This document shows positions 1-64,000 of a stretch of DNA of 64,000 bases, piece after piece. Numbering within the stretch: position 1 is the stretch's first letter; each line of letters begins with the position of its first letter. The position numbers were made by a program, and so were the translations under genes. Source of the stretch: Armatimonadota bacterium (lineage in GTDB: Bacteria > Sysuimicrobiota > Sysuimicrobiia > Sysuimicrobiales > Sysuimicrobiaceae); NCBI GenBank assembly GCA_025059775.1, contig JANXCW010000004.1, positions 1-64,000 of the forward strand, in the 5' to 3' direction. The notes under the pieces were generated by a model. It saw only the letters and a list, made by a program, of their open reading frames with translations, was not told the DNA's origin and did not search any database.

Positions 1-166
1 CACCACCCCTCCCACCCCACAGTCCCCCGCACCCCCCGTATTTTTGGATCGGCTGCTGAGCTGGCTCTACCAGACGGGTGGGGGGGCCCCGGGGCGGGGG
101 TGGGCCGCCGGGCCCCGGGGCCGTATTATGGAGGGAGCTTGGACAACGCGACGGCAGGAGGAGTGC

Positions 167-1567
167 GTGCCAGACCTCTACGACCTCGTGGTGATCGGAG
201 CCGGCCCCGGAGGATACGTGGGGGCCATCCGTGCGGCGCAGCTCGGGATGCGCACCGCCATCGTGGAGCGCAACAAGCTCGGCGGGACCTGCCTGCACCT
301 CGGATGCATCCCCACCAAGGCGTTGCTGCAGGTGGCGGAACTGCTGGAGGAAATACGGCGCGCCCGGGAGTTCGGGATCCGGGCGGAGGAGCCGTCCGTG
401 GACATGGCCGCGGTTCAGCGGTACAAGGACCGGGTGGTGGAGACCCTGCATCGGGGGATTACGTACCTCATGCGCAAGAACGGGATTACGGTGTTCCACG
501 GGAGCGCGCGCCTGATAGGTCCCGGACGGGTGCGCGTCGCGCACCACGACGGATCGGAGACGGAACTGGAGGCCCCACGGGTGCTCATCGCCACCGGTTC
601 GGTTCCCCGCAGCATCCCCGGTGTTCCCATCGACGGAAGCAGGATCCTCACCAGCGACCACGTGGTGCACCTCCAGGAGATCCCCCGCAGGCTGGGAATC
701 CTGGGGGCGGGGGCGATTGGGGTGGAGTTCGCCAGCATCTTTCGGACCTTCGGGAGCGAGATCGCCGTGCTGGAGCTCCTTCCCCGGGTGCTTCCGGGGG
801 AAGACGAGGAGGTGAGCGAGGCGCTGCGCAAGGCCTTCGAGCGCCGGGGCATCAGGGTGTACACGAATGCGAAGCTCCAGGGGGTGGAACCCGCAGAGGA
901 CGGGCTGCGCCTGGTGGCCGAACAGGACGGAAAGCCCCTGCAGGTGGAGGTGGATGTGCTCCTGGTGGCCGTGGGGCGCGCGCCCTACCGGGAGGGGCTC
1001 GGGCTTGAGTCCGTGGGCGTGGAAGTGGACGAGGCAGGCTTCATCCGGACGGACGCCCGGATGCGCACGAACGTAAAGGGAATCTGGGCCATCGGGGACG
1101 TGGTGCACGCGACCCCCATGCTGGCCCATGTGGCGAGCGAGGAGGCGGTGGTGGCCGTGGAGGACATGGCGGGCGGGGATCCCAGGCCCGTGGACTACCT
1201 CTCCGTGCCCCGCTGCACCTATTCCCTGCCGGAGGTGGCGAGCTTCGGGCTGACCGAGGCCCAGGCCCGGGAGCAGGGCTACCAGGTCCGCGTGGGACGG
1301 TTTCCCTTCGCCGCGAACAGCAAGGCGAGCATCCTCGGGATCCGGGAAGGGTTTGTCAAGATCGTGGCGGATGCGCGGTACGGGGAGCTGTTGGGGGTGC
1401 ACATGATCGGCCCCCGGGTGACGGAGCTCCTCCCGGAGGGAATCCTTGCCCGGAGCGTGGAGGCCACCGCGGAGGAGATCGTGCAGGCCATCCACGCCCA
1501 CCCCACCCTCTCGGAGGCGGTCCGGGAGGCGGCCCTGGACGTCCTGGGCCGGGTGATCCACACCTAG
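167..1567 (+). CDS. lpdA: Dihydrolipoyl dehydrogenase (E3)
   Basis: FAD-dependent E3 subunit that reoxidises dihydrolipoamide on E2 and reduces NAD+. About 466 residues, the usual length. Visible: the N-terminal FAD motif GAGPGGY (about residues 11-17), the redox disulfide pair C42 and C47 in GGTCLHLGCIPTK, an NAD-binding GAGAIGVEFA, the second FAD motif AIGDV, and the C-terminal active-site His445 in HPTLSEA. I chose GTG 167 because AGGAGG lies 5 bases upstream and the protein then begins just before the FAD fold; the frame is open further upstream (ATG 128) but that adds non-family sequence. First gene of an operon with E1 alpha, E1 beta, E2 and lipA. Confidence 0.93.
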   Translation: MPDLYDLVVIGAGPGGYVGAIRAAQLGMRTAIVERNKLGGTCLHLGCIPTKALLQVAELLEEIRRAREFGIRAEEPSVDMAAVQRYKDRVVETLHRGITYLMRKNGITVFHGSARLIGPGRVRVAHHDGSETELEAPRVLIATGSVPRSIPGVPIDGSRILTSDHVVHLQEIPRRLGILGAGAIGVEFASIFRTFGSEIAVLELLPRVLPGEDEEVSEALRKAFERRGIRVYTNAKLQGVEPAEDGLRLVAEQDGKPLQVEVDVLLVAVGRAPYREGLGLESVGVEVDEAGFIRTDARMRTNVKGIWAIGDVVHATPMLAHVASEEAVVAVEDMAGGDPRPVDYLSVPRCTYSLPEVASFGLTEAQAREQGYQVRVGRFPFAANSKASILGIREGFVKIVADARYGELLGVHMIGPRVTELLPEGILARSVEATAEEIVQAIHAHPTLSEAVREAALDVLGRVIHT

Positions 1568-1581
1568 GAGGCCAACGAGCC

Positions 1582-2637
1582 GTGACGCCGGAGATCACCA
1601 CAACCCCCCAGCACAGGAGCCTGGGCCTCTCGGACGAGGATGTGCTGAGCATGTACTACTACATGATCCTGGCCCGGGTACTGGACGAGCGCATGTGGCA
1701 GCTTCAGCGGGCGGGCCGGGCCCGGTTCGTGGTCTCCGCTCCGGGGCATGAGGGCGCGCAGGTGGCCATGGTCTGGCCCCTGGATCGGGAGCGGGACTGG
1801 CTCGTCCCCTACTACCGCTCCTTGGCTGCGTGCCTGGTGAAGGGCCTCTCGCCCACGGAGATCCTCCTCTCCGTGCTCGCCAAGGCCCCGGATCCCAGCT
1901 CCGGGGGACGGCAGATGCCGGGTCACTACGGCTCCCCCCGCCTCCGAATCCTCTCGGGCAGCAGCACCGTGGGCACGCAGTACCCGCACGCCGCGGGCAT
2001 CGCGTACGCGGCCAAGCTGCGGCGCACGGGGGAGGTGGTGGTGGTGTCCATCGGGGAGGGGGGCACGAGCGAGGGAGACTGGCACGAGGCGTTGAACTTC
2101 GCGGGCGTGCATCGGGTGCCCTGTGTTTTCTGTGTGGAGAACAACCGGTACGCTATCTCTGTACCGGTACGCAAGCAGATGCCGGTGGAGTCCGTGGCGG
2201 TGCGGGCCGCGGGGTACGGGATGCCCGGCGTCTCCGTGGACGGATGCGATGTCCTGGAGGCCTACCGGGTGATGAAGGAGGCCTGCGACCGCGCCCGGGA
2301 GGGGGAGGGGCCGACCCTGGTGGAGTTCCGGGTGGAGCGTCTGAGCCCCCACAGCAGCGAGGACCAGCAGGAGCGCTACCGCTCCCCGGAGGATCTGGAA
2401 GCTGCCCGCCGGCGCGATCCCATCCCCGCGTTCGGAAGTTACCTCCGGTCTGTGGGGCTGTTGGACGATGCCCGGGACCAGGCCTTGTGGGCGAGGGCCC
2501 GGCGGGAGGTGGACGAGGCCACGGAGGACGCAGAACAGGCCCCGGATCCCGATCCAGCCACCCTTACCCGGCACGTGTACCACGACCCGGACCCGGACCG
2601 GCCCGTAGATTCCGTGTACTGGTTTGGCGGGGAGTGA
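1582..2637 (+). CDS. bkdAA: Branched-chain 2-oxoacid dehydrogenase E1, alpha subunit
   Basis: Thiamine-diphosphate-dependent decarboxylase subunit that pairs with the next gene product to decarboxylate a 2-oxoacid and acylate the lipoyl arm of E2. 351 residues. The ThDP/Mg motif is seen as GEGGTSEGDWHEALNFAGV followed by ENNRYAISVP, wording typical of the branched-chain (BCKDH) rather than the pyruvate branch; the phosphorylation-loop region appears as SPHSSED. GTG start with GGAGG about 10 bases upstream, 14 bases after lpdA. The E2 and E1 beta also look BCKDH-like, so branched-chain substrates are favoured, but a mixed pyruvate/2-oxoisovalerate specificity cannot be excluded. Confidence 0.88.
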   Translation: MTPEITTTPQHRSLGLSDEDVLSMYYYMILARVLDERMWQLQRAGRARFVVSAPGHEGAQVAMVWPLDRERDWLVPYYRSLAACLVKGLSPTEILLSVLAKAPDPSSGGRQMPGHYGSPRLRILSGSSTVGTQYPHAAGIAYAAKLRRTGEVVVVSIGEGGTSEGDWHEALNFAGVHRVPCVFCVENNRYAISVPVRKQMPVESVAVRAAGYGMPGVSVDGCDVLEAYRVMKEACDRAREGEGPTLVEFRVERLSPHSSEDQQERYRSPEDLEAARRRDPIPAFGSYLRSVGLLDDARDQALWARARREVDEATEDAEQAPDPDPATLTRHVYHDPDPDRPVDSVYWFGGE

Positions 2638-2641
2638 TCGG

Positions 2642-3625
2642 ATGCCGGAGCTGCGGTACCTGGATGCCCTGAATCGGGCCCTCCACGAGGAGATGGCCCG
2701 GGACGAGCGGGTGGTGGTGCTGGGGGAGGATGTGGGGGCGAAGGGAGGGGTCTTCGGGGTGACGGCCGGCCTCCTGGAGCGATTCGGGGAGGAGCGGGTC
2801 ATCGACACGCCCCTTGCGGAGTCCGCCATCGTGGGGTGCGCCATCGGCATGGCCGTAAACGGCCTTGTGCCCATCGCGGAGATCCAGTTCGCGGACTTCC
2901 TCCACCCCGCCTTCGACCAGATTGTGAGCGAGGCGGCCCGGCTGCGCTACCGCAGCAACGGTGCGTTCGGGTGCCCCCTCGTGATCCGGGTACCCTACGG
3001 TGGTGCGCACGGCACCGCCCTGTACCACTCCCAGTGCGTGGAGGCCTTCTACGCCCACGTGCCGGGCCTGAAGGTGGTGGCGCCCAGCACCCCCTACGAC
3101 GCGAAGGGAATGCTGAAGGCCGCGGTACGGGACCCGGATCCCGTGCTGTTCCTGGAGCACAAGCGCCTCTACCGCCTCCTCCGGGAGGAGGTACCGGAGG
3201 GGGATTATGAGGTACCCATCGGCCCCGCGGTGTTGCGCAGATCCGGCAAGGACCTCTCCGTATTCACCTACGGCTGGATGCTGCACGAGACCCTGCGGGC
3301 CGCGGAGATGGTGCGGGGGGAGGGCGTGGAGGTGGAGGTGGTGGAGATCCGCACCCTCCGACCCCTGGACAAGGCCACCATCCTGCGGTCCGTGGCGAAG
3401 ACCAACAAGGCCCTGGTGGTCTACGAGGACAACCGGTTCTGCGGGTACGGCGCGGAGATCGCGGCCCTCCTGGCGGAGGAGGCCTTCGAGGATCTCGACG
3501 GGCCCGTCGTGCGGCTGGGCGGGCCGGACGTGCCTGCGGTGCCCTTTGCCAGGTCCCTCGAGGAGCGGTGGATGCCGGATGCGGAGCGCATCGCGGAGGC
3601 CATCCGCCGCCTCGCGTGGTACTGA
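2642..3625 (+). CDS. bkdAB: Branched-chain 2-oxoacid dehydrogenase E1, beta subunit
   Basis: Partner of E1 alpha; transketolase-like pyrimidine-binding domain (residues about 4-180, containing GEDVG and the ADFLHPAFDQI region) followed by the transketolase C-terminal domain (about 195-315). 327 residues, normal. The YHSQCVEAFYAHVPGLKVV block matches the branched-chain subtype. ATG 2642 is preferred over an in-frame TTG at 2624 because a GGGGAG sits about 7 bases before it and the protein then starts at the conserved MPELRYLDALN. Lies 4 bases after the E1 alpha stop, so translationally coupled. Confidence 0.88.
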   Translation: MPELRYLDALNRALHEEMARDERVVVLGEDVGAKGGVFGVTAGLLERFGEERVIDTPLAESAIVGCAIGMAVNGLVPIAEIQFADFLHPAFDQIVSEAARLRYRSNGAFGCPLVIRVPYGGAHGTALYHSQCVEAFYAHVPGLKVVAPSTPYDAKGMLKAAVRDPDPVLFLEHKRLYRLLREEVPEGDYEVPIGPAVLRRSGKDLSVFTYGWMLHETLRAAEMVRGEGVEVEVVEIRTLRPLDKATILRSVAKTNKALVVYEDNRFCGYGAEIAALLAEEAFEDLDGPVVRLGGPDVPAVPFARSLEERWMPDAERIAEAIRRLAWY

Positions 3626-3634
3626 GGAGCAGCG

Positions 3635-4783
3635 ATGCCTGTGGAGGTGAGGGTGCCGCAGCTCGGGGAAACGGTCTACGAGGCCACGGTGGGGAAGTGG
3701 CTGAAGCGACCGGGGGACCGGGTGGAGCGGTTCGAGCCTTTGGTGGAGCTCATCACGGACAAGGTGAACGTGGAGATGCCCGCACCCGTGGGGGGAAGGC
3801 TGGTGGAGATCCTGGTCCCGGAGGGGCGGACCGTCCCCGCGGGGACGCCCATCGCCCTGGTGGAGGCAGAGGAGACCGCGGAACCCCCGGAGGGTCCCCA
3901 GGGGAGGCGGGGGATGCGGCTCTCGCCGCTTGTGGCCCGACTCGCCCGGGAACACGGGATCTCCCTGGAGGAGGTGGAACGGATTCCGGGGACTGGGGCG
4001 GGGGGGAGGGTGACCAAGCAGGATCTCCTCCGCTATCTGGAGCAGCGTAGGGCCCCTTCTGCCGGGGAGGTGGCGCCGGTGGGGGAGGAGCGGGAGGATC
4101 GCCTGATCCCTCTGGATCCCGTCCGCCGGACCATCGCGGAGCGGCTGAGCCGCTCCGCACTGGAGATCCCGCACGCCTACGCCCTGGTGGAGGCGGACGT
4201 CACGGATCTGGTGCGGTACCACGAGCACAACCGCGAGGACTTCGAGCGCCGGTACGGGGTCCGGCTCACCTACACCGCCTTCTTCGTGCGGGCCGCGGTG
4301 GAGGCCCTCCGGGCCTACCCCGTGGTGAACGCCCAGTGGACGGAGGAGGGGATCCGGCTGCGGGGCCGGGTGCACCTCGGGGTGGCGGTGTCCACGGAGC
4401 GGGGGTTGCTGGTGCCCGTGATCCGGGACGCGGACGAGAAGAGTCTAGTAGGAATCGCCCGGGATCTGGACCGGCTCGTGCGGAGGGCCCGGGAGGGCCA
4501 GCTCAGCCTGGAGGAGGTGCAGGGCGGCACCTTCACCCTCACCAACCCCGGGGTGTTCGGATCCATCTGGTCCATGCCCATCATCCACCATCCGCAGGCG
4601 GCCATCCTGAGCACGGATGCCATCACCAAGCGCCCTGTGGTCCGGGGGGAGGGGATCGCCATCCGGTCCGTGATGCACCTGGGACTGGCCTTCGATCATC
4701 GGGTCTTCGACGGAGAGGTGGCGGTGCGGTTTTTAAACCGGGTCAAGGAGTGCCTCGAGGCGGTGGAGCCCGTGACCCGCTAG
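3635..4783 (+). CDS. bkdB: Dihydrolipoyl acyltransferase (E2) of 2-oxoacid dehydrogenase
   Basis: Core acyltransferase that carries the lipoyl swinging arm and passes the acyl group to CoA. Domains in order: one lipoyl domain (residues 1-78) with the lipoylated lysine K43 in ITDKVNVEM, a peripheral-subunit-binding domain (about 92-135, SPLVARLAREHGI...GRVTKQDLL), and the catalytic domain ending with the active-site motif DHRVFDG. 382 residues, one lipoyl domain only. ATG start follows GAGGAGC. The ITDKVNVEM wording is that of branched-chain or broad-specificity E2s. lipA directly follows and would supply its cofactor. Confidence 0.9.
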   Translation: MPVEVRVPQLGETVYEATVGKWLKRPGDRVERFEPLVELITDKVNVEMPAPVGGRLVEILVPEGRTVPAGTPIALVEAEETAEPPEGPQGRRGMRLSPLVARLAREHGISLEEVERIPGTGAGGRVTKQDLLRYLEQRRAPSAGEVAPVGEEREDRLIPLDPVRRTIAERLSRSALEIPHAYALVEADVTDLVRYHEHNREDFERRYGVRLTYTAFFVRAAVEALRAYPVVNAQWTEEGIRLRGRVHLGVAVSTERGLLVPVIRDADEKSLVGIARDLDRLVRRAREGQLSLEEVQGGTFTLTNPGVFGSIWSMPIIHHPQAAILSTDAITKRPVVRGEGIAIRSVMHLGLAFDHRVFDGEVAVRFLNRVKECLEAVEPVTR

Positions 4784-4802
4784 AGGCGAGAGGAGGAAGA
4801 GC

Positions 4803-5696
4803 ATGGCGCTCCCCACGGCAACCTCCGCACCCCTTCCACGGCCTCCCTGGCTGAAGGCGCGGCTTCCCAGCGGGCCCAACTACCAGGAGCTCGTGCGGAT
4901 TATGCGGAAGCTCCGGCTGCACACGGTGTGCGAGGAGGCCCGCTGTCCCAACATCGGGGACTGCTGGGAACGGCGTACCGCCACGTTCCTGATCCTGGGC
5001 AACGTGTGCACCCGGAACTGTGCGTACTGCGCCATCGCCCATGGGCTTCCCAGCGAGGTGGACCTGCAGGAACCCGAGCGGGTAGCCCGGGCGGTGCAGG
5101 CTCTAGGGCTGCGGCATGCGGTGATCACCTCTGTGGACCGGGACGACCTGCGGGACGGAGGTGCGGGCATCTTCGCGGCCACCATCCGGAAGATCCGGGC
5201 CTACCTCCCCACCTGCAGCGTGGAGGTCCTGATTCCCGACTTCAAGGGGGATCCGGATGCTCTGCGCACCGTGCTGGACGCGGGCCCAGATATCCTCAAC
5301 CACAACATTGAGACCGTGCGCCGGATCTTCCGCCTGGTGCGCACGGGGGGCAACTACGACCGATCCCTGGAGCTGCTGCGGCGGGTGAAGGCCTGGGGGT
5401 ATCCCTGCCTCACGAAGAGCGGACTCATGGTGGGGTTGGGGGAGACCTTTGAAGAGGTCTTGGAGACCATGCGGGACCTTCGGGCGGTGGGCTGCGACAT
5501 CCTCACCGTGGGGCAGTACCTGAGCCCCGGAGAGGGCTACTGGCCCGTGCACCGGTACGTGCCCCCGGAGGAGTTCGCGGAGATCCGGCGCCTCGGGCTC
5601 CAGATGGGCTTCCGACACGTGGAGGCCGGGCCGCTGGTGCGCAGCAGCTACCACGCGGACGAGCAGGTGAAGCGGGCGGTGGCTTCGGGGCCATGA
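4803..5696 (+). CDS. lipA: Lipoyl synthase
   Basis: Radical-SAM enzyme that inserts two sulfur atoms into the octanoyl chain on E2 (and on GcvH). 297 residues, standard. It shows both cysteine sets of LipA: the auxiliary-cluster set CEEARCPNIGDCW (about residues 41-53) and the radical-SAM CTRNCAYC (about 70-77), and ends with the family-typical RSSYHA near the C-terminus. ATG with GAGGAGGAAGA just upstream. Its place behind the E2 gene fits lipoate supply to this complex. No lipB or lplA is in view, so the octanoyl donor step must be encoded elsewhere. Confidence 0.95.
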   Translation: MALPTATSAPLPRPPWLKARLPSGPNYQELVRIMRKLRLHTVCEEARCPNIGDCWERRTATFLILGNVCTRNCAYCAIAHGLPSEVDLQEPERVARAVQALGLRHAVITSVDRDDLRDGGAGIFAATIRKIRAYLPTCSVEVLIPDFKGDPDALRTVLDAGPDILNHNIETVRRIFRLVRTGGNYDRSLELLRRVKAWGYPCLTKSGLMVGLGETFEEVLETMRDLRAVGCDILTVGQYLSPGEGYWPVHRYVPPEEFAEIRRLGLQMGFRHVEAGPLVRSSYHADEQVKRAVASGP

Positions 5697-6187
5697 GACC
5701 TCTGCCCCTGCACTCCCGCCGGATGGCCCCGCCCCTGGTGCTGGCGGATCCTTCCGGGAGCACGGTGGTGCGGCCCCCGTGGGTCTTCCACCGCTCCGTA
5801 CTGCTCGTGATGGTCCACGGTCCGGCTTGTGCCGCCTGCGCGCACCTGGTGACGGAGCTCCTCGAGCGGGCCTCGGCCTATCGGACCTGGGAGGTGGAAC
5901 CCATCGTCCTCCGTTCAGGGCCCGATCCGTTCCCGCACCCTTTCCTCCGCCAGCTGCAGGACCCCACGGGTGCCACCCGGAGGGCCTACGGGGGAGGGGA
6001 TTCCGAGGTGGTTCTGGCGTGCCTCGATGCCCGGGGAATCTACTGGGAAGGGTGGCGGCTGGAGCACCCGGATCCCGTGGACTGGCGGGAGGTGTCCGAG
6101 ACGGTGCGTTGGGTGGCGATCCAGGAGCCGGAGTGCGCCACCTGTGCCGCAGAGCCCGCCTGGGAGCAGGGTCCCGGAGCAGGGTAA
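5693..6187 (+). CDS. Thioredoxin-fold / redoxin-like protein
   Basis: 164-residue protein whose start overlaps the lipA stop by 4 bases (ATGA), so it is probably co-translated with lipA. It looks like a thioredoxin/peroxiredoxin fold: a beta strand VLLVMVHG leads into CAAC (C46, C49) at the start of a helix, followed by alternating strands. A second pair, C148 and C151 (CATC), lies near the C-terminus and could bind metal or form a second disulfide. No signal peptide or membrane segment. A role in redox upkeep of lipoate or Fe-S enzymes is only suggested by the neighbourhood. Start could be ATG 10 codons later. Confidence 0.6.
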   Translation: MRPLPLHSRRMAPPLVLADPSGSTVVRPPWVFHRSVLLVMVHGPACAACAHLVTELLERASAYRTWEVEPIVLRSGPDPFPHPFLRQLQDPTGATRRAYGGGDSEVVLACLDARGIYWEGWRLEHPDPVDWREVSETVRWVAIQEPECATCAAEPAWEQGPGAG

Positions 6188-6211
6188 CGCCGCGGGGAGG
6201 AGCGTGTTGGG

Positions 6212-6892
6212 ATGGAACTGCATCTCGCCACAAAGCGGTGCACGCTCACCTCGGGCGCCGAGAAGGTGCTGAAGCGGCATCTGGAGCGCATCGAACGCCG
6301 GCTGCGGCACTTCCCGCCTGACCTCCTGCACCTGGAGCTGACCGTGGAGCGGGCCGCCCGGAAGGAGGAGTACACCGGCAGCGTGCGCCTGCGGATCGGG
6401 ACGCACGTACTCCCCGCACGGCGCAACCGGTCCGAGACCCTGGAGGGGCTGCTCCAGGCGGCCTTTGAGGACCTGGAGGAGCAGGTCGGACGCTTCAAGG
6501 CGCGGTTGCGCCGGGACTACGCCCACGAGCGCAAGCGCGCCTCTCTCCCCGAGGAGGCCCTCCGGGCCCACGAGCGGGCCCTGCTGGAGGAACGGGCCCT
6601 TCTGGATTGGGCCCTGGCGGGGGACCAGGAGGCCTTCCACGCCCTGGTGGAGGAGGAGCTTCCCGTCCTGCGCCGGGTGTTGGAGCGTGAGCTCCGGACC
6701 GCGGGGCGGGAGGTGACGGAAGAGGTGCTGGAGCACTTCCTGGCAGATGTCCTGACGGTGGCCTTCCGGGAACTTCCGCACAAGCCCGCCCGGTGGACCA
6801 CGGTCGGGTGGCTTGCCTGGATCGCCCGACGGGTGGTGGGGGAGGAGACCCGTGGGCTCTCCGTGGCGCAGTCTGTGGAGCGCCCGGACTAG
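6212..6892 (+). CDS. Fusion: HPF/RaiA-like domain plus sigma-70 region-2-like domain
   Basis: 226 residues. Residues 1 to about 105 resemble the ribosome hibernation factor family (S30AE/HPF): a beta-alpha-beta-beta-beta-alpha pattern with LELTVERA, GSVRLRIG and a closing helix DLEEQVGRFKARLRRD. After a charged linker, residues about 130-205 read like region 2 of ECF sigma factors: ALAGDQEAFHALVEEELPVL, an acidic helix EVTEEVLEHFLADV, then WTTVGWLAWIARRVV. No region 4 (promoter -35 reader) and no long-HPF C-terminal dimerisation domain are seen. Function unknown; a link between ribosome state and transcription is speculative. Convergent with the next gene, 3 bases apart. Confidence 0.6.
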   Translation: MELHLATKRCTLTSGAEKVLKRHLERIERRLRHFPPDLLHLELTVERAARKEEYTGSVRLRIGTHVLPARRNRSETLEGLLQAAFEDLEEQVGRFKARLRRDYAHERKRASLPEEALRAHERALLEERALLDWALAGDQEAFHALVEEELPVLRRVLERELRTAGREVTEEVLEHFLADVLTVAFRELPHKPARWTTVGWLAWIARRVVGEETRGLSVAQSVERPD

Positions 6893-6895
6893 CCT

Positions 6896-7915
6896 TCAGC
6901 GCCCTCCGGCCTTCGCGGCCTCCTTTTCCTTCTTCTCCATGATGGCGCTGGAGTGTCCGGGGAAGGCCTTGGCACCGGGATGGAGGTAGGTGTACGCGTT
7001 GTTCACCGCGGTGGCCGCCTCCCCGTAGCCCGTGGCGATGAGCTTCAGCTTGCCCGGGTAGTATGTGACGTCCCCGGCCGCGTAGATGCCCGGGCGGTTG
7101 GTCTCCATCTTCGTGTTCACCACGATGCTGTCCTCGTAGAGCTCCAGGCCCCATTCCCGGATGGGGCCGAGGTCGCTCACGAGCCCCAGGAAGGCCAGCA
7201 CCGCATCCACCTCCAAGACCTCCTCCTCACTGGTGCGGTTGTTGAAGATCACCGCGGCCTCCACCCGGTCCCGGCCCTGGAGGGCCTTCAGCTCGTAGAA
7301 GAGCTTCACCCGGGCGGGACTCGAGAGGAGCTTGCGCACGGAGTCCTCGTGGGCTCGGAACTGGTCCCGCCGGTGGATGAGGGTGAGCTCCTGGACGAGG
7401 GGCAGGAGGTTGAGGGCCCAGTCCAAGGCACTGTCGCCTCCGCCCACCACCAGCACCCGCTTGCCGCGGTAGTCCTCCCGGTTCCGCACCGCGAACTCCA
7501 ATCCCCGGCCCTCCCACCGATCCAATTCCGGACGGTTGTACCTCTTGGGCGTGAAGGCTCCGATGCCCGCTGCAATGAGGACCACCCGGGTGAAGTGCTC
7601 CTGCCCCGTGTGGGTGGTGAGCTTGTAGGTGCCGTCCGGGAGCTGGTCCAACCGCTCCACCCGCTCGTTGAGCACCACGGTGGGATTGTACTGCATCATC
7701 TGCTCGATCTGGTTGCGGATGAGGTCCTTCCCGAGGATCTTAGGGAAACCCGCCACGTCGTAGATGTACTTGTCGGGGTACAGGGCCGTCACCTGTCCCC
7801 CGAGGTCCGACTGACTGTCGATGATTTTGGTCCGGAGGGCCCGAAAGCCCGCATAGTAGGTCGCAAACAGCCCCGTGGGGCCCGCCCCGATGATGGTGAT
7901 GTCATACACGTCCAT
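6896..7915 (-). CDS. Thioredoxin-reductase-like ferredoxin--NADP+ reductase
   Basis: FAD/NADPH oxidoreductase, 339 residues, matching the YumC-type ferredoxin-NADP reductases. It has the FAD motif GAGPTGLFATYYAG (about 10-23), the NADPH motif VVGGGDSALDWALNL and the late FAD motif YAAGDV. The CxxC that defines a true thioredoxin reductase is absent, which argues for ferredoxin (or flavodoxin) as partner. ATG start with GGAGG a few bases upstream. It stands alone on the minus strand, divergent from the sulfur-activation gene. Confidence 0.88.
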   Translation of the reverse strand: MDVYDITIIGAGPTGLFATYYAGFRALRTKIIDSQSDLGGQVTALYPDKYIYDVAGFPKILGKDLIRNQIEQMMQYNPTVVLNERVERLDQLPDGTYKLTTHTGQEHFTRVVLIAAGIGAFTPKRYNRPELDRWEGRGLEFAVRNREDYRGKRVLVVGGGDSALDWALNLLPLVQELTLIHRRDQFRAHEDSVRKLLSSPARVKLFYELKALQGRDRVEAAVIFNNRTSEEEVLEVDAVLAFLGLVSDLGPIREWGLELYEDSIVVNTKMETNRPGIYAAGDVTYYPGKLKLIATGYGEAATAVNNAYTYLHPGAKAFPGHSSAIMEKKEKEAAKAGGR

Positions 7916-7951
7916 GGCGCCTCCGCTCCGCCGTGGTGTTCCTCCACGGCC

Positions 7952-7957
7952 ATTGTA
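7952..7957 (-). promoter_or_regulatory. -10-like hexamer for the ferredoxin-NADP reductase
   Basis: TACAAT on the minus strand, 36 bases before the ATG. The hexamer 17 bases upstream (GTGTCA) is a poor -35 match, so only the -10 is supported. Confidence 0.3.
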
Positions 7958-7973
7958 CCGCTCCCGGGCCTGT

Positions 7974-8002
7974 TTGACACGTCCCGGATCCTTCGGTACC
8001 CT
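7974..8002 (+). promoter_or_regulatory. Sigma-70-type promoter for the sulfur/Fe-S genes
   Basis: TTGACA (7974-7979), 17-base spacer, TACCCT (7997-8002). It lies 142 bases before the GTG of the E1-like/rhodanese gene. The -35 is perfect, the -10 fair. The stretch between it and the gene shows no clear riboswitch. Confidence 0.5.
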
Positions 8003-8143
8003 GCTGAAGGGAGTTGCCATGCGTACACCTGCCCTTGTCCATCGGCCGCGTGAGTGTATCTGTCCGCGGCGGGGGTAGCCCTCGCGGGCGGGCCCCCGCG
8101 TTCCTCCCGGGGAAAATCCAGCAAGATCTGAGGAGGGCGAAAC

Positions 8144-9325
8144 GTGGTCCAGGCACAGTCGCTCCTCACAGAGGAGCAGATGCAACGGTACTCGAGGCAG
8201 ATCGTGCTGCCGGAGGTGGGGGTCGCCGGGCAGCGGAGGCTGCTGGATAGCAGCGTTCTCATCGTGGGCGCGGGCGGGCTCGGCTCTCCCGCGGCCCTGT
8301 ACCTGGCCGCGGCGGGGGTGGGGACCATCGGAATCGTGGACGGCGACCGGGTGGACCTCACCAACCTCCAGCGCCAGATCCTGCACTTCACCCACGACGT
8401 GGGCCGGCCCAAGACCCAGTCCGCCCGCCGGACCCTGGAGGACGTCAATCCGGACGTTCGGGTGGTGACCTACCAGACGGTGCTCACCAGCGAGAACGCC
8501 CTGGAGATCCTGCGACCCTACGACGTGATCGTGAACGGCTCGGACAACTTCCCCACCCGATACCTCGTGAACGACGCCTGCGTGATGTTGCGCAAGCCCC
8601 TGGTGGACGCCAGCATCCTCCGGTGGGAAGGGCAGGCGACCACCTTTCTCCCCGGGCGGGGATGCTACCGGTGCCTCTTCCCCTCCCCCCCACCGCCCGG
8701 GGCCGTCCCCTCCTGCGCGGAGGGGGGGATCATCGGGGCCGTGGCGGGGTTTCTGGGAAGCTACCAGGCCCTGGAGGCCATCAAGATCCTGCTGGGGGTC
8801 GGGGCCACGTTGGTCAACCGGCTCATGTTGGTAGATGTCCTGGAGGGGGACATCCGTTACGTACGCTGGCAGCGGAATCCCCGTTGCCCCGTGTGCGGGG
8901 ACGAACCCACCATCCGGGAGCTCATCGACTACGAGGAGTTCTGCGGGGTGCCGCTGCCGGGCAGGGAGCTGCACCAGCCGGAGCGCAGGCCGGAGGTCAC
9001 CGTGGCCCAAGCCGCGGAGCTGCTGGGCCGGGCCCAGTTCGTGGATGTACGGGAGGCCTGGGAGGTGGCCCAGGCCCACATCCCGGGGATGCACTGGATC
9101 CCCATGGGTGAGGTGGAGGCCCGGTACGGGGAGATCTCCCGGGACCGGCCCGTGGTGGTGTACTGCGCGAGCGGGCAACGCAGCGGCAAGGTCACCGAGT
9201 GGCTACGGGCCCGGGGCTATGACAACGTCTACAACTTGGCGGGCGGGATCCTGGCCTGGCAGAATGCCCAACAGCCCGTGGCCACGGGCCTCCCGGAGCG
9301 GGTGGAGGCGGGGAAGGCCCGCTAG
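8144..9325 (+). CDS. moeZ: MoeB/ThiF-type E1-like adenylyltransferase with rhodanese domain
   Basis: ATP-dependent activator of the C-terminal Gly-Gly of small sulfur carriers (MoaD, ThiS or CysO type), with its own sulfurtransferase domain. 393 residues. N-terminal ThiF fold with VGAGGLGSP nucleotide loop and NLQRQ; structural zinc from CYRC and CPVC; C-terminal rhodanese domain (about 285-385) with active-site loop CASGQRS. GTG start with AGGAGGG upstream. Known MoeZ/MoeBR proteins serve molybdopterin and thiocarboxylate-based sulfur transfer; the moaD-moaE fusion at 29 kb is a possible client. Confidence 0.9.
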   Translation: MVQAQSLLTEEQMQRYSRQIVLPEVGVAGQRRLLDSSVLIVGAGGLGSPAALYLAAAGVGTIGIVDGDRVDLTNLQRQILHFTHDVGRPKTQSARRTLEDVNPDVRVVTYQTVLTSENALEILRPYDVIVNGSDNFPTRYLVNDACVMLRKPLVDASILRWEGQATTFLPGRGCYRCLFPSPPPPGAVPSCAEGGIIGAVAGFLGSYQALEAIKILLGVGATLVNRLMLVDVLEGDIRYVRWQRNPRCPVCGDEPTIRELIDYEEFCGVPLPGRELHQPERRPEVTVAQAAELLGRAQFVDVREAWEVAQAHIPGMHWIPMGEVEARYGEISRDRPVVVYCASGQRSGKVTEWLRARGYDNVYNLAGGILAWQNAQQPVATGLPERVEAGKAR

Positions 9326-9329
9326 GCGT

Positions 9330-9358
9330 TTGACATCGGGTCAGCGGGCGCCTACAAT
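9330..9358 (+). promoter_or_regulatory. Near-consensus sigma-70 promoter before the IscA-type gene
   Basis: TTGACA (9330-9335), exactly 17 bases, TACAAT (9353-9358). It lies just past the preceding stop and 25 bases before the ATG, so the IscA/Nfu pair has its own start site. The best-matching promoter seen in this window. Confidence 0.75.
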
Positions 9359-9383
9359 CGGCTTGACGCCACAAGGAGGGGGG

Positions 9384-9758
9384 ATGGTGATCACCATCAC
9401 GCCGAGTGCGGCGAGCAAGCTTCGGGAGTTGGTGGCGCAGAGTGGGACTGCGGATGTCTACCTGCGCCTGTTCGTCACGCAAGGGGGGTGTGAGGGGTTC
9501 TCGTACGGGATGGCCCTGGACACGGAGCGGAGGGAGGATGACGTCGTCCTGGAGCAACACGGCATCCGGCTCGTGGTGGATCCCCTGACCCTGCGTCTGA
9601 TGCGGGGGTCGTGCATCGAGTACCGGCGTACCCCCATGGGCGAGGGATTCGCGGTCTACAACCCGCGGGCAGTGGCCACCTGCGGCTGCGGCCACTCCTT
9701 CAAGGTGGCGGAGGAGGAGGGGCAGGTAGAGCCCTGCGGCGAGGCGGAGCCCGTGTGA
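9384..9758 (+). CDS. HesB/IscA family iron-sulfur carrier
   Basis: A-type Fe-S carrier/scaffold of 124 residues. It keeps the three family cysteines: C36 in GGCEGF and the C-terminal pair C100 and C102 in CGCGHSF. The tail after CGCG is about 15 residues longer than usual and acidic, with one more cysteine. ATG 9384 follows AAGGAGGGGGG and gives the typical N-terminus MVITITPSAA. Followed 11 bases later by an Nfu-type gene, a common pairing for cluster transfer to apo-enzymes. Confidence 0.88.
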   Translation: MVITITPSAASKLRELVAQSGTADVYLRLFVTQGGCEGFSYGMALDTERREDDVVLEQHGIRLVVDPLTLRLMRGSCIEYRRTPMGEGFAVYNPRAVATCGCGHSFKVAEEEGQVEPCGEAEPV

Positions 9759-9769
9759 GGAGGAGACGG

Positions 9770-10027
9770 ATGCGCGAGGCGCTGGAAAGCCAGGAGCGGG
9801 ATCTCTATGAGCGGGTGGAACGGGTCCTGGAAACCATCCGACCCTATATCCAAGCGGATGGCGGGGATATCGAGCTGGTGGATGTGCAGGACGGGATTGT
9901 ACAGATCCGGCTGGCGGGTGCCTGTGTGGGGTGTATGTACTCCCTCATGACCCTGCAGGCGGGCGTGGAGCGCATGCTCCGGGAGGAAATTCCCGAGATC
10001 AAGGCCGTGGAGGCAGTTCCCTTCTAA
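9770..10027 (+). CDS. nfu: NifU C-terminal-domain (Nfu-type) Fe-S scaffold
   Basis: 85-residue stand-alone NifU C-terminal domain, which assembles or carries a [4Fe-4S] cluster. The cluster motif is C52-VG-C55 in ACVGCMYS, preceded by the typical ADGGDIELVDV. ATG start behind GAGGAGGAGAC. Last gene of the small transcription unit; an intrinsic terminator follows 25 bases later. Confidence 0.92.
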   Translation: MREALESQERDLYERVERVLETIRPYIQADGGDIELVDVQDGIVQIRLAGACVGCMYSLMTLQAGVERMLREEIPEIKAVEAVPF

Positions 10028-10052
10028 GCTGCCCCCCCAGAAGAGCAAGAGG

Positions 10053-10079
10053 GCCCCCGGAGGGCACGGGGGCTTTTTT
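10053..10079 (+). terminator. Intrinsic terminator after nfu
   Basis: GCCCCCG, 7-base loop, CGGGGGC, then six T. Perfect 7-bp stem directly followed by the T run. Confidence 0.85.
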
Positions 10080-10122
10080 CGTCTACCATAAAGGTGAAGG
10101 TCATGGAGGCAGGTGATCCTCA

Positions 10123-11592
10123 ATGTCCTCCCAGGTGACGACCTGGACCCGGGTTTTGCGGAAGGTAGACGATTACCGGTGGATGATCCCCCAGGACTAC
10201 AAGCCGGGGATGCGGGTCCCGGGCCTCGTGTACGCGGACGAGGCCATGCTCCACCAGATCGGCCAGGACCAGGCCCTGGAGCAGGTGGCCAACGTGGCCA
10301 CCCTGCCGGGGATCGTCCGGTACTCCCTGGCCATGCCGGACATCCACTGGGGCTACGGCTTCCCGGTGGGCGGGGTGGCGGCCATGCGGGTGGAGGATGG
10401 GGTCATCTCCCCCGGCGGCGTGGGCTACGACATCAACTGCGGCGTCCGGTTGCTCCGCACCAACCTCACGGAGGAGGAGGTACGGCCCAGGCTCCGGGAG
10501 CTGGTGGACGAGCTGTTCCGCAACGTGCCCTCCGGGGTAGGAAGCACCGGCAAGGTGCGGGTCTCCATGCAGGAGATCGACGAGGTCCTGGCGTACGGCG
10601 CCCAGTGGGCGGTGCGCCGGGGGTACGGACGGGAGGAGGATCTGGAGACCATCGAGGCGGGCGGGAGGCTCCTGGACGCGGATCCCGGGAAGGTAAGCCC
10701 GCGGGCCAAGGAGCGGGGAAAGGACCAGATCGGAACCCTGGGCTCCGGGAACCACTTCCTGGAGGTCCAGGTGGTGGAGGAGGTCTACGACGCGCGGGCC
10801 GCGAAGGTGATGGGCATCGAGCGGCCGGGACAGGTGGTGGTGTTCATCCACACGGGCTCCCGGGGCCTCGGGTACGCGGTGTGCGAGGACTACCTCCGGG
10901 TGGCGGACCGGGCCATCCGGCAGTACGGCATCACCCTTCCGGACCGACAGCTGGCGTGCATGCCCTTCCGCTCGCCGGAGGGTCAGGACTACTTCCGGGC
11001 CATGTGCTGCGCCGCCAACTTCGCGTTCGCGAACCGCCAGATGATCACCCACTGGGTGCGGGAGTCGTTCACGAGGGTGCTGGGACGGCCGCTTCAGGAG
11101 ATCGGACTCGAGGTGGTCTACGACGTTGCCCACAACATCGCAAAGCTGGAGACCTATCCCGTGAACGGGAAGACGGAACGGCTGGTGGTTCACCGCAAGG
11201 GTGCCACCCGGGCGTTCCCGCCGGGCCACCCCGAGATCCCCGCCCGCTACCGAGAGATCGGGCAGCCCGTACTGATTCCCGGCGACATGGGACGGTACTC
11301 CTTTGTGGCGGTGGGCACCGAGCGGGCCATGGAGGAGACCTTCGGGAGCACCTGCCACGGTGCGGGCCGGGTGCGGAGCCGCAAGGCGGCCTTGCGGGAG
11401 CTGCGGGGGGTGGACATCGCCCGGGTCCTGGAGCAACGGGGGATCCTCGTGCGCGCCCAGAACCGCAGTCTCCTGGCGGAGGAGGCGAGCGAGGCCTATA
11501 AGGATGTGGCGGACGTGGTGGAGGTGTGCCACCACGCGGGGATCTCCTACAAGGTGGCGAAGATGCGGCCCCTGGGAGTGGTGAAGGGGTAA
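10123..11592 (+). CDS. rtcB: RtcB-family RNA ligase
   Basis: GTP- and Mn-dependent ligase joining 2',3'-cyclic-phosphate or 3'-phosphate RNA ends to 5'-OH ends. 489 residues. Metal and guanylate residues are in place: GYDINCGVR (metal Cys), [25 protein letters not shown] and the guanylylated histidine in [11 protein letters not shown]. The ATG is preceded by AGGTGAT. No archease or RtcA gene adjoins it. The next gene starts 1 base after the stop, though a functional link with an acyl-CoA dehydrogenase is not obvious. Likely role: RNA repair. Confidence 0.95.
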
Positions 11593-11593
11593 G

Positions 11594-12742
11594 GTGGAGT
11601 TCGCGCTCACGGAGTCCCACCGCATCCTGCAGCAGACCGTGGAGACTTTCGCGGCCCGGGAGATCCGGCCGCATGCGTCCCGGTGGGACGAGGAATCCCA
11701 GTTCCCTCAGGAGCTCGTTTGCCGTCTGGCCTCCCTAGGGTTGCTGGGGATGACGATCCCGGAGCGGTACGGGGGAAGCGGGCTGGATCTCGTAAGCCAG
11801 GCCCTGGTGATCGAGCGGCTGGCGGGGGCCGATGGCAGCCTGGCCCTCACCGTGGCCTCCCACGACGGTCTCGCTGCCTTGCACATCGCGGCTTTCGGGA
11901 GCGAAGCCCACAGGGCCCGCTATCTCCCCCGGCTCGCCTCCGGGCAGGCCCTGGGGGCTTGGTGCCTCACGGAGCCGCATGCGGGCAGCGACGCGGCCGC
12001 GATCTCGACCCGGGCGGAGCGACGGGGAGATGGCTATGTGCTCACGGGCACGAAGGCCTTCGTGACCCAGGGCTCGGTGGCGGGCGTGTACGTGGTGCTG
12101 GCGAAGACGGACTCCCGAGCCGGCCGCCGCGGCATCAGCGCCTTCCTGGTGGAGCGAGGCACTCCGGGCGTGCGGGTGGAAAAGCGGGAACGGAAACTGG
12201 GGCTGCGGGCCTCGGACACCACGGAGGTGGTTTTTGAGGAGGTGGAGGTCCCCGCGGAGAACCGCCTCGGCGGGGAAGGAGAGGGGTACGCGCAGGCCCT
12301 GTGGGTGCTGGAGCGGGACCGGATCGGGATCGGGGCCATGGCCATCGGCCTCGAGCGAGCGGCCCTGGAGGCGAGCCTCACCTACAGCCGGCAGCGCATC
12401 GCCTTCGGCCAGCCCATTGCGCACTTCCAGGCCATCCAGGGGATGCTGGCGGACATGCATACGGAGCTGGAGGCGGGGTGGCTGTTGGTCCTGCGGGCTG
12501 CCTGGCTGGCGGACCAGGGGCTTCCGTTCCGGAGGGAGGCGAGCATGGCGAAGCTGCTTGCCTCCGAAGCGGCCCGTAGGGCCGCGGAGCGTGCCGTACA
12601 GATCCACGGAGGCTACGGCTTCATCCGGGACTATCCCGTGGAGCGATACTATCGGGACGTGAAGCTCTGTGAGATCGGGGAGGGAACGAGCGAGATCCAG
12701 CGCCTCATCATCGCGAAGGAGATCATCGGAGGATCGTCATGA
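11594..12742 (+). CDS. Acyl-CoA dehydrogenase
   Basis: FAD enzyme of 382 residues forming the alpha-beta double bond in an acyl-CoA. Landmarks: [14 protein letters not shown] (FAD/substrate loop), [28 protein letters not shown], and the GEGTSEIQ region that holds the catalytic glutamate of the short/medium-chain branch. Starts with GTG one base after rtcB. With a branched-chain dehydrogenase complex 7 kb upstream, isobutyryl-, 2-methylbutyryl- or isovaleryl-CoA are sensible substrates, but the sequence alone does not settle it. Confidence 0.88.
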
Positions 12743-13713
12743 TCACCACCGTGGTGGGGAGCTACCCTAAGATTCCCGACCCGCCGGCATCCGGCCGGTG
12801 GCGGAGCGCGAAGGAGAAGCTGGAACGGGGGGAGATCTCACCGGAGGAGTTCCTCCGGGTGGAGCGGGAGGTCACCCTGGAGGTGATCCAGGAGCAGGTG
12901 GAGGTGGGGATCGAGCTCATCACCGACGGCCAGATTCGATGGGAGGACTCCCAGGCGTATTTCGTCCGGGGGCTCACGGGGTTCACCCTGAACGGCCTTC
13001 AGCGATGGTTCGATACGAACACGTACTACCGCATCCCCGTGGCGGAAGGCGAAGTGCTCTGGACGGATCCCATCAGCGTGGAGGACTACCGGTTCGCCAA
13101 GGCCCACAGCCCCAGGCCCGTCAAACCCGTGGTCACGGGACCCTATACCCTCGCCCGCTTGAGCCAGAACCGGTACTACGCCACCTTTGAGGACTTCGTC
13201 CTGAACCTGGCCCTGGCCTTAAACCAGGAACTGCGGGCCCTCGATGCGGAGGATCCGCCCCTCATCCAGGTGGACGAGCCCGCCATCCTCCGGTACAAGA
13301 CCGATTTCCCCCTCTTCCGGGAAGCCATGATCACCCTGACGGAAGGGGTACGCTCCCCCCTCGCCCTGTACACCTACTTCGGGGACGTGGCCGGAATCTA
13401 TCCCGAGATCCTGGATCTTCCCTTCGACGCCATCGGCTTCGACTTCGTGGCTGGCCCGCGGAACTGGGAGGTGCTGGAGAAAGCCCCCTTCGAGAAGTGG
13501 CTGGGGTTCGGGATCCTGGATGCGCGCAACACGCGTCTGGAGAGCGTGGAGGAACTCCTGCGGGCGCTGGATCGTGTCTCCCGATACGTCCCCCTGGACC
13601 GGATCTACCTCAATCCGAGCGCGGGGCTTGAGTTCCTGCCCCGACCGGTGGCCCGGGCCAAGCTGCAGCGTCTGGTGGAGGTCAAGCGGGCTGCCCTGGG
13701 AGTCGGCGTATGA
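12739..13713 (+). CDS. MetE-core-like protein lacking the zinc ligands
   Basis: 324 residues, resembling the C-terminal catalytic domain of cobalamin-independent methionine synthase (a TIM barrel that binds zinc and homocysteine). It keeps VGSYPK at the start, TGPYTLA and the VDEPAI motif, but the HxC zinc ligands are Y211 and Y213 (LALYTYFGD) and the distal cysteine of the NPDCG motif is A294 (NPSAG). As it stands it cannot bind zinc like MetE. It overlaps the acyl-CoA dehydrogenase and the next MetE-like gene by 4 bases each, so the pair is made together. It may be a partner subunit or have another function. Confidence 0.75.
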
Positions 13714-14687
13714 TCTCTTCACACCTCCTTCCCACCACCACCGTGGGGTCTTTCCCCAAACCCCCTGATCTCCTGGCGGCTCGGCGGAAGTACCGCCGCG
13801 CCCAGCTGGATCGGGAAGCCCTCCGGGATCTGGAGCGGCGGGCCACCCAGGAGTGGATCCGCCGACAGGAGGCGTTGAGACTGGACATCCTGGTGGACGG
13901 GGAACAGTACCGAGCGGACATGGTGACCTTCTTCGCGGAGGAGCTCGATGGGTTCCGGATCGCGGGGATGGTGCGGGCGTTCGGAAACCGGTACTACCGA
14001 AAGCCCGTGGTAGTCGGTCCCGTGGGGCGGCGGCATCCTCTCGTGGTGGAGTGGTTTCGGTTCGCCCAATCCCTGACCGCGAAGCCGGTAAAGGCGGTTC
14101 TCACGGGCCCCTACACCCTCGCGGAGTGGTCCTTCAACGAGTACTATCCACAGCGGCGGACCCTGGTCCTGGATCTTGCCTGGGCCCTCGGGGAGGAGGC
14201 CCGGGACCTGGTGCGCGCGGGAGCCCGGTACATCCAGATCGATGAACCCGCCATCCACAGTCGGCCCGAGGAGGACTTCGAACTCGCCCGTGAGGCCTTG
14301 ACGAGGATCACGGACGGTCTGGAGGCCTACACCATTGTGCACATCTGCTACGGGGACGTGGCGAGGATCTATCCCGACATGTTGCGGTTGCCCGTGAACC
14401 AGATCGACCTGGCCCTTGCCAACACGCGGTACGCCCTGCTGGAGGTGTTCCGGATGCATCCCTTCACCCGGGATGTGGGGCTCGGCGTGATCGACGTGCT
14501 CCACCCCCGAATCGAGCCCGTGGAGGAGGTGGTGGGAGGGATCCAGCGCGCCCTGAAGGTCTTCGCACCGCATCAGGTGTCCATCTCGCCCGACTGCGGC
14601 CTGCGGACGTGCACCGTGGAGGGGGCCGTGGCGAAGCTGCAGGTCATGGTGGAAGCGGCCCGTATCGTGCGCACCATGGTCCCGTGA
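13710..14687 (+). CDS. MetE-core methionine synthase-like methyltransferase
   Basis: 325 residues, single-domain MetE (C-terminal half only, no folate-binding N-terminal half). It has VGSFPK, TGPYTLAEWS, IDEPAI and keeps two zinc-ligand motifs: H211-I-C213 in HICYGD and C296 in SPDCG. The family's third ligand, a glutamate after the HxC, is not evident (IDLALAN). Such core-MetE proteins transfer methyl groups to homocysteine from a methylated corrinoid or other donor rather than from polyglutamyl methyltetrahydrofolate. Starts in a 4-base overlap with the zinc-less copy. Confidence 0.75.
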   Translation: MISSHLLPTTTVGSFPKPPDLLAARRKYRRAQLDREALRDLERRATQEWIRRQEALRLDILVDGEQYRADMVTFFAEELDGFRIAGMVRAFGNRYYRKPVVVGPVGRRHPLVVEWFRFAQSLTAKPVKAVLTGPYTLAEWSFNEYYPQRRTLVLDLAWALGEEARDLVRAGARYIQIDEPAIHSRPEEDFELAREALTRITDGLEAYTIVHICYGDVARIYPDMLRLPVNQIDLALANTRYALLEVFRMHPFTRDVGLGVIDVLHPRIEPVEEVVGGIQRALKVFAPHQVSISPDCGLRTCTVEGAVAKLQVMVEAARIVRTMVP

Positions 14688-15283
14688 CGGAATCCAGCAG
14701 ATCCCAACGCCGTCGTCGGCGGAGGAATCCGTCCGTCGCTCCGCCTGCAGCATCCCGGCCTCTTGTTCAGGGGGTTGCGTACACGGGCGCGCGTTTCTTC
14801 CGGGTCCCCCCCCGGCAGGTGTACGGGATGGTGGCCCGGCTGGACCGCCTGCCGCGGTGGAGCGGGGTATGGATGTGGGCGGAGGTCGTGGAGCGTAAAT
14901 CCCAGGGGGTCACCGTGCGCCTGCGGGGGTATCTCGCGGGGATTCCCGTGGAATCCGTGATCCGGGCTACCCTGGTCCCGCACACCCGGGTGACCTGGCA
15001 GCAGGCGTACGGGACCTTCCTGGAGTACTCGGGGAGCTTCCAAGTGGAGGCGGCGGAGGAAGGCGCTCTCCTCCGCTACGGGGTAGAACTGAACCCCGGG
15101 ATTCCCTTCCTCTTCCCTGAGGCGGTTCACCAGATCCTGGTCCAGGAGGTGGAGCACACCCTGAACCGCCTGAAGTGGAGCGCGGAGCGGGACATCCTGA
15201 GCGAGGAGCTTCGGCTCCAGCGGGGACGGGGGCAGACTCAGGATCCGGAGGACGGGAGCCCTGAGAACGCGTCCGAGGCGTGA
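14684..15283 (+). CDS. SRPBCC (START-like) domain protein
   Basis: 199 residues. The GTG start lies in a GTGA overlap with the preceding stop. After a basic, arginine-rich N-terminus (about residues 1-25) comes a polyketide-cyclase/START-type fold: [24 protein letters not shown], then strands [19 protein letters not shown] and a long C-terminal helix. These domains bind hydrophobic ligands. The last 20 residues are polar and probably disordered. Ends 1 base before glgB. Specific ligand unknown. Confidence 0.6.
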
Positions 15284-15284
15284 G

Positions 15285-17162
15285 ATGCTGCTCCGCCTGC
15301 TCACGGAGGAGGACGTTTACCTGTTCCGGGAGGGGACGCACCTCCGGGCGTACACAAAGCTCGGAGCGCACCCCGTGGAGGGCGGGACGTACTTCGCGGT
15401 GTGGGCGCCGAACGCGGTGCGGGTCTGCGTGATGGGCGACTTCAACGGGTGGGATCCGGGCCGCCACCCTCTGTCCCCTCGCGGAGGTTCCGGCATCTGG
15501 GAGGGATTCGTCGCGGGAGTGGGGCCCGGAGCCCTCTACAAGTACCGCATCGTGTCCCGGTACGGGCCGGTCCTGGACAAGGCGGATCCCTTCGCGTTTC
15601 AGGCGGAATCCCCGCCCGGTACCGCGTCCGTGGTCTGGGATCTCACCTACGAGTGGACGGATGCGGAATGGATGACGCGTCGGGCACAGCACAATGCCCG
15701 GGAATCGCCCATCGCCATCTACGAGGTACACCTGGGCTCGTGGCGACGCCGGGAGGACGGCGGTTTTCTCTCCTACCGGGAGCTGGCGCCGCTGCTGGCG
15801 GCGTACGTGCAGGAAATGGGGTTCACCCACGTGGAATTCCTGCCCGTGATGGAGCACCCGTACTACGGCTCCTGGGGCTACCAGATCACCGGCTACTTCG
15901 CGCCCACCAGCCGCTACGGTACTCCCCAGGACTTCATGTATCTGGTGGACACCCTGCACCGGCATGGGATCGGCGTGATCCTGGACTGGGTTCCCTCCCA
16001 CTTCGCCACGGACCCGCACGGCCTGGCTTTCTTCGACGGCACCCATCTCTACGAACACGCGGATCCCCGGCGAGGTCTGCATCCCGACTGGGGAAGCGCC
16101 ATCTTCAACTACGGCCGCCATGAGGTCCGCAGCTTCCTCCTCAGCAGCGCTCTGTTCTGGCTCGACTGCTACCACGCGGACGGGCTCCGGGTGGACGCGG
16201 TGGCCTCCATGCTCTACCTGGACTACTCCCGGCCCGAGGGGCAATGGATCCCCAACGAGTACGGCGGGAGGGAGAACCTGGAGGCCATTGCCTTTTTGCG
16301 GCGGATGAACGAGGCAGTGTACCAGAACTATCCGGACGTGCAGACCATCGCGGAGGAGAGCACCGCCTGGCCCCTCGTGTCCCGTCCCACCTCCCTGGGG
16401 GGGCTGGGGTTCGGGTTCAAGTGGGACATGGGCTGGATGCACGATACCCTACAGTACATGGGGCGGGATCCCATCTACCGCAGGTACCACCATGAGGAGC
16501 TCACCTTCCGCATGCTCTATGCCTTCGCGGAGAACTTCGTCCTCCCCTTGTCCCACGACGAGGTGGTGCATGGGAAGCGCTCCCTGCTGGAGAAGATGCC
16601 CGGAGACGACTGGCAGAAGTTCGCGAACCTGCGGTTGCTGCTGGGCTACATGTACGGACAGCCCGGCAAAAAACTCCTCTTTATGGGCTCAGAGTTCGGA
16701 CAGCGGCGGGAATGGAACCACGAGACGCAGCTGGACTGGCATCTGCTGGCAGATCCCCGCCACCGGGGCGTGCAGCGGTGGGTAGTGGATCTCAACCGTG
16801 CCTACCGTGCGGAACCCGCCCTCCACCAACTGGACTGCGAGCCGGAGGGATTCGAGTGGGTCGAGCCCCACGACCGGGACCGGAGCGTCCTGGTGTTTCT
16901 GCGCAAAGGCCGACAGGGCGACCTGGTGCTGGTGGCCTGCAACTTCACCCCCGTTCCCAGGCCCCACTACCGCGTAGGGGTCCCCCGGCCTGGGTACTGG
17001 CGGGAGATTCTCAACAGCGATGCGGAGATCTATGGGGGGTCTGGATGGGGCAACCTGGGAGGAGTGCGGGCGGAGGCAGAGCCCGCCCACGGCCGGCCGT
17101 ACTCCCTGGACCTGACCCTTCCGCCCCTTGGGGTGGTGTTCTTGCGGTGGGAGCGGGGATGA
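15285..17162 (+). CDS. glgB: 1,4-alpha-glucan branching enzyme (GH13)
   Basis: Makes alpha-1,6 branches in glycogen. 625 residues: CBM48 domain (about 25-115, [21 protein letters not shown]), catalytic barrel with nucleophile D304 in [10 protein letters not shown], acid E357 in IAEEST and [12 protein letters not shown], and an all-beta C-terminal domain. The ATG lies 1 base after the SRPBCC stop; the next gene begins in a 4-base overlap. First glycan gene of a run that covers branching, debranching, disproportionation, chain synthesis and hydrolysis. Confidence 0.95.
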
Positions 17163-19222
17163 AGGTCCTCCCAGGACGCCCCACCCCCCTCGGTGCTCAC
17201 TGGGACGGGCAGGGGGTGAACTTCGCGATCTCGAGCGTGCACGCGGAGGCGATCGAACTCCTCCTGTTCGATCGGCCGGAAGATCCAGAGCCGGCCCATG
17301 TGGTGCCTCTCCCCGGGCGCACGGGCTCCATCTGGCACGGGTACCTCCCGGGGATCCGTCCGGGGCAGCTGTACGGCTACCGGGCGCACGGCCCCTATGA
17401 TCCCTCCCGGGGCCACCGCTACAACCCGCACAAGGTCCTGCTGGACCCGTATGCGAGGGCCATCGGTCGGAACCTCCGCTGGCACGACAGCCTCTACGGT
17501 TACCGGGTGGGGGACCCTCGGGCGGACCTCTCCTTCGACGCCCGGAGCAGCGCCCCCTATGCGCCCTTGGCCGCGGTGGTGGATCCCGCCTTCGACTGGG
17601 AGGACGACCGCCCGCCCCGAGTTCCGTGGGAGGAGACGGTGATCTACGAGACCCACGTGAAGGGGATCAGCAAGCGGCATCCAGAAGTCCCGGAATTGCT
17701 GCGGGGGACCTTCCTGGGGCTTGCTTCGGAGCCCGTCCTGGATCACCTCCGCCGCCTCGGGGTCACCGCGGTGGAACTCATGCCCGTGCAGGCCTCGGTC
17801 CAGGACCGGAGGTTGGTGGAGCGGGGCTTGGCGAACTACTGGGGGTACAACCCCCTGGCGTTTCTGGCCCCGGATCCCCGGTTCGCCGTGGGCGGGGGGA
17901 TCGATGCGGTGCGGGACTTCCAGGCCATGGTGCGGGCCCTACACCGGGCGGGGCTTGAGGTGATCCTGGACGTGGTGCTGAACCATACGGGGGAAGGGGA
18001 CCACCGAGGTCCCACCCTTTCCCTGCGGGGGCTTGACAACCGCACGTACTACGCGTTGCGGTCAGAGGACCCGCGGTTCTACCAGGACGCGACGGGGACC
18101 GGAAACACCCTGGACTTCTCCCGTCCTCCCGTGGTGCAGCTGGCCCTGGACACCCTCCGGTACTGGGCCGTGGAGATGCACGTAGATGGATTCCGTCTGG
18201 ACCTCGCCCCGGCCCTGGGCCGGATGGGGGATCGGGTGGACCTGTGTTCCGCCTTCTTCGAGCGGGTGGCGCAGGATCCCGTGCTCTCCCGGGTGAAGCT
18301 CATCGCGGAACCCTGGGACCTGGGGCCGGGTGGGTATCAACTGGGACGGTTTTCGCCGCCCTGGCGGGAGTGGAACGACCGGTACCGGGACGCGGTGCGG
18401 CGGTTCTGGCGGGGGGAAGGGGGCATGGGTGGGGAGGTGGCGGTGCGGATGACGGGAAGCCCGGATCTCTTTGCTTCGCGGGGACCCCTTTCCTCCGTGA
18501 ACTATGTCACCTGCCACGATGGGTTCACCCTGGAGGACCTGGTGAGCTACCAGCGCAAGCACAACGAGGCGAACGGCGAAGGGAACCGGGACGGCCCCGA
18601 GGAGAACTACAGCACGAACTGCGGGGTGGAAGGGCCCAGCAAGGACCCTGCGGTGGTTCGCTGCCGGGAGACCCTCAAACGCAGCCTTCTCGCCACCCTG
18701 CTGCTCTCCCAGGGTGTTCCCATGCTGCTCGGAGGGGATGAGCTCTGTCGTACCCAGGGCGGGAACAACAACGCCTACTGCCAGGACAACGAGCTCTCCT
18801 GGTACGACTGGAATCTGGATCCCCGCCGGGAGGCCTTCCTGCGGTTCGTGCAGAGGTTGATCGCCTTCCGCAGGCACCACCCGATTTTCCGCCAGAATAC
18901 TTTTCCCTCCGCCCGGTGGTGGCACCCCGCGGGCCGGGAGGTGGCGGGTGGGGAGTGGGAAACCCTGCGCGCGTTCGGCATGCTCCTTTCGGGCAAGGGA
19001 CAGGGCTTCCTGGTGCTCCTCAACGGCGACGACAACCCCGTGTGGTTTAGGCTCCCGGAGAGCCCGGAGGGCTGGAGGTGGCTGTGGAGTACGGATCCAG
19101 AGGACGACACGGAACCCGGACTCCTCAGGGAATGGGCGGTCCTCCCGCCGCGTCAGCTGACGGTGCTGTGCACAGGCCGGTGGAGTGGACGGGAATCCGG
19201 TTCTCCGCGTGAGGCTAGGTAG
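17159..19222 (+). CDS. glgX: Glycogen debranching enzyme GlgX (GH13 isoamylase type)
   Basis: Removes alpha-1,6 branches from (limit) glycogen. 687 residues. N-terminal CBM48 (about 5-120), then the barrel with NHTGEGD, nucleophile in DGFRLDLA, acid in AEPWD and the transition-state motif [15 protein letters not shown]; the GlgX/TreX hallmark [14 protein letters not shown] is present. ATG 17159 overlaps the glgB stop (ATGA) and gives the usual start of [19 protein letters not shown] type; a longer reading frame runs upstream within glgB and is not used. Confidence 0.94.
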
Positions 19223-19232
19223 GAGACGGGAC

Positions 19233-21119
19233 GTGCGCCCTTTTGGAATCCAGTCCGCCTACTGGGACATCTCGGGCCGCCTACGCAGAGCTTCTCCCGA
19301 TGCCGTGCGGGCGGTGGGGGAGGCCTTGGGAGTGGATCCGGAGACCCCTCCTCTCCCCGTGGAGCCCGTGACCGTGGCGTGGGACGGACGGGTCCGGATC
19401 CTCCTGCGGCTCCGCGCGGCCCCAGATCGGGTGGCCTGCTGGGTGCGGCGGGAGGACGGCAATGAGGCAGCCTGGCGTCACCTCACCGCGGTACCCCGAA
19501 GACCTGGAGCGTGGGAGGTGCGGTTGCCGGGCCGGTTCCCTTTCGGGGTGCACCAGGTGCGGATGGAGCTCGGGGGAGAGACCTACAGCACCACCTTGCT
19601 CTCAGCTCCCCGCCGGATCCGTGCGCCCGGCGGGAAATGGGGGGTGTTCGTGCCCCTCCACGGGCTGTGGTCCCGCACCAGCCAGGGCATCGGGGACTTC
19701 GAGGACCTCCGGAGGTTCGGGGAGTGGGTGGCCTCGCACGGGGGACAGCTGGTGGGGACCCTGCCCCTTCTGCCCGTGCTTCCCGAAGATCCCAGTCCCT
19801 ACCGTCCCCTGAGCCGGCTCGTGTGGGGTGAGCTCTTCGTACACCTGCCCGATGGCCAAGGATCCACAGAAGGACACCTCGTGAACTACCGCGCGGTCTT
19901 CGCCCGGAAACGGAATCAGCTGCTGGAGCAAAGCGCCCGCCTGGGGCCAGAGGAGGAGGCGGAGTTCCGGGCCTGGCTTACGGCGCATCCCTATGCGGAG
20001 GACTATGCCTGGTTTCGGGCTGCCCTGGAGCGGTTCCCACCCTCGTGGCGGACCTGGCCGGAGGTCATGCGGGAGGGCGGGGATTCCCGGGAGGTCCCCC
20101 TGGAGGCGGTCCGGGCGTATGCCTACGGCCAATGGCTGGCCCATCGGCAGCTGGAGCGCGTGGCGCGCACGGGCCCTGGTCTGTATCTGGACTTTCCCCT
20201 CGGGGTGCACCCGGATGGCTATGACGCTTGGCGGTTCCGGCACCTCTTCGTGGAAGGAGTTTCCGTGGGAGCTCCCCCGGATCCCTTCGCGGCCCAGGGC
20301 CAGGACTGGGGCTTTGCGCCGCTGCACCCCCTACGCATCCGCGAGGAGGGATACGCGTACCTGCGCAGCTGCCTCGCGCACCATCTCCGGGTGGCCCGAC
20401 TCCTCCGGGTGGACCACGTGATGGGGCTTCACCGGCTCTACTGGATCCCCCGAGGGTTTCCCGCCTCCGAGGGCGTGTACGTGCGATACCCCGCAGACGA
20501 GTTCTACGCGGTACTCCTGCTCGAGGCCTGGCGCCACGGGGCCGGAGTGGTGGGGGAAGATCTGGGGACGGTCCCCCGGGCGGTGCGGTCCCGGTTGGAC
20601 CGGCACGGCCTGTGGCGGATGTACGTGCTGGTGTTTGAGGGGGAGCCCTCCGGCCCGCGACAGCCCCCTCCGAACACCGTGGCCTCCCTGGGAACCCACG
20701 ACACCCCACCCTTTGCTGCCTTCTGGACCGGGGAAGACGTCGGGGATCGGCAGGCCCTGGGGCTCCTGGACCCGGAACAGGCGTGGAGGGAGCGCACGCA
20801 TCGGGAACGCGTGGTGGCGGGTCTTGCGCGGGCCTTTGGGGTGGATCCTGGGGACGTGACACAGGCCCTGCGCGCGAGCCTGCGGTTCCTGGCTTCCAGT
20901 CAGGCCGCGTGCGTGGTGGTGAACCTGGAGGACCTCTGGCTGGAGCGGAGGCCTCAGAACCTCCCGGGAACCGCAGACCACCAGTACCCGAACTGGCGGC
21001 GAAGGCTCCGGTACGCCCTAGACGAGCTGGATTCCCTCCCTGAAGTCCGGTCCACCCTCGAGGAGGTACGTCTGGGCCGGAGCGGTGCCCACACCCCGGG
21101 GACAGGAGTTCGGGCTTGA
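19233..21119 (+). CDS. malQ: 4-alpha-glucanotransferase (amylomaltase, GH77)
   Basis: Disproportionates maltodextrins. About 628 residues. The N-terminal 140 residues form the extra beta domain seen in longer MalQ proteins; the barrel follows (GLWSRTSQGIGDFEDL). Catalytic landmarks: nucleophile in RVDHVMGLHRLYW, acid in GEDLGTV, and GTHDTPPFAAFW; C-terminal NLEDLW and LPGT...YPNWRRR. GTG 19233 is preferred because AGGAGACGGG stands just before it; the frame extends 16 codons further up. About 10 bases after glgX, same operon. Confidence 0.92.
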   Translation: MRPFGIQSAYWDISGRLRRASPDAVRAVGEALGVDPETPPLPVEPVTVAWDGRVRILLRLRAAPDRVACWVRREDGNEAAWRHLTAVPRRPGAWEVRLPGRFPFGVHQVRMELGGETYSTTLLSAPRRIRAPGGKWGVFVPLHGLWSRTSQGIGDFEDLRRFGEWVASHGGQLVGTLPLLPVLPEDPSPYRPLSRLVWGELFVHLPDGQGSTEGHLVNYRAVFARKRNQLLEQSARLGPEEEAEFRAWLTAHPYAEDYAWFRAALERFPPSWRTWPEVMREGGDSREVPLEAVRAYAYGQWLAHRQLERVARTGPGLYLDFPLGVHPDGYDAWRFRHLFVEGVSVGAPPDPFAAQGQDWGFAPLHPLRIREEGYAYLRSCLAHHLRVARLLRVDHVMGLHRLYWIPRGFPASEGVYVRYPADEFYAVLLLEAWRHGAGVVGEDLGTVPRAVRSRLDRHGLWRMYVLVFEGEPSGPRQPPPNTVASLGTHDTPPFAAFWTGEDVGDRQALGLLDPEQAWRERTHRERVVAGLARAFGVDPGDVTQALRASLRFLASSQAACVVVNLEDLWLERRPQNLPGTADHQYPNWRRRLRYALDELDSLPEVRSTLEEVRLGRSGAHTPGTGVRA

Positions 21120-21274
21120 TGCCCCTCGCCGGGAGTGGTAGCTTCTCGCCGGGGAGCCGATCCACCCGTTGAAATGCGGACCTGCTTTGTCCTGTTTTTC
21201 CCGCCGTGACAGGATCCTGAGCACATCGCTCCCGTAGGGATGGATTCCGCCCCCGTGTTCGGTCGGGGAGGGCC

Positions 21275-22435
21275 ATGCGGGTTGCTCTGCTTGCCTGGGA
21301 GTCCCTGCACTCCATTGCCGTGGGTGGGGTCGCGGTGCACGTGACGGAGCTGGCCGCGGCCCTGGAGCGCAAGGGCCATGAGGTCCACGTATTCACCCGC
21401 ATGGGTCCAGGACAGCTGCACCTAGAGCGGATCCACGGCGTCTGGTATCACCGATGTCCCTTCGACCTGAACCCCGATTTCGTGGAGGAGATCCACAACA
21501 TGTGCCGCTCCTTCGTGCATCATCTGTTCGCCACAGAGGATTACATGGGAGCGGGGTTCGACGTGGTCCACGCGCACGACTGGCTGACGGCCCTGGCCAT
21601 GATCTGGATCAAGTGGGGAAGGGGACGGAGGGGGATCCTCACCATGCACTCCACCGAGTACGGGCGATGCGGGAATCAGTTCTTCGGGGGAAGATCCGCT
21701 CGCATCCGGGACATCGAGTGGCAGGGGACCTATTGGGCGGACCGGGTGATCGTGGTCTCCCACGCCCTCGGGCGGGAGCTCCAGTGGATCTACCACCTCC
21801 CGGAGTGGAAGATCCATGTGATCTACAACGGAATCAACCCCCACGTCTTCGACGGCTTCCTCGACGCGGGAACCGTGAAGGGGCGATACGGAATCGGGCC
21901 CCTGGATCCCACGGTCCTGTTCTGCGGGCGGATGACGTACCAGAAGGGCCCGGACCTCCTGGTGAACGCGGTTCCCATGATCCTGCACCGCCACCCTCAG
22001 GCGAAGTTCGTATTCGCGGGGGATGGGGACATGCGCGGGAGCTGCGAGCAACAGGCCCACGCGCTCGGGGTAGCCCATGCCTGCCGATTTCTGGGCTACC
22101 GGAACGGCGGGGAGCTCATCGACCTGTACAAGGCATGCGACGTGGTCTGTGTGCCGAGTCGGAACGAGCCCTTCGGCCTCACCGTCCTGGAGGCCTGGAG
22201 CGCGGGGAAACCCGTGGTGGCCACGAGGAACGGAGGCCCGGACGAGTACGTGGAGCACGGCGTGAACGGCCTCAAGATCTATGCCCATGCGGAGTCCGTG
22301 GCGTGGGGAATCGGGACCTTGTTCCACGACTTCGAGTGGGCCCGGTGGATGGGGCGGAACGGGCGGGCGACGGTGGAAACCGCTTTCAGCTGGGATCGGG
22401 TGGCGGAGCAGACTCTCTCCGTCTACGGGGCGTAA
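21275..22435 (+). CDS. GT4 glycosyltransferase (glycogen/starch synthase-like)
   Basis: 386 residues, GT-B fold. N-terminal acceptor half with VGGVAVHVTELAAAL and VVHAHDWLTALA, C-terminal donor half with FCGRMTYQKGPDLL and the EX7E-type nucleotide-sugar motif EPFGLTVLEAWSAGKPVVAT. Reads most like the short GT4 proteins that act as glycogen/maltodextrin synthases and that often sit beside a GH57 gene, as here. ATG with GGGGAGGGCC upstream. The 155 bases before it hold a possible short hairpin (CCTGT...ACAGG, about 21190-21213) but no convincing promoter. Confidence 0.85.
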   Translation: MRVALLAWESLHSIAVGGVAVHVTELAAALERKGHEVHVFTRMGPGQLHLERIHGVWYHRCPFDLNPDFVEEIHNMCRSFVHHLFATEDYMGAGFDVVHAHDWLTALAMIWIKWGRGRRGILTMHSTEYGRCGNQFFGGRSARIRDIEWQGTYWADRVIVVSHALGRELQWIYHLPEWKIHVIYNGINPHVFDGFLDAGTVKGRYGIGPLDPTVLFCGRMTYQKGPDLLVNAVPMILHRHPQAKFVFAGDGDMRGSCEQQAHALGVAHACRFLGYRNGGELIDLYKACDVVCVPSRNEPFGLTVLEAWSAGKPVVATRNGGPDEYVEHGVNGLKIYAHAESVAWGIGTLFHDFEWARWMGRNGRATVETAFSWDRVAEQTLSVYGA

Positions 22436-22445
22436 GGGGGACGCC

Positions 22446-23618
22446 GTGGGCGGCGTGTTTCACCTACTGGGACTCCACATGCACCAGCCCCCTGGGAACC
22501 TGGCGCTGCTGATGGAAACGAATCCGTGGGAGGCTCAGCAGATCCTCCTGTGCTACGAGCGGCCCGTGAAGTACGCCCGCCGCTACCCGGATGTGGCTCG
22601 GTTCTGCGTAGGGTTTTCGGGGATCCTGCTGGAACAACTCCAGGATCCTCACGTGGTGGCCCGCTACGCCCACATCGTGGACATCCCCCGCATGCTGGAA
22701 GAGTACCGGGACACGCCGAACATCGAGATCGTAGGCATGGGATACTACCACCCTGTGTTCCCCCTCATCCCCCCGGAGGACTGGGAGGATCAGGTGGCGC
22801 GTGGGAAGCAGAAGATCCTGGAGGTGTTCGGCCGGGAGCCGCGGATCTTCTGGCCGCCGGAGCTGGCCTTCTCCATAGAGATGATCCCGGTGCTGGTGCG
22901 GCACGGATACCGGTACGTGGTGGCGGACGGTGCGCACGTCCGGCCGAAGGAGACCCTGGAGTGGGAGGACGTTCTCTACCATCCGCACTGGGCGGAGTAC
23001 CGCGGGATCCGGATCGTGGTCGTGCCGCGGGATCGGGATCTCAGCAACGCCCAGCAGAGCGGCCTCGACCCTGCCTGGTTGGATGAGCAGGTGCGGCACA
23101 GGACCGCGGGAGCCCGCAGGCCATGCCTGGTGACCACCTGGACGGACGGGGAGAACGGCGGGTGGTTCCGGCAGATCCACGAAGAGGCAGGCTTCTGGGG
23201 ACACTTCTTCGCCCCATACATGGAGCGGGTGCGGGCGGGCCAGATGTCCATCCGGCCCGTCCTACTTTCGGAGTACGTGTGGACTAGCCCTCCCCTATCT
23301 GAGGTGCGGGTAGAGCGGGGCGCGTGGAACATCGGCCCCAGGGGCGGGGAGGACTTCTCCCAGTGGGCGGGATCCCCAGCCCAGCAACAGGCCCTGCGGG
23401 AGCTGTGGGAAGTGAGCCGGCGGTACCACACGGTCCGGCGGCGGGCAGAGGGGGTGGCGGAAGCCCGGGAAAAGCTGGAACAGGCACGGGAGGCCGTCCT
23501 CCAGGCGGAGACGAGCTGCTATCTGTTCTGGGGGGACGCCTGGATTCCCCAGCTGTATGCACGGACCGGGACAGCCCGTCGGCTGCTGGAAGAGGTGGAA
23601 GGGAGGTGCGGCGGGTAA
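22446..23618 (+). CDS. Glycoside hydrolase family 57 protein
   Basis: 390 residues. GH57 landmarks: the N-terminal HMHQP, the nucleophile region WPPELAFS (about residues 138-145) and the acid region TWTDGENGGWF. The GTG at 22446 has AAGGGGGA upstream and starts the protein immediately before the HQP strand; the frame is open further back inside the previous gene. GH57 covers alpha-amylase, 4-alpha-glucanotransferase and branching activities; which applies cannot be told. Tight coupling to the GT4 gene (10 bases) suggests joint action on an alpha-glucan. Confidence 0.83.
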   Translation: MGGVFHLLGLHMHQPPGNLALLMETNPWEAQQILLCYERPVKYARRYPDVARFCVGFSGILLEQLQDPHVVARYAHIVDIPRMLEEYRDTPNIEIVGMGYYHPVFPLIPPEDWEDQVARGKQKILEVFGREPRIFWPPELAFSIEMIPVLVRHGYRYVVADGAHVRPKETLEWEDVLYHPHWAEYRGIRIVVVPRDRDLSNAQQSGLDPAWLDEQVRHRTAGARRPCLVTTWTDGENGGWFRQIHEEAGFWGHFFAPYMERVRAGQMSIRPVLLSEYVWTSPPLSEVRVERGAWNIGPRGGEDFSQWAGSPAQQQALRELWEVSRRYHTVRRRAEGVAEAREKLEQAREAVLQAETSCYLFWGDAWIPQLYARTGTARRLLEEVEGRCGG

Positions 23619-23664
23619 GGAGGGGGGCGATCGGCCGGAGACCAGATCCAGCAGGAGGACAACC

Positions 23665-23874
23665 ATGAGGTGTTGGTTCTGTGACCAGGAGGCCCGAGGA
23701 ACCTGCGCCGCGTGCGGCCGGGGGCTGTGCTACCAACACGCGCACATCCACGACGAGATGACCTTGGCCAAGTCGGACACCAGCACAGGGTACGCCAGCT
23801 ACTACAACGTGTACGGCGCCCTCAAATGCTCCGACTGCCGCCTTGCGTGGAAGTCGTACGTCCCCCAGCGCTAG
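23665..23874 (+). CDS. Small zinc-finger-like protein
   Basis: 69 residues, rich in metal-binding pairs: CWFC near the N-terminus, CAAC about ten residues later, H...H in CYQHAHIH, and CSDC near the C-terminus. The spacing suggests two treble-clef or B-box-like zinc sites. ATG behind AGGAGGACAACC, a good ribosome site. It sits between the GH57 and GH13 genes, overlapping the likely start of the latter by 32 bases. Role unknown. Confidence 0.7.
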   Translation: MRCWFCDQEARGTCAACGRGLCYQHAHIHDEMTLAKSDTSTGYASYYNVYGALKCSDCRLAWKSYVPQR

Positions 23875-25513
23875 TTCCGAACTGGCCGGCCTTGGGCCAC
23901 GGGCTTCTTGGTGGCGGAGGGCGGTCGTATACCACATCTATGTTCGATCCTTTCAGGATACCGACGAAGACGGTGTGGGCGATCTGCCCGGGATCCTCCG
24001 GCGCCTGGACTATCTTGCGGACCTAGGGGTGGAGGCAGTCTGGCTCAGCCCCTTCTATCCATCGCCCCAGAGGGACTTCGGGTATGACGTGGCGGATTAC
24101 TGCGGGGTGGATCCCGTTTTCGGCACCCTGGCCGATTTCGATCGCCTGCTCATGGAGGCCCATGCGCGGGGCCTGCGGGTGATCCTGGATCTCGTGGCCA
24201 ATCATACCAGCAACCTCCACCCGTGGTTTGTGGAGTCCCGCGGTAGCCGCACGAGCGCCAAGCGGGACTGGTACGTGTGGCGGGATCCGCATCCGAACGG
24301 GGGCCATCCCAACAACTGGCTCAGCTTCTTTGGAGGTCCCGCCTGGACCCTGGACCCGCAGACGGAACAGTACTACCTCCACCACTTCCTGCCCGAGCAG
24401 CCCGATCTCAACTACCGCAACCCGGAGGTCCTGGAGGCCATGCTGGAGGTGATGCGGTTCTGGCTGGAGCGGGGAGTGGATGGGTTCCGGGTGGATGCTG
24501 CCGCCCTCCTGGTGGAGGACGAACACTTCCGCGACGAGCCACCGAACCCCGCGTGGCGGCCGGGGATGCGGGAACGAGACCGGCTGCGGCACGTCCACAC
24601 GGAGCACCAGCCCGAGACCCACGAAGTGCTCCGGCGCTTCCGGGCCTTATTGGACCAGTACAGCGAGCCCGGTCGGGAACGCGTCCTCATCGGGGAGGTG
24701 TATGCACCGTTTGAAATTCTCGTAGCCTACTACGGCTCTCCGGAGGCGCCCGAGTGCCACTTCCCCTTCAACTTCGCCCTGATGGAGCTCCCGCCTGAGC
24801 GGTGGACTGCGGAGGACTTGCAGGCCTTGGTAGGAGCCTACGAATCCATCGTGCCGGGATGGGCTTGGCCCAGCTGGGTCCTGGGGAACCACGACCGGCC
24901 CAGGGTCGCAAGCCGCCTGGGGGAGGAGCGGACCCGTCTTGCCCACCTCCTGCTCCTTACCCTCCGGGGTACGCCCACCCTCTACTACGGGGACGAGCTG
25001 GGACTCCGGGATCTGGAGCTCTCTCCCGACCAGGTACAGGATCTCCCCGGCTTTCGGGAGCATGGGGGCCGGTGGTCCCGGGATGCGGCCCGGGCCCCCA
25101 TGCCGTGGGACGGATCTCCAGGGGCGGGCTTCACGGTGGGAACGCCCTGGCTGCCGCTCCCCGTGGATTTCCCCGTGCGAAATGTGGCAAGCCAGGAGAA
25201 GGATCCCCACTCCATGCTCCGGCTCCTCCGCCGCCTCCTCCACCTCCGCCGGCAGACCCCTGCCCTGACCGTGGGGGCGTACCGATCCCTTCCTGCACCC
25301 CCGGGGGTCTATGCGTACGAACGCTTTACGGATTCGGATCGGGTGCTGGTGGCTGTGAACCTCACGGGGCGCATGCAAACCCTGGAGGCTTCGGGCGAAA
25401 TCCTCCTCTCCACGCACCTGGACCGGTTCGGCCCGGAGCGGGCTCCGCTTGGGCTTCGGCCGCAGGAGGGAATCCTCCTGCGGCCCACGGGGGAGGTGGT
25501 ACCATGGAGGTGA
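23843..25513 (+). CDS. GH13 alpha-glucosidase (oligo-1,6-glucosidase type)
   Basis: About 556 residues. Catalytic motifs: DLVANHTS, nucleophile in DGFRVDAAALL, acid in LIGEVY, and WVLGNHDRPRVAS; starts like the family with WWRRAVVYHIYVRSF. Likely cleaves terminal alpha-glucosyl residues from maltodextrins or isomalto-oligosaccharides. The start is uncertain: there is no ATG or GTG near the conserved N-terminus; TTG 23843 is the only conventional start and overlaps the zinc-protein gene, and its ribosome site is weak. Translation may depend on coupling. A GH13 trehalose-type enzyme is a less likely reading. Confidence 0.82.
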   Translation: MRGSRTSPSASSELAGLGPRASWWRRAVVYHIYVRSFQDTDEDGVGDLPGILRRLDYLADLGVEAVWLSPFYPSPQRDFGYDVADYCGVDPVFGTLADFDRLLMEAHARGLRVILDLVANHTSNLHPWFVESRGSRTSAKRDWYVWRDPHPNGGHPNNWLSFFGGPAWTLDPQTEQYYLHHFLPEQPDLNYRNPEVLEAMLEVMRFWLERGVDGFRVDAAALLVEDEHFRDEPPNPAWRPGMRERDRLRHVHTEHQPETHEVLRRFRALLDQYSEPGRERVLIGEVYAPFEILVAYYGSPEAPECHFPFNFALMELPPERWTAEDLQALVGAYESIVPGWAWPSWVLGNHDRPRVASRLGEERTRLAHLLLLTLRGTPTLYYGDELGLRDLELSPDQVQDLPGFREHGGRWSRDAARAPMPWDGSPGAGFTVGTPWLPLPVDFPVRNVASQEKDPHSMLRLLRRLLHLRRQTPALTVGAYRSLPAPPGVYAYERFTDSDRVLVAVNLTGRMQTLEASGEILLSTHLDRFGPERAPLGLRPQEGILLRPTGEVVPWR

Positions 25514-25535
25514 CTACGGACCGAGGGGAGGCGGC

Positions 25536-26633
25536 ATGCTCGGCTCTCGGAAGGGCCTCAGCCGGGAACAGGTTCTGGAGGTGCTGCGGGATGTGCAGGA
25601 TCCCGAGCTGCACCGCTCCATCGTGGAACTGGACATGGTCCGGGACGTACAGATCCGGGGCGGCGTGGTGCGGGTGGAGGCCTTGCTCACCATCGGCGGA
25701 TGTCCGCTTCGGGAGACCATCGTACAGTCCATCGAACAGCGCCTGCGTCAGCTCCCGGGGGTGGAGAGAGTGGAGGTGCACCTGGGCGTCATGACCCCGG
25801 AGCAGCGGCAGGCCCTCATTCAGAAGCTGCGGCCCCCGCAGGGGCCGGACCGCCCCCCCTCCTTCCTCCGGCCGGAGAGCGGTGTGCGCGTCCTCGCGGT
25901 GGCGAGCGGCAAGGGAGGGGTGGGAAAATCCACGGTGACCGCGAACCTGGCGGCAGCCCTGGCCCTGCGAGGCCTGCGGGTAGGGGTACTGGACGCGGAT
26001 GTGTATGGGTTCAGCATTCCGAAGATGCTGGGAATCCAGGGGCGGCCCACGGTGATCGACCAGATGATCCTTCCCATGGAGCGGGACGGGGTACGGGCCA
26101 TCTCCATGGGAATGCTGGTGGAGGCGAACGAGGCCGTCATCTGGCGGGGCCCCATGCTCCACAAAGCCCTCGCCACCTTCATCCAGGAGGTGCACTGGGG
26201 GGATCTCGAGGTGCTCCTCCTGGACCTTCCCCCGGGGACGGGAGATGTCTCCATCTCCATCGCGCAGCTGTTGCCCTGGGGGGAAATGGTCATCGTGACC
26301 ACCCCCCAGGAGGCCGCGGTGGAAGTGGCCCAGCGGGCGGCCCGCATGGCGGAGAAGGTGGGGATGCGGGTGGCGGGGGTCATCGAGAACATGTCCTACT
26401 ACCAACCCCATCCGGAGGCAGAACCCCTTTACCTGTTCGGGAAGGGCGGCGGGAGGATGCTCGCTGAACGCCTCGGCACGGAACTCCTCGCCGAAATCCC
26501 TCTTGACCCCCGGGTGCGGGAGGGGAGCGATCGGGGGGAGCCCATCGTGCGTGCGCACCCGGACTCCACGGCCGCTCAAGCCTTCTTCCGAGCCGCGGAC
26601 CGGATCCTGGCGCGGAGCCGGGTTTTGAGGTGA
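25536..26633 (+). CDS. mrp: Mrp/ApbC/NBP35 family Fe-S carrier P-loop ATPase
   Basis: 365 residues. N-terminal DUF59/MIP18 domain (about 8-85, VLRDVQDPELHRSIVELDMV), then the ATPase with the deviant Walker A GKGGVGKST (about 125) and LLDLPPGTGD. The cytosolic Fe-S carrier role is known for the family; the usual C-terminal CxxC is replaced here by a region reading YYQPHPEAEPLYLFG, so cluster binding may differ. ATG with GGGGAGGC upstream, 22 bases after the GH13 gene. Confidence 0.88.
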   Translation: MLGSRKGLSREQVLEVLRDVQDPELHRSIVELDMVRDVQIRGGVVRVEALLTIGGCPLRETIVQSIEQRLRQLPGVERVEVHLGVMTPEQRQALIQKLRPPQGPDRPPSFLRPESGVRVLAVASGKGGVGKSTVTANLAAALALRGLRVGVLDADVYGFSIPKMLGIQGRPTVIDQMILPMERDGVRAISMGMLVEANEAVIWRGPMLHKALATFIQEVHWGDLEVLLLDLPPGTGDVSISIAQLLPWGEMVIVTTPQEAAVEVAQRAARMAEKVGMRVAGVIENMSYYQPHPEAEPLYLFGKGGGRMLAERLGTELLAEIPLDPRVREGSDRGEPIVRAHPDSTAAQAFFRAADRILARSRVLR

Positions 26634-26639
26634 GGCGGG

Positions 26640-28151
26640 GTGCCGGATCTCTACCCTAACTACATCCGGGGCCGATGGGTGCCGGCCCGTTCCGGTGCCA
26701 CCTTCGAATCCCTCAACCCGGCCACGGGGGAGGTCCTGGGAATCTGTGCCCGGTCGGGACCGGAGGACGTGGCGGAGGCCGTGGCCGCGGCGAAGGAGGC
26801 CTTCCCGAAGTGGCGTAAGGTTCCCGCGCCGCGACGGGCGGAGATCCTTTATCGGGCCGCGGAGCTGCTGGTGCAGCGCAAGGAGCACTACGCGCGGCTC
26901 ATGACCCTGGAGATGGGCAAGATCCTCCTCGAGAGCCGTGGAGACGTGCAGGAGGCCATCGACATGACCTACTTCCTCGCGGGCGAAGGCCGACGCCTGC
27001 ACGGATACACCACGCCCAGCGAGATGCCTAACAAGATCGCCTACTGCGTGCGCCAGCCCGTGGGGGTCGTGGGCGTTATCACCCCCTGGAACTTCCCCTT
27101 CGCCATCCCCAGCTGGAAGATCGTCCCCGCCCTGGTGTGCGGGAACACCGTAGTCTTCAAGCCCGCGCCCGAAGTCCCCATCCTGGGCGTGGAGTTCGTA
27201 CGGGTGCTGGAGGAGGCGGGGCTTCCGCCTGGTGTGCTGAACCTGGTCCTGGGGGGAGATGAGGTGGGCGCGGCCCTGGTGGATCACCCAGACGTAAGCC
27301 TCATCTCCTTCACGGGCTCCACGGAGGTGGGACTGCAGGTGGCGGAGCGATGCGCCCGCACGGGCAAGCGGGTCTCCCTGGAGATGGGCGGCAAGAACGC
27401 GGCCATCGTCATGGACGACGCGGATCTCGATCTGGTGGCGGATGCCCTCACATGGAGTGCGTTTGGGACCACCGGTCAGCGGTGCACCGCTTGTAGCCGC
27501 GTCGTGGTGCACCCGAGGGTCCACGGGGACGTGGCAGACGTGCTGGTGGATCGGGCAAGACGGCTGAGGCTGGGAAACGGCCTGGATCCGGAGACCGAGG
27601 TCGGCCCCCTCGTGAGCGAGGCACAGCTGCGAAAGGTGGAGGGGTATGCACGCCTCGGCCGGGAGGAGGGTGCGGTGGTGCTGGTGGGCGGGGAGCGGGC
27701 CACGGAGGGAGACCTCGCCCGCGGGTTCTTCTTCCGGCCCACGGTCTTCGCGGAAGTGCACCCCCGCATGCGCATCGCTCAGGAGGAGATCTTCGGCCCC
27801 GTGGTGGTGCTCCTGCGGGCGGAGGACCTGGAGGAGGCGATCCGCATCGTGAACGACGTGCCGTACGGACTCAGCGCCTCCATCTTCACCCGGGACATCC
27901 AAAAGGCCATGCGGGCCGTGGAGGACCTCCACACGGGGATCGTGTACGTGAACCATGGGACCATCGGGGCGGAGGTGCACCTGCCCTTCGGAGGCACCAA
28001 GTTCACGGGGAACGGCCACCGGGAGGGCGGACTGCAGGTGCTGGACATCTTCACGGAGTGGAAATCCGTCTACATTGACTACAGCGGCCGGCTCCAACGG
28101 GCTCAGATCGACCTAGAGCCCGTGGCTTTCGGAAAGGAGGGAGAGGCGTGA
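26640..28151 (+). CDS. NAD(P)+-dependent aldehyde dehydrogenase
   Basis: 503 residues. Catalytic C282 in GQRCTACSR and general-base E248 in SLEMGGKN, with the cofactor region FTGSTEVG and TPWNFPFAIPSWK. The wording resembles semialdehyde dehydrogenases (2-oxoglutarate semialdehyde or piperideine-6-carboxylate types) but the substrate is not certain. GTG start 6 bases after mrp. Overlaps the next gene by 4 bases (GTGA), so it and the DUF2090 aldolase-like protein are probably one functional pair. Confidence 0.85.
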   Translation: MPDLYPNYIRGRWVPARSGATFESLNPATGEVLGICARSGPEDVAEAVAAAKEAFPKWRKVPAPRRAEILYRAAELLVQRKEHYARLMTLEMGKILLESRGDVQEAIDMTYFLAGEGRRLHGYTTPSEMPNKIAYCVRQPVGVVGVITPWNFPFAIPSWKIVPALVCGNTVVFKPAPEVPILGVEFVRVLEEAGLPPGVLNLVLGGDEVGAALVDHPDVSLISFTGSTEVGLQVAERCARTGKRVSLEMGGKNAAIVMDDADLDLVADALTWSAFGTTGQRCTACSRVVVHPRVHGDVADVLVDRARRLRLGNGLDPETEVGPLVSEAQLRKVEGYARLGREEGAVVLVGGERATEGDLARGFFFRPTVFAEVHPRMRIAQEEIFGPVVVLLRAEDLEEAIRIVNDVPYGLSASIFTRDIQKAMRAVEDLHTGIVYVNHGTIGAEVHLPFGGTKFTGNGHREGGLQVLDIFTEWKSVYIDYSGRLQRAQIDLEPVAFGKEGEA

Positions 28152-29080
28152 GCGCGCCCCGCGGGTACACGACTCCCCTGTACATCCTGGCCTTCGATCA
28201 CCGGGAGTCCTTCAAGAGGCTTGTGGGCGTGTCCGGAGAACCCACCCCGGAGGAACGGAGCAGGATTTCGGAGGCCAAGGCGGTGATCTTCGAAGGGTTC
28301 GAGCGGGCCCTGGCGGAGGGAGCCCCTCGGGATGCCTGCGGGATCCTGGTGGATGAGGAGTTCGGTGCGGAGATCGCCCGGGCCGCCAGGGGCAAGGGAT
28401 ATCTCCTTGCCATGCCCGTGGAGAAGTCGGGTCAGAAGGAGTTCGACTTCGAGTACGGGGAGGCCTTCGGAGAGCACATCGAGGCCTTCGACCCCACCTT
28501 CGCGAAGGTCCTGGTGCGCTACAACCCGGAAGGGGATAGAGCTCTGAACCAACGCCAGGCCCAAAGACTCCGGCGGCTTTCCGACTGGCTGCACGAGCGC
28601 GGTCGGAGGTTCCTCTTCGAACTGCTGGTGCCCTCGGAGGAACACCAGCTGGCCGAGGTGGGGGGGGATGCGGGCCGTTACGATCGGGAGATCCGCCCCA
28701 GGCTCATGGTGGCCGCGGTCCGGGAGCTCCAGGGATCAGGGGTGGAGCCGGACGTGTGGAAGATCGAGGGGCTGGACCGGAGGGAGGACTGCGAGCAGGT
28801 GGCCGCCCAGGTGCGAAGCGGCGGCCGCGACACGATCTCCTGCGTGGTGCTCGGAAGAGGTGCAGATGAAGCCGCGGTGGTGCGTTGGCTCCGGGCGGGC
28901 GCGGGGGTCCCCGGATACATCGGCTTCGCCATCGGCCGCACCATCTGGCACGATCCCGTGCAGGGGTACCTGCAGGGAAAGGTGAGCCGGCAGGAGGCCG
29001 CCAGCCAGGTAGCGGCCAACTACCGCCGGATGATGGACGTGTACCGGGAGGCCGAGCAGGCGGCAAGCGTGCGTCCGTGA
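28148..29080 (+). CDS. DUF2090-family (IolC C-terminal-like) aldolase-fold protein
   Basis: 310 residues. Matches the DUF2090 domain found fused behind the IolC kinase in some inositol-degrading bacteria, here free-standing: LAFDHRESFKRL at the N-terminus, GILVDEEFG, FELLVPSEEHQL, VWKIEGLD and GFAIGRTIW near the end, the order expected for a TIM barrel related to 2-deoxy-5-keto-gluconate-6-phosphate aldolase. GTG start overlaps the aldehyde dehydrogenase stop. An aldolase followed by oxidation of the released aldehyde would be a sensible pair; no other iol genes are in view. Confidence 0.75.
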   Translation: MSAPRGYTTPLYILAFDHRESFKRLVGVSGEPTPEERSRISEAKAVIFEGFERALAEGAPRDACGILVDEEFGAEIARAARGKGYLLAMPVEKSGQKEFDFEYGEAFGEHIEAFDPTFAKVLVRYNPEGDRALNQRQAQRLRRLSDWLHERGRRFLFELLVPSEEHQLAEVGGDAGRYDREIRPRLMVAAVRELQGSGVEPDVWKIEGLDRREDCEQVAAQVRSGGRDTISCVVLGRGADEAAVVRWLRAGAGVPGYIGFAIGRTIWHDPVQGYLQGKVSRQEAASQVAANYRRMMDVYREAEQAASVRP

Positions 29081-29109
29081 GCCCCGCGGATGTGCACCTC
29101 CTACGGGCG

Positions 29110-29781
29110 CTACCGGACGCGGGGTTCGTCCACGCCCACCCAGCGGGCTCCCGCGGTCCACACCTCCTTCTTCCAGATGGGGACCCGCACCTTGAGGGTA
29201 TCGATGGCGTACCGCCCCGCCTCGAAGGCCTCCCTCCGATGGGGGGCGGAGACCGCCACCGCCACACTGATCTCCCCGATCTCCAGGCGTCCCAGCCGGT
29301 GCACCAGGGCCACCCGCAGCACCGGCCACCGGGCCGTGATCTCCTCCGCGATCCGAAGCATCTCCTTGCGGGCGAGGGCGTCGTATGCCTCATAGTCCAG
29401 GTGCAGCACCTGCGGTCCCCGGGCGTTCTGCCGCACGGTCCCCAGGAACAGGACCACCGCGCCCGCGTGCGGATGCCGCACGTGGCGCAACAGGTCCTCC
29501 ACGGGAATGGGGGCCTCCGTGAGGTCCACGAGGATCTCAGATCCACCGCTCACGGGTGGGATCAGCACCACCTCGTCTCCGTCCCGGAGGAGATGGGTTT
29601 CCGCGACGTACGCATCCTGCACCGCGAAGCGGGGAGCGGGCAGGGAACGCAGGGTCGGGAATCGCGCCGTCAGCTGGGCCCACACGGAGGCGGGGGTGGC
29701 CGCCCCATCCACGCGGAGTTCCAGGAGGGAGGTCCCTACCGCCTCCCGGTAGACGGCAAAGAGCCGAACCCGCACCCGCAT
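29110..29781 (-). CDS. moaE: MoaD-MoaE fusion, molybdopterin synthase
   Basis: 223 residues joining both subunits of molybdopterin synthase. Residues 1-80 are a MoaD ubiquitin-like sulfur carrier ending in VSGG (G79-G80); residues about 82-215 are MoaE, with GAVVLFLGTVR, LDYEAYDALARKEM and the active-site lysine region KVRVPIWKKE. In separate MoaD the Gly-Gly is the C-terminus and is thiocarboxylated; here it is internal, so cleavage after G80 is needed for normal chemistry, as reported for the actinobacterial MoaX fusion. ATG with GGAGGGAGCTCC upstream. Convergent with the DUF2090 gene. Confidence 0.9.
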   Translation of the reverse strand: MRVRVRLFAVYREAVGTSLLELRVDGAATPASVWAQLTARFPTLRSLPAPRFAVQDAYVAETHLLRDGDEVVLIPPVSGGSEILVDLTEAPIPVEDLLRHVRHPHAGAVVLFLGTVRQNARGPQVLHLDYEAYDALARKEMLRIAEEITARWPVLRVALVHRLGRLEIGEISVAVAVSAPHRREAFEAGRYAIDTLKVRVPIWKKEVWTAGARWVGVDEPRVR

Positions 29782-29816
29782 GGAGCTCCCTCCTGCGCCC
29801 CGTTCCCTCTTCCGTC

Positions 29817-29822
29817 ATTGTA
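29817..29822 (-). promoter_or_regulatory. -10-like hexamer for the moaD-moaE fusion gene
   Basis: TACAAT on the minus strand, 36 bases before the ATG. The hexamer 17 bases upstream is TGAGCC, a weak -35. Confidence 0.3.
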
Positions 29823-29848
29823 ACCGCAGAAGCGCGGAAGGCTCACGG

Positions 29849-30751
29849 GTGCGTACGAAGCCCCTTCGCATTCTCGATCCATATGCGGTGCCAGGCAGGG
29901 AGTGCAAGGCCCAGCTGCACTGCCACACCACCGCCTCGGACGGGCGACTCCGGCCCCAGGAGGCGGTGGACCGCTACCGCCAGGCGGGGTACGCCTTCCT
30001 CGCTCTTACAGATCATGACCGGATCACGCGGGTGGAAGCGCCGGAGGACGGTGATTTCTGCGTGATCCCCGGGGTGGAGCGCACCGTCCCCCGGCCCGTG
30101 CGGCCCCTGGGCCCGCACCTCGGCTGTCTGTTCGTGCACCGGCTGCCGGAGGGACGCAGTGCCCAGGCCCTGTTGGAGGACGTGGCCGCTCAGGGGGGCA
30201 TTGCCTGTCTGAACCACCCCAGCTGGAAGGGGAACTTCTGGACCGCCCAATGGACGGAGGCCGCGCTCCGGCACCTGCGGGGGTACCGCCTGATGGAGGT
30301 GTGGAATCCTCATTCGGATCCCGAAGAGGACATCCGGCGGTGGGTGGTTGCCTGCCGCCGGTGCGGTTCCGGGTGCCCCGTGGCCCCCGTGGCAAGCGAC
30401 GACCTCCACGAGGAGACGGATTTCAACCGCGGGTGGGTTGTGGTCCGGGTGGAGCGCATCACCCAGGAGGCCCTTCGTGCCGCGCTGCTGCACGGGGCGG
30501 TGTACGCGAGCACGGGGCCCGCCGCGCGGTTCGGGGTTCGGAAGGGGTGCGTGGTGGTGGAGACGGACGCCTCGTGGATCCGGTTCTACGACGCCCACCA
30601 ACGGCTCCGACACGAAGCCCGCGGCCCGGAGGCTCAGTACGAGCCAGGGGCCGAGGAGGGTTTCGTGCGCGTGGAGTGCGTTGGTCGTAGCGGCGCCCGA
30701 GCGTGGTCCGCCGCCTTCTGGGTGGTGCCGGAGGAGGCCATGCTACCATGA
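29849..30751 (+). CDS. PHP-domain metal-dependent phosphoesterase
   Basis: About 300 residues. PHP-superfamily metal ligands in order: HCHTTASDG, ALTDHDRI, a glutamate in VIPGVE, LNHPSW and ASDDLHE. The barrel ends about residue 225; the last 70 residues form a beta-rich tail. GTG 29849 with GGAAGG upstream is preferred; the frame is open 23 codons further. Substrate unknown: relatives include 3',5'-nucleoside bisphosphate phosphatases and other small phosphoesterases. Overlaps cofE by 4 bases (ATGA), which hints at a joint transcript. Confidence 0.8.
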   Translation: MRTKPLRILDPYAVPGRECKAQLHCHTTASDGRLRPQEAVDRYRQAGYAFLALTDHDRITRVEAPEDGDFCVIPGVERTVPRPVRPLGPHLGCLFVHRLPEGRSAQALLEDVAAQGGIACLNHPSWKGNFWTAQWTEAALRHLRGYRLMEVWNPHSDPEEDIRRWVVACRRCGSGCPVAPVASDDLHEETDFNRGWVVVRVERITQEALRAALLHGAVYASTGPAARFGVRKGCVVVETDASWIRFYDAHQRLRHEARGPEAQYEPGAEEGFVRVECVGRSGARAWSAAFWVVPEEAMLP

Positions 30752-31521
30752 AGGACGGTCAGCCGCGGGCCATGGAGATCTGGTATCGGGCCCCCGAGCG
30801 GTTCCCCCTCGTCCAACCGGGAGACGACCTTCCGGGGGTGGTGGTGGGGTGTCTGGCGGCGGAGAACCTGCTCCCGAGGGATGGCGACGTGGTCGTCATC
30901 GCGCACAAGGTGGTCTCCATCGCGGAGGGGCGGGTGATCCCCCTGGAGGCCGTAAACCCCTCTCCGCGGGCCCAGGCCCTCGCCCGGGAAGTGGGGAAGG
31001 ACCCGCGGCTTGTGGAGGTCATCCTGCAGGAGTCTAGGGAGGTGCTCCGCAGCCGTCCCGGACTGCTGATCACCCGCCACCGCCTCGGGTTCGTGTGCGC
31101 CAACGCGGGAGTGGACCAGTCCAACGCGGGCCCCGGAAAGGTCGTGCTCCTCCCAGAGGATCCGGATCGATCCGCGTGCCAGATCCGGGAGCGCATCGAG
31201 CAGGCCTTCGGGGTCCGGTGCGGGGTGATCGTGTCGGACACCCACGGCCGGGCGCACCGGGAGGGAGCGGTAGGGGTGTGCATCGGGCTTGCGGGCCTAT
31301 CTCCGTTCCTGGATCACCGCGGACGGCGGGACCTCTTCGGATACGTGCTCCGTACATCCGTGGAGGCCCTGGCGGACGAGCTGGCCAGTGGAGCTACGAT
31401 CCTCATGGGGCAGTCCTCGGAGCGCCGCCCGCTTGTCCTCGTCCGAGGAGTGCCTGTGGAGCGGGACGGGGGATCCGCACGGGCGCTGGTTCGCCCGAGG
31501 GAGCGGGACCTGTTCGGGTAG
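30748..31521 (+). CDS. cofE: Coenzyme F420-0:L-glutamate ligase
   Basis: GTP-dependent ligase that adds glutamates to F420-0. 257 residues, the free-standing CofE form (in actinobacteria it is the N-terminal half of FbiB). Landmarks: AHKVVSIAEGR, ANAGVDQSNA, IVSDTHGRAHREGAVGVCIG, SPFLDHRGRRDLFG and the AELAS-like helix ADELASGA. ATG in a 4-base overlap with the PHP gene; an ATG 8 codons later is an alternative. The matching reductase half of FbiB appears as a separate nitroreductase gene next to cofD at 42 kb. Confidence 0.9.
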   Translation: MKDGQPRAMEIWYRAPERFPLVQPGDDLPGVVVGCLAAENLLPRDGDVVVIAHKVVSIAEGRVIPLEAVNPSPRAQALAREVGKDPRLVEVILQESREVLRSRPGLLITRHRLGFVCANAGVDQSNAGPGKVVLLPEDPDRSACQIRERIEQAFGVRCGVIVSDTHGRAHREGAVGVCIGLAGLSPFLDHRGRRDLFGYVLRTSVEALADELASGATILMGQSSERRPLVLVRGVPVERDGGSARALVRPRERDLFG

Positions 31522-31586
31522 TTCCTGAAAGCTCTGCCAGGGCCGCGGATCCGGGGGCAGATGCGTGCGTCTCCGGGCCTGGGTTG

Positions 31587-31592
31587 TACAAT
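31587..31592 (+). promoter_or_regulatory. -10-like hexamer before the quinone oxidoreductase gene
   Basis: TACAAT 37 bases before the ATG; no good -35 at the expected distance (CGTGCG). Confidence 0.3.
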
Positions 31593-31629
31593 GGGTTCGT
31601 CATGGCCAAAAATCCGTGCGGAGGGATGT

Positions 31630-32598
31630 ATGCGGGCGGTACGCATCCACGAACACGGCGGGCCGGAGGTCCTACGGCTGGAGGAGGTCCCCACGCCCAC
31701 GCCGGGTCCCGGGCAGGCTTTGGTCCGGCTGGAAGCCGCGGGCGTGAACTTTATCGATATCTATCAGCGGCAGGGGCTCTACCGGCTCGACCTGCCCCTC
31801 ACCCTGGGACAGGAGGGTGCGGGGGTGGTGGAAGCCGTGGGACCGGAGGTTCGGGAAATACGGGTAGGAGACCGGGTCGCGTTCACGAACGTGCCGGGCA
31901 CCTATGCGGAGTACGTGTTGGCGCCCGCCTGGCGCCTCGTTCCCATCCCGGAGGGGATCACCAGCCAGCAGGCCGCGGCCGTGATGCTCCAGGGAATCAC
32001 CGCGCACTACCTCACCCACTCCACCTACCCCATCCAGCCCGGGGATACGGTGCTCATCCACGCGGCCGCGGGCGGCACCGGTCTGTTGCTCGTACAGATG
32101 GCCAAGCGCCGAGGCGCCCGGGTGATCGGAACCGTCTCCACGGAGGAAAAGGCGCAGCTGGCCAGGGAAGCCGGAGCGGACGAGGTCATCCTCTACACCC
32201 AGGTGGACTTCCGGGAGGAGGTGCGGCGGATCACCAACGGACAAGGGGTCCAGGTGGTCTACGACTCCGTAGGACGGGATACCTTTGACCGCAGCCTGGA
32301 CTGCCTGCGGCCTCGGGGCATGATGATTTCCTTCGGGCAATCGAGCGGGCCGGTGGGGCCCGTAGATCCCCTCGTCCTCAGCCAGAAAGGCTCCCTTTTC
32401 CTCACCCGCCCAAGCATCCTGCACTACACCGCGACCAGGGAGGAACTGCTCTGGCGGGCACGGGATGTACTGGGTTGGGTCCGGACGGGGGAGCTCCGGG
32501 TGCGTGTCGATCGGACCTTCCCCCTCGCGGAGGCGGCTGCGGCCCAGCGCCGGCTGGAGAGCCGGGAGTCCGCCGGCAAGCTCCTGCTGGTTCCCTGA
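31630..32598 (+). CDS. qor: NADPH:quinone oxidoreductase (zinc-free MDR family)
   Basis: 322 residues. Medium-chain dehydrogenase fold without the catalytic or structural zinc cysteines, as in quinone oxidoreductases: [44 protein letters not shown] (nucleotide loop) and SFGQSSGPV. Reduces quinones or enones with NADPH in known members. ATG 31630 follows CGGAGGG. Followed 3 bases later by recX. Confidence 0.88.
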
Positions 32599-32601
32599 AT
32601 C

Positions 32602-33141
32602 GTGGCAGATCAAGCACGCCGCGTTTACCAAAGGGCCCTTCGGCTGCTCGCCCGCCGTCCCAGATCTACGGCAGAGCTCAGCGAGCGGCTCGCCCGCCTG
32701 GGGAATCCAGAGGTGGTTCGAGCGGTGCTCCAGCGGCTGGAACAGGAGGGATTGCTGGATGACCTCCAGTTCGCGCGCCTGTGGGTGATGTCCCGGCGGG
32801 CCACGAGGAGGTTTGGCGTCGGTCGGCTCCGGCAGGAGCTGCTGGCAAAGGGCGTGGGCCGGGAGGCGGCGGAGGAGGCCCTCCAACTGGTTCAGGGGGA
32901 GGACGAGACGGAGCTGGCGGAGCGGCTGGCCCGGGCACGGCTGCGGGTGTACCGGGGCCTGGAGGCAAAGGTGGCCGCCCGGCGGTTGGGCGCGTACCTG
33001 GCACGGCGGGGGTTTTCGTCGTCCACCATCGCCTCCGTGCTCCGGCGTGTGGAGCTGCCCGATCCCTCTCCTTCAGGGAAGGGGCCCTACGGGGGAACCT
33101 GGGGGACGTCCGGGAGGAGGACAAGGCCGCGGATCCAGTAG
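32602..33141 (+). CDS. recX: RecX-family regulatory protein
   Basis: 179 residues made of three-helix repeats: RALRLLARRPRSTAELSERLARLG, LLDDLQFARLWV and FGVGRLRQELLAKGV are the typical RecX blocks. Known members bind and inhibit RecA filaments. GTG start 3 bases after the oxidoreductase stop. There is no recA beside it. The last 55 bases overlap the convergent ABC ATPase gene, and the final 25 residues (rich in G, P, R) look like run-on rather than RecX fold. Confidence 0.82.
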   Translation: MADQARRVYQRALRLLARRPRSTAELSERLARLGNPEVVRAVLQRLEQEGLLDDLQFARLWVMSRRATRRFGVGRLRQELLAKGVGREAAEEALQLVQGEDETELAERLARARLRVYRGLEAKVAARRLGAYLARRGFSSSTIASVLRRVELPDPSPSGKGPYGGTWGTSGRRTRPRIQ

Positions 33142-34268
33142 AACCGGGCGATGTCCCGTACCCTGGAGAGGGGGACGCTGCGGAGCTCCACCGCGTGCTC
33201 CCGGGTTCCGGAGATCCGACCGAAGCGTTGCAGCACGAGAATGTGGAATCGTTCCGGAGGGAAGGGGAGCTCCACGAGGAGATCCACGGTTCCCCGTGGG
33301 GAGAGGTGGTGCTCCAGGAAAGCCGGGATCTTCCTGCGGGCTTGGTGCTCCAGCCATCCCTGCCAGCTCCCTACTGCGAGGGTTGCCAGCACCAGCGCCC
33401 GTCCCAGGCGCGATTCCAGAAATCGGCGCCACCAGGGCTTTTGCGGCTCTCCTGCACGGGAGGGAGGAAGGGAGGCGGGCTCTTGTGCCGGGCGGGAGGG
33501 CTCCTGCGGGGACCGTAGCAGGTCAAAGACGTGGGCCACCAGCGTCTTGTACGTGGCATCCTCCAGGAGATCCCGCCAGCTCCGAGGTCTTGGGAGGGGA
33601 ATCTCGAGGACCGCGCGCACACGCCCGGGTCGGTGGGTGAGGATCACCACCCGGTTGGCGAGGAACACCGCCTCCTCCACGTCGTGGGTGACGAAGAGGA
33701 TGGTAGGATGCCGGAGTTCCCAGATGCGGGCCAGCTCCTCCTGGAGGGTCATCCGGGTTTGCGCGTCCACGCTGGCGAAGGGCTCATCCATGAGCATGAG
33801 CTCTGGATTGTTGGCCAGCACCCGTGCGACGCCCACCCGCTGCTGCATGCCGCCGGAGAGCTCGTGGGGATACCGGTGCTCGAACCCCTCGAGGCCCACC
33901 AGGGCGATGTACTCCCGAGCGATCCGTTCCCGCTCCACCCGGGCTAGGCCGCGCATCTTCAGCCCGAACGCCACATTCTCCAGGACCGTCTTCCAGGGGA
34001 AGAGAGCGAAGCTCTGGAACACCACTCCCCGGTCCGGCCCCGGGCCCGTGATCCGACGTCCGTTCAGGAGGATCTCTCCCCGGGTAGGGGCAACGAACCC
34101 AGCCACCATGTTCAGGAGGGTAGTCTTCCCACATCCGCTGGGCCCCAGGATGGCCACGAACTCCCCCGGTCCGATGGTGAGGGAGACGTCCTCCACCGCC
34201 ACCACGTGTTGGCCCGTATACGGGTCGTAGTAGATCTTTGTGAGGTTGCGGATCAGCAACCCTTCCAT
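33087..34268 (-). CDS. ABC transporter ATPase with an unusual C-terminal membrane-anchored tail
   Basis: 393 residues. Residues 1-250 are a nitrate/sulfonate/taurine-type (SsuB/TauB) ATPase: Walker A GPSGCGKTT (42-50), signature LSGGM (137-141), Walker B LMLMDEP (157-163), H-loop H195. A proline-rich linker (about 252-278) leads to a predicted transmembrane helix (about 288-306) and about 85 further residues with no family I recognise. Normal relatives stop near 260 residues. ATG 34268 has GAGGGATCTC upstream and follows the permease stop by 8 bases. Last gene of a six-gene operon. Confidence 0.85.
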   Translation of the reverse strand: MEGLLIRNLTKIYYDPYTGQHVVAVEDVSLTIGPGEFVAILGPSGCGKTTLLNMVAGFVAPTRGEILLNGRRITGPGPDRGVVFQSFALFPWKTVLENVAFGLKMRGLARVERERIAREYIALVGLEGFEHRYPHELSGGMQQRVGVARVLANNPELMLMDEPFASVDAQTRMTLQEELARIWELRHPTILFVTHDVEEAVFLANRVVILTHRPGRVRAVLEIPLPRPRSWRDLLEDATYKTLVAHVFDLLRSPQEPSRPAQEPASLPPSRAGEPQKPWWRRFLESRLGRALVLATLAVGSWQGWLEHQARRKIPAFLEHHLSPRGTVDLLVELPFPPERFHILVLQRFGRISGTREHAVELRSVPLSRVRDIARFYWIRGLVLLPDVPQVPP

Positions 34269-34276
34269 GAGATCCC

Positions 34277-35080
34277 TCAGGAGGCGGGACGCACGAGGCC
34301 CCACCGTTCAATGGTCGCCTGTTCCAGGGGACGCAGCCCCCATGCGTCCACCGCGTACCACAGCAGCCCCAGCAGGATCATCCCCAGGATCATCTCCACC
34401 ACGCTGCCGCTTCGACGCGCGTCGAACATCATGAAACCGATGCCGCTGGTGCCCACGATGATCTCCGCGGCGATCAGGGCCCGCCACCCGTAGCCGAGGC
34501 CGTTCCGTAGTCCTGTGATGATGTTGGGAAGCGCCCCCGGGAGGAGCACCTCCCAGAGAACCCGGATAGGGGAGGCCCCCAGGCTTTGAGCCGCACGGAT
34601 CATCTCCAGGGGGACGGAACGGACACCGAGGGCGGTGTTGAAGATCATGGGAAAGATCACGGTGTACACGAGGACGAAGGTCACGGTGGTCAGGGTGAAT
34701 CCGAACCAGATGAGCAATATGGGAAGCCAGGCGATGTCCCCGATGGCCTGGAAGAAGAGGACGAGCGGCCAGAAGAACCGATAGCTCGCGGGGTGGAGTC
34801 CGATGAGGAACCCGAGGGGGATCCCCACCGCGGTCCCTGCCGCGGCGCCCACCGCCAATCTCGTCACGCTGTCCTGCAGATAGGCGGGGAGGACCCCCTT
34901 GTACACCAGAGCAGAGAAGGCGGAAGCCACCTCCCACGGGCTGGGGAAGAAGGCCCGGGGATAGATCCCCAGCTCCGCCACCAGGGCCCAGAGGGCGATG
35001 AGCAGGAGGAATGGACCGCCTCCCTGCAGGGCGGGGTGCATGAGGAGGCGGCGGAGAGCTCGAGGGACAAGGGTCCTCAT
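34277..35080 (-). CDS. ABC transporter permease (SsuC/TauC type)
   Basis: 267 residues, about six membrane helices; the EAA loop that docks the ATPase reads AAQSLGASPIRVLWEVLLPGALPNIITGLR. ATG 35080 lies in a 4-base overlap with the upstream permease stop. It shares its C-terminus (ERWGLVRPAS) with that permease (ERWGLARPAT), so the two arose by duplication and probably form a heterodimer. Confidence 0.88.
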   Translation of the reverse strand: MRTLVPRALRRLLMHPALQGGGPFLLLIALWALVAELGIYPRAFFPSPWEVASAFSALVYKGVLPAYLQDSVTRLAVGAAAGTAVGIPLGFLIGLHPASYRFFWPLVLFFQAIGDIAWLPILLIWFGFTLTTVTFVLVYTVIFPMIFNTALGVRSVPLEMIRAAQSLGASPIRVLWEVLLPGALPNIITGLRNGLGYGWRALIAAEIIVGTSGIGFMMFDARRSGSVVEMILGMILLGLLWYAVDAWGLRPLEQATIERWGLVRPAS

Positions 35081-35877
35081 GTGGCCGGACGTGCAAGCCC
35101 CCATCGTTCAATGGTCCGGCGCTCTACAGGGGCGAGGAGGAGGCGATCGATGAGCACCCATGTAGCCCCGATGAGGATCATGCCCAGCACGATGACCTCC
35201 GTGCGGTAGAAATCCCGGGCTAAGAAGAGCATGTACCCGAGTCCCGCGTTGGTGGCGATGATCTCCGCGGCGATGAGTCCACGCCAGGCGAACCCCATTC
35301 CCGTTCGGATTCCGGTGACGATGTTGGGAAGGGCCCCGGGCAGGAGGACCTCCGTGAGCACCTGCCACGGGTTCGCCCCCAGACTCCGCGCGGCATCCCG
35401 CAGGACCTGCGGGATGCTGGTGACTCCCAGGATGGTGCTGTAGAGCACGATGAAGAAGACCGCGTTGAAGATGATGAAGGTGATGGCGCCGAACCCGTAG
35501 CCGAACCAAAGGGTGGCGAGGGGGATCCAGGCAATGCCCGCCAATACGGAGAAGAACCGGAGGATGGGGGTAAGGAGGGCGGCGATGGTGCGGTTGGTGC
35601 CGATGGCAATCCCAAGGGGAATGCCCGTGGCCACGGCCAGGGAGGCCCCGATTCCCACCCGGCGCAGGCTGGCCCACACGTGGGCCAACAGGGCACCCGT
35701 GCGTGCCTGTGCCTGAAGCGCCTGCACCACATCTCCGGGCGCAGGGAAGACCCGGAGCGGCACATGGGAGATCCGGACAGCCGCCCACCACACCCCCAGG
35801 AGCACGAGGAAGGGACCCACGAACCACGCTGTTTCCCGGAGCCACCTGAGGAAGGGAGCTCGGACCGAAGGTTGCAT
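35077..35877 (-). CDS. ABC transporter permease (SsuC/TauC type), second copy
   Basis: 266 residues, about six membrane helices; EAA loop AARSLGANPWQVLTEVLLPGALPNIVTGIR. Paralogous to the following permease. ATG start with GGAAGGAG upstream, 21 bases after the substrate-binding protein stop. Two different permeases are less common than one homodimeric permease in this transporter group. Confidence 0.88.
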   Translation of the reverse strand: MQPSVRAPFLRWLRETAWFVGPFLVLLGVWWAAVRISHVPLRVFPAPGDVVQALQAQARTGALLAHVWASLRRVGIGASLAVATGIPLGIAIGTNRTIAALLTPILRFFSVLAGIAWIPLATLWFGYGFGAITFIIFNAVFFIVLYSTILGVTSIPQVLRDAARSLGANPWQVLTEVLLPGALPNIVTGIRTGMGFAWRGLIAAEIIATNAGLGYMLFLARDFYRTEVIVLGMILIGATWVLIDRLLLAPVERRTIERWGLARPAT

Positions 35878-35898
35878 CTCTCCTTCCGCAACGGGGCG

Positions 35899-36990
35899 CT
35901 ACGGGCAGCTTCCCCGGAAGACGAACCCCGGACCCACCCGGGCCCGTGGGGGAATGGGAGGGAGATCCTCGAAGAGCTGCGGGTGGCGGCGCATCACGTT
36001 GAGGATGGGTTCGGGCATGAACACCCGGTTGACGTCGAAAGTGCCGGGAATGAATCCCAACCGATGCAGGGTCTGCACCGCGTTGTGTAGGGCCAGGTAG
36101 TTGTAGCAGGAGATCCGGATGTCCACCGTGGGCAGGTTGTTGCGCACCGCCCGGAGCGCGACCTCAGGTCGCAGTCCCGGTAACCAGCGCACGGCGATCA
36201 CCGCGGTCTTCACGGACTCCGCCCGCATGAACTTGTCCGCCTCGGCCCGGGCCGCCAGGAACCGCTCGATGGTCTCCTGGTTGCGTTCCGCCCAAGACCG
36301 CAGGGCAATATTGAACCCCATGAAGCCGATGAATCCGCCGTCCCGGACTACCTCGTAGCTCCCCGGGACGTTCGCAAGGGCGATCACCGGCCACGGATCC
36401 CAGGTGGCGAAAGCGTCTACGGCTCCACCCCGCAGGGCTACAGGCATCTCCGCGGGGGGCGTGTTCACCAGGACGACGTCGTTCACGGCGAGCCGGGCCC
36501 GTTCCAGGATGCCGAGGATGTACAGGTGACTGATGGTCCCAAAGGACACCGCGATCCGCTTTCCACGCAGATCCCGGATGGTCCGAATCCCGCTGCCCTG
36601 ACGGGCCACCAGGGCCATGGTGTGGTCCCCGCCCAGCCGGACCGCGCTGCCGCTGTAGTTCCCGAGAATCACCAAATCCATGCCCCGGAGGACCGCACCG
36701 ATCATGGGGACTCCCACCTGCCCCATTTGGATCTCCCCCGCCTGCAGGGCGTTGAGGAGGTCCACGCCCGTGGGGTACGGCGTGGCGATGGTGACGTCTA
36801 ACCCCCACTTCTCAAAGAGCCCCAGATCCAAGGCCACAGGAACACCCAGCTGGTCAACAGCGGCCACGATCCCTACCCGCAACCGCGTGAGGGCGGGGGC
36901 GGCCTGTGTGACAGGGAGGAAGGCCAGCGCCAGGGCCGCAAGCAGGAGAACGAGGACCGCTCCGGCCCGATTCCAAGACATTCTGTTCAT
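35899..36990 (-). CDS. ABC transporter substrate-binding protein (NMT1/SsuA-like)
   Basis: 363 residues. N-terminal signal peptide: basic MNRMSWNR, hydrophobic core AGAVLVLLLAALALAFL, likely cleavage near TQAAP. Then the periplasmic-binding-type-2 pattern of the NMT1/SsuA group: VDQLGVPVALDLGLFEKWGLDV, LQAGEIQMGQVG, DAFATWDPW. Ligand unknown; relatives bind sulfonates, nitrate, pyrimidine precursors or aromatic acids. ATG chosen for AGGAGGGGATCGGA upstream; it overlaps the kinase stop by 4 bases. Probably a lipid-free exported protein, as no lipobox cysteine is seen. Confidence 0.85.
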   Translation of the reverse strand: MNRMSWNRAGAVLVLLLAALALAFLPVTQAAPALTRLRVGIVAAVDQLGVPVALDLGLFEKWGLDVTIATPYPTGVDLLNALQAGEIQMGQVGVPMIGAVLRGMDLVILGNYSGSAVRLGGDHTMALVARQGSGIRTIRDLRGKRIAVSFGTISHLYILGILERARLAVNDVVLVNTPPAEMPVALRGGAVDAFATWDPWPVIALANVPGSYEVVRDGGFIGFMGFNIALRSWAERNQETIERFLAARAEADKFMRAESVKTAVIAVRWLPGLRPEVALRAVRNNLPTVDIRISCYNYLALHNAVQTLHRLGFIPGTFDVNRVFMPEPILNVMRRHPQLFEDLPPIPPRARVGPGFVFRGSCP

Positions 36991-37952
36991 TCCGATCCCC
37001 TCCTTCCTGTAGCATGCTGTCCTTCTCGCAGAAAGGCTTCCACTCTGGCCAAGGGGGGAAGCGCGGCCACGGCCCCCAAGCCGCACACCGCCAGGGCCCC
37101 CACCGCGTTCGCGAACCGCGCGGCCTCCTGAAGGGAAGCTCCCTGCGTCCACTTCACCAGGAAGGCTGCGTCGAAGGCGTCTCCCCCTCCCGTGGTGTCC
37201 ACGGGCTGCACGGGATACGCGGGGAGGCGAACCCGGGTTCCCGAGGCGTCTGTGACCAAACAGCCCTGCTCCCCCATCTTCAGGGCCACCAGGCGCGGTC
37301 CCCGTTCGAGGAGCCGTTCCACCAGTACTTCGGGAGAGCAGGTGTCGTCCAGGTAGGCGGCGTCCTCCAGGCTGAGGAAGACGAGATCGGCCTGCGGCAG
37401 GATGGCGTGGGCTGCCGCCCGGAGTTCCGGGAGGGGAAGCAGCCGGGGCCGGAGGTTCAGGTCGTAGCTCACCGTGACCCCACCTGCCCGTGCGATGGCC
37501 ACGGCGGCCTCCACCGCGGCTCGCGCGGTGGGCGAGATGGCCTGGGTGATGCCGCTCGTATGGAGCACCCGGGCGTCCCCCACATACTTGGGATCCACGT
37601 CCTCAGGGCACAGGCGACTCGCCGCGGAGCCCTTTCGGTAGTACGCGAAGGCATGCCGCCCCATGGCGTCGAAGCTGATGAAGTAGATCCCCGTGTATCC
37701 CTCCGGATCCACCACCACCTGGGAGCGGTCTACCCCTTCCCGGTCCCACAAGGTGAGCAGGGAGCGCCCGAACTCGTCTTGGCCCACCCGGGTGATACAT
37801 CCTGCGGACATCCCCAGGCGCGCGGCGGCTACCGCCACGTTGTTGGTGTCCCCGCCCCATCCGCGGCGGAAGGTGGTGACCTCCTCCAAGGGCCCTTTCT
37901 CCAGGGCCGCGAACTCCACCATGGGCTCTCCCAGCGTGACCAGTTCCGGCAC
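36987..37952 (-). CDS. PfkB-family sugar kinase (2-keto-3-deoxygluconate kinase-like)
   Basis: 321 residues. PfkB signatures: N-terminal GGDTNNVAVAAARLG and the ATP/anion-hole motif DTTGGGDAFDAAFL with the catalytic aspartate. The N-terminal GEPMVEF and SGITQAIS recall 2-keto-3-deoxygluconate kinases. It stands between the RraA-like gene and a transporter of a kind not usually used for sugars, so the real substrate is open. Stop overlaps the binding-protein start by 4 bases. Confidence 0.82.
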   Translation of the reverse strand: MPELVTLGEPMVEFAALEKGPLEEVTTFRRGWGGDTNNVAVAAARLGMSAGCITRVGQDEFGRSLLTLWDREGVDRSQVVVDPEGYTGIYFISFDAMGRHAFAYYRKGSAASRLCPEDVDPKYVGDARVLHTSGITQAISPTARAAVEAAVAIARAGGVTVSYDLNLRPRLLPLPELRAAAHAILPQADLVFLSLEDAAYLDDTCSPEVLVERLLERGPRLVALKMGEQGCLVTDASGTRVRLPAYPVQPVDTTGGGDAFDAAFLVKWTQGASLQEAARFANAVGALAVCGLGAVAALPPLARVEAFLREGQHATGRRGSE

Positions 37953-37965
37953 CCTTCCTCCTAAA

Positions 37966-38643
37966 CTAGATGCGTCCGAGCTCCTCCAGGGCGCGTCGGA
38001 TGGATCCCAGCTCCCGGATCCGGGCGCTCATGCGCCGCTCCGTCTCCTCGATCTCCAAGGCCACCGCCAGGACTTCCGCGGCGTGCTCCTGGGGTACCAC
38101 CACCACACCGTCCGCGTCTCCCACCAGGATGTCTCCGGGCCGTACCAGGACTCCTCCACACAGAATCGGGATTCCCCGGGCCAGGCTGGCGTAGCGTCCC
38201 ACGGTGGTGGCGGGCACCACGCTGCGGGCGAACACGGGAAAGCCCAGCTGGCGGATCTCCTCCACATCCCGCACCCCCCCGTCCAGCACGGCTCCCCCAA
38301 GCCCCCGGACCACCGCCGCCGTGGCCATCAGTCCGCCCAGACAGGCGACATCCCGGGCGGGCGCAGGATCCACCATTCCGATCACGAGGATGCTTCCCGG
38401 AGGAGCGGTGTCGATGGCCTCCAGGGCGTGCTGCGGGGGCCCCGCCTGGAGACCGGGCCCCTCCAGGACCGTCACCGCGGGCCCCACCAGCTTTCCCGGT
38501 ACCACGGGCTTGATCTCGTGGGACATGAAGCCCGGACGGTGCACCACCCGATCCACGGCATCCGCCACGGAGGGCGTGGTGATGGAACGAAATCCCTCGA
38601 GGATCTCCGACAGAGGGGCTTCCGGATGTTCTGCGGGGGACAT
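37966..38643 (-). CDS. RraA-like / 4-hydroxy-4-methyl-2-oxoglutarate aldolase family protein
   Basis: 225 residues. RraA-fold landmarks: TPSVADAVDR, VGPAVTVLE, GGLMATAAVVRGLGGAVLDGGVRDVEEI (the GGx...DG-RD metal/pyruvate site) and DILVGDADGVVVVP. Family members are class II pyruvate aldolases or oxaloacetate decarboxylases; true RraA inhibitors lack the aldolase residues, whereas G...RD and D are present here. Two ATGs compete: 38649 touches the AGGAGG with no spacer, 38643 has 6 bases, so 38643 is chosen. First gene of the kinase/ABC operon. Confidence 0.8.
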   Translation of the reverse strand: MSPAEHPEAPLSEILEGFRSITTPSVADAVDRVVHRPGFMSHEIKPVVPGKLVGPAVTVLEGPGLQAGPPQHALEAIDTAPPGSILVIGMVDPAPARDVACLGGLMATAAVVRGLGGAVLDGGVRDVEEIRQLGFPVFARSVVPATTVGRYASLARGIPILCGGVLVRPGDILVGDADGVVVVPQEHAAEVLAVALEIEETERRMSARIRELGSIRRALEELGRI

Positions 38644-38713
38644 CGTCATCCTCCTGGAGGTCCGTGCGAGATCCGGGGGATCCAGATTCCCACGTCCCCG
38701 GCTAGTGGGTTTC

Positions 38714-38728
38714 GTCCGTATTACGGAC
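38714..38728. promoter_or_regulatory. Perfect palindrome, candidate operator
   Basis: GTCCGTA-T-TACGGAC, 7+1+7, in the intergenic region between the divergent RraA-like operon and the HAD gene, flanked by T-rich and A-rich sides. It lies about 25-40 bases downstream of the likely start site of the minus-strand operon, a position suited to repression. The shape is like sites of IclR or GntR regulators, but no such regulator gene is nearby. Confidence 0.55.
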
Positions 38729-38751
38729 AAAAAGATCATTTTTGCAGCTCT

Positions 38752-38781
38752 ACGGTAGCCCAGGCTTCGGATCCGTGTCAA
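38752..38781 (-). promoter_or_regulatory. Possible promoter of the RraA-kinase-ABC operon
   Basis: On the minus strand TTGACA (38781-38776), 18-base spacer, TACCGT (38757-38752). Perfect -35, weak -10. Confidence 0.4.
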
Positions 38782-38825
38782 CGCGCCCCCCGAGGGGGAC
38801 GCCTGTGGGCAGAAGGCGCACCTTG

Positions 38826-38831
38826 TACAAT
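38826..38831 (+). promoter_or_regulatory. -10-like hexamer before the HAD gene
   Basis: TACAAT within TTGTACAATAG, 49 bases before the GTG start. The -35 position (CTGTGG) is poor. Confidence 0.3.
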
Positions 38832-38879
38832 AGCCCCGTGGCGAGCTGGGTTCCGTGAGGGAAAGCGGAGGGATACGCG

Positions 38880-39587
38880 GTGGGCATTCGGGCGGTCCTG
38901 TTGGATGCAGGGCATACCCTCCTGGAGGGGCGACCCTCCTGGTTCGACATCTGGGAGGAAGCGCTTGCGGCCTTCGACGTGGCCCTCGATCGTGAGGCGC
39001 TCCAGCGGGCGTACGCGCGGGCGAGCGACCTATTTGCCCCGCTCGCGCCAGATCAGATCAACCCGGAGGTAGAGCGGCGGTTCCTGCGGGAGATGATCGC
39101 CCACCTGCAGGTTCCGGGGCGAGAGGAGGAGCTGGCGGAGCGCATGCATCGGATCCTGGCGGAGGTGCGTCCCGAGTACACCCCATACCCTGAGGTCCCG
39201 CGGGTCCTGGAGGAGCTGCGGCGCCGCGGGTACCGGCTTGGGGTGGTCTCCAACTGGGAGCCGGATCTGCCGGACGTACTGCGCCGGGTGGGGCTGCTGG
39301 ACGCCTTTGAGGTGGTGGTGGCGAGCGCCGTGGTGGGGGCCGCCAAACCCGATCCCCGCATCTTCCGGGTGGCCCTGGACGCCCTCCGGTTGGAGCCGCA
39401 CTTGAGCGTGCACGTGGGCGACTCCTACGAGGCGGACGTTCAGGGAGCCCGGGCGGCGGGGATCCACCCGGTTCTGCTGGATCGGGACTACGTGTATCAG
39501 CACTCCGATGTCCCCCTCATCCGGACCCTCGAGGAACTCCTCCCCTTGCTGGAGAAACACGCCTCCGGCGGCGGGAATGACGGTTGA
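38880..39587 (+). CDS. HAD-superfamily hydrolase
   Basis: 235 residues with the four HAD motifs: DAGHTLLE (nucleophile D9; the usual second Asp is G, as in HDHD3-like members), VVSNWE (motif II Ser), the lysine in AAKPDPRIF and HVGDSYEADVQGA (motif IV). Helical cap between about 20 and 90. Substrate unknown; phosphatase or haloacid dehalogenase-like. GTG start with a weak ribosome site. The last 11 bases overlap the RmuC-like gene. Confidence 0.8.
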   Translation: MGIRAVLLDAGHTLLEGRPSWFDIWEEALAAFDVALDREALQRAYARASDLFAPLAPDQINPEVERRFLREMIAHLQVPGREEELAERMHRILAEVRPEYTPYPEVPRVLEELRRRGYRLGVVSNWEPDLPDVLRRVGLLDAFEVVVASAVVGAAKPDPRIFRVALDALRLEPHLSVHVGDSYEADVQGARAAGIHPVLLDRDYVYQHSDVPLIRTLEELLPLLEKHASGGGNDG

Positions 39588-40503
39588 TCCGCTGATCTTC
39601 GGGATGGCCCTCGCGGGGCTCGGCATCCTCCTCCTGCTCCTCGTGCGTCTGGAGATCCGGCTGGCAGGCCTTGCCTCCGCCATCTCCCAGCACTCCGGAG
39701 ATCCCCTGCGGAGGACAGCGGAGCAGTTGGGAGCTCTCCACGCCACCCTGGAAGGGGTGACCCGACAGGTGGAACGGCTGGTCATGGTGGAGCGCAGCCT
39801 GCTGGAGGTGGAAGAGGACGTGGGCAAGCTGGTGTCCGCCCTGCTCGGCCGGGGCGGGGGGCGGCTTGGCGAACGATGGATGGAGGCGCATCTGAGCTGG
39901 CTCCCGGAGGGCTGGATTCGGGAGCGGGTGCGCATGGGGGGCGGGGAGGTGGAGTTCGCCCTGGTGCTCCCCGGAGGCCTTCTGGTGCCACTGGACAGCA
40001 AGCTGGTGGCTCCGGAGCTCCTGTCCGCCTGGGAGGCCGCGGATGAGGTGGCCCGTCGGGAGGTGGAGCGGCGGCTGGTACGATCCGTCCGGGAGCGAGC
40101 TCAGGAGATCGCCCAACGCTACCTGCTGGACCCCTCCTGTGCGGGGTTCGGGGTGGCCGTGGTTCCGGATCCCGTCTACGCCCTGTGCCGCAGCGCCCTG
40201 CGCGACCTGGTCTCGGACCGGGTCGTTCTCGTACCGTACACCCTCCTGGCTCCCTTCGTGGCGAGTCTATACCTCCTGGGACAGCGGATGGGACTTGGCG
40301 GGTTGGGACAGGGGGAGCGCAGGCTGGGGGCGGTGCGGGATGCGGTGCGCGCGGCGGAGAGGGAACTGGAGCGCATGGGACCGGAGGTGGCCGCCGTCTC
40401 CAACCAGCGCGTCCGGGCCCTGGAGCACTTGCGCCAGGCGTCCCGGGCGCTAGAACCGAAAGTGGGAGGGGCGGAAAATCGTATGGAGGAGGGAGAACCA
40501 TGA
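39577..40503 (+). CDS. RmuC-like DNA recombination protein
   Basis: 308 residues. N-terminal membrane anchor (PLIFGMALAGLGILLLLLV, about residues 5-23), a coiled-coil stretch (about 25-85), then the RmuC nuclease-like core: GRLGERWMEAHLSWL, VEFALVLPGGLLVPLDSKL (the D-S-K of the PD-(D/E)XK-type fold) and VVPDPVYALC. C-terminal coiled coil. RmuC proteins limit rearrangements between inverted repeats; mechanism poorly known. ATG overlaps the HAD gene end; the stop overlaps fumC (ATGA). Confidence 0.75.
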   Translation: MTVDPLIFGMALAGLGILLLLLVRLEIRLAGLASAISQHSGDPLRRTAEQLGALHATLEGVTRQVERLVMVERSLLEVEEDVGKLVSALLGRGGGRLGERWMEAHLSWLPEGWIRERVRMGGGEVEFALVLPGGLLVPLDSKLVAPELLSAWEAADEVARREVERRLVRSVRERAQEIAQRYLLDPSCAGFGVAVVPDPVYALCRSALRDLVSDRVVLVPYTLLAPFVASLYLLGQRMGLGGLGQGERRLGAVRDAVRAAERELERMGPEVAAVSNQRVRALEHLRQASRALEPKVGGAENRMEEGEP

Positions 40504-41921
40504 GGGAGGACCGAGCCCGTGTGCGCGTGGAGCGGGATTCCCTGGGCGAGATGGAGGTCCCCGCGGAAGCCCTGTACGGCGCCAGCACCCAGCGGGCCGT
40601 GCTGAACTTTCCCATCAGCGGCTTGCGGTTTCCCCGGGCCTTTTTGCGGGCCCTGGGGCTCCTCAAGCGGTACGCGGCGGAGGTCAACGGGGAGCTGGGG
40701 CTACTGGATGCACGGGTGGCACAGGCCATCGCTCAAGCGGCCCAGGAGGTGGCCGACGGGCGGTGGGACGACCAGTTCGTGGTGGACATCTTCCAGACCG
40801 GAAGCGGAACCTCCACGAACATGAACGCCAACGAGGTGATCGCAAACCGTGCCACGGAGCTCCTCGGGGGGCAGCGGGGCAGTAAGCTCGTGCACCCTAA
40901 CGACCACGTGAACCTGGGACAGTCCAGCAACGACGTCATCCCCACCGTCATCCACCTTGCGGTCCTGATGTTGCTCCGGGACGAGCTCCGTCCAGCCCTG
41001 CAGGAACTCCTCCTGGCCTTTCGGCAGAAGGCGGAGGAATTTATGCCCATCATCAAAACCGGCCGCACCCACCTCATGGACGCCACGCCCATCCGGCTGG
41101 GACAGGAGTTCTTGGGATATGCCGGACAGGTTGAGCGGGCCCTGCGCCGTCTGCAGAAGGCGGAGGAGGAGCTCTGCGAGCTGCCGCTGGGAGGAACGGC
41201 GGTGGGCACGGGGATCGGGGCGCATCCGGAGTTCGCCCGCAGGGTCATTGCCCGCCTCTCGGAGGCGTTGAGGATGCCCTTGCGGGAGACGGACAACCAC
41301 TTCCAGGCCCAGGCGTGCCTGGATGCCGTGGTGTTCTGTAGCGGTGCCCTGCGGGCGTATGCCACCGCCCTCATGAAGATCGCGAACGACATCCGGTGGA
41401 TGGGCTCTGGTCCGCACGCGGGCCTTGCTGAGCTGGAGCTCCCGGCGGTCCAGCCGGGGTCCTCCATCATGCCCGGCAAGGTCAATCCCGTGATCCCGGA
41501 ATCCGTGATCCAGGTTTGCGCGCACGTGCTGGGCAACGACCTCGTGGTGGCCGTGGGCAACTCCTGGGGAAACTTTGAGCTGAACACCATGATGCCCGTG
41601 ATGGCCCACAACCTCCTGGAGGCCGTCACCGTGCTGGCCAACGCCAGCCGGAACTTCGCCCGGCAGTGTGTGGCGGGACTGCGGGCCACGGGCCGTGGGC
41701 CGGAGACCGTGGAGCGGGGACTCATGCTCGCTACCGCCCTGGCACCCGTGGTGGGCTACGACGCCGCGGCGAAGATCGCCCAGGAAGCCGCCCGGACAGG
41801 GCGCACCATCCGGGAGGTGGCTCGGGAGCGCACCGGCCTCTCAGAGGACGAACTGGCCCGAATCCTGGATCCCGCCAGGATGACGGAACCGGGCCGGGCC
41901 ATGGCAGGGACTGGGGGATGA
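40500..41921 (+). CDS. fumC: Fumarate hydratase class II
   Basis: Reversibly hydrates fumarate to L-malate; oxygen-stable, metal-free. 473 residues. Landmarks: FQTGSGTSTNMNANEVIANRA, HPNDHVNLGQSSNDVIPT, TGRTHLMDATPIRLGQEF and the signature GSSIMPGKVNPVI with the mobile-loop serine. ATG 40500 overlaps the RmuC stop by 4 bases, with GGAGGGAG upstream. The wording of the fumarase/aspartase signature with NANEVIANRA favours fumarase over aspartate ammonia-lyase. Confidence 0.93.
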   Translation: MREDRARVRVERDSLGEMEVPAEALYGASTQRAVLNFPISGLRFPRAFLRALGLLKRYAAEVNGELGLLDARVAQAIAQAAQEVADGRWDDQFVVDIFQTGSGTSTNMNANEVIANRATELLGGQRGSKLVHPNDHVNLGQSSNDVIPTVIHLAVLMLLRDELRPALQELLLAFRQKAEEFMPIIKTGRTHLMDATPIRLGQEFLGYAGQVERALRRLQKAEEELCELPLGGTAVGTGIGAHPEFARRVIARLSEALRMPLRETDNHFQAQACLDAVVFCSGALRAYATALMKIANDIRWMGSGPHAGLAELELPAVQPGSSIMPGKVNPVIPESVIQVCAHVLGNDLVVAVGNSWGNFELNTMMPVMAHNLLEAVTVLANASRNFARQCVAGLRATGRGPETVERGLMLATALAPVVGYDAAAKIAQEAARTGRTIREVARERTGLSEDELARILDPARMTEPGRAMAGTGG

Positions 41922-42535
41922 GGGAGGCCCCAGAAGCTTCCTTCTGGTCCGTGCTCTCCGGGAGACGGTCCGTGCGGTTCTACACCCCCGACCGCCTTCC
42001 ACAGGGCGTGGTGGAGCGGTTGCTCCTGGCTGCCATCCTGGCCCCTTCTGCCCATAACGCTCAGCCGTGGCGGTTCGTGGTGCTCCAGGATCTGCGGACC
42101 CGTAGACGCCTCGTGGAGGCCATGGCCCGGCGGTGGGAACGGGAGATGCGGGAGCGGGGGATAGATGAGAAGGTAATCCAGGTGGAGGTGCGGTTCTCCC
42201 TGGAGCGCTTCACCGCGGCCCCGCTCCTGGTGATGCCCTGCCTCACCATGGAGGGCATGGATGTGTACCCCCGCCCCCACCAGCGGCGGGCGGAGCACAC
42301 CATGGCCGTGCAGAGCGTGGCCGCGGCCATCCAGAACCTGCTCCTGGCGGCCCATGCCCTGGGGTTGGGAGCCTGCTGGTGCTGCGCGCCCCTGTTCTGC
42401 CAGGGACTCGTGCGCCGGATCCTCCGGTTGCCGCGCACTTGGGAGCCCCAGGCCCTCATCACCATCGGGTACCCCCGACACCACCCGCCCCTTCCCCCCC
42501 GGAAGGCCCTGGAGGAGGTCCTGTGGGTGATCTAG
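41918..42535 (+). CDS. Nitroreductase-family FMN protein, probable dehydro-F420-0 reductase
   Basis: 205 residues, nitroreductase fold: SVLSGRRSVRFYTPDRLP, AAILAPSAHNAQPWRFVVL and AVQSVAAAIQNLLLAAHALGLGACW. The second block resembles the C-terminal domain of actinobacterial FbiB, which reduces dehydro-F420-0 to F420-0. Its place, overlapping cofD by 13 bases and followed by cofC, supports that role. If right, the phospho-donor is probably phosphoenolpyruvate rather than 2-phospholactate. ATG overlaps the fumC stop by 4 bases. Another FMN reductase function remains possible. Confidence 0.72.
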   Translation: MREAPEASFWSVLSGRRSVRFYTPDRLPQGVVERLLLAAILAPSAHNAQPWRFVVLQDLRTRRRLVEAMARRWEREMRERGIDEKVIQVEVRFSLERFTAAPLLVMPCLTMEGMDVYPRPHQRRAEHTMAVQSVAAAIQNLLLAAHALGLGACWCCAPLFCQGLVRRILRLPRTWEPQALITIGYPRHHPPLPPRKALEEVLWVI

Positions 42536-43464
42536 TAGTCCTCCTGTCCGGGGGTGGCGGAGGTGCAAAGCTCGCCGAGGGCTTGGCCGCTCTCCTGTCT
42601 CCGGAGCGACTGGTGATTGTAGGCAACACGGGGGACGACCTCGACTGGTACGGGCTGCGCATCTGCCCCGACCTGGATACCCTGCTCTATACCCTGGCCG
42701 GGGAAGTAGATCCACGGCGGGGATGGGGAATCCGGGGAGACACCTTCGCGGTTCTGGAGCGGCTCGCGGCGTACGGCGAAGATCCGTGGTTCCGGGTGGG
42801 AGACCGAGACCTGGCCACCGCTTTGGTGCGCACCGCCTGGCTCGAGCAGGGAATGCGGCTCACGGAGGTCATGCAGCGGCTTGGCCGGGCGCTGGGCGTG
42901 CCCTACCGGATCCTGCCGATGACCGATGATCCCGTGCGTACGATGATCCAGACGCCACAAGGGGAGATGGATTTCCAGACGTACTTCGTGCGGCGGGGCC
43001 ACCGGGATTCGGTGCAGGGGATCCGGTTCGCGGGCATCGAGGAGGCCCGCCCAACTCCAGAGGTCCTGGAAGCCCTCGAGGATGCCGGGATCATCCTGCT
43101 CGGTCCTTCCAATCCGTTCGTGAGCATCGGTCCCATCCTGGCGGTTCCGGGAATCCGGAACGCCATCCGGCGCAGCCCCGCCCGAAAGGCAGCCATCAGC
43201 CCTCTCGTGGCAGGTCAGGCCCTCAAGGGCCCCGCGGACGCCATGATGCGGACCCTCGGCCACCGACCCGACGCGGTGGGGGTGGCAGCGCTCTACAGGG
43301 ATCTCGTGGAGGTGTTTATCCTGGATGCTGTGGATGCGGCGTTGGCTCCCGAGGTGGAGCGGATGGGACTGCGGGCGGTGGTGGCCGAGACGGTGATGCG
43401 AACCCCGGAGGACCGACGGGTGCTTGCCCGGCACCTCCTGGAGATGATGGAAGTCCGAGAATAG
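42523..43464 (+). CDS. cofD: 2-phospho-L-lactate (or PEP) transferase
   Basis: Transfers the activated phospho-three-carbon unit onto the deazaflavin Fo to make (dehydro-)F420-0; called FbiA in actinobacteria. 313 residues. Landmarks: N-terminal VVLLSGGGGGAKLAEGL, VGNTGDDLDWYGLRICPDLDTLLYTLAG, WFRVGDRDLAT, LPMTDDPVRTMI and GPSNPFVSIGPIL. GTG 42523 with GGAGGAGGTCCT upstream, starting inside the nitroreductase gene; the frame is open upstream but without family similarity. Confidence 0.93.
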   Translation: MGDLVVLLSGGGGGAKLAEGLAALLSPERLVIVGNTGDDLDWYGLRICPDLDTLLYTLAGEVDPRRGWGIRGDTFAVLERLAAYGEDPWFRVGDRDLATALVRTAWLEQGMRLTEVMQRLGRALGVPYRILPMTDDPVRTMIQTPQGEMDFQTYFVRRGHRDSVQGIRFAGIEEARPTPEVLEALEDAGIILLGPSNPFVSIGPILAVPGIRNAIRRSPARKAAISPLVAGQALKGPADAMMRTLGHRPDAVGVAALYRDLVEVFILDAVDAALAPEVERMGLRAVVAETVMRTPEDRRVLARHLLEMMEVRE

Positions 43465-43467
43465 CCG

Positions 43468-44100
43468 ATGCGCGTTCTGATCCCCATCAAACCCTTGCGG
43501 GCCGCGAAGAGCCGGCTCGCCCCCGTTCTCCCATCCGAAGAACGGATGCGGCTTGTCCTCTGGATGCTGGAACGGGTGCTCCGCAGCTGCCGGGAAGCGG
43601 GAATCTCCGAGGTGTTCCTAGTGGGTGGAGATCCATGGACCACGGAGCTCGGTAGACGGTACGGGACGCGTTTCTTGCCGGAGCTGGGGCAGAACCTCAA
43701 CCAGACCCTCGAACGGGCCCTGGCCCTGGTTCGGGGGGAGGAAGCGTGCCTGATCGTCGCGGCGGATCTGCCCTTGCTTCGTCCGGAGGAACTGGCTCGG
43801 ATGGTCCGTCTGGGGAAGGCCTGGAACGCGGCGGTGCTGGCACCTTCCCGGGACGGCGGCACCAACGCCCTGCTCCTCCCCCCCGCGTCTGCCTGGACGC
43901 CCCGTTTCGGTCCCCACAGCGCCGCTCGTCACCGAAGCCAGCTGGTGGCCGCAGGCGCTGTCGTACGGGAGATCCGGACTTTGGGGCTGATGCACGACGT
44001 GGATCGACCCCACGACCTCACCGAGGCCGTACGGAGCCTCCCGGGGTTTCCCCTGCGGGAGTCCTTGGCCTCTTCCAAAACCGTGGTAGAACCCTCTTGA
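43468..44100 (+). CDS. cofC: 2-phospho-L-lactate / phosphoenolpyruvate guanylyltransferase
   Basis: Activates the three-carbon phosphoacid with GTP for CofD (FbiD in actinobacteria). 210 residues, a small nucleotidyltransferase fold: VLIPIKPLRAAKSRLAPVL at the start (nucleotide-binding loop with K and R), ACLIVAADLPLLRPEEL (metal Asp) and APSRDGGTNALLLPP. ATG 3 bases after cofD. With cofD, the nitroreductase and cofE at 30.7 kb, only the Fo synthase genes (cofG/cofH or fbiC) of the F420 pathway are missing from the window. Confidence 0.9.
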   Translation: MRVLIPIKPLRAAKSRLAPVLPSEERMRLVLWMLERVLRSCREAGISEVFLVGGDPWTTELGRRYGTRFLPELGQNLNQTLERALALVRGEEACLIVAADLPLLRPEELARMVRLGKAWNAAVLAPSRDGGTNALLLPPASAWTPRFGPHSAARHRSQLVAAGAVVREIRTLGLMHDVDRPHDLTEAVRSLPGFPLRESLASSKTVVEPS

Positions 44101-44168
44101 GGATGGTTGCAGGCCGTTTGCCTCGTATGCCTCTTCCCTGCTGTTGCCCCTTGTGTCCCCGGCGGGGG

Positions 44169-44192
44169 TAGGCGGGAGTCCTCTTCCGCCTA
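44169..44192. other. Hairpin in the leader of the decayed ABC operon
   Basis: TAGGCGGGAG, TCCT loop, CTTCCGCCTA: a 10-bp stem with one G-T pair, 49 bases before the binding-protein start. No T run follows, so it is not a typical terminator. The rest of 44101-44240 shows nothing I can name. Confidence 0.4.
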
Positions 44193-44240
44193 GCCTCCGC
44201 TCTCCGGCCTTCGAGAGTCCAACATCGGGGGGAGTGGAAG

Positions 44241-45326
44241 ATGCGTATTTCGCGTTCGGTCGAGAGGAGGTACGGCTGCTGCCAGGAGCTCTTCCAAGAG
44301 GAGCGATCCCAGCCGGAAAACGTGCGGATTTCCCGCCGGACCTTCCTGACCTGGATGGTGCGGGCGGGGGTGATGGGGCTTGCGGGATGGGGTCTGCCCA
44401 GTTGGGGCCAAACGCGGAGGATTCGGCTGGGGCTGTGCGGACAGTTGCTGTGCGTCGTACCGTACGAGGTAGCCCGGTTCCAGAAGTACTTCGCGGACCA
44501 GGGGCTGGAGGTGGAGCTCGTGTACTTCCGGGGCGGAACGGCGGCCATGCAGGCGCTGCTCGGTGGAGCCGTAGACTATGCGGCCACCTCCTTCGACGTA
44601 GCCCTCGCGGCCTTTGCCCGAGGAGCTCGCATCGTGCGCTTCTTCTCCAGAGGTCGCCTGCCCCTGTTCGCCCTGGCCACCGCTCCGCGCACCGCTCCCG
44701 CGATCCGGGATCTCAAAGACCTGGTGGGCCATACCATCGGCGTCTCCGGGCTCGGCAACGCCGATCACGCTCTCGCCCTCTCCCTCCTGCGTCGGGCGGG
44801 GGTATGGCCCGAACGGGTGCAGTTTGCAGTGCTGGACCCAAACCTCTTTGAGGCTCTCTGGGTGGGGCATGTGGACGCGGGCATGGTACAGGAGCCTGCC
44901 CTGACCCTGATCGAGCGGGCGGGTGGTCGGGTGCTCGTAAACCTCATGGATCTCAAGCAGGCGGAGCGTTTCCTCGGGGGCCCGTATGAATTCATGGGAG
45001 TGGCGGTACGCCCCAATGAGTAATCCATCCGCCTGAAAGAGATGCAGGCCATCGCCCGGGCCCTTACCCGTGCGCTTCGCTATGTCCACTACGCAACTCC
45101 TAAGCTGGCGGTGCAGGCGCTTCCCCCAGAGATGATCGCAGGCGGCGAACGGGATCTTTGCGAGCAGGTATTGGCCCGGTACCGGCGTTCCCTGTACCCG
45201 CAGGAGGGCCGCATCCACCTGGACGCGGTGCGGCGGGTGGTGGAGGTCCAACGGCAGGCGGGGGTGTTGCAGGGTGAGGTACGCGTGGAGGAGCTGGTCT
45301 CCAACGAGATTGTCGGTGGCCTATGA
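44241..45326 (+). pseudogene. ABC transporter substrate-binding protein, interrupted by a stop codon
   Basis: NMT1/SsuA-like binding protein. A twin-arginine-type export signal is seen (ISRRTFLTWMVRAG, with a GTG just before it that could be the true start). The fold continues with VVPYEVARFQKYFADQGLEV and LGGAVDYAATSFDVALAAF. An in-frame TAA at 45021-45023 ends it after about 260 residues, but the same frame goes on with fitting sequence (IRLKEMQAIARALTRALRY to SNEIVGGL) to a TGA at 45326, which overlaps the next start. So a single nonsense change splits a gene of about 361 codons. The truncated product may still fold, but it lacks its C-terminal lobe helices. Confidence 0.82.
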
Positions 45327-45827
45327 ACGCTGTGGAGGTCTTCGGGCTCACGGTGGACTATGGGGCTCACCGGGTGCTCTCCGAGCTCAATCTGAGGTAC
45401 CGGAGGGGGCGTTCGTGGGCCTTGTCGGCTCCAGCGGATGTGGGAAGAGCACGCTTCTTCGGTGCATTGCGGGGCTGATGCGGCCCGTACAGGGGACTGT
45501 CCGCATTTTCGGCCAACCCCTGATCGGTCCTTCTCCGGCTGTGGGGATCCTGTTTCAGGAGGATGCTCTCCTGCCTTGGCGCACCGCCCAGGAAAATGTG
45601 GCCCTCGGGCTGCGGTTCCGGGGTACGCGCTGGGCTGATGCGCAGGAGGAGGCCCTCCGCTGGCTCGAGCGGGTGGGACTACGGGCATTGGCCCGGCACT
45701 ACCCTTTCACCGACCGCGGGATCTGATGGGGCTGCGGGCCGATCCCCGCTTTGGTCAGCTCCTGACCCGGATCTGGGAGGACCTGCAACGGGAGGTGGCC
45801 CGGATGGGGTGGGAGAGCGTGGCATGA
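45323..45827 (+). pseudogene. ABC transporter ATPase remnant (frameshift and internal loss)
   Basis: Starts at ATG 45323 as MNAVEVFGLTVDYG..., then needs a frame change at 45395-45397 (one base missing in CTGAG-GTACCG) to reach VPEGAFVGLVGSSGCGKSTLL (Walker A) and ILFQEDALLPWRTAQENVALGL (Q-loop). It breaks off after LARHYPF, exactly where the LSGGM signature should come; the next sequence, in a third frame, is the typical C-terminal end (ADPRFGQLLTRIWEDLQREV) closing at 45827. Roughly 90 residues holding the signature, Walker B and H-loop are gone. It cannot be an active ATPase. Confidence 0.85.
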
Positions 45828-46457
45828 GGCGCGCAGGGGTTTACCTGGTGGGACTTATGGCTTGGGAGCTGGTGGCCCGGTTGCGGTTCGTGGATCCCAT
45901 GCTCTTCCCTCCGCCCACGGAGGTGGCGACCGTCCTAATGGAGCTGGTGCAGAACGCGGCGTTCTGGGTGCATGTGCGTACGACCCTTTTGGTGTGTGGT
46001 GGTGTTCTTCGCTGTCTACACCGGCATCCGGGAGGTGAACCCGCGCTTGGTGGCCCGGGTGCGCACCCTCGGCGGGCGCCCTGCCGACGTGGTGCGGGAG
46101 GTGTACCTTCCCTCCCTGGCCGCGTGGCTGGTCAGCGGGCTTAAGGTAGCGGTTGGGTTTGCCTTTACGGGTGCGGTGGTGGGAGAGTTCGTGGCCGCAA
46201 GCCGGGGACTCGGATACCTCCTCTCCTTTGCCCAGAGCACTTACAACGCCCGCCTCACCCTGGCCCTCGTCCTCCTTGTGGTGGGCGTCGTTCTGGCCCT
46301 CTTCGGCCTGTTTGGGAGCCTCGAGCGACACTGGCTCCGCTGGAAACCGGAGTACCGACGCACGCTCTCCCCCGTGGAACCGAGCCCCCTCCTCCCCGCG
46401 GCTCACTCGCACCCCCCTTCGGCGCGTGGCGCTTTCGACGGCCAGGGAGAGGGCTGA
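45824..46457 (+). pseudogene. ABC transporter permease remnant (internal loss and frame change)
   Basis: Begins at ATG 45824 overlapping the ATPase stop, with a normal SsuC-type start (VGLMAWELVARLRF...PTEVATVLMELV...HVRTTLL). Near 45995 it jumps in frame to VVFFAVYTGIREVNPRLVARVRTLGG, the EAA-loop region, and continues through the last helices (ALVLLVVGVVLALFGLFGSLE) to 46457. About 80-100 residues with the central membrane helices are missing. The last 40 residues are proline-rich run-on past the usual end. Third broken gene of this transporter. Confidence 0.82.
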
Positions 46458-46528
46458 ACGCGTCCTGTGGCCCGCTTTCCCCTCCCCGGGGTGGGGTCGC
46501 CGTGATAAAATTTCATGATCGAGAGGCT

Positions 46529-47485
46529 ATGGAGCTGCACCAGCTGGAGGCGTTCGTGGCAGTGGCCACTTTCCGGAGCTTCCACCGGGCTGCGGAGGCC
46601 TTATACCTCTCGCAGCCCGCGGTGAGCGCCCGGATACAAGCCCTGGAGCGGGTCCTGGGAAAACGCCTCTTTGAGCGGGACGGCCGGACCGTGCGCCTCA
46701 CGGAGGCAGGGGAGGCCCTGCTCCCATACGCAGAGCGGGCCATCCAGGCGGTGGCGGAGGGCCAGCACGCGGTCCAGCAGAGCTCTGCCCGCGCCGCGGG
46801 TCCCCTCACCCTGGCCGCGGTTCCCACCATCTGCACCTACCTCTTGCCCGAAGTGGTGAAACGGTTCCGGCAGGAGTGCCCAGACTGCAAGGTCTTGATC
46901 CGCACGGGGCACTCCCGGGAGGTTCTGCAGATGGTGCTCAACGAGGAAGCGGAGCTGGGACTGGCGCGTTCCCTCTCCCATCCGCAGGTGGAGACCATCC
47001 ACCTCGCCCAAGACCCCTTCGTCCTCGTGGTTTACCCCCGGCACCGGTTCGCCCGCGCGGGGCGGGTCCAGCTGGAGGAGGTGGCCAGCGAACCCCTCAT
47101 CTTCTACGATCGCGGCAGCAGCGACTGGACCCTGCTCACCGCAGCCTTCCGCCAACGGGCTTTGCTCCCCAACGTGGTGCTGGAGCTGGATACCATCGAG
47201 GCGGCGAAGAAGATGGTGGAGCGGGAGGTGGGGATTTCCCTTCTCCCCAAGATGGCCATCCGTCGGGAGGTAGCGGAAGGAACCCTGATCCCGGTGCGGC
47301 TTGCAGGGGCAGACCTTCCCAAGCGGCACGTGGACCTTATCTACCTCCGGGGTCGAGGATTGGGAGAGCGCGCGCAGCAGTTTGTCCGCCTGGTCCGGCG
47401 CGTTCTCTCGGCCGCGGACGGGCGTCGGCTTGATAAACAACGTGCATGGACCACCCCGTTGACAGAGGCGGAGATGGGAGGATAG
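46529..47485 (+). CDS. LysR-family transcriptional regulator
   Basis: 318 residues. Winged helix-turn-helix at 1-60 (LEAFVAVATFRSFHRAAEALYLSQPAVSARIQALE split over the HTH) and a periplasmic-binding-like effector domain (about 90-295). Close in style to CysB/CysL and CbbR-type members. ATG 46529 gives the typical MELHQLEAF start; the GAGAGG is only 2 bases away, and an in-frame GTG at 46502 is the alternative. It may once have controlled the broken transporter upstream, or it may act on distant genes. The aroF promoter lies in its last codons. Confidence 0.82.
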   Translation: MELHQLEAFVAVATFRSFHRAAEALYLSQPAVSARIQALERVLGKRLFERDGRTVRLTEAGEALLPYAERAIQAVAEGQHAVQQSSARAAGPLTLAAVPTICTYLLPEVVKRFRQECPDCKVLIRTGHSREVLQMVLNEEAELGLARSLSHPQVETIHLAQDPFVLVVYPRHRFARAGRVQLEEVASEPLIFYDRGSSDWTLLTAAFRQRALLPNVVLELDTIEAAKKMVEREVGISLLPKMAIRREVAEGTLIPVRLAGADLPKRHVDLIYLRGRGLGERAQQFVRLVRRVLSAADGRRLDKQRAWTTPLTEAEMGG

Positions 47486-47488
47486 GGT
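47459..47488 (+). promoter_or_regulatory. Probable promoter of the aroF T-box transcript
   Basis: TTGACA (47459-47464), 18 bases, TAGGGT (47483-47488), overlapping the end of the LysR gene. Start site would be near 47495, the right distance to include the whole T-box leader. Confidence 0.5.
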
Positions 47489-47494
47489 AGGGGT

Positions 47495-47797
47495 AAACCC
47501 GAGGATCGGGACGCGTAGACGGACCTGGGGCCCTTGCAGAGAGCCGTGGGCAGGTGGAAATACGGTAGGGTCTGGGTTGGTCGAGTTCACCCGTGAGGGG
47601 CAGTCTGAACGATCCCGTGTTTTCCGCGGGATCTAGTAGGCGCTGACGGGAGTCCTGCCCCGTGAAGGCAGCAGGCGGGATCGGGCCGTGGGCCCCGTCC
47701 CGAGAGGGCCGCCGGAGGGTACTCCGGCGGAATGCGGGTGGTACCGCGGGAGCTCTTCACCTCCCGTCCCGGCCGGGACGGGAGGTGATCTTGTTTT
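47495..47797 (+). promoter_or_regulatory. T-box riboswitch leader of aroF (probable Phe specifier)
   Basis: tRNA-sensing leader. Visible: the stem I motif AGAGAG (47538-47543), the distal-loop GGTGGAAA (47553-47560), and the T-box itself, AATGCGGGTGGTACCGCG (47731-47748), just before an intrinsic terminator. The specifier triplet expected about 40-45 bases after AGAGAG is read as TTC (47586-47588, followed by A), i.e. phenylalanine, by alignment with the second leader in this window. The specifier is inference; the T-box sequence is clear. Accounts for the 325 bases between lysR and aroF. Confidence 0.88.
47760..47797 (+). terminator. T-box-controlled terminator before aroF
   Basis: Perfect 13+13 palindrome CCTCCCGTCCCGG/CCGGGACGGGAGG (47760-47785) followed by TGATCTTGTTTT. 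It ends 13 bases before the aroF start. Confidence 0.85.
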
Positions 47798-47810
47798 GGG
47801 AGGGATGGGC

Positions 47811-48851
47811 ATGATCGTGGTCATGCGACGGGACGCACATCCGGAGCAGGTGGAGGCGGTGGCCGTCCGAATCCGGGAAGCAGGATTGCGGGCTCACGTC
47901 TCCGTGGGAGACCTCCGGACAGTAATCGGGGTGATCGGGGATGACCGGACCAAGGAGCAGCTTCGGGGAATGTTGGAAGCGATGGAGGGTGTGGAGAAGG
48001 TGGTGAAGGTACTCCAGCCCTACAAGCTGGTGAGCCGAGAATTCCAGCCGGAGGACACCGTGGTGGAAGTCCGCGGGGTTCGGTTCGGTGGCAGTGAGGA
48101 ACTGGTGGTGATCGCGGGGCCGTGCTCCGTGGAAAGCCGTGAGCAGATCTTGCATGCCGCGCGGGCGGTGCGGGAATCCGGCGCCCGCATGCTCCGGGGA
48201 GGGGCCTTTAAACCCCGCACCTCCCCGTATTCCTTCCAGGGGCTGGAGGAGGAGGGGCTGCGGCTTTTGGCGGAGGCCCGGGAGGCCACGGGGTTGCCGG
48301 TGGTTACGGAGGCCATGGACCCGCGGCAGCTGGAGCTGGTGGCGCAATATGCGGATATGGTGCAGATCGGGGCCCGGAACATGCAGAACTACACCCTACT
48401 CCGGGATGTGGGGCGCCTGCGCAAGCCGGTGCTCCTCAAACGGGGCCCCAGTGCCACCCTGGAGGAAACCCTTCTCGCCGCGGAGTACATCCTCAGCGAG
48501 GGCAACAGCCAGGTGGTCCTGTGCGAACGGGGCATTCGGGGGTTCGACAACCACACCCGGTTCGTGTTGGACATCGGAGCCGTGGTAGTCCTCAAGCAGC
48601 TCACGCATCTGCCCGTCATCGTAGATCCCAGCCACCCCGCGGGTAAGCGGGCCTATGTTCCGGCCCTGGCCCGGGCCGCGGTGGCCGCAGGGGCCGATGG
48701 GCTCATCGTAGAGGTGCACCCGGATCCGGAACGGGCCCTCAGCGATGGCGCCCAACAGCTGCGCCCCGGGGAGTTCTCCCACCTGATGCGGGAGGTGGCG
48801 GCCATCGCCCAAGCCATGGGACGCCTGCGGTCCCCGGTTCCCGCCGTTTGA
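47811..48851 (+). CDS. aroF: 3-deoxy-7-phosphoheptulonate (DAHP) synthase, type I beta
   Basis: First enzyme of the aromatic (shikimate) pathway: PEP plus erythrose-4-phosphate to DAHP. 346 residues. An N-terminal ferredoxin-like regulatory domain (about 1-70, [17 protein letters not shown]), as in Thermotoga, precedes the barrel with [47 protein letters not shown] and [12 protein letters not shown] 47811 is chosen over ATG 47805 because GGGAGGG directly abuts the latter. Controlled by the T-box leader. Confidence 0.94.
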
Positions 48852-48875
48852 TAAGGAACCTCGATCGTCCTTCGG

Positions 48876-48905
48876 TTGACAGGGAGCCCTCTGGGCTGGT
48901 AGTAG
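48876..48905 (+). promoter_or_regulatory. Probable promoter of the ilv-leu operon
   Basis: TTGACA (48876-48881), 18 bases, TAGTAG (48900-48905) with an extended TG one base before it. Start site near 48912, in front of the T-box leader. Confidence 0.55.
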
Positions 48906-48911
48906 AGAGGA

Positions 48912-49200
48912 CAAAGCCCGCGGGCCGGAAAACCCGGGCCTGCGGTATAGCCTGGCGAGGAAGGGAAGGAGTAGGGACCGCGCACCGCACAGAGAGCCGG
49001 AGGAGGTGGAAGCCGGCCGAGGGCGGGTCCTGAAGCTCGTCCTGGAGCTACCGAGGGGAAAGGCGCTGTCCGAGTACCCTGGTCGTGGGCCCGCGTGAAG
49101 GGTTGGAGAGCCACGGGTTCCGTGGAGCTCTTGTGGAATCCGTGGAACTAAGGTGGTACCGCGGGGAGCTGGCCCGTCCTTAGGCTGGCTCCCCGCTTTT
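48912..49200 (+). promoter_or_regulatory. T-box riboswitch leader of the ilv-leu operon (probable Leu specifier)
   Basis: tRNA-sensing leader between aroF and ilvB. Visible: AGAGAG (48991-48996), the distal GGTGGAAG (49005-49012), and the T-box AACTAAGGTGGTACCGCG (49146-49163) overlapping a terminator. The specifier is read as CTC (49036-49038), leucine, the same codon known for the Bacillus subtilis ilv-leu leader. A GC-rich hairpin (48918-48945) lies ahead of stem I; it has no T run. When leucyl-tRNA is uncharged, the antiterminator should form and the nine-gene operon be transcribed. Confidence 0.9.
49161..49200 (+). terminator. T-box-controlled terminator before ilvB
   Basis: GCGGGGAGC...GCTCCCCGC stem with an inner GCC/GGC extension (49161-49196) followed by TTTT and a T-rich stretch. 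Its 5' arm overlaps the T-box, as expected for the mutually exclusive antiterminator. Confidence 0.85.
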
Positions 49201-49228
49201 CGTTCGGAATCCGCAAGGAGGAGAGGAC

Positions 49229-50923
49229 ATGGCGAAAGCGATGGTGGACCGCACCACCCGGACACTCAAGGGAGCGGAGGCAGTGGTGCAGCTTCTGGAG
49301 GAACTCGGGGTCCGGTGGATCTTCGGGATTCCCGGGGGTGCCTCCCTCCCTCTGTACGACGCTCTCTACGATGCGCATGGGATCCAGCATGTGCTTGTAC
49401 GTCACGAGCAGGTGGCCGCCCATGCGGCCACAGGGTACGCTCGGGCGAGCGGGGAGGTAGGGGTCTGCACCGCCACCTCAGGTCCCGGTGCGACCAACCT
49501 CGTCACGGGACTGGCGGATGCCTTCATGGACTCCGCTCCCGTCCTGGCCATCACGGGGCAGGTGGTGCGGCCCAACATCGGCACGGACGCCTTTCAGGAG
49601 GCGGACGTCACCGCCATTACCATGCCCGTCACCAAGCACAACTACCTGGTCATGGACCCTGCGGAGCTGCCCTGGGTGGTCCGGGAGGCCTACTACCTGT
49701 GTCGTGCCGGGCGTCCGGGCCCGGTCCTGGTGGACATCCCCCGGGATGTCCTGCAGGCGGAGATCCCCACAGAGCTCCTCCGGGCTCCGTTTGAGCCCCG
49801 CTACCAGCCGGTTCTGGACGGAGATCCCGCCCGCATCGCGGAGGCGGCGGAGGCTATCTCCCAGAGCCGGCGGCCCATCCTGTACGTGGGGGGAGGCGCC
49901 CAGGGAGCTTCGGAGCCCCTCGCGCGCCTGGCCCGCCGCTGCCGCATCCCTGTCACCGTGACCCTCATGGGCAAGGGCGCTTTCGACGAGACGGATCCCC
50001 TCTGTCTGGGCATGCTGGGGATGCACGGTACCGCGTACGCGAACTATGCCATCAACGAGGCAGACCTGGTGATCGCGGTGGGGGCCCGCTTCGACGATCG
50101 GGTAACAGGACGGCTCAAGGACTTCTGCCCGCATGCCCGGTTCATCCATATCGACATCGACCCCTCCGAGATCGGCAAGAACAAGCCTGCCCACATCCCC
50201 ATCGTGGGCGATGCGCGGCGGGTGCTGGAGGTCCTGGAACCCCTGGTGCACCCTCCGGATCTCGAGGCGTGGTGGCGCCAGATCGAGGAGTGGCGTACGC
50301 GCTATCCCCTCCGGTGGCGGCCTGGACGGATGCTGAAACCCCAGCAGGTGATCGAGGCCATCTACCAGGCCACCCGGGGAGAGGCTCTGGTGGTGACGGA
50401 CGTGGGCCAGCACCAGATGTGGGCCGCTCAGTACTACAAGTGCCGGCGGCCTCGACAGTTCATCACCTCCGGAGGACTGGGGGCCATGGGCTTCGGATTC
50501 CCCGCGGCCATGGGAGCGCAGTTCGCACGTCCGGAGGATCTGGTGATCGCCATCGTGGGCGATGGCGGATTCCAGATGACCCTGCAGGACCTCATCACCG
50601 CAGTGGAGTGGCGGTTGCCCCTCAAGATCTATGTGATCAACAACGGAGCCCACGGGATGGTGCGGCAGTGGCAGCAGCTCTTCTACAACGAGCGGTACTC
50701 CCACGTGTTTCTCCGCAACCCCGACTTCTCCCGGGTGGCGGAGGCCTTCGGGGCCGTGGGAATCCGGGTGGAGACGGAGGAGCAGATGCATGGGGCAATC
50801 CAGCGATCCCTGGAAGTTCAGGACCGCCCCGTGGTGGTGGACTTCATCGTGGACCCGGAGGAGAACTGCTACCCCATGATCCCCTCCGGGCAGTCCGTCA
50901 AGGAGATGATCCTCGGTGAGTGA
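49229..50923 (+). CDS. ilvB: Acetolactate synthase, large (catalytic) subunit
   Basis: ThDP/FAD enzyme condensing two pyruvates to acetolactate, or pyruvate with 2-oxobutyrate to acetohydroxybutyrate. 564 residues. Three-domain ThDP fold: IFGIPGGASLPLYDAL with the catalytic Glu in RHEQVAAHAATGYARASG, the central FAD domain, and the ThDP/Mg motif GDGGFQMTLQDL...NNGAHGMVRQW. ATG with GGAGGAGAGGAC upstream. First gene of the T-box operon; ilvN begins inside its last codons. Confidence 0.95.
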   Translation: MAKAMVDRTTRTLKGAEAVVQLLEELGVRWIFGIPGGASLPLYDALYDAHGIQHVLVRHEQVAAHAATGYARASGEVGVCTATSGPGATNLVTGLADAFMDSAPVLAITGQVVRPNIGTDAFQEADVTAITMPVTKHNYLVMDPAELPWVVREAYYLCRAGRPGPVLVDIPRDVLQAEIPTELLRAPFEPRYQPVLDGDPARIAEAAEAISQSRRPILYVGGGAQGASEPLARLARRCRIPVTVTLMGKGAFDETDPLCLGMLGMHGTAYANYAINEADLVIAVGARFDDRVTGRLKDFCPHARFIHIDIDPSEIGKNKPAHIPIVGDARRVLEVLEPLVHPPDLEAWWRQIEEWRTRYPLRWRPGRMLKPQQVIEAIYQATRGEALVVTDVGQHQMWAAQYYKCRRPRQFITSGGLGAMGFGFPAAMGAQFARPEDLVIAIVGDGGFQMTLQDLITAVEWRLPLKIYVINNGAHGMVRQWQQLFYNERYSHVFLRNPDFSRVAEAFGAVGIRVETEEQMHGAIQRSLEVQDRPVVVDFIVDPEENCYPMIPSGQSVKEMILGE

Positions 50924-51440
50924 GGCGCTGGCGGCTGCGGCCCGACCCGTATCGGAACGGCGTATGCTGTCCCTGGTGGTGGATAACGCGCCGGGTGTGC
51001 TCATGCGGATCTCCGCCCTCTTCCGGCGGCGAGGCATCAACATCCACAGTCTTGCGGTCTCCGTGACGGAGGATCCGAAGATCTCCCGGATCACCATGGT
51101 GGTAGACTGCCCCGCTGTCCGCATGGACGTGGTGCTGAGACAACTCCGCAAGCTCATCGAGGTGCATTGGGTCCGCGACATCACAGACGCGAAACGGACG
51201 GAACGGGAACTGGCCCTGGTGAAGGTGAATGCCTCACCCGAAGTCCGACACGAGGTCCTGGAAGCTGCCCGGGTCTTCCGAGCCCGCCCCGTGGACCTCA
51301 CGGAGCGGACCGTCACCCTGGAGGTGACGGGAGGCAGTGAGAAGATCGATGCCCTGATCGATGTCCTCCGCCAGTATGGGATTCGGGAGGTGGTGCGCAC
51401 GGGGGCCATCGCCCTGCTGCGGGGGACGGCTGTTACCTGA
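50916..51440 (+). CDS. ilvN: Acetolactate synthase, small (regulatory) subunit
   Basis: 174 residues. N-terminal ACT domain (about 17-90, LSLVVDNAPGVLMRISALFRRRGIN split around the valine-binding loop) and the C-terminal ALS-associated domain. Confers valine feedback and full activity on IlvB. GTG start overlaps the ilvB end by 8 bases, so the two subunits are coupled. Confidence 0.93.
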   Translation: MSEALAAAARPVSERRMLSLVVDNAPGVLMRISALFRRRGINIHSLAVSVTEDPKISRITMVVDCPAVRMDVVLRQLRKLIEVHWVRDITDAKRTERELALVKVNASPEVRHEVLEAARVFRARPVDLTERTVTLEVTGGSEKIDALIDVLRQYGIREVVRTGAIALLRGTAVT

Positions 51441-51457
51441 TGTTCTGAGGAGGAGCC

Positions 51458-52483
51458 ATGGCGCGGCTGTACTATGAACAGGACGCGAACCCGGAAAGGA
51501 TCCGCGCCCAGCGCGTGGCCATCTTGGGGTACGGAAGCCAGGGACACGCCCATGCCCAAAACCTCCGCGACCAAGGCGTGGACGTGGTGGTCGGAGTACG
51601 GCCTGGTGGGAGCTCCTGGCGAGCGGCCCAGGCGGACGGGTTCCCCGTGATGACGGTGGCGGAAGCGACCCAGAGGGCGGACATCCTTGCGGTGCTCATC
51701 CCGGATATGGCACAGGCTGCGGTGTACCGGGCGGAGATCGAGCCATATCTGCGGCCAGGGCAGGCTCTTGTGTTCGCCCACGGGTTCACCGTCCACTACG
51801 GTCAGATTACTCCCCCAAGGACCGTGGACGTCTTCCTGGTAGCGCCCAAGGCTCCGGGCCACCGCATGCGGGAGGTGTTCCGGGAAGGTGGAGGAGTGCC
51901 GGGGCTTTTGGCGGTGCACCAGGACGCCACAGGGCACGCCAAGGAGCGGGCGCTGGCGTACGCATGGGGAATCGGGTGTCTGCGGGCCGGCGTTTTGGAA
52001 ACCACCTTCCGGGAGGAGACGGAGACGGATCTCTTCGGCGAGCAGGCGGTCCTGTGCGGCGGCGTTTCCGCCCTGGTCCTGGCGGGCTTTGAGACCCTGG
52101 TGGAGGCTGGGTACCAGCCGGAGGTGGCGTACTTCGAGTGCCTGCACGAACTGAAGCTCATCGTGGACCTTATGTACGAGGGGGGGCTCCGGTGGATGCG
52201 GCACTCCGTGTCGGACACCGCGGAGTACGGAGACTACACCCGGGGACCCCGGATCATCGATGGCCACGTACGGCAACGCATGCGGGAGATCCTTCGGGAG
52301 ATCCAGTCCGGGGAGTTCGCCCGGGAGTGGATCCGGGAGGCGGAGAGCGGTTTTCCGGGCTTCTACGGGCTGCGACGGGAAGCCGCGAACCATCCCATCG
52401 AGGAGGTGGGGCAGCGGCTGCGGGGGATGATGCCCTGGCTCAAGGCCAAAAGGCAGCCCACGCAGGTGGGAGGGGCGGAATGA
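51458..52483 (+). CDS. ilvC: Ketol-acid reductoisomerase
   Basis: Isomerises and reduces acetolactate (or acetohydroxybutyrate). 341 residues, class I (short) form. Rossmann motif [15 protein letters not shown], cofactor loop VRPGGSSW (serines suggest NADPH use), and metal ligands in the knotted C-terminal domain [19 protein letters not shown] behind GAGGAGGAGCC. leuA begins in a 4-base overlap. Confidence 0.95.
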
Positions 52484-54027
52484 CGGACCGTGTGTACCTT
52501 TTCGATACCACCCTGCGGGACGGGGAGCAGTCCCCGGGCTTTTCCATGACGGTGCAGGAGAAGCTGGAAATGGCCCGATCGCTGGCGCGCCTGCGGGTGG
52601 ATGTGATCGAGGCAGGCTTTCCCGCCAGCTCCCCCGGGGACCTGACCGCGGTGCAGCTCGTAGCGCGGGAGGTACGGGGTCCGGTGATCTGCGGGCTTGC
52701 CCGGGCCCACCCCAAGGACATCGAGGTGTGCTGGCAAGGGGTGCGGGAGGCGGAACGCCCGCGGATCCACACCTTCATTGCCACCTCTCCCATCCACATG
52801 GAGCGCAAGCTGCGGATGCGGCCGGACGAGGTGCTGGAAGCGGCCCGGGCCGCGGTACGCCTCGCGCGCCGGCTGTGCCCGGAGGTGGAGTTCAGCTGCG
52901 AGGATGCCACCCGCTCGGAGGTGGACTTCCTCTGTCGGGTCGTGGAGGTGGCCATCGAGGAGGGGGCTGCAGTTATCAACATCCCCGACACCGTTGGGTA
53001 TGCCACGCCGGAGGAGTATGCGACCCTCATCCGAACCCTGCGGGAGAGGGTGCCGAATTCCGATCGGGTCATCTGGAGCGTGCACTGCCACGACGATCTG
53101 GGGTTAGCTGTGGCCAACTCCCTGGCAGGGATCCGGGCAGGTGCCCGCCAGGTGGAGGCCACCGTCAACGGGATCGGGGAGCGGGCGGGGAACGCGGCCC
53201 TGGAGGAGATCGTCATGGCCCTCCACGTGCGCCGGGACCAGTTCGGGGTATGGACGGGGGTGGACACCACGCAGATCTATCCCACGAGCCGCCTGCTGGT
53301 GGCCATCACAGGAGTGGAGGTACAGCCGAACAAGGCTATTGTGGGGGCCAACGCTTTCGCACACGAGGCAGGCATCCACCAGCACGGGGTCCTGAGCGAC
53401 CCCCGCACCTACGAGATCATGACGCCCGCCTCCGTGGGAGTTCCTACCAACAAGCTGGTGCTGGGCAAGCACTCCGGCCGGCATGCCCTTGCGCACACAC
53501 TCCAGCAGATGGGGTTCAGCCTCACCGAGGAGGAGCTCGAGCGGGTGTACACCCGGTTCAAGGTGTTGTGCGACCGGAAGAAGCGGGTGGAAGTGGGAGA
53601 TCTGGTGGCCCTGGTCCAGGAAGGGGTGACGGCGCCTCCCGAGACGTACCGGCTGGTATCCTTCCGGGTCAGCACCGCGAGCGATGAGCCGCCCCATGCG
53701 GCGGTGCGCCTGGAGGTGGGAGGCCGTACGGTGGTGGCGGAGGCGACGGGGGACGGCCCCGTGGACGCCCTCTTCGCCGCCATCCAGGCCGCGAGCGGGC
53801 AGCGGGTGGAGCTGCTGGACTACAGCCTGCGCAGCGCCACGGGGGGGAGCGATGCGTTGGGGGAGGCGGTGTGCCGGCTTCGGGGGGGAGATCGGGTGGC
53901 CACGGGTCGGGGCAGCAGCACGGATGTGCTGGAAGCCAGTGCCCTGGCGTACCTCGCGGCCCTGAACAAGCTCATAGAGCACCTTCCTCAGCCTCGCCGG
54001 GCCCCCACGCAGACCGCGGTGGGATAG
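52480..54027 (+). CDS. leuA: 2-isopropylmalate synthase
   Basis: Committed step to leucine: 2-oxoisovalerate plus acetyl-CoA. 515 residues. HMGL-like barrel with [15 protein letters not shown] and the metal-binding [31 protein letters not shown]; then the linker and a C-terminal LeuA allosteric (leucine-binding) dimer domain (about 375-505). ATG in a 4-base overlap with ilvC. Distinguished from the paralogous cimA by the classical LeuA wording and full regulatory domain. Confidence 0.94.
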
Positions 54028-54038
54028 GAGGGGGATGC

Positions 54039-55319
54039 ATGGGGATGACCATTACGGAGAAGATCCTGGCCCGGCACGCGGATCTCCCTGCGGTGAAGCC
54101 CGGAGATCTGGTGGAGTGCCGGGTGGACATGCTGTTCGCCAACGACATCACCGCGCCGCTGGCGATTCAGCAGTTTGAGCGCATCGGGGTGGATCGCGTG
54201 TTCGACCCGGATCGGGTGGCCTTCGTGCTTGACCACTATTCCCCTGCCAAGGACATCGCGAGTGCGGAGCAATGCCGTATCACCCGGGAGTTCGTGCGCA
54301 AGCACAGACTCCCGCACTTCTACGACGTGGGCCGGGCGGGGGTTGCCCACGTCCTCCTGGCGGAAGAGGGGTTCGTGCTGCCCGGGGAGCTCTTCGTGGG
54401 CGCTGACTCCCACACCTGCAACCATGGAGCCCTGGGAGCCTTTGCCACGGGAGTGGGGAGCTCAGACCTGGCGGCAGCCATGGCCACGGGCCGGCTGTGG
54501 TTTCGGGTGCCGCACACCCTGAAGTTCGTGTTCAAGGGAACCCTGCGGCCCTGGGTCACGGGGAAGGATCTGGTACTCCGTATCATTGGGGACATCGGGG
54601 TGGATGGGGCCCGGTATGCGGCCATGGAGTTCAGCGGACCGGTGCTGCAGCAGCTCAGCTTGGACGAGCGCTTCTCCATCACCAACATGGCGGTGGAGGC
54701 GGGCGCCAAGAACGGGATCATGGAGCCGGACGAGGTGGTGCTGGAGTGGGTACGGCCCCGAGCCCGGCGACCGTTCGTACCCGTGTTTGGGGATCCCGAC
54801 GCGGAGTACGCGTCGGTGTACGAGTACGACGTGACGGACATGGAGCCCGTGGTGGCGGCACCTCCGTCTCCGGACAACGTGGTCCCGGTGACGGAGGTCC
54901 GGGGGGTTCGGGTGGACCAGTGCTTCATTGGCACCTGCACCAATGGCCGGATCGAGGATCTGAGACAGGCCGCCCGGGTGCTGGCGGGACGTCGGGTACA
55001 TCCGGATGTGCGGCTCATCGTCATCCCCGCCACCCCACACATCTACCGACAGGCTCTCGAGGAGGGCCTTCTCCAGATCTTTCTGGAGGCGGGGGCAGCA
55101 GTGAGCACCGCTACGTGCGGGCCGTGCATCGGAGGCCACATGGGCGTGCTGGCAGACGGTGAGGTGTGCGTGTCCACCAGCAGCCGCAACTTCATTGGCC
55201 GGATGGGACATCGCGGAAGCCGTGTGTACCTCTCCAATGCCGCGGTGGCGGCAGCGGCTGCGGTGGCGGGGAGGATCGTGCACCCCGCAGAGGTGGTGGG
55301 AAGTCCTGTGGCGGTGTGA
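54039..55319 (+). CDS. leuC: 3-isopropylmalate dehydratase, large subunit (LeuC/HacA type)
   Basis: Aconitase-family subunit with the [4Fe-4S] cluster. 426 residues, the shorter prokaryotic type. Cluster cysteines in CFIGTCTNGR and CGPCIGG; ADSHTCNHGALGAFATGVGSSD is the other family block. ATG 54039 lies behind GGAGGGGGATGC; a second ATG two codons on is possible. Works with leuD on isopropylmalate and very likely on citramalate too, since cimA is in the same operon. Confidence 0.93.
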   Translation: MGMTITEKILARHADLPAVKPGDLVECRVDMLFANDITAPLAIQQFERIGVDRVFDPDRVAFVLDHYSPAKDIASAEQCRITREFVRKHRLPHFYDVGRAGVAHVLLAEEGFVLPGELFVGADSHTCNHGALGAFATGVGSSDLAAAMATGRLWFRVPHTLKFVFKGTLRPWVTGKDLVLRIIGDIGVDGARYAAMEFSGPVLQQLSLDERFSITNMAVEAGAKNGIMEPDEVVLEWVRPRARRPFVPVFGDPDAEYASVYEYDVTDMEPVVAAPPSPDNVVPVTEVRGVRVDQCFIGTCTNGRIEDLRQAARVLAGRRVHPDVRLIVIPATPHIYRQALEEGLLQIFLEAGAAVSTATCGPCIGGHMGVLADGEVCVSTSSRNFIGRMGHRGSRVYLSNAAVAAAAAVAGRIVHPAEVVGSPVAV

Positions 55320-55338
55320 AAGGGGAGGAAGAAGGAAG

Positions 55339-55839
55339 ATGGAGTTTCAAGGCCGGGCGCACCGACTGGGCGATCACATCGATACGGATCTCATCATCGC
55401 GGGGCGATATCTGGTGACCACAGACTCTCAGAAGCTCGCGGAGCACCTGTTCGAGGACCTGGATCCAGGTCTTCGATCCCGGATCCGACCGGGCGACATC
55501 CTGGTGGCGGGGGAGAACTTTGGGCAGGGGAGTTCCCGGGAACACGCGCCCCTGGCCATCCTGGGAGCAGGGGTGCGGGTGGTGGTGGCCGCCAGCTTCG
55601 CCCGCATCTTCTACCGCAACGCGTTCAACAACGGCTTGGTGCTCCTGGAGTGCCCTGAGGCGGCCCGGTCCGTCCAGGATGGAGACGAGCTGCGGATCGT
55701 ACTGGAAACAGGGGAGATCCACAACCTCACCCGGAACGAGGTGTATCGGGCACGCCCCATTCCTCCCTTTATGCGGCAGCTGGTGGAAGCGGGGGGCCTG
55801 ATCCCGTACGTCCAACAGCGTTTGGGGATCCTCCGGTAG
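55339..55839 (+). CDS. leuD: 3-isopropylmalate dehydratase, small subunit
   Basis: 166 residues; the swivelling domain of the dehydratase. Landmarks: [28 protein letters not shown] (substrate-recognition loop) and NAFNNGL. ATG behind GGAAGAAGGAAG, 19 bases after leuC; cimA begins 1 base after its stop. Confidence 0.94.
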
Positions 55840-55840
55840 C

Positions 55841-57436
55841 ATGGAGCGGATCGAGATCTACGACACCACCTTGCGGGACGGAACCCAGAGCGCGGGCGTG
55901 GAGTTCTCCGCGGAGGACAAGCTGCGCTGCGCCCGGGCCCTGGACCAGCTGGGCGTGGATTTCATCGAGGGGGGGTGGCCCGGGAGCAACCCCCGCGACT
56001 TGGAGTTCTTTCGCCTGGCCCGCGGGATCCCGTGGCGGTTCGCACACATCGTGGCCTTCGGGAGCACCCGCCGGGCGGGCCTGGAGGCCCATGCGGATCC
56101 CAACCTGCGGGCCCTTCTCGAGGCAGGGACGGAGTGGGTGACCATTTTTGGGAAGAGCTGGGACCTGCACGTCCACAAGGCCCTGCGTACCACCCTGGAG
56201 GAGAACCTCCGGATGATCTCGGACTCCGTACGGTACCTGCGGGTCCAGGGCAGGCGGGTGATCTACGATGCGGAGCACTTCTTCGACGGGTTCTACGCGA
56301 ATCCGGAGTACGCCCTGGCAACGGTGCGGGCTGCCGCGGAGGCCGGAGCAGACCGAATCGTGCTATGCGATACCAACGGGGGGCGGCTTCCGCACGAGAT
56401 CGGCCCCGTGGTACGCACGGTGCAAGAGCGCCTCCCCATCCCTCTGGGCATCCACACCCACAACGATGCGGGCTGCGCGGTGGCCAACACGGTGGAGGCG
56501 GTTCGCGCGGGCTGCGTGCACGTTCAGGGGACGATCAACGGGTACGGGGAGCGGTGCGGAAACGCGGATCTGTGCGTGGTCATCCCGAATCTGGTTCTCA
56601 AACTGGGGTATACGTGCCTCCAGCCGGGGGCCCTCACGCGCCTCGTACACATCAGCCACCTGGTGGCGGAGTTAGCCAACCTCCCTCCGGATGACTACCA
56701 GCCGTATGTGGGGAGAAACGCCTTTGCCCACAAGGGGGGCGTACACGGGAGTGCGGTGCGGGCGGACCCTGCCACCTACGAGCACGTGGACCCGGAGCAG
56801 GTCGGGAACCGTCGCCGGTTTGTAGTCTCCGATCTCTCAGGCCGGGCCAACATCGTGAGCAAGGCGGAGGAGCTAGGGCTCCGGCTGGATCCCCGTAGTC
56901 CTGCCACCGCCCGTCTCCTGGAGCAGGTGAAGTGGCTGGAGTACACCGGGTACCAGTTCGAGGGCGCAGAAGCTTCCTTCGAACTGCTGGCTCGTCGGCT
57001 TTTGGGGGAGCCGGTGGATGGCTTTGAGGCGGGCCCCTTCCTGGTGGTAGTGCACCGGGAGGACGGGCAGGCCCGGGCGGAGGCCACGGTGCGGGTGCGG
57101 GTTGGGGGTGTAGAGGAGCACACCGCCGCGGAAGGAAACGGTCCCGTGCATGCCCTGGACCGGGCTCTGCGGAAGGCCTTGGAGCGGTTCTACCCGGAGA
57201 TCCGGCAGATCCGGCTGGTGGACTACAAGGTACGGGTGCTGAACGCGGAGGCGGCGACCGCCGCCCGGGTGCGGGTTCTCATCCAGTCCACGGACGGCGT
57301 GGAGCAGTGGGGGACGGTGGGGGTTTCGGAGAACGTGGTGGAGGCCAGCTGGATCGCCCTGGTGGACAGTCTGAACTACGCCCTCTGGAGGGGTCGCACC
57401 CGGATTCAGCCCGTCCCAGAAACCTCTGATGCGTGA
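55841..57436 (+). CDS. cimA: (R)-citramalate synthase
   Basis: Condenses pyruvate and acetyl-CoA to citramalate, entering isoleucine synthesis without threonine deaminase. 531 residues. [22 protein letters not shown] at the start, [33 protein letters not shown] and the C-terminal LeuA-type dimer domain. The GTQSAGV and EGGWPGSNP wording is that of the CimA branch, not LeuA or homocitrate synthase. Sits between leuD and leuB, whose products carry out the next steps on citramalate. Confidence 0.92.
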
Positions 57437-58487
57437 GTTTCGGGTTCTCCTGCTGGGCGGGGATGGAATCGGACCGGAGGTCACCGCGGAGGCGGTGCGG
57501 GTCCTGGAGGCGGTCGCCCGGCGGTGGGCGGTCCGCTTCCGGTTCGAGGAGGCACCCGTGGGAGGGGTTGCCATTGACAGCTACGGAGACCCGTTGCCCC
57601 CCCTAACCCGCAACAAGCTCCGGGAGGTGGATGCGGTGCTGCTGGGGGCTGTGGGGGGGCCCAGGTGGGACCAGGGGGAGAAGCGGCCGGAGGCGGGACT
57701 GCTTGAACTCCGCAGGCTCCTTGGCGTGTACGCGAACCTCCGCCCCGCGGTCCTGTTCCATGGCCTCGAAGGGTGCTCCCCGCTCCGGCCGGAGGTGGTG
57801 CGGGGCACGGACCTGTTGTTGGTCCGGGAGCTCACGGGGGGGTTGTACTTCGGGGAACCCAAGTTCCGAACGGAGGTCCGGGCGGTGGATACCATGGCCT
57901 ACTCCGCGGAGGAGGTAGCCCGGGTGGCGCGGGTAGCCTTCCGGGCCGCGGCACGCAGGCGTGGGGTGGTGCACTCCGTGGACAAGGCGAACGTGCTGGA
58001 GACCTCCCGGCTCTGGCGGGAGACGGTCTCCCGGGTGGCCCGGGAGTTTCCCGGGGTGAAGCTGCACCATATGCTGGTGGACACCTGCGCGATGGAGCTG
58101 GTGCGTCGACCCACCGCCTTCGATGTCGTCCTCACGGAGAACACCTTCGGGGACATCCTCAGCGACGAAGCCGCCGCGGTGGTGGGCTCCATCGGCCTGC
58201 TGCCCTCCGCGAGTCTGGGAGACCGTCCTCCCTTCCTGTACGAGCCTGTGCATGGATCCGCGCCGGACATCGCGGGGAAGGGGATGGCCAACCCCGTGGG
58301 GGCCATTCTCAGTGCGGCTATGATGCTCCGGTACTCCTTTGGGATGGAGGAGGCAGCCGCGACGGTGGAGCGGGCCACGGAGCTGGCGCTTCAGGAGGGG
58401 GTACGGCCCGCGGACCTGGGGGGGACCGCCTCCACGGAGGAGGTGGGACGGGCCATCGCGGCACGCGTCGTCCGGAACTCGGAGTGA
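57429..58487 (+). CDS. leuB: 3-isopropylmalate dehydrogenase
   Basis: NAD-dependent oxidative decarboxylase of 352 residues. Landmarks: [71 protein letters not shown], and the signature [26 protein letters not shown]. Also expected to act on 3-methylmalate in the citramalate route. ATG overlaps cimA by 8 bases. Confidence 0.95.
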
Positions 58488-58504
58488 GGGCAGGAGGGAC
58501 GGGG

Positions 58505-60172
58505 ATGCGCAGCGACCTCATCAAAGCCGGCGTTCCCCGCGCGGGAGCCAGGGCCATGCTCCGGGCGGTGGGGGTGGGGGATGCGGATTTCCACAAGCCG
58601 TTTGTGGGCGTGGTGAACACCTGGACGAACGGCATGCCCTGCAACGTGCACCTGCGGGACCTTGCCCAGGAGCTGCGGGCGGGCATCCAGGAGGCGGGGC
58701 TGGTACCCTTTGAGTTCGGGGCGCCCGCCATCGCGGACGGGATCTCCATGGGAACACCAGGAATGCGGGCGAGCCTTGTGAGCCGGGAGGTGATCGCGGA
58801 CGCGGTGGAGCTGGTTGCCCAGGGCTACCTGTACGACGCTATGGTGGTCCTCGTGGGCTGCGACAAAACCATCCCGGGGGGGGCCCTGGGCCTGTTGCGC
58901 AGCGGGGTACCGGGAATGGTGCTGTACGGGGGCTCTGTTGCGCCGGGTGTGTGGGGGGAGCGCAAGCTCACCATCGTGGAGGTGTACGAGGCCATTGGAC
59001 AGTTCGCCGCGGGCAGAATTGGGGAGGAAGAGCTGGAGGCGGTGGAGCGACATGCGGTTCCCGGACCGGGGGCATGCGGGGGGCAGTACACCGCCAACAC
59101 CATGGCCATGGCCTTGGAGGTCCTAGGGCTTTCACCCATGGGCTACAACAGCATCCCCGCGGTGGTGCCGGAGAAACGGGAGGCCACGCGGCGGGCCGCC
59201 TGGGTGCTTCTGGATGCCCTCCGATCCGGTCGCACGCCCCGGGAGTTCCTCACCCGCAAATCCTTCCTGAACGCCATCGCCGTGGTCACGGCCACGGGCG
59301 GATCCACCAACGCGGTCCTGCACCTGCTGGCTTTGGCGCAGGAGGCGGGAGTTCGGTTGACCCTGGACGACTTCGACGCGGTGAGCCGTCACACCCCCGT
59401 GATCGCAGACCTCCGGCCGTGGGGAAAGTACACCGCGTGGGAACTGTACGAGGCCGGGGGAACACGGCTGGTGGTGAAGCGGCTGCTGGAGGCGGGACTC
59501 CTGGATGGCACGCAGCGCACCGTGACGGGGAAGACCCTGGAGGAGGAGGTGGCGGACGCTACGGAGACTCCGGGGCAGCAGGTCGTGAGCCGCGCAGAAC
59601 GCCCCTTTAAGTCACACGGGGGGCTTGTCGTGTTGCGGGGGTCTTTGGCCCCGGAGGGCGCGGTGCTGAAGCTGGCAGGAACGGAACGGTTGCATTTCCG
59701 GGGACCTGCTCGGGTGTTCGATGGGGAGGAGGCCGCCCTCCGGGCGGTGCTGGAAGGGCAGATCCGGGCGGGGGACGTGGTGGTGATCCGGTACGAGGGA
59801 CCCAAGGGTGCTCCGGGGATGCCGGAGATGCTGGCGGTTACCGCAGCCCTGGTGGGGGAAGGCCTGGGCGCGGAGGTGGCCCTGGTGACCGACGGCCGGT
59901 TCTCTGGGGGGACCCGAGGCCTGATGGTGGGACACGTCTGCCCTGAGGCCCAGGTGGGCGGTCCCATTGCCCTGGTGGAGGAAGGAGACCTCATCACCGT
60001 CGACGTGGAGAAAAGGCGGCTGGATCTGGAGGTTCCGGAGGAAGTCCTGCGCGCGCGGCGCGCGCGCTTCCAGCCGCGGCCGACTCCGGAGCGCAGTGGG
60101 ATCCTCGGCCGCTATGCGGCGCTCGTTTCCCCCGCGTCCGAAGGAGCCGTGCTCCGACTACCGCCCGCTTGA
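58505..60172 (+). CDS. ilvD: Dihydroxy-acid dehydratase
   Basis: Fe-S enzyme that dehydrates dihydroxyisovalerate and dihydroxymethylvalerate; last gene of the operon. 555 residues. Cluster/active-site blocks: [37 protein letters not shown], and the C-terminal [21 protein letters not shown] with the catalytic serine. ATG behind GGAGGGACGGGG; the frame is open far upstream across leuB but without similarity. Its last 15 bases overlap the convergent DUF420 gene. Confidence 0.95.
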
Positions 60173-60583
60173 GGGCAGCCCGTAGAGCATGGCATAGATC
60201 ACCCACCCGGTTGCAGCCACATACAGCCACAGCGGGAGGGTGATCCGGGCAACGGCCCGGTGTGCTCCATACTGCCCGCGGAGGGCCCGGAGGAGGGTGA
60301 GGAGTACGAGGGGGATGAGGACAGTGGCAAGAACGGTGTGGGTGACGAGGACGGCGAGGTAGATGACGCGGAGAAGGCCCGTACCCGAAAACGGCTTGGC
60401 TCCGAAGACCGCCCACCGAACCAGGTAGACCACGAGGAAAAGGGCGGCAAACAGGGCGGCTACCAGCATCGCCAGATGGTGCTGGCGGACTTGGCGCCGG
60501 CGGATAAAGGCGTACCCCCCCAGGACGGCAAGGCCGCTGATCCCGATAAGGGCAGTGTTGAACGACGCGAGCCACTGGTCCAT
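60158..60583 (-). CDS. DUF420-family integral membrane protein
   Basis: 141 residues with four predicted membrane helices (about 8-27, 37-57, 71-95, 115-135). It matches the DUF420 family, which in Bacillus-like bacteria sits with heme-copper oxidase genes (CtaM, needed for cytochrome caa3/aa3 assembly): [22 protein letters not shown], histidine in THTVLA, and [19 protein letters not shown]. No oxidase genes are in the window. ATG start; convergent overlap with ilvD. Confidence 0.8.
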
Positions 60584-60599
60584 TGGCGCCTACAAAATA

Positions 60600-60627
60600 A
60601 ACATAGAAACGGTTTCTACATGCCCAA
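60600..60627 (-). promoter_or_regulatory. Possible promoter of the DUF420 gene
   Basis: On the minus strand TTGGGC (60627-60622), 16-base spacer, TATGTT (60605-60600). Modest match; located 17 bases before the ATG and overlapping a perfect palindrome. Confidence 0.35.
60604..60618. promoter_or_regulatory. Perfect palindrome, candidate operator of the DUF420 gene
   Basis: TAGAAAC-G-GTTTCTA, 7+1+7, in an AT-rich island between the DUF420 and HIT genes. It covers the spacer of the possible promoter, a position suited to repression. Confidence 0.5.
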
Positions 60628-60673
60628 CCTCACCACAAACCACGACGACCCCCCCAGGCCAGCGGTTTCTGCG

Positions 60674-60689
60674 CATAATGAACATTATG
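60674..60689. promoter_or_regulatory. Second palindrome upstream of the DUF420 gene
   Basis: CATAATG-AA-CATTATG, 7+2+7 perfect. It is about 50 bases upstream of the possible promoter and just after the HIT gene stop. Spacing and AT content recall Fur/PerR-type sites, but the identity is open. Confidence 0.45.
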
Positions 60690-60711
60690 TTGCATTCGGA
60701 TCCCAGGATCT

Positions 60712-61197
60712 CTACTCCTCCGCCTGGAACGCCTCCCGCAGGCTCCGATAGGTCTCCCGCAGGTGCTGGGGAATAATCTTCACATCTGCAAGCACGGGCA
60801 TGAAGTTCGTGTCTCCAAACCACCTGGGGACCACGTGGACGTGCAGGTGGCCTTCAATTCCCGCTCCCGCGGCCCGCCCCAGATTGATGCCCACGTTGAA
60901 CCCATCCGGTCGAAAGGCCCGTTGCAAAGCCCGGACCGTCCGCGTCACCGCCTCCCAAAGCCCCAGCACCTCCTCCGGCCCTAGCCCTCCGAGATCCGCG
61001 GTGTGCCGGTAAGGAACCGCCATCACGTGCCCGCTGCTGTAGGGGAACAGGTTCAGCATCACGAAGGACCACTGGCCCCTCCACACGATGAGGTTCTCCT
61101 CGTCCTTCCCCTGCCGGGGCTTGGTGCAGAAAATGCAGCCCTCCTCGGGAGGGGCCTGGATGTATTCGAGTCGCCATGGCGCCCATAGCTGCCGCAT
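60712..61197 (-). CDS. HIT-family nucleotide hydrolase/phosphorylase
   Basis: 161 residues. Histidine triad GHLHVHVVPRW with the catalytic middle histidine; N-terminal YIQAPPEEGCIFC (zinc-binding pair) and GHVMAVPYRHTADL, the style of HIT proteins acting on diadenosine polyphosphates or adenylyl compounds. ATG chosen at the family-typical MRQLWAPWRLEYI; it lies 2 bases after the rnc stop, so the two are coupled. Confidence 0.88.
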   Translation of the reverse strand: MRQLWAPWRLEYIQAPPEEGCIFCTKPRQGKDEENLIVWRGQWSFVMLNLFPYSSGHVMAVPYRHTADLGGLGPEEVLGLWEAVTRTVRALQRAFRPDGFNVGINLGRAAGAGIEGHLHVHVVPRWFGDTNFMPVLADVKIIPQHLRETYRSLREAFQAEE

Positions 61198-61199
61198 GT

Positions 61200-61913
61200 T
61201 CACAACACCCCCAGCCGGCGCAGCGCATCCGCGGCCGCCGCCTGCTCGGCCTCCTTCTTGCTCTTCCCCTTCCCTTCCCCTAGTACCCTTCCAGCCACCT
61301 CGACCACCGCCACGAACACCTTCGCGTGGTCCGGCCCCTCCGTGGCCGTGATCCGATATTGGGGGACCACCCGCTCCCGCCGCTGGACCACCTCCTGCAG
61401 CTGCCCCTTGAAGTCCCCACGCACCTCCTCCAACCGCTCCAGAAGAGGTCCGATCCATCCGCTCACCACCGCGTGTGCGACCCCGTAGCCCGCGTCCACG
61501 TATACGGCCCCCACCACCGCCTCCAGCACATCCGCCAACAGGGAGGCTCGCTCTCTCCCACCGCTCCGATCCTCCCCCCTGCCCAGCAGGATGTACTTCC
61601 CCAGGTGGAGGCTGCGGGCAATTTCCGCCAGCGTGGGTTCGCTCACCAGCCGCGCCCGCATCCGGGCCAGCTCCCCCTCCCGCGCGGCGGGAAACCGCCG
61701 GTAGAGATGGTCGCTCACCACCAAGTTCAGCACCGCATCCCCCAGGAACTCCAGCCGCTCGTACGACTCCAGACCGCTGGAGGCGTCCTCATGGGCATAG
61801 GATCCATGCACTAGGGCCACCTCCAGGATCCGCAGATCCCGGAACCGAACACCCAGCCGTTCCGCCAGCTCCAGCAGCTGTTCCGTCCGAGATGGCCCGG
61901 ATGGGTGCGACAC
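61200..61913 (-). CDS. rnc: Ribonuclease III
   Basis: Double-strand-specific endoribonuclease for rRNA and mRNA processing. About 237 residues. Catalytic domain with ERLEFLGDAVLNLVVSDHLYRRFP and DVLEAVVGAVYVDAG (metal-binding E/D), then a dsRNA-binding domain (about 160-232, GKGKSKKEAEQAAAADAL). GTG 61913 is proposed, 11 bases after the fabF stop; the frame is open further upstream inside fabF, and the ribosome site is weak. The fabF-rnc order is common in Gram-positive-like genomes. Confidence 0.92.
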   Translation of the reverse strand: MSHPSGPSRTEQLLELAERLGVRFRDLRILEVALVHGSYAHEDASSGLESYERLEFLGDAVLNLVVSDHLYRRFPAAREGELARMRARLVSEPTLAEIARSLHLGKYILLGRGEDRSGGRERASLLADVLEAVVGAVYVDAGYGVAHAVVSGWIGPLLERLEEVRGDFKGQLQEVVQRRERVVPQYRITATEGPDHAKVFVAVVEVAGRVLGEGKGKSKKEAEQAAAADALRRLGVL

Positions 61914-61924
61914 CGAGGACGCGC

Positions 61925-63169
61925 TCAGAGCTCGAGTCTCCTGACCGCCAGGGTCGCGTTGTGCCCACCGAATCCGAAGGCGTTGGAGAGAGCCACCCGC
62001 ACCTCCGCGGGCCGAGGCCGGTTCGGCACGTAGTCCAGATCGCAGTCCGGATCCGGAACCTCGTAGTTGATGGTGGGCGGAAGCACCCGATGATGGATGG
62101 CCAGCACGCACGCGATGAGCTCCACGCCGCCCGCGGCTCCCAGGAGATGGGCCGTCATGGATTTGGTGGAGCTCACCGCCAGACGGTACGCGTGTTTCCC
62201 GAACACCCGCTTGATGGCCAGGGTCTCGTACTTGTCGTTGTACGGGGTGCTGGTTCCGTGCGCATTGATGTAGTCCACCTCCTCCGGACGCAGACCCGCA
62301 TCCTGGAGGCACCGGGCCATGGCCAGAGCCGCCCCCTCTCCCTCCGGATCCGGTTGGGTGATGTGGTAAGCGTCCGCACTCATCCCGTACCCCACCACCT
62401 CGCAGTAGATCCGGGCATCCCGGCGCAAGGCGTGCCCCAGCTCTTCCAGGATCACGATCCCGGCTCCCTCTCCCATGACGAATCCATCCCGGTGGGCATC
62501 GAAGGGGCGTACCGCCTTCTGCGGCTCCTCGTTGCGCGTGGACATGGCCCGCATGGCACAGAACCCCGCGATGGAAAGCTCCGTGATGGCCGCCTCCGTA
62601 CCACCCGCGATCACCACGTCCGCCTCCCCTCGCTGGATGATCCGCAACGCATCCCCAATGGCGTGCCCTCCCGTGGCGCAGGCGGTTACCGGCGCCGTGT
62701 TCGGACCTCGGGCGCCCGTGAGGATGCTCACCGCCCCTGCCGCCATGTTGATGATGAGCATGGGGATGAAGAAGGGGCTGACCCGGTCCGGTCCCCGGGT
62801 GAGAAGGACCTTATGCTGCTCTTCCCACGTGGTGGCTCCGCCGATCCCGGAGCCGATCACCACCCCCACACGGTCCGCGTTCTCCCGCGTGACCTGAAAT
62901 TCCGCGTCTCGCAGGGCCATGCGGGTTGCCGCGATGGCGAACTGGACGAAGCGGTCGTTGCGCTTCGCCTCCTTCCGATCCATCCAGTCCAGGGGGTCGA
63001 AGTCCAGGACCTCTGCGGCGATCCGGGTGGGGTACCGGGAGGCGTCAAAACCCTGAATGGGACGGACCCCGCTCCGACCCTCCATGAGGGCGTTCCAGAA
63101 ACTGTCCTTCCCGATCCCAATGGGGGTGACGACCCCGATCCCCGTGACAACGACCCGGCGTTTGGTCAT
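61925..63169 (-). CDS. fabF: Beta-ketoacyl-ACP synthase II
   Basis: Elongates acyl-ACP with malonyl-ACP. 414 residues. Catalytic C164 in [10 protein letters not shown] and the two histidines in [11 protein letters not shown] and the late [14 protein letters not shown]; ends with [15 protein letters not shown] overlaps the acpP stop by 4 bases. Part of the fabG-acpP-fabF-rnc operon on the minus strand. Confidence 0.96.
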
Positions 63170-63420
63170 GCACGTTCCTTGGCGGCCAGGCGCTGCTCGA
63201 TGTACTGCACCGCTTGACCCACCGTCCGGATCTTCTCTGCCTCCTCGTCCGGGATCTCGATTCCGAACTCCTCCTCCAGGGCCATCACCAGCTCCACCAC
63301 GTCCAGGGAGTCCGCGCCCAGGTCCTCCACGAAGGAGGCCTCCTCCGTCACTTCCTCCCCGTTGACTCCCAGCTGCTCCACGATGATGGCCTTCACCCGC
63401 TCAAAGGTCGGCGTGGTCAT
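63166..63420 (-). CDS. acpP: Acyl carrier protein
   Basis: 84 residues, acidic, with the phosphopantetheine attachment serine S38 in [17 protein letters not shown] with GGAGCGGG-type ribosome site upstream, 36 bases after fabG; overlaps fabF. Confidence 0.96.
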
Positions 63421-63456
63421 CCCGCTCCTCCCTTCCCGTATCAGCGATGGGACCTC

Positions 63457-64000
63457 CTATTTCATAACCATACCGCCATCCACGTTCAAGACCTGCCCCG
63501 TGATGTACCCCGCCGCTTCGCTGGCCAGGAACACCACCGCGGCCGCTACCTCCTCTGGCCGGGCCGTCCTCCCCATGGGGATGTTCGCCAGCAGCGCCGC
63601 CCGTTGTTGCTCCGTGAGGGCCTCTGTGAGCCCGGCCTCCACATATCCCGGGGCCACCGCGTTCACCGTGATGTTGCGGCTCGCCACCTCCCGTGCCACC
63701 GCTCGCGTGAACCCGATGACCCCTGCCTTCGCGGCCACGTAGTTCGCCTGCCCCACATTCCCCACCTCCCCCACCACGGAGGTGATGTTGATCACACGGC
63801 CCCACCGAGCCCGCAGCATGTCCCGGAGTGCCTCCCGGGTACAGAGGAACGTCCCCGTGAGGTTCGTCTCCAGAACCCGCTGCCACTCCTCCAGCCGCAT
63901 GCGCACCAGCAACACATCCCGCAGCGTTCCTGCGTTGTTCACCAGGATGTCCACCCGACCGAAGGCCTCCCGGGCCCGCGCAAAGAGGCGCGCCACTTCT
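63457..64000 (-). CDS. fabG: 3-oxoacyl-ACP reductase (partial, runs off the window)
   Basis: C-terminal 181 residues of a short-chain dehydrogenase; the N-terminal Rossmann glycine motif lies beyond the window end. Visible: VDILVNNAGTLRD, GRVINITSVVGEVGN (catalytic Ser), ANYVAAKAG (catalytic Tyr-Lys), VNAVAPGYVEAGLT and the FabG-typical ending ITGQVLNVDGGMVM. Gene order with acpP and fabF confirms the fatty-acid role. Confidence 0.93.
   Translation of the reverse strand, partial: EVARLFARAREAFGRVDILVNNAGTLRDVLLVRMRLEEWQRVLETNLTGTFLCTREALRDMLRARWGRVINITSVVGEVGNVGQANYVAAKAGVIGFTRAVAREVASRNITVNAVAPGYVEAGLTEALTEQQRAALLANIPMGRTARPEEVAAAVVFLASEAAGYITGQVLNVDGGMVMK

Follow-up and report, generated by a model that had tools for sequence, protein, structure and literature searches.

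In full-length MetE, both barrels reside in one polypeptide of approximately 750 residues. The zinc ligands of the E. coli enzyme are H641, C643, E665 and C726 (PMC7857596). In the T. maritima enzyme, the corresponding Glu ligand, E642, has been called invariant, and the disabled N barrel carries Phe230, Tyr232, Asp253 and Cys309 at the zinc-ligand places (PMC539065). A two-subunit methionine synthase, reported mostly from archaea, was named split MetE by Price, Deutschbauer and Arkin in 2021 (PMC7857596). In P. furiosus, PF1268 and PF1269 are reported to associate with each other in a complex, and the only bacterium named by those authors as having an adjacent pair is Sulfobacillus sp. hq2 (PMC7857596). 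By their small-subunit rule, the folate component scores higher with Meth_synt_1 than with Meth_synt_2 (PMC7857596); the catalytic subunit is recognized as a single-domain protein of 400 aa or fewer that is PF1269-like at 200 bits or more by phmmer. The core synthases, MesA to MesD and the core-MetE of Dehalococcoides (PMC7857596, PMC7005905), consist of a single zinc barrel of approximately 320 to 340 residues; they work without an N partner, and their methyl donors are corrinoids or other compounds. For MesD, MesX (DUF1852) is a further requirement.

The DNA analysed here, referred to as the window, is a stretch of 64,000 nucleotides from a member of the phylum Sysuimicrobiota, also named CSP1-3. 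The genome, 99% complete, totals 2.35 Mb across 59 contigs, and its nearest named matches are Bacterium HR32, MAGs filed as Armatimonadetes and 'Terrabacteria group bacterium ANGP1'. The window contains two plus-strand ORFs, designated metE-N (P0001/ORF1) and metE-C (P0002/ORF2), whose coordinates are given in Table 1. As an earlier note on this DNA had reported, these are consecutive, overlapping genes for MetE-like proteins of equal length: the overlap is 4 bp, the products are of 324 and 325 aa, and both match Meth_synt_1 (PF08267, cut-off 27 bits) and Meth_synt_2 (PF01717, cut-off 21 bits). The scores are 100.4 and 128 bits, respectively, for metE-N, and 40 and 246 bits for metE-C, and the two proteins are 38–39% identical to each other. 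With the archaeal methionine synthase model PRK04326, metE-C reaches 390.6 bits, just below the cut-off of 406. Because the barrels are two polypeptides, read from ORFs in different frames, the arrangement is not that of full-length MetE and the inter-barrel linker is absent. The position of the metE-C start codon on the metE-N stop codon (ATGA) suggests that the genes are translationally coupled. An acyl-CoA dehydrogenase gene (11594–12742) precedes the pair and a Polyketide_cyc (START-like) gene (14609–15283) follows it, and this order is conserved in the relatives examined. The best PDB matches of the AlphaFold model of metE-N are MetE structures, and that of the metE-C model is T. maritima MetE, with a TM score of 0.92–0.93.

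Table 1. Coordinates of the metE-N/metE-C pair and of its zinc-site codons in the window.
Feature	Position	Strand	Basis
metE-N	12739–13713	+	PF08267 100 bits, PF01717 128 bits; tree with MetE N domains; model pLDDT 93.6
metE-C	13710–14687	+	PF01717 246 bits; PRK04326 390.6 bits; tree with MetE C domains; model pLDDT 93.5
ATGA overlap, metE-C start on metE-N stop	13710–13713	+	Sequence; −4 overlap in 51/79 pairs
Tyr211-Thr-Tyr213 codons of metE-N, at His/Cys ligand places	13369–13377	+	Alignment
Asp235 codon of metE-N, at Glu ligand place	13441–13443	+	Alignment
Ala295 codon of metE-N, at last Cys ligand place	13621–13623	+	Alignment
His183 codon of metE-C, candidate replacement ligand or acid	14256–14258	+	44/44 Ala-type, 0/71 Glu-type
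His211-Ile-Cys213 codons of metE-C, predicted zinc ligands	14340–14348	+	H, C in 115/115 C subunits covering site
Ala235 codon of metE-C, at fourth-ligand Glu place	14412–14414	+	Ala 44, Glu 71 C subunits
Cys296 codon of metE-C, predicted zinc ligand	14595–14597	+	Alignment

The alignment bears out the earlier note in that the second gene keeps His211, Cys213 and Cys296, and the ligands H, C and C are retained by all 115 C subunits covering the sites. For the first gene, the reported Tyr211 and Tyr213 were likewise found; the reported Ala294 was misnumbered, residue 294 being Ser and the Ala residue 295. The place of the Glu ligand (E. coli E665, T. maritima E642) is occupied by Asp235 in metE-N and by Ala235 in metE-C, so that the set His/Cys/Glu/Cys is incomplete in metE-C as well. 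Of the 112 N subunits aligned, 107 have Asp at this place, as do all six MetE N domains compared, and none of the 112 has the full set. Given the residues of the T. maritima N barrel cited above, the 'stripped' pattern of metE-N is the ordinary pattern of a MetE N barrel. The N subunits also carry the further signatures of that barrel, namely Tyr at the position of Cys620, Asp253, and Arg at the position of His672, and metE-N retains the DEPA and DGQ motifs. For its part, metE-C keeps the predicted homocysteine-binding residues of a split MetE, Ser14, Glu65 and Asp178 (E. coli S433, E484 and D599). Met468, Trp539 and the zinc ligands His, Cys and Cys are invariant among the C subunits; full-length MetE shares these C-barrel residues with the pair, as it does the Tyr/Asp pattern of the N barrel.

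It is extremely improbable that the first subunit has a catalytic or ligand-binding role of its own, for example through an amino-acid site formed from retained Gln, Asp and Tyr. Of the 112 N subunits, 84 do have Gln at the position of Glu484 and 96 have Asp at that of Asp599, but MetE N domains have the same pattern, and in MetE this Tyr blocks the pocket through a hydrogen bond to the residue that occupies the Asp place (Asn199 in T. maritima; PMC539065).

A tree was constructed from 86 rows, comprising 37 split N subunits, six MetE N domains, 37 split C subunits and six MetE C domains. A single branch, with an SH-aLRT of 100, separates the split N subunits and MetE N domains from the split C subunits and MetE C domains; resolution inside the N half is weak. 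The 325-aa metE-C groups with haloarchaeal and Hadarchaeal C subunits. Distances among the N subunits correlate with those among the C subunits over 36 pairs (r 0.71, with 0 of 5000 permutations as high; r 0.48 when the fast-evolving rows are left out). The tree indicates that metE-N is orthologous to the N-terminal barrel and metE-C to the C-terminal barrel of full-length MetE (T. maritima, E. coli; PMC539065). This grouping and the conserved pairing described below argue that the window's pair is a split MetE, and it is very probable that the two genes encode the subunits of such a split, cobalamin-independent methionine synthase.

One point against this assignment is that metE-N, at 100 bits with Meth_synt_1 and 128 with Meth_synt_2, fails the published small-subunit rule. 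The rule is also failed by eight of 10 other N subunits (seven bacterial, and one from a contig labelled Nanoarchaeota), all of which lie beside a C gene, and the same failure was noted for AMET1_0515 by Price et al. (PMC7857596). The tree suggests that the detection rule fails here, not the orthology.

Across a set of 61 genomes (the window's own, a further 42 from its order and 18 belonging to other phyla), homologues of metE-N and metE-C were found to co-occur, almost always adjacent to each other. In two of these (G009 and G051) they are situated on separate contigs. When named genomes were scanned independently with metE-C as the sole query, 80 loci were kept; at 77 of them an N gene precedes the C gene on the same contig (2–3 kb away in two cases), and the remainder are contig ends or the unlinked case. 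The overlap is exactly 4 bp in 51 of 79 pairs, a set that includes two from haloarchaeal plasmids. Hosts of the pair include Omnitrophota, Chloroflexota, Elusimicrobiota, Zixibacteria, Actinomycetota, Limnochordaceae and Hadarchaeota. It is apparent that the loss of zinc ligands in the first gene, and the pairing, are conserved across the order and many bacterial and archaeal phyla, far beyond chance. A comparison between the two species of the genus gave a dN of 0.042 and a dS of 0.447 for metE-N (dN/dS ~0.095), against 0.086 and 0.386 for metE-C (dN/dS ~0.22); both genes are therefore under purifying selection, which is stronger on the zinc-less metE-N.

The bare fact of two homologous neighbours with the degree of identity given above might be explained by a gene that was duplicated locally not long ago and is now decaying, but that explanation is refuted by the conservation across phyla and the low dN/dS of the zinc-less gene, and no probability is assigned to it. 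Recent local loss of the zinc ligands is ruled out on the same grounds. The earlier note's view of the first gene as a retained metal-less copy thus stands; lone first-gene orthologues with intact ligands, which the note had named as a refutation, were sought, and none of the 112 N subunits has the full set. The ligand-bearing exception, at locus L035 of genome G026 (His/Cys/Asp/Cys), is not alone, as it also adjoins a zinc copy. Of the two interpretations that had been offered for such a copy, the heteromeric enzyme is the one favoured by these comparisons: the zinc-less copy is ancient, has been kept together with its partner, groups with the MetE N barrel and is most likely one subunit. A new reaction finds no such backing, as Tyr/Tyr/Asp is the ordinary N-barrel pattern, the tree agrees and split MetE has been on record since 2021 (PMC7857596).

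Family f5 of the same order (L034, L035, L036, L037, L150 and L151) was observed to have a second type, which is strongly diverged and keeps the Glu ligand. The zinc places of the L035 N subunit (1150–2106) hold the set used by MesB, and those of the N subunits in five other f5 genomes hold His or Tyr, then Phe, Asp and Cys.

In the enzyme proposed here, metE-N would represent the N-terminal barrel of MetE as a free-standing subunit without zinc, and metE-C would be the catalytic barrel, binding zinc and homocysteine. Co-translated through the ATGA overlap, the subunits would pack against each other with their faces opposed, as the barrels of MetE do, and close a cleft in which the methyl group of methyl-tetrahydrofolate would pass directly to the zinc-activated homocysteine thiolate. 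For the window's pair, we infer complex formation, zinc binding, the use of methyl-THF and enzyme activity from the comparisons presented in this study.

The folate contacts known from T. maritima are partly kept. Among 37 split C subunits, Trp539 is present in all, Arg493 in 33 and Arg496 in 27, and Lys104, a contact from the N barrel, is replaced by Arg in 37 of 37 split N subunits. The pterin contact Glu583 and His111 are unconserved in the split enzymes compared and have no equivalents in the window's pair, which differs from full-length MetE in this respect and counts against a split MetE. Taken together, the kept and the lost contacts point to a donor site that would be MetE-like and not identical to that of MetE. 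The suggestion in the earlier note that the first gene might encode a subunit that binds the methyl donor fits only in part, in that most folate contacts of MetE come from the C barrel (PMC539065).

The absence of Glu583, the pterin-binding Glu of MetE, would also be consistent with a folate-independent core methionine synthase, in which the zinc subunit is methylated via a corrinoid protein and the first gene encodes a docking subunit. The single-barrel size, as in MesA–MesD, and the presence of the Wood–Ljungdahl pathway in some members of the phylum (PMC11604079) are in keeping with that explanation, which is nevertheless very improbable. CdhD/CdhE (PF03599), the Wood–Ljungdahl corrinoid protein, was found neither in the window's own genome nor in any genome examined from families f1, f2, f4 and f7, which contain nearly all of the window-type pairs, whereas it is present in four genomes without a pair (G010, G023, G029 and G032); it also occurs in three that have one (G011, G014 and G038). 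The genome-encoded CoFeSP (AcsC/AcsD, CdhD/CdhE) that marks MesB and MesC is thus lacking, with 0 PF03599 matches in the own genome. Moreover, the core enzymes have no N partner, whereas 77 of the 80 loci here do, and in several lineages the pair has a gene for MTHFR as its neighbour. A corrinoid donor through CoFeSP was accordingly rejected for the own genome and those families, and the distribution of CdhD/CdhE favours methyl-THF, which would be the predicted donor of the window's pair.

SAM riboswitches were found at six of the 30 non-window loci scanned, immediately upstream of the N gene in three (L094, L121 and L104); in the others (L124, L126 and L132) the riboswitch precedes a metF-N-C run. 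A gene for MTHFR adjoins the pair at 12 of the 80 loci, and in relatives such as L139, which is of the same order, a Hcy-methyltransferase/MTHFR gene (with both PF02574 and PF02219 in L139) is situated between the acyl-CoA dehydrogenase gene and the N gene. Such neighbours, seen in bacteria other than the window's, speak for an enzyme that makes methionine from methyl-THF. Next to the window's own pair there is neither a riboswitch nor a gene for MTHFR, which counts against the assignment; the own genome does encode an MTHFR, with a DUF5981 tail. A search of that genome found no MetH activation domain, and the only other candidates were a broken homocysteine S-methyltransferase and one further, distant PF01717 protein, so that no other canonical methionine synthase appears to be intact there.

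The homocysteine S-methyltransferase (PF02574; G000:C8:97970–98321, L135) is a remnant in which the two ends of the profile lie in different frames, and it may be a broken gene or an assembly error. PF02574 matches occur in 40 of 42 relatives, and the match is full-length in the sister species G001. The distant protein (L045 1325–2497, G000:C1) has 390 aa, a single PF01717 domain and an HxC motif, and is presumably of the PRK06520/PRK06233 (YxjG-like) kind. Two other RNA elements were observed: a T-box leader (RF00230, 96.3 bits) at 48949–49184 of the window, and a TPP riboswitch (55.6 bits) at 2468–2572 of L104, just downstream of the split-MetE pair of an actinobacterial MAG.

A further point against the assignment is that metE-C lacks one of the four zinc ligands (A235), and for this reason it is filed as a variant of split MetE. 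Ala at the Glu-ligand place was found in 44 of the 115 C subunits, namely those of all window-type Sysuimicrobiota and of four Chloroflexi (L094, L124, L126 and L132), and Glu in 71. At position 183, five residues after the homocysteine-binding Asp, His is present in all 44 Ala-type and in none of the 71 Glu-type C subunits; 29 further Glu-type sequences from another phylum have Ser there without exception. With columns 183 and 235 removed, the best C tree requires two changes, a single origin not being rejected (p-AU 0.146); in the tree of the partner N subunits, a common clade of the Ala-type lineages is rejected (p-AU 0.0009). The two trees together indicate that the coupled change, from Glu to Ala with gain of His183, likely arose independently in two lineages.

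The equivalent of His672, the proposed proton donor of T. maritima MetE, is missing only in the window's genus, where Leu (G000) or Thr (G001) is found; this place is residue 264 of metE-C (14499–14501 in the window; also L005 2472–3443). The C subunit of the genus has a longer branch in the tree than its relatives. The lack of this His is a further point against a split MetE, and together with the branch length and the replacement of Glu by Ala it might suggest that metE-C methylates another thiol and that the pair was retained for that purpose. This is very improbable. The homocysteine-binding Ser, Glu and Asp are retained, the own genome has no other intact canonical methionine synthase, and in the four Chloroflexi with the same Ala and His a SAM riboswitch precedes the pair, with metF in between in three. 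From this last association, the Ala/His variant is probably still a methionine synthase.

His183 may be a zinc ligand, a proton donor or incidental. It is conceivable, and put forward here only tentatively, that it takes the zinc from the homocysteine side, or that a three-ligand site is left; the zinc inversion of MetE could then not proceed in the way proposed, and homocysteine activation would be more like that of MetH or BHMT.

The split arrangement was known already, chiefly from archaea, but is found widely in bacteria, and the window's lineage has the Ala235/His183 variant of it. As in the archaeal split MetE (P. furiosus PF1268/PF1269), the genes are adjacent, the N-type without and the C-type with zinc ligands, and the haloarchaeal pairs at L049, L050 and L149 have the same gene order and 4-bp overlap as the window's pair. 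The latter differs in being bacterial, in an N subunit that scores higher with Meth_synt_2 than with Meth_synt_1, and in a C subunit with His183 and without the Glu zinc ligand; that ligand, Glu642, is also what Ala replaces in the comparison with full-length MetE. Split MetE would thus be a methionine synthase common among bacteria, with a small subunit that the published rule fails to detect, and some genomes may therefore have been miscalled as methionine auxotrophs or as users of core-MetE. As the enzyme would consist of two chains, the role of the disabled N barrel could be tested by omitting it, and the covariation of Glu/Ala with Ser/His would offer a direct and cheap test of whether the Glu ligand and zinc inversion matter for MetE chemistry.
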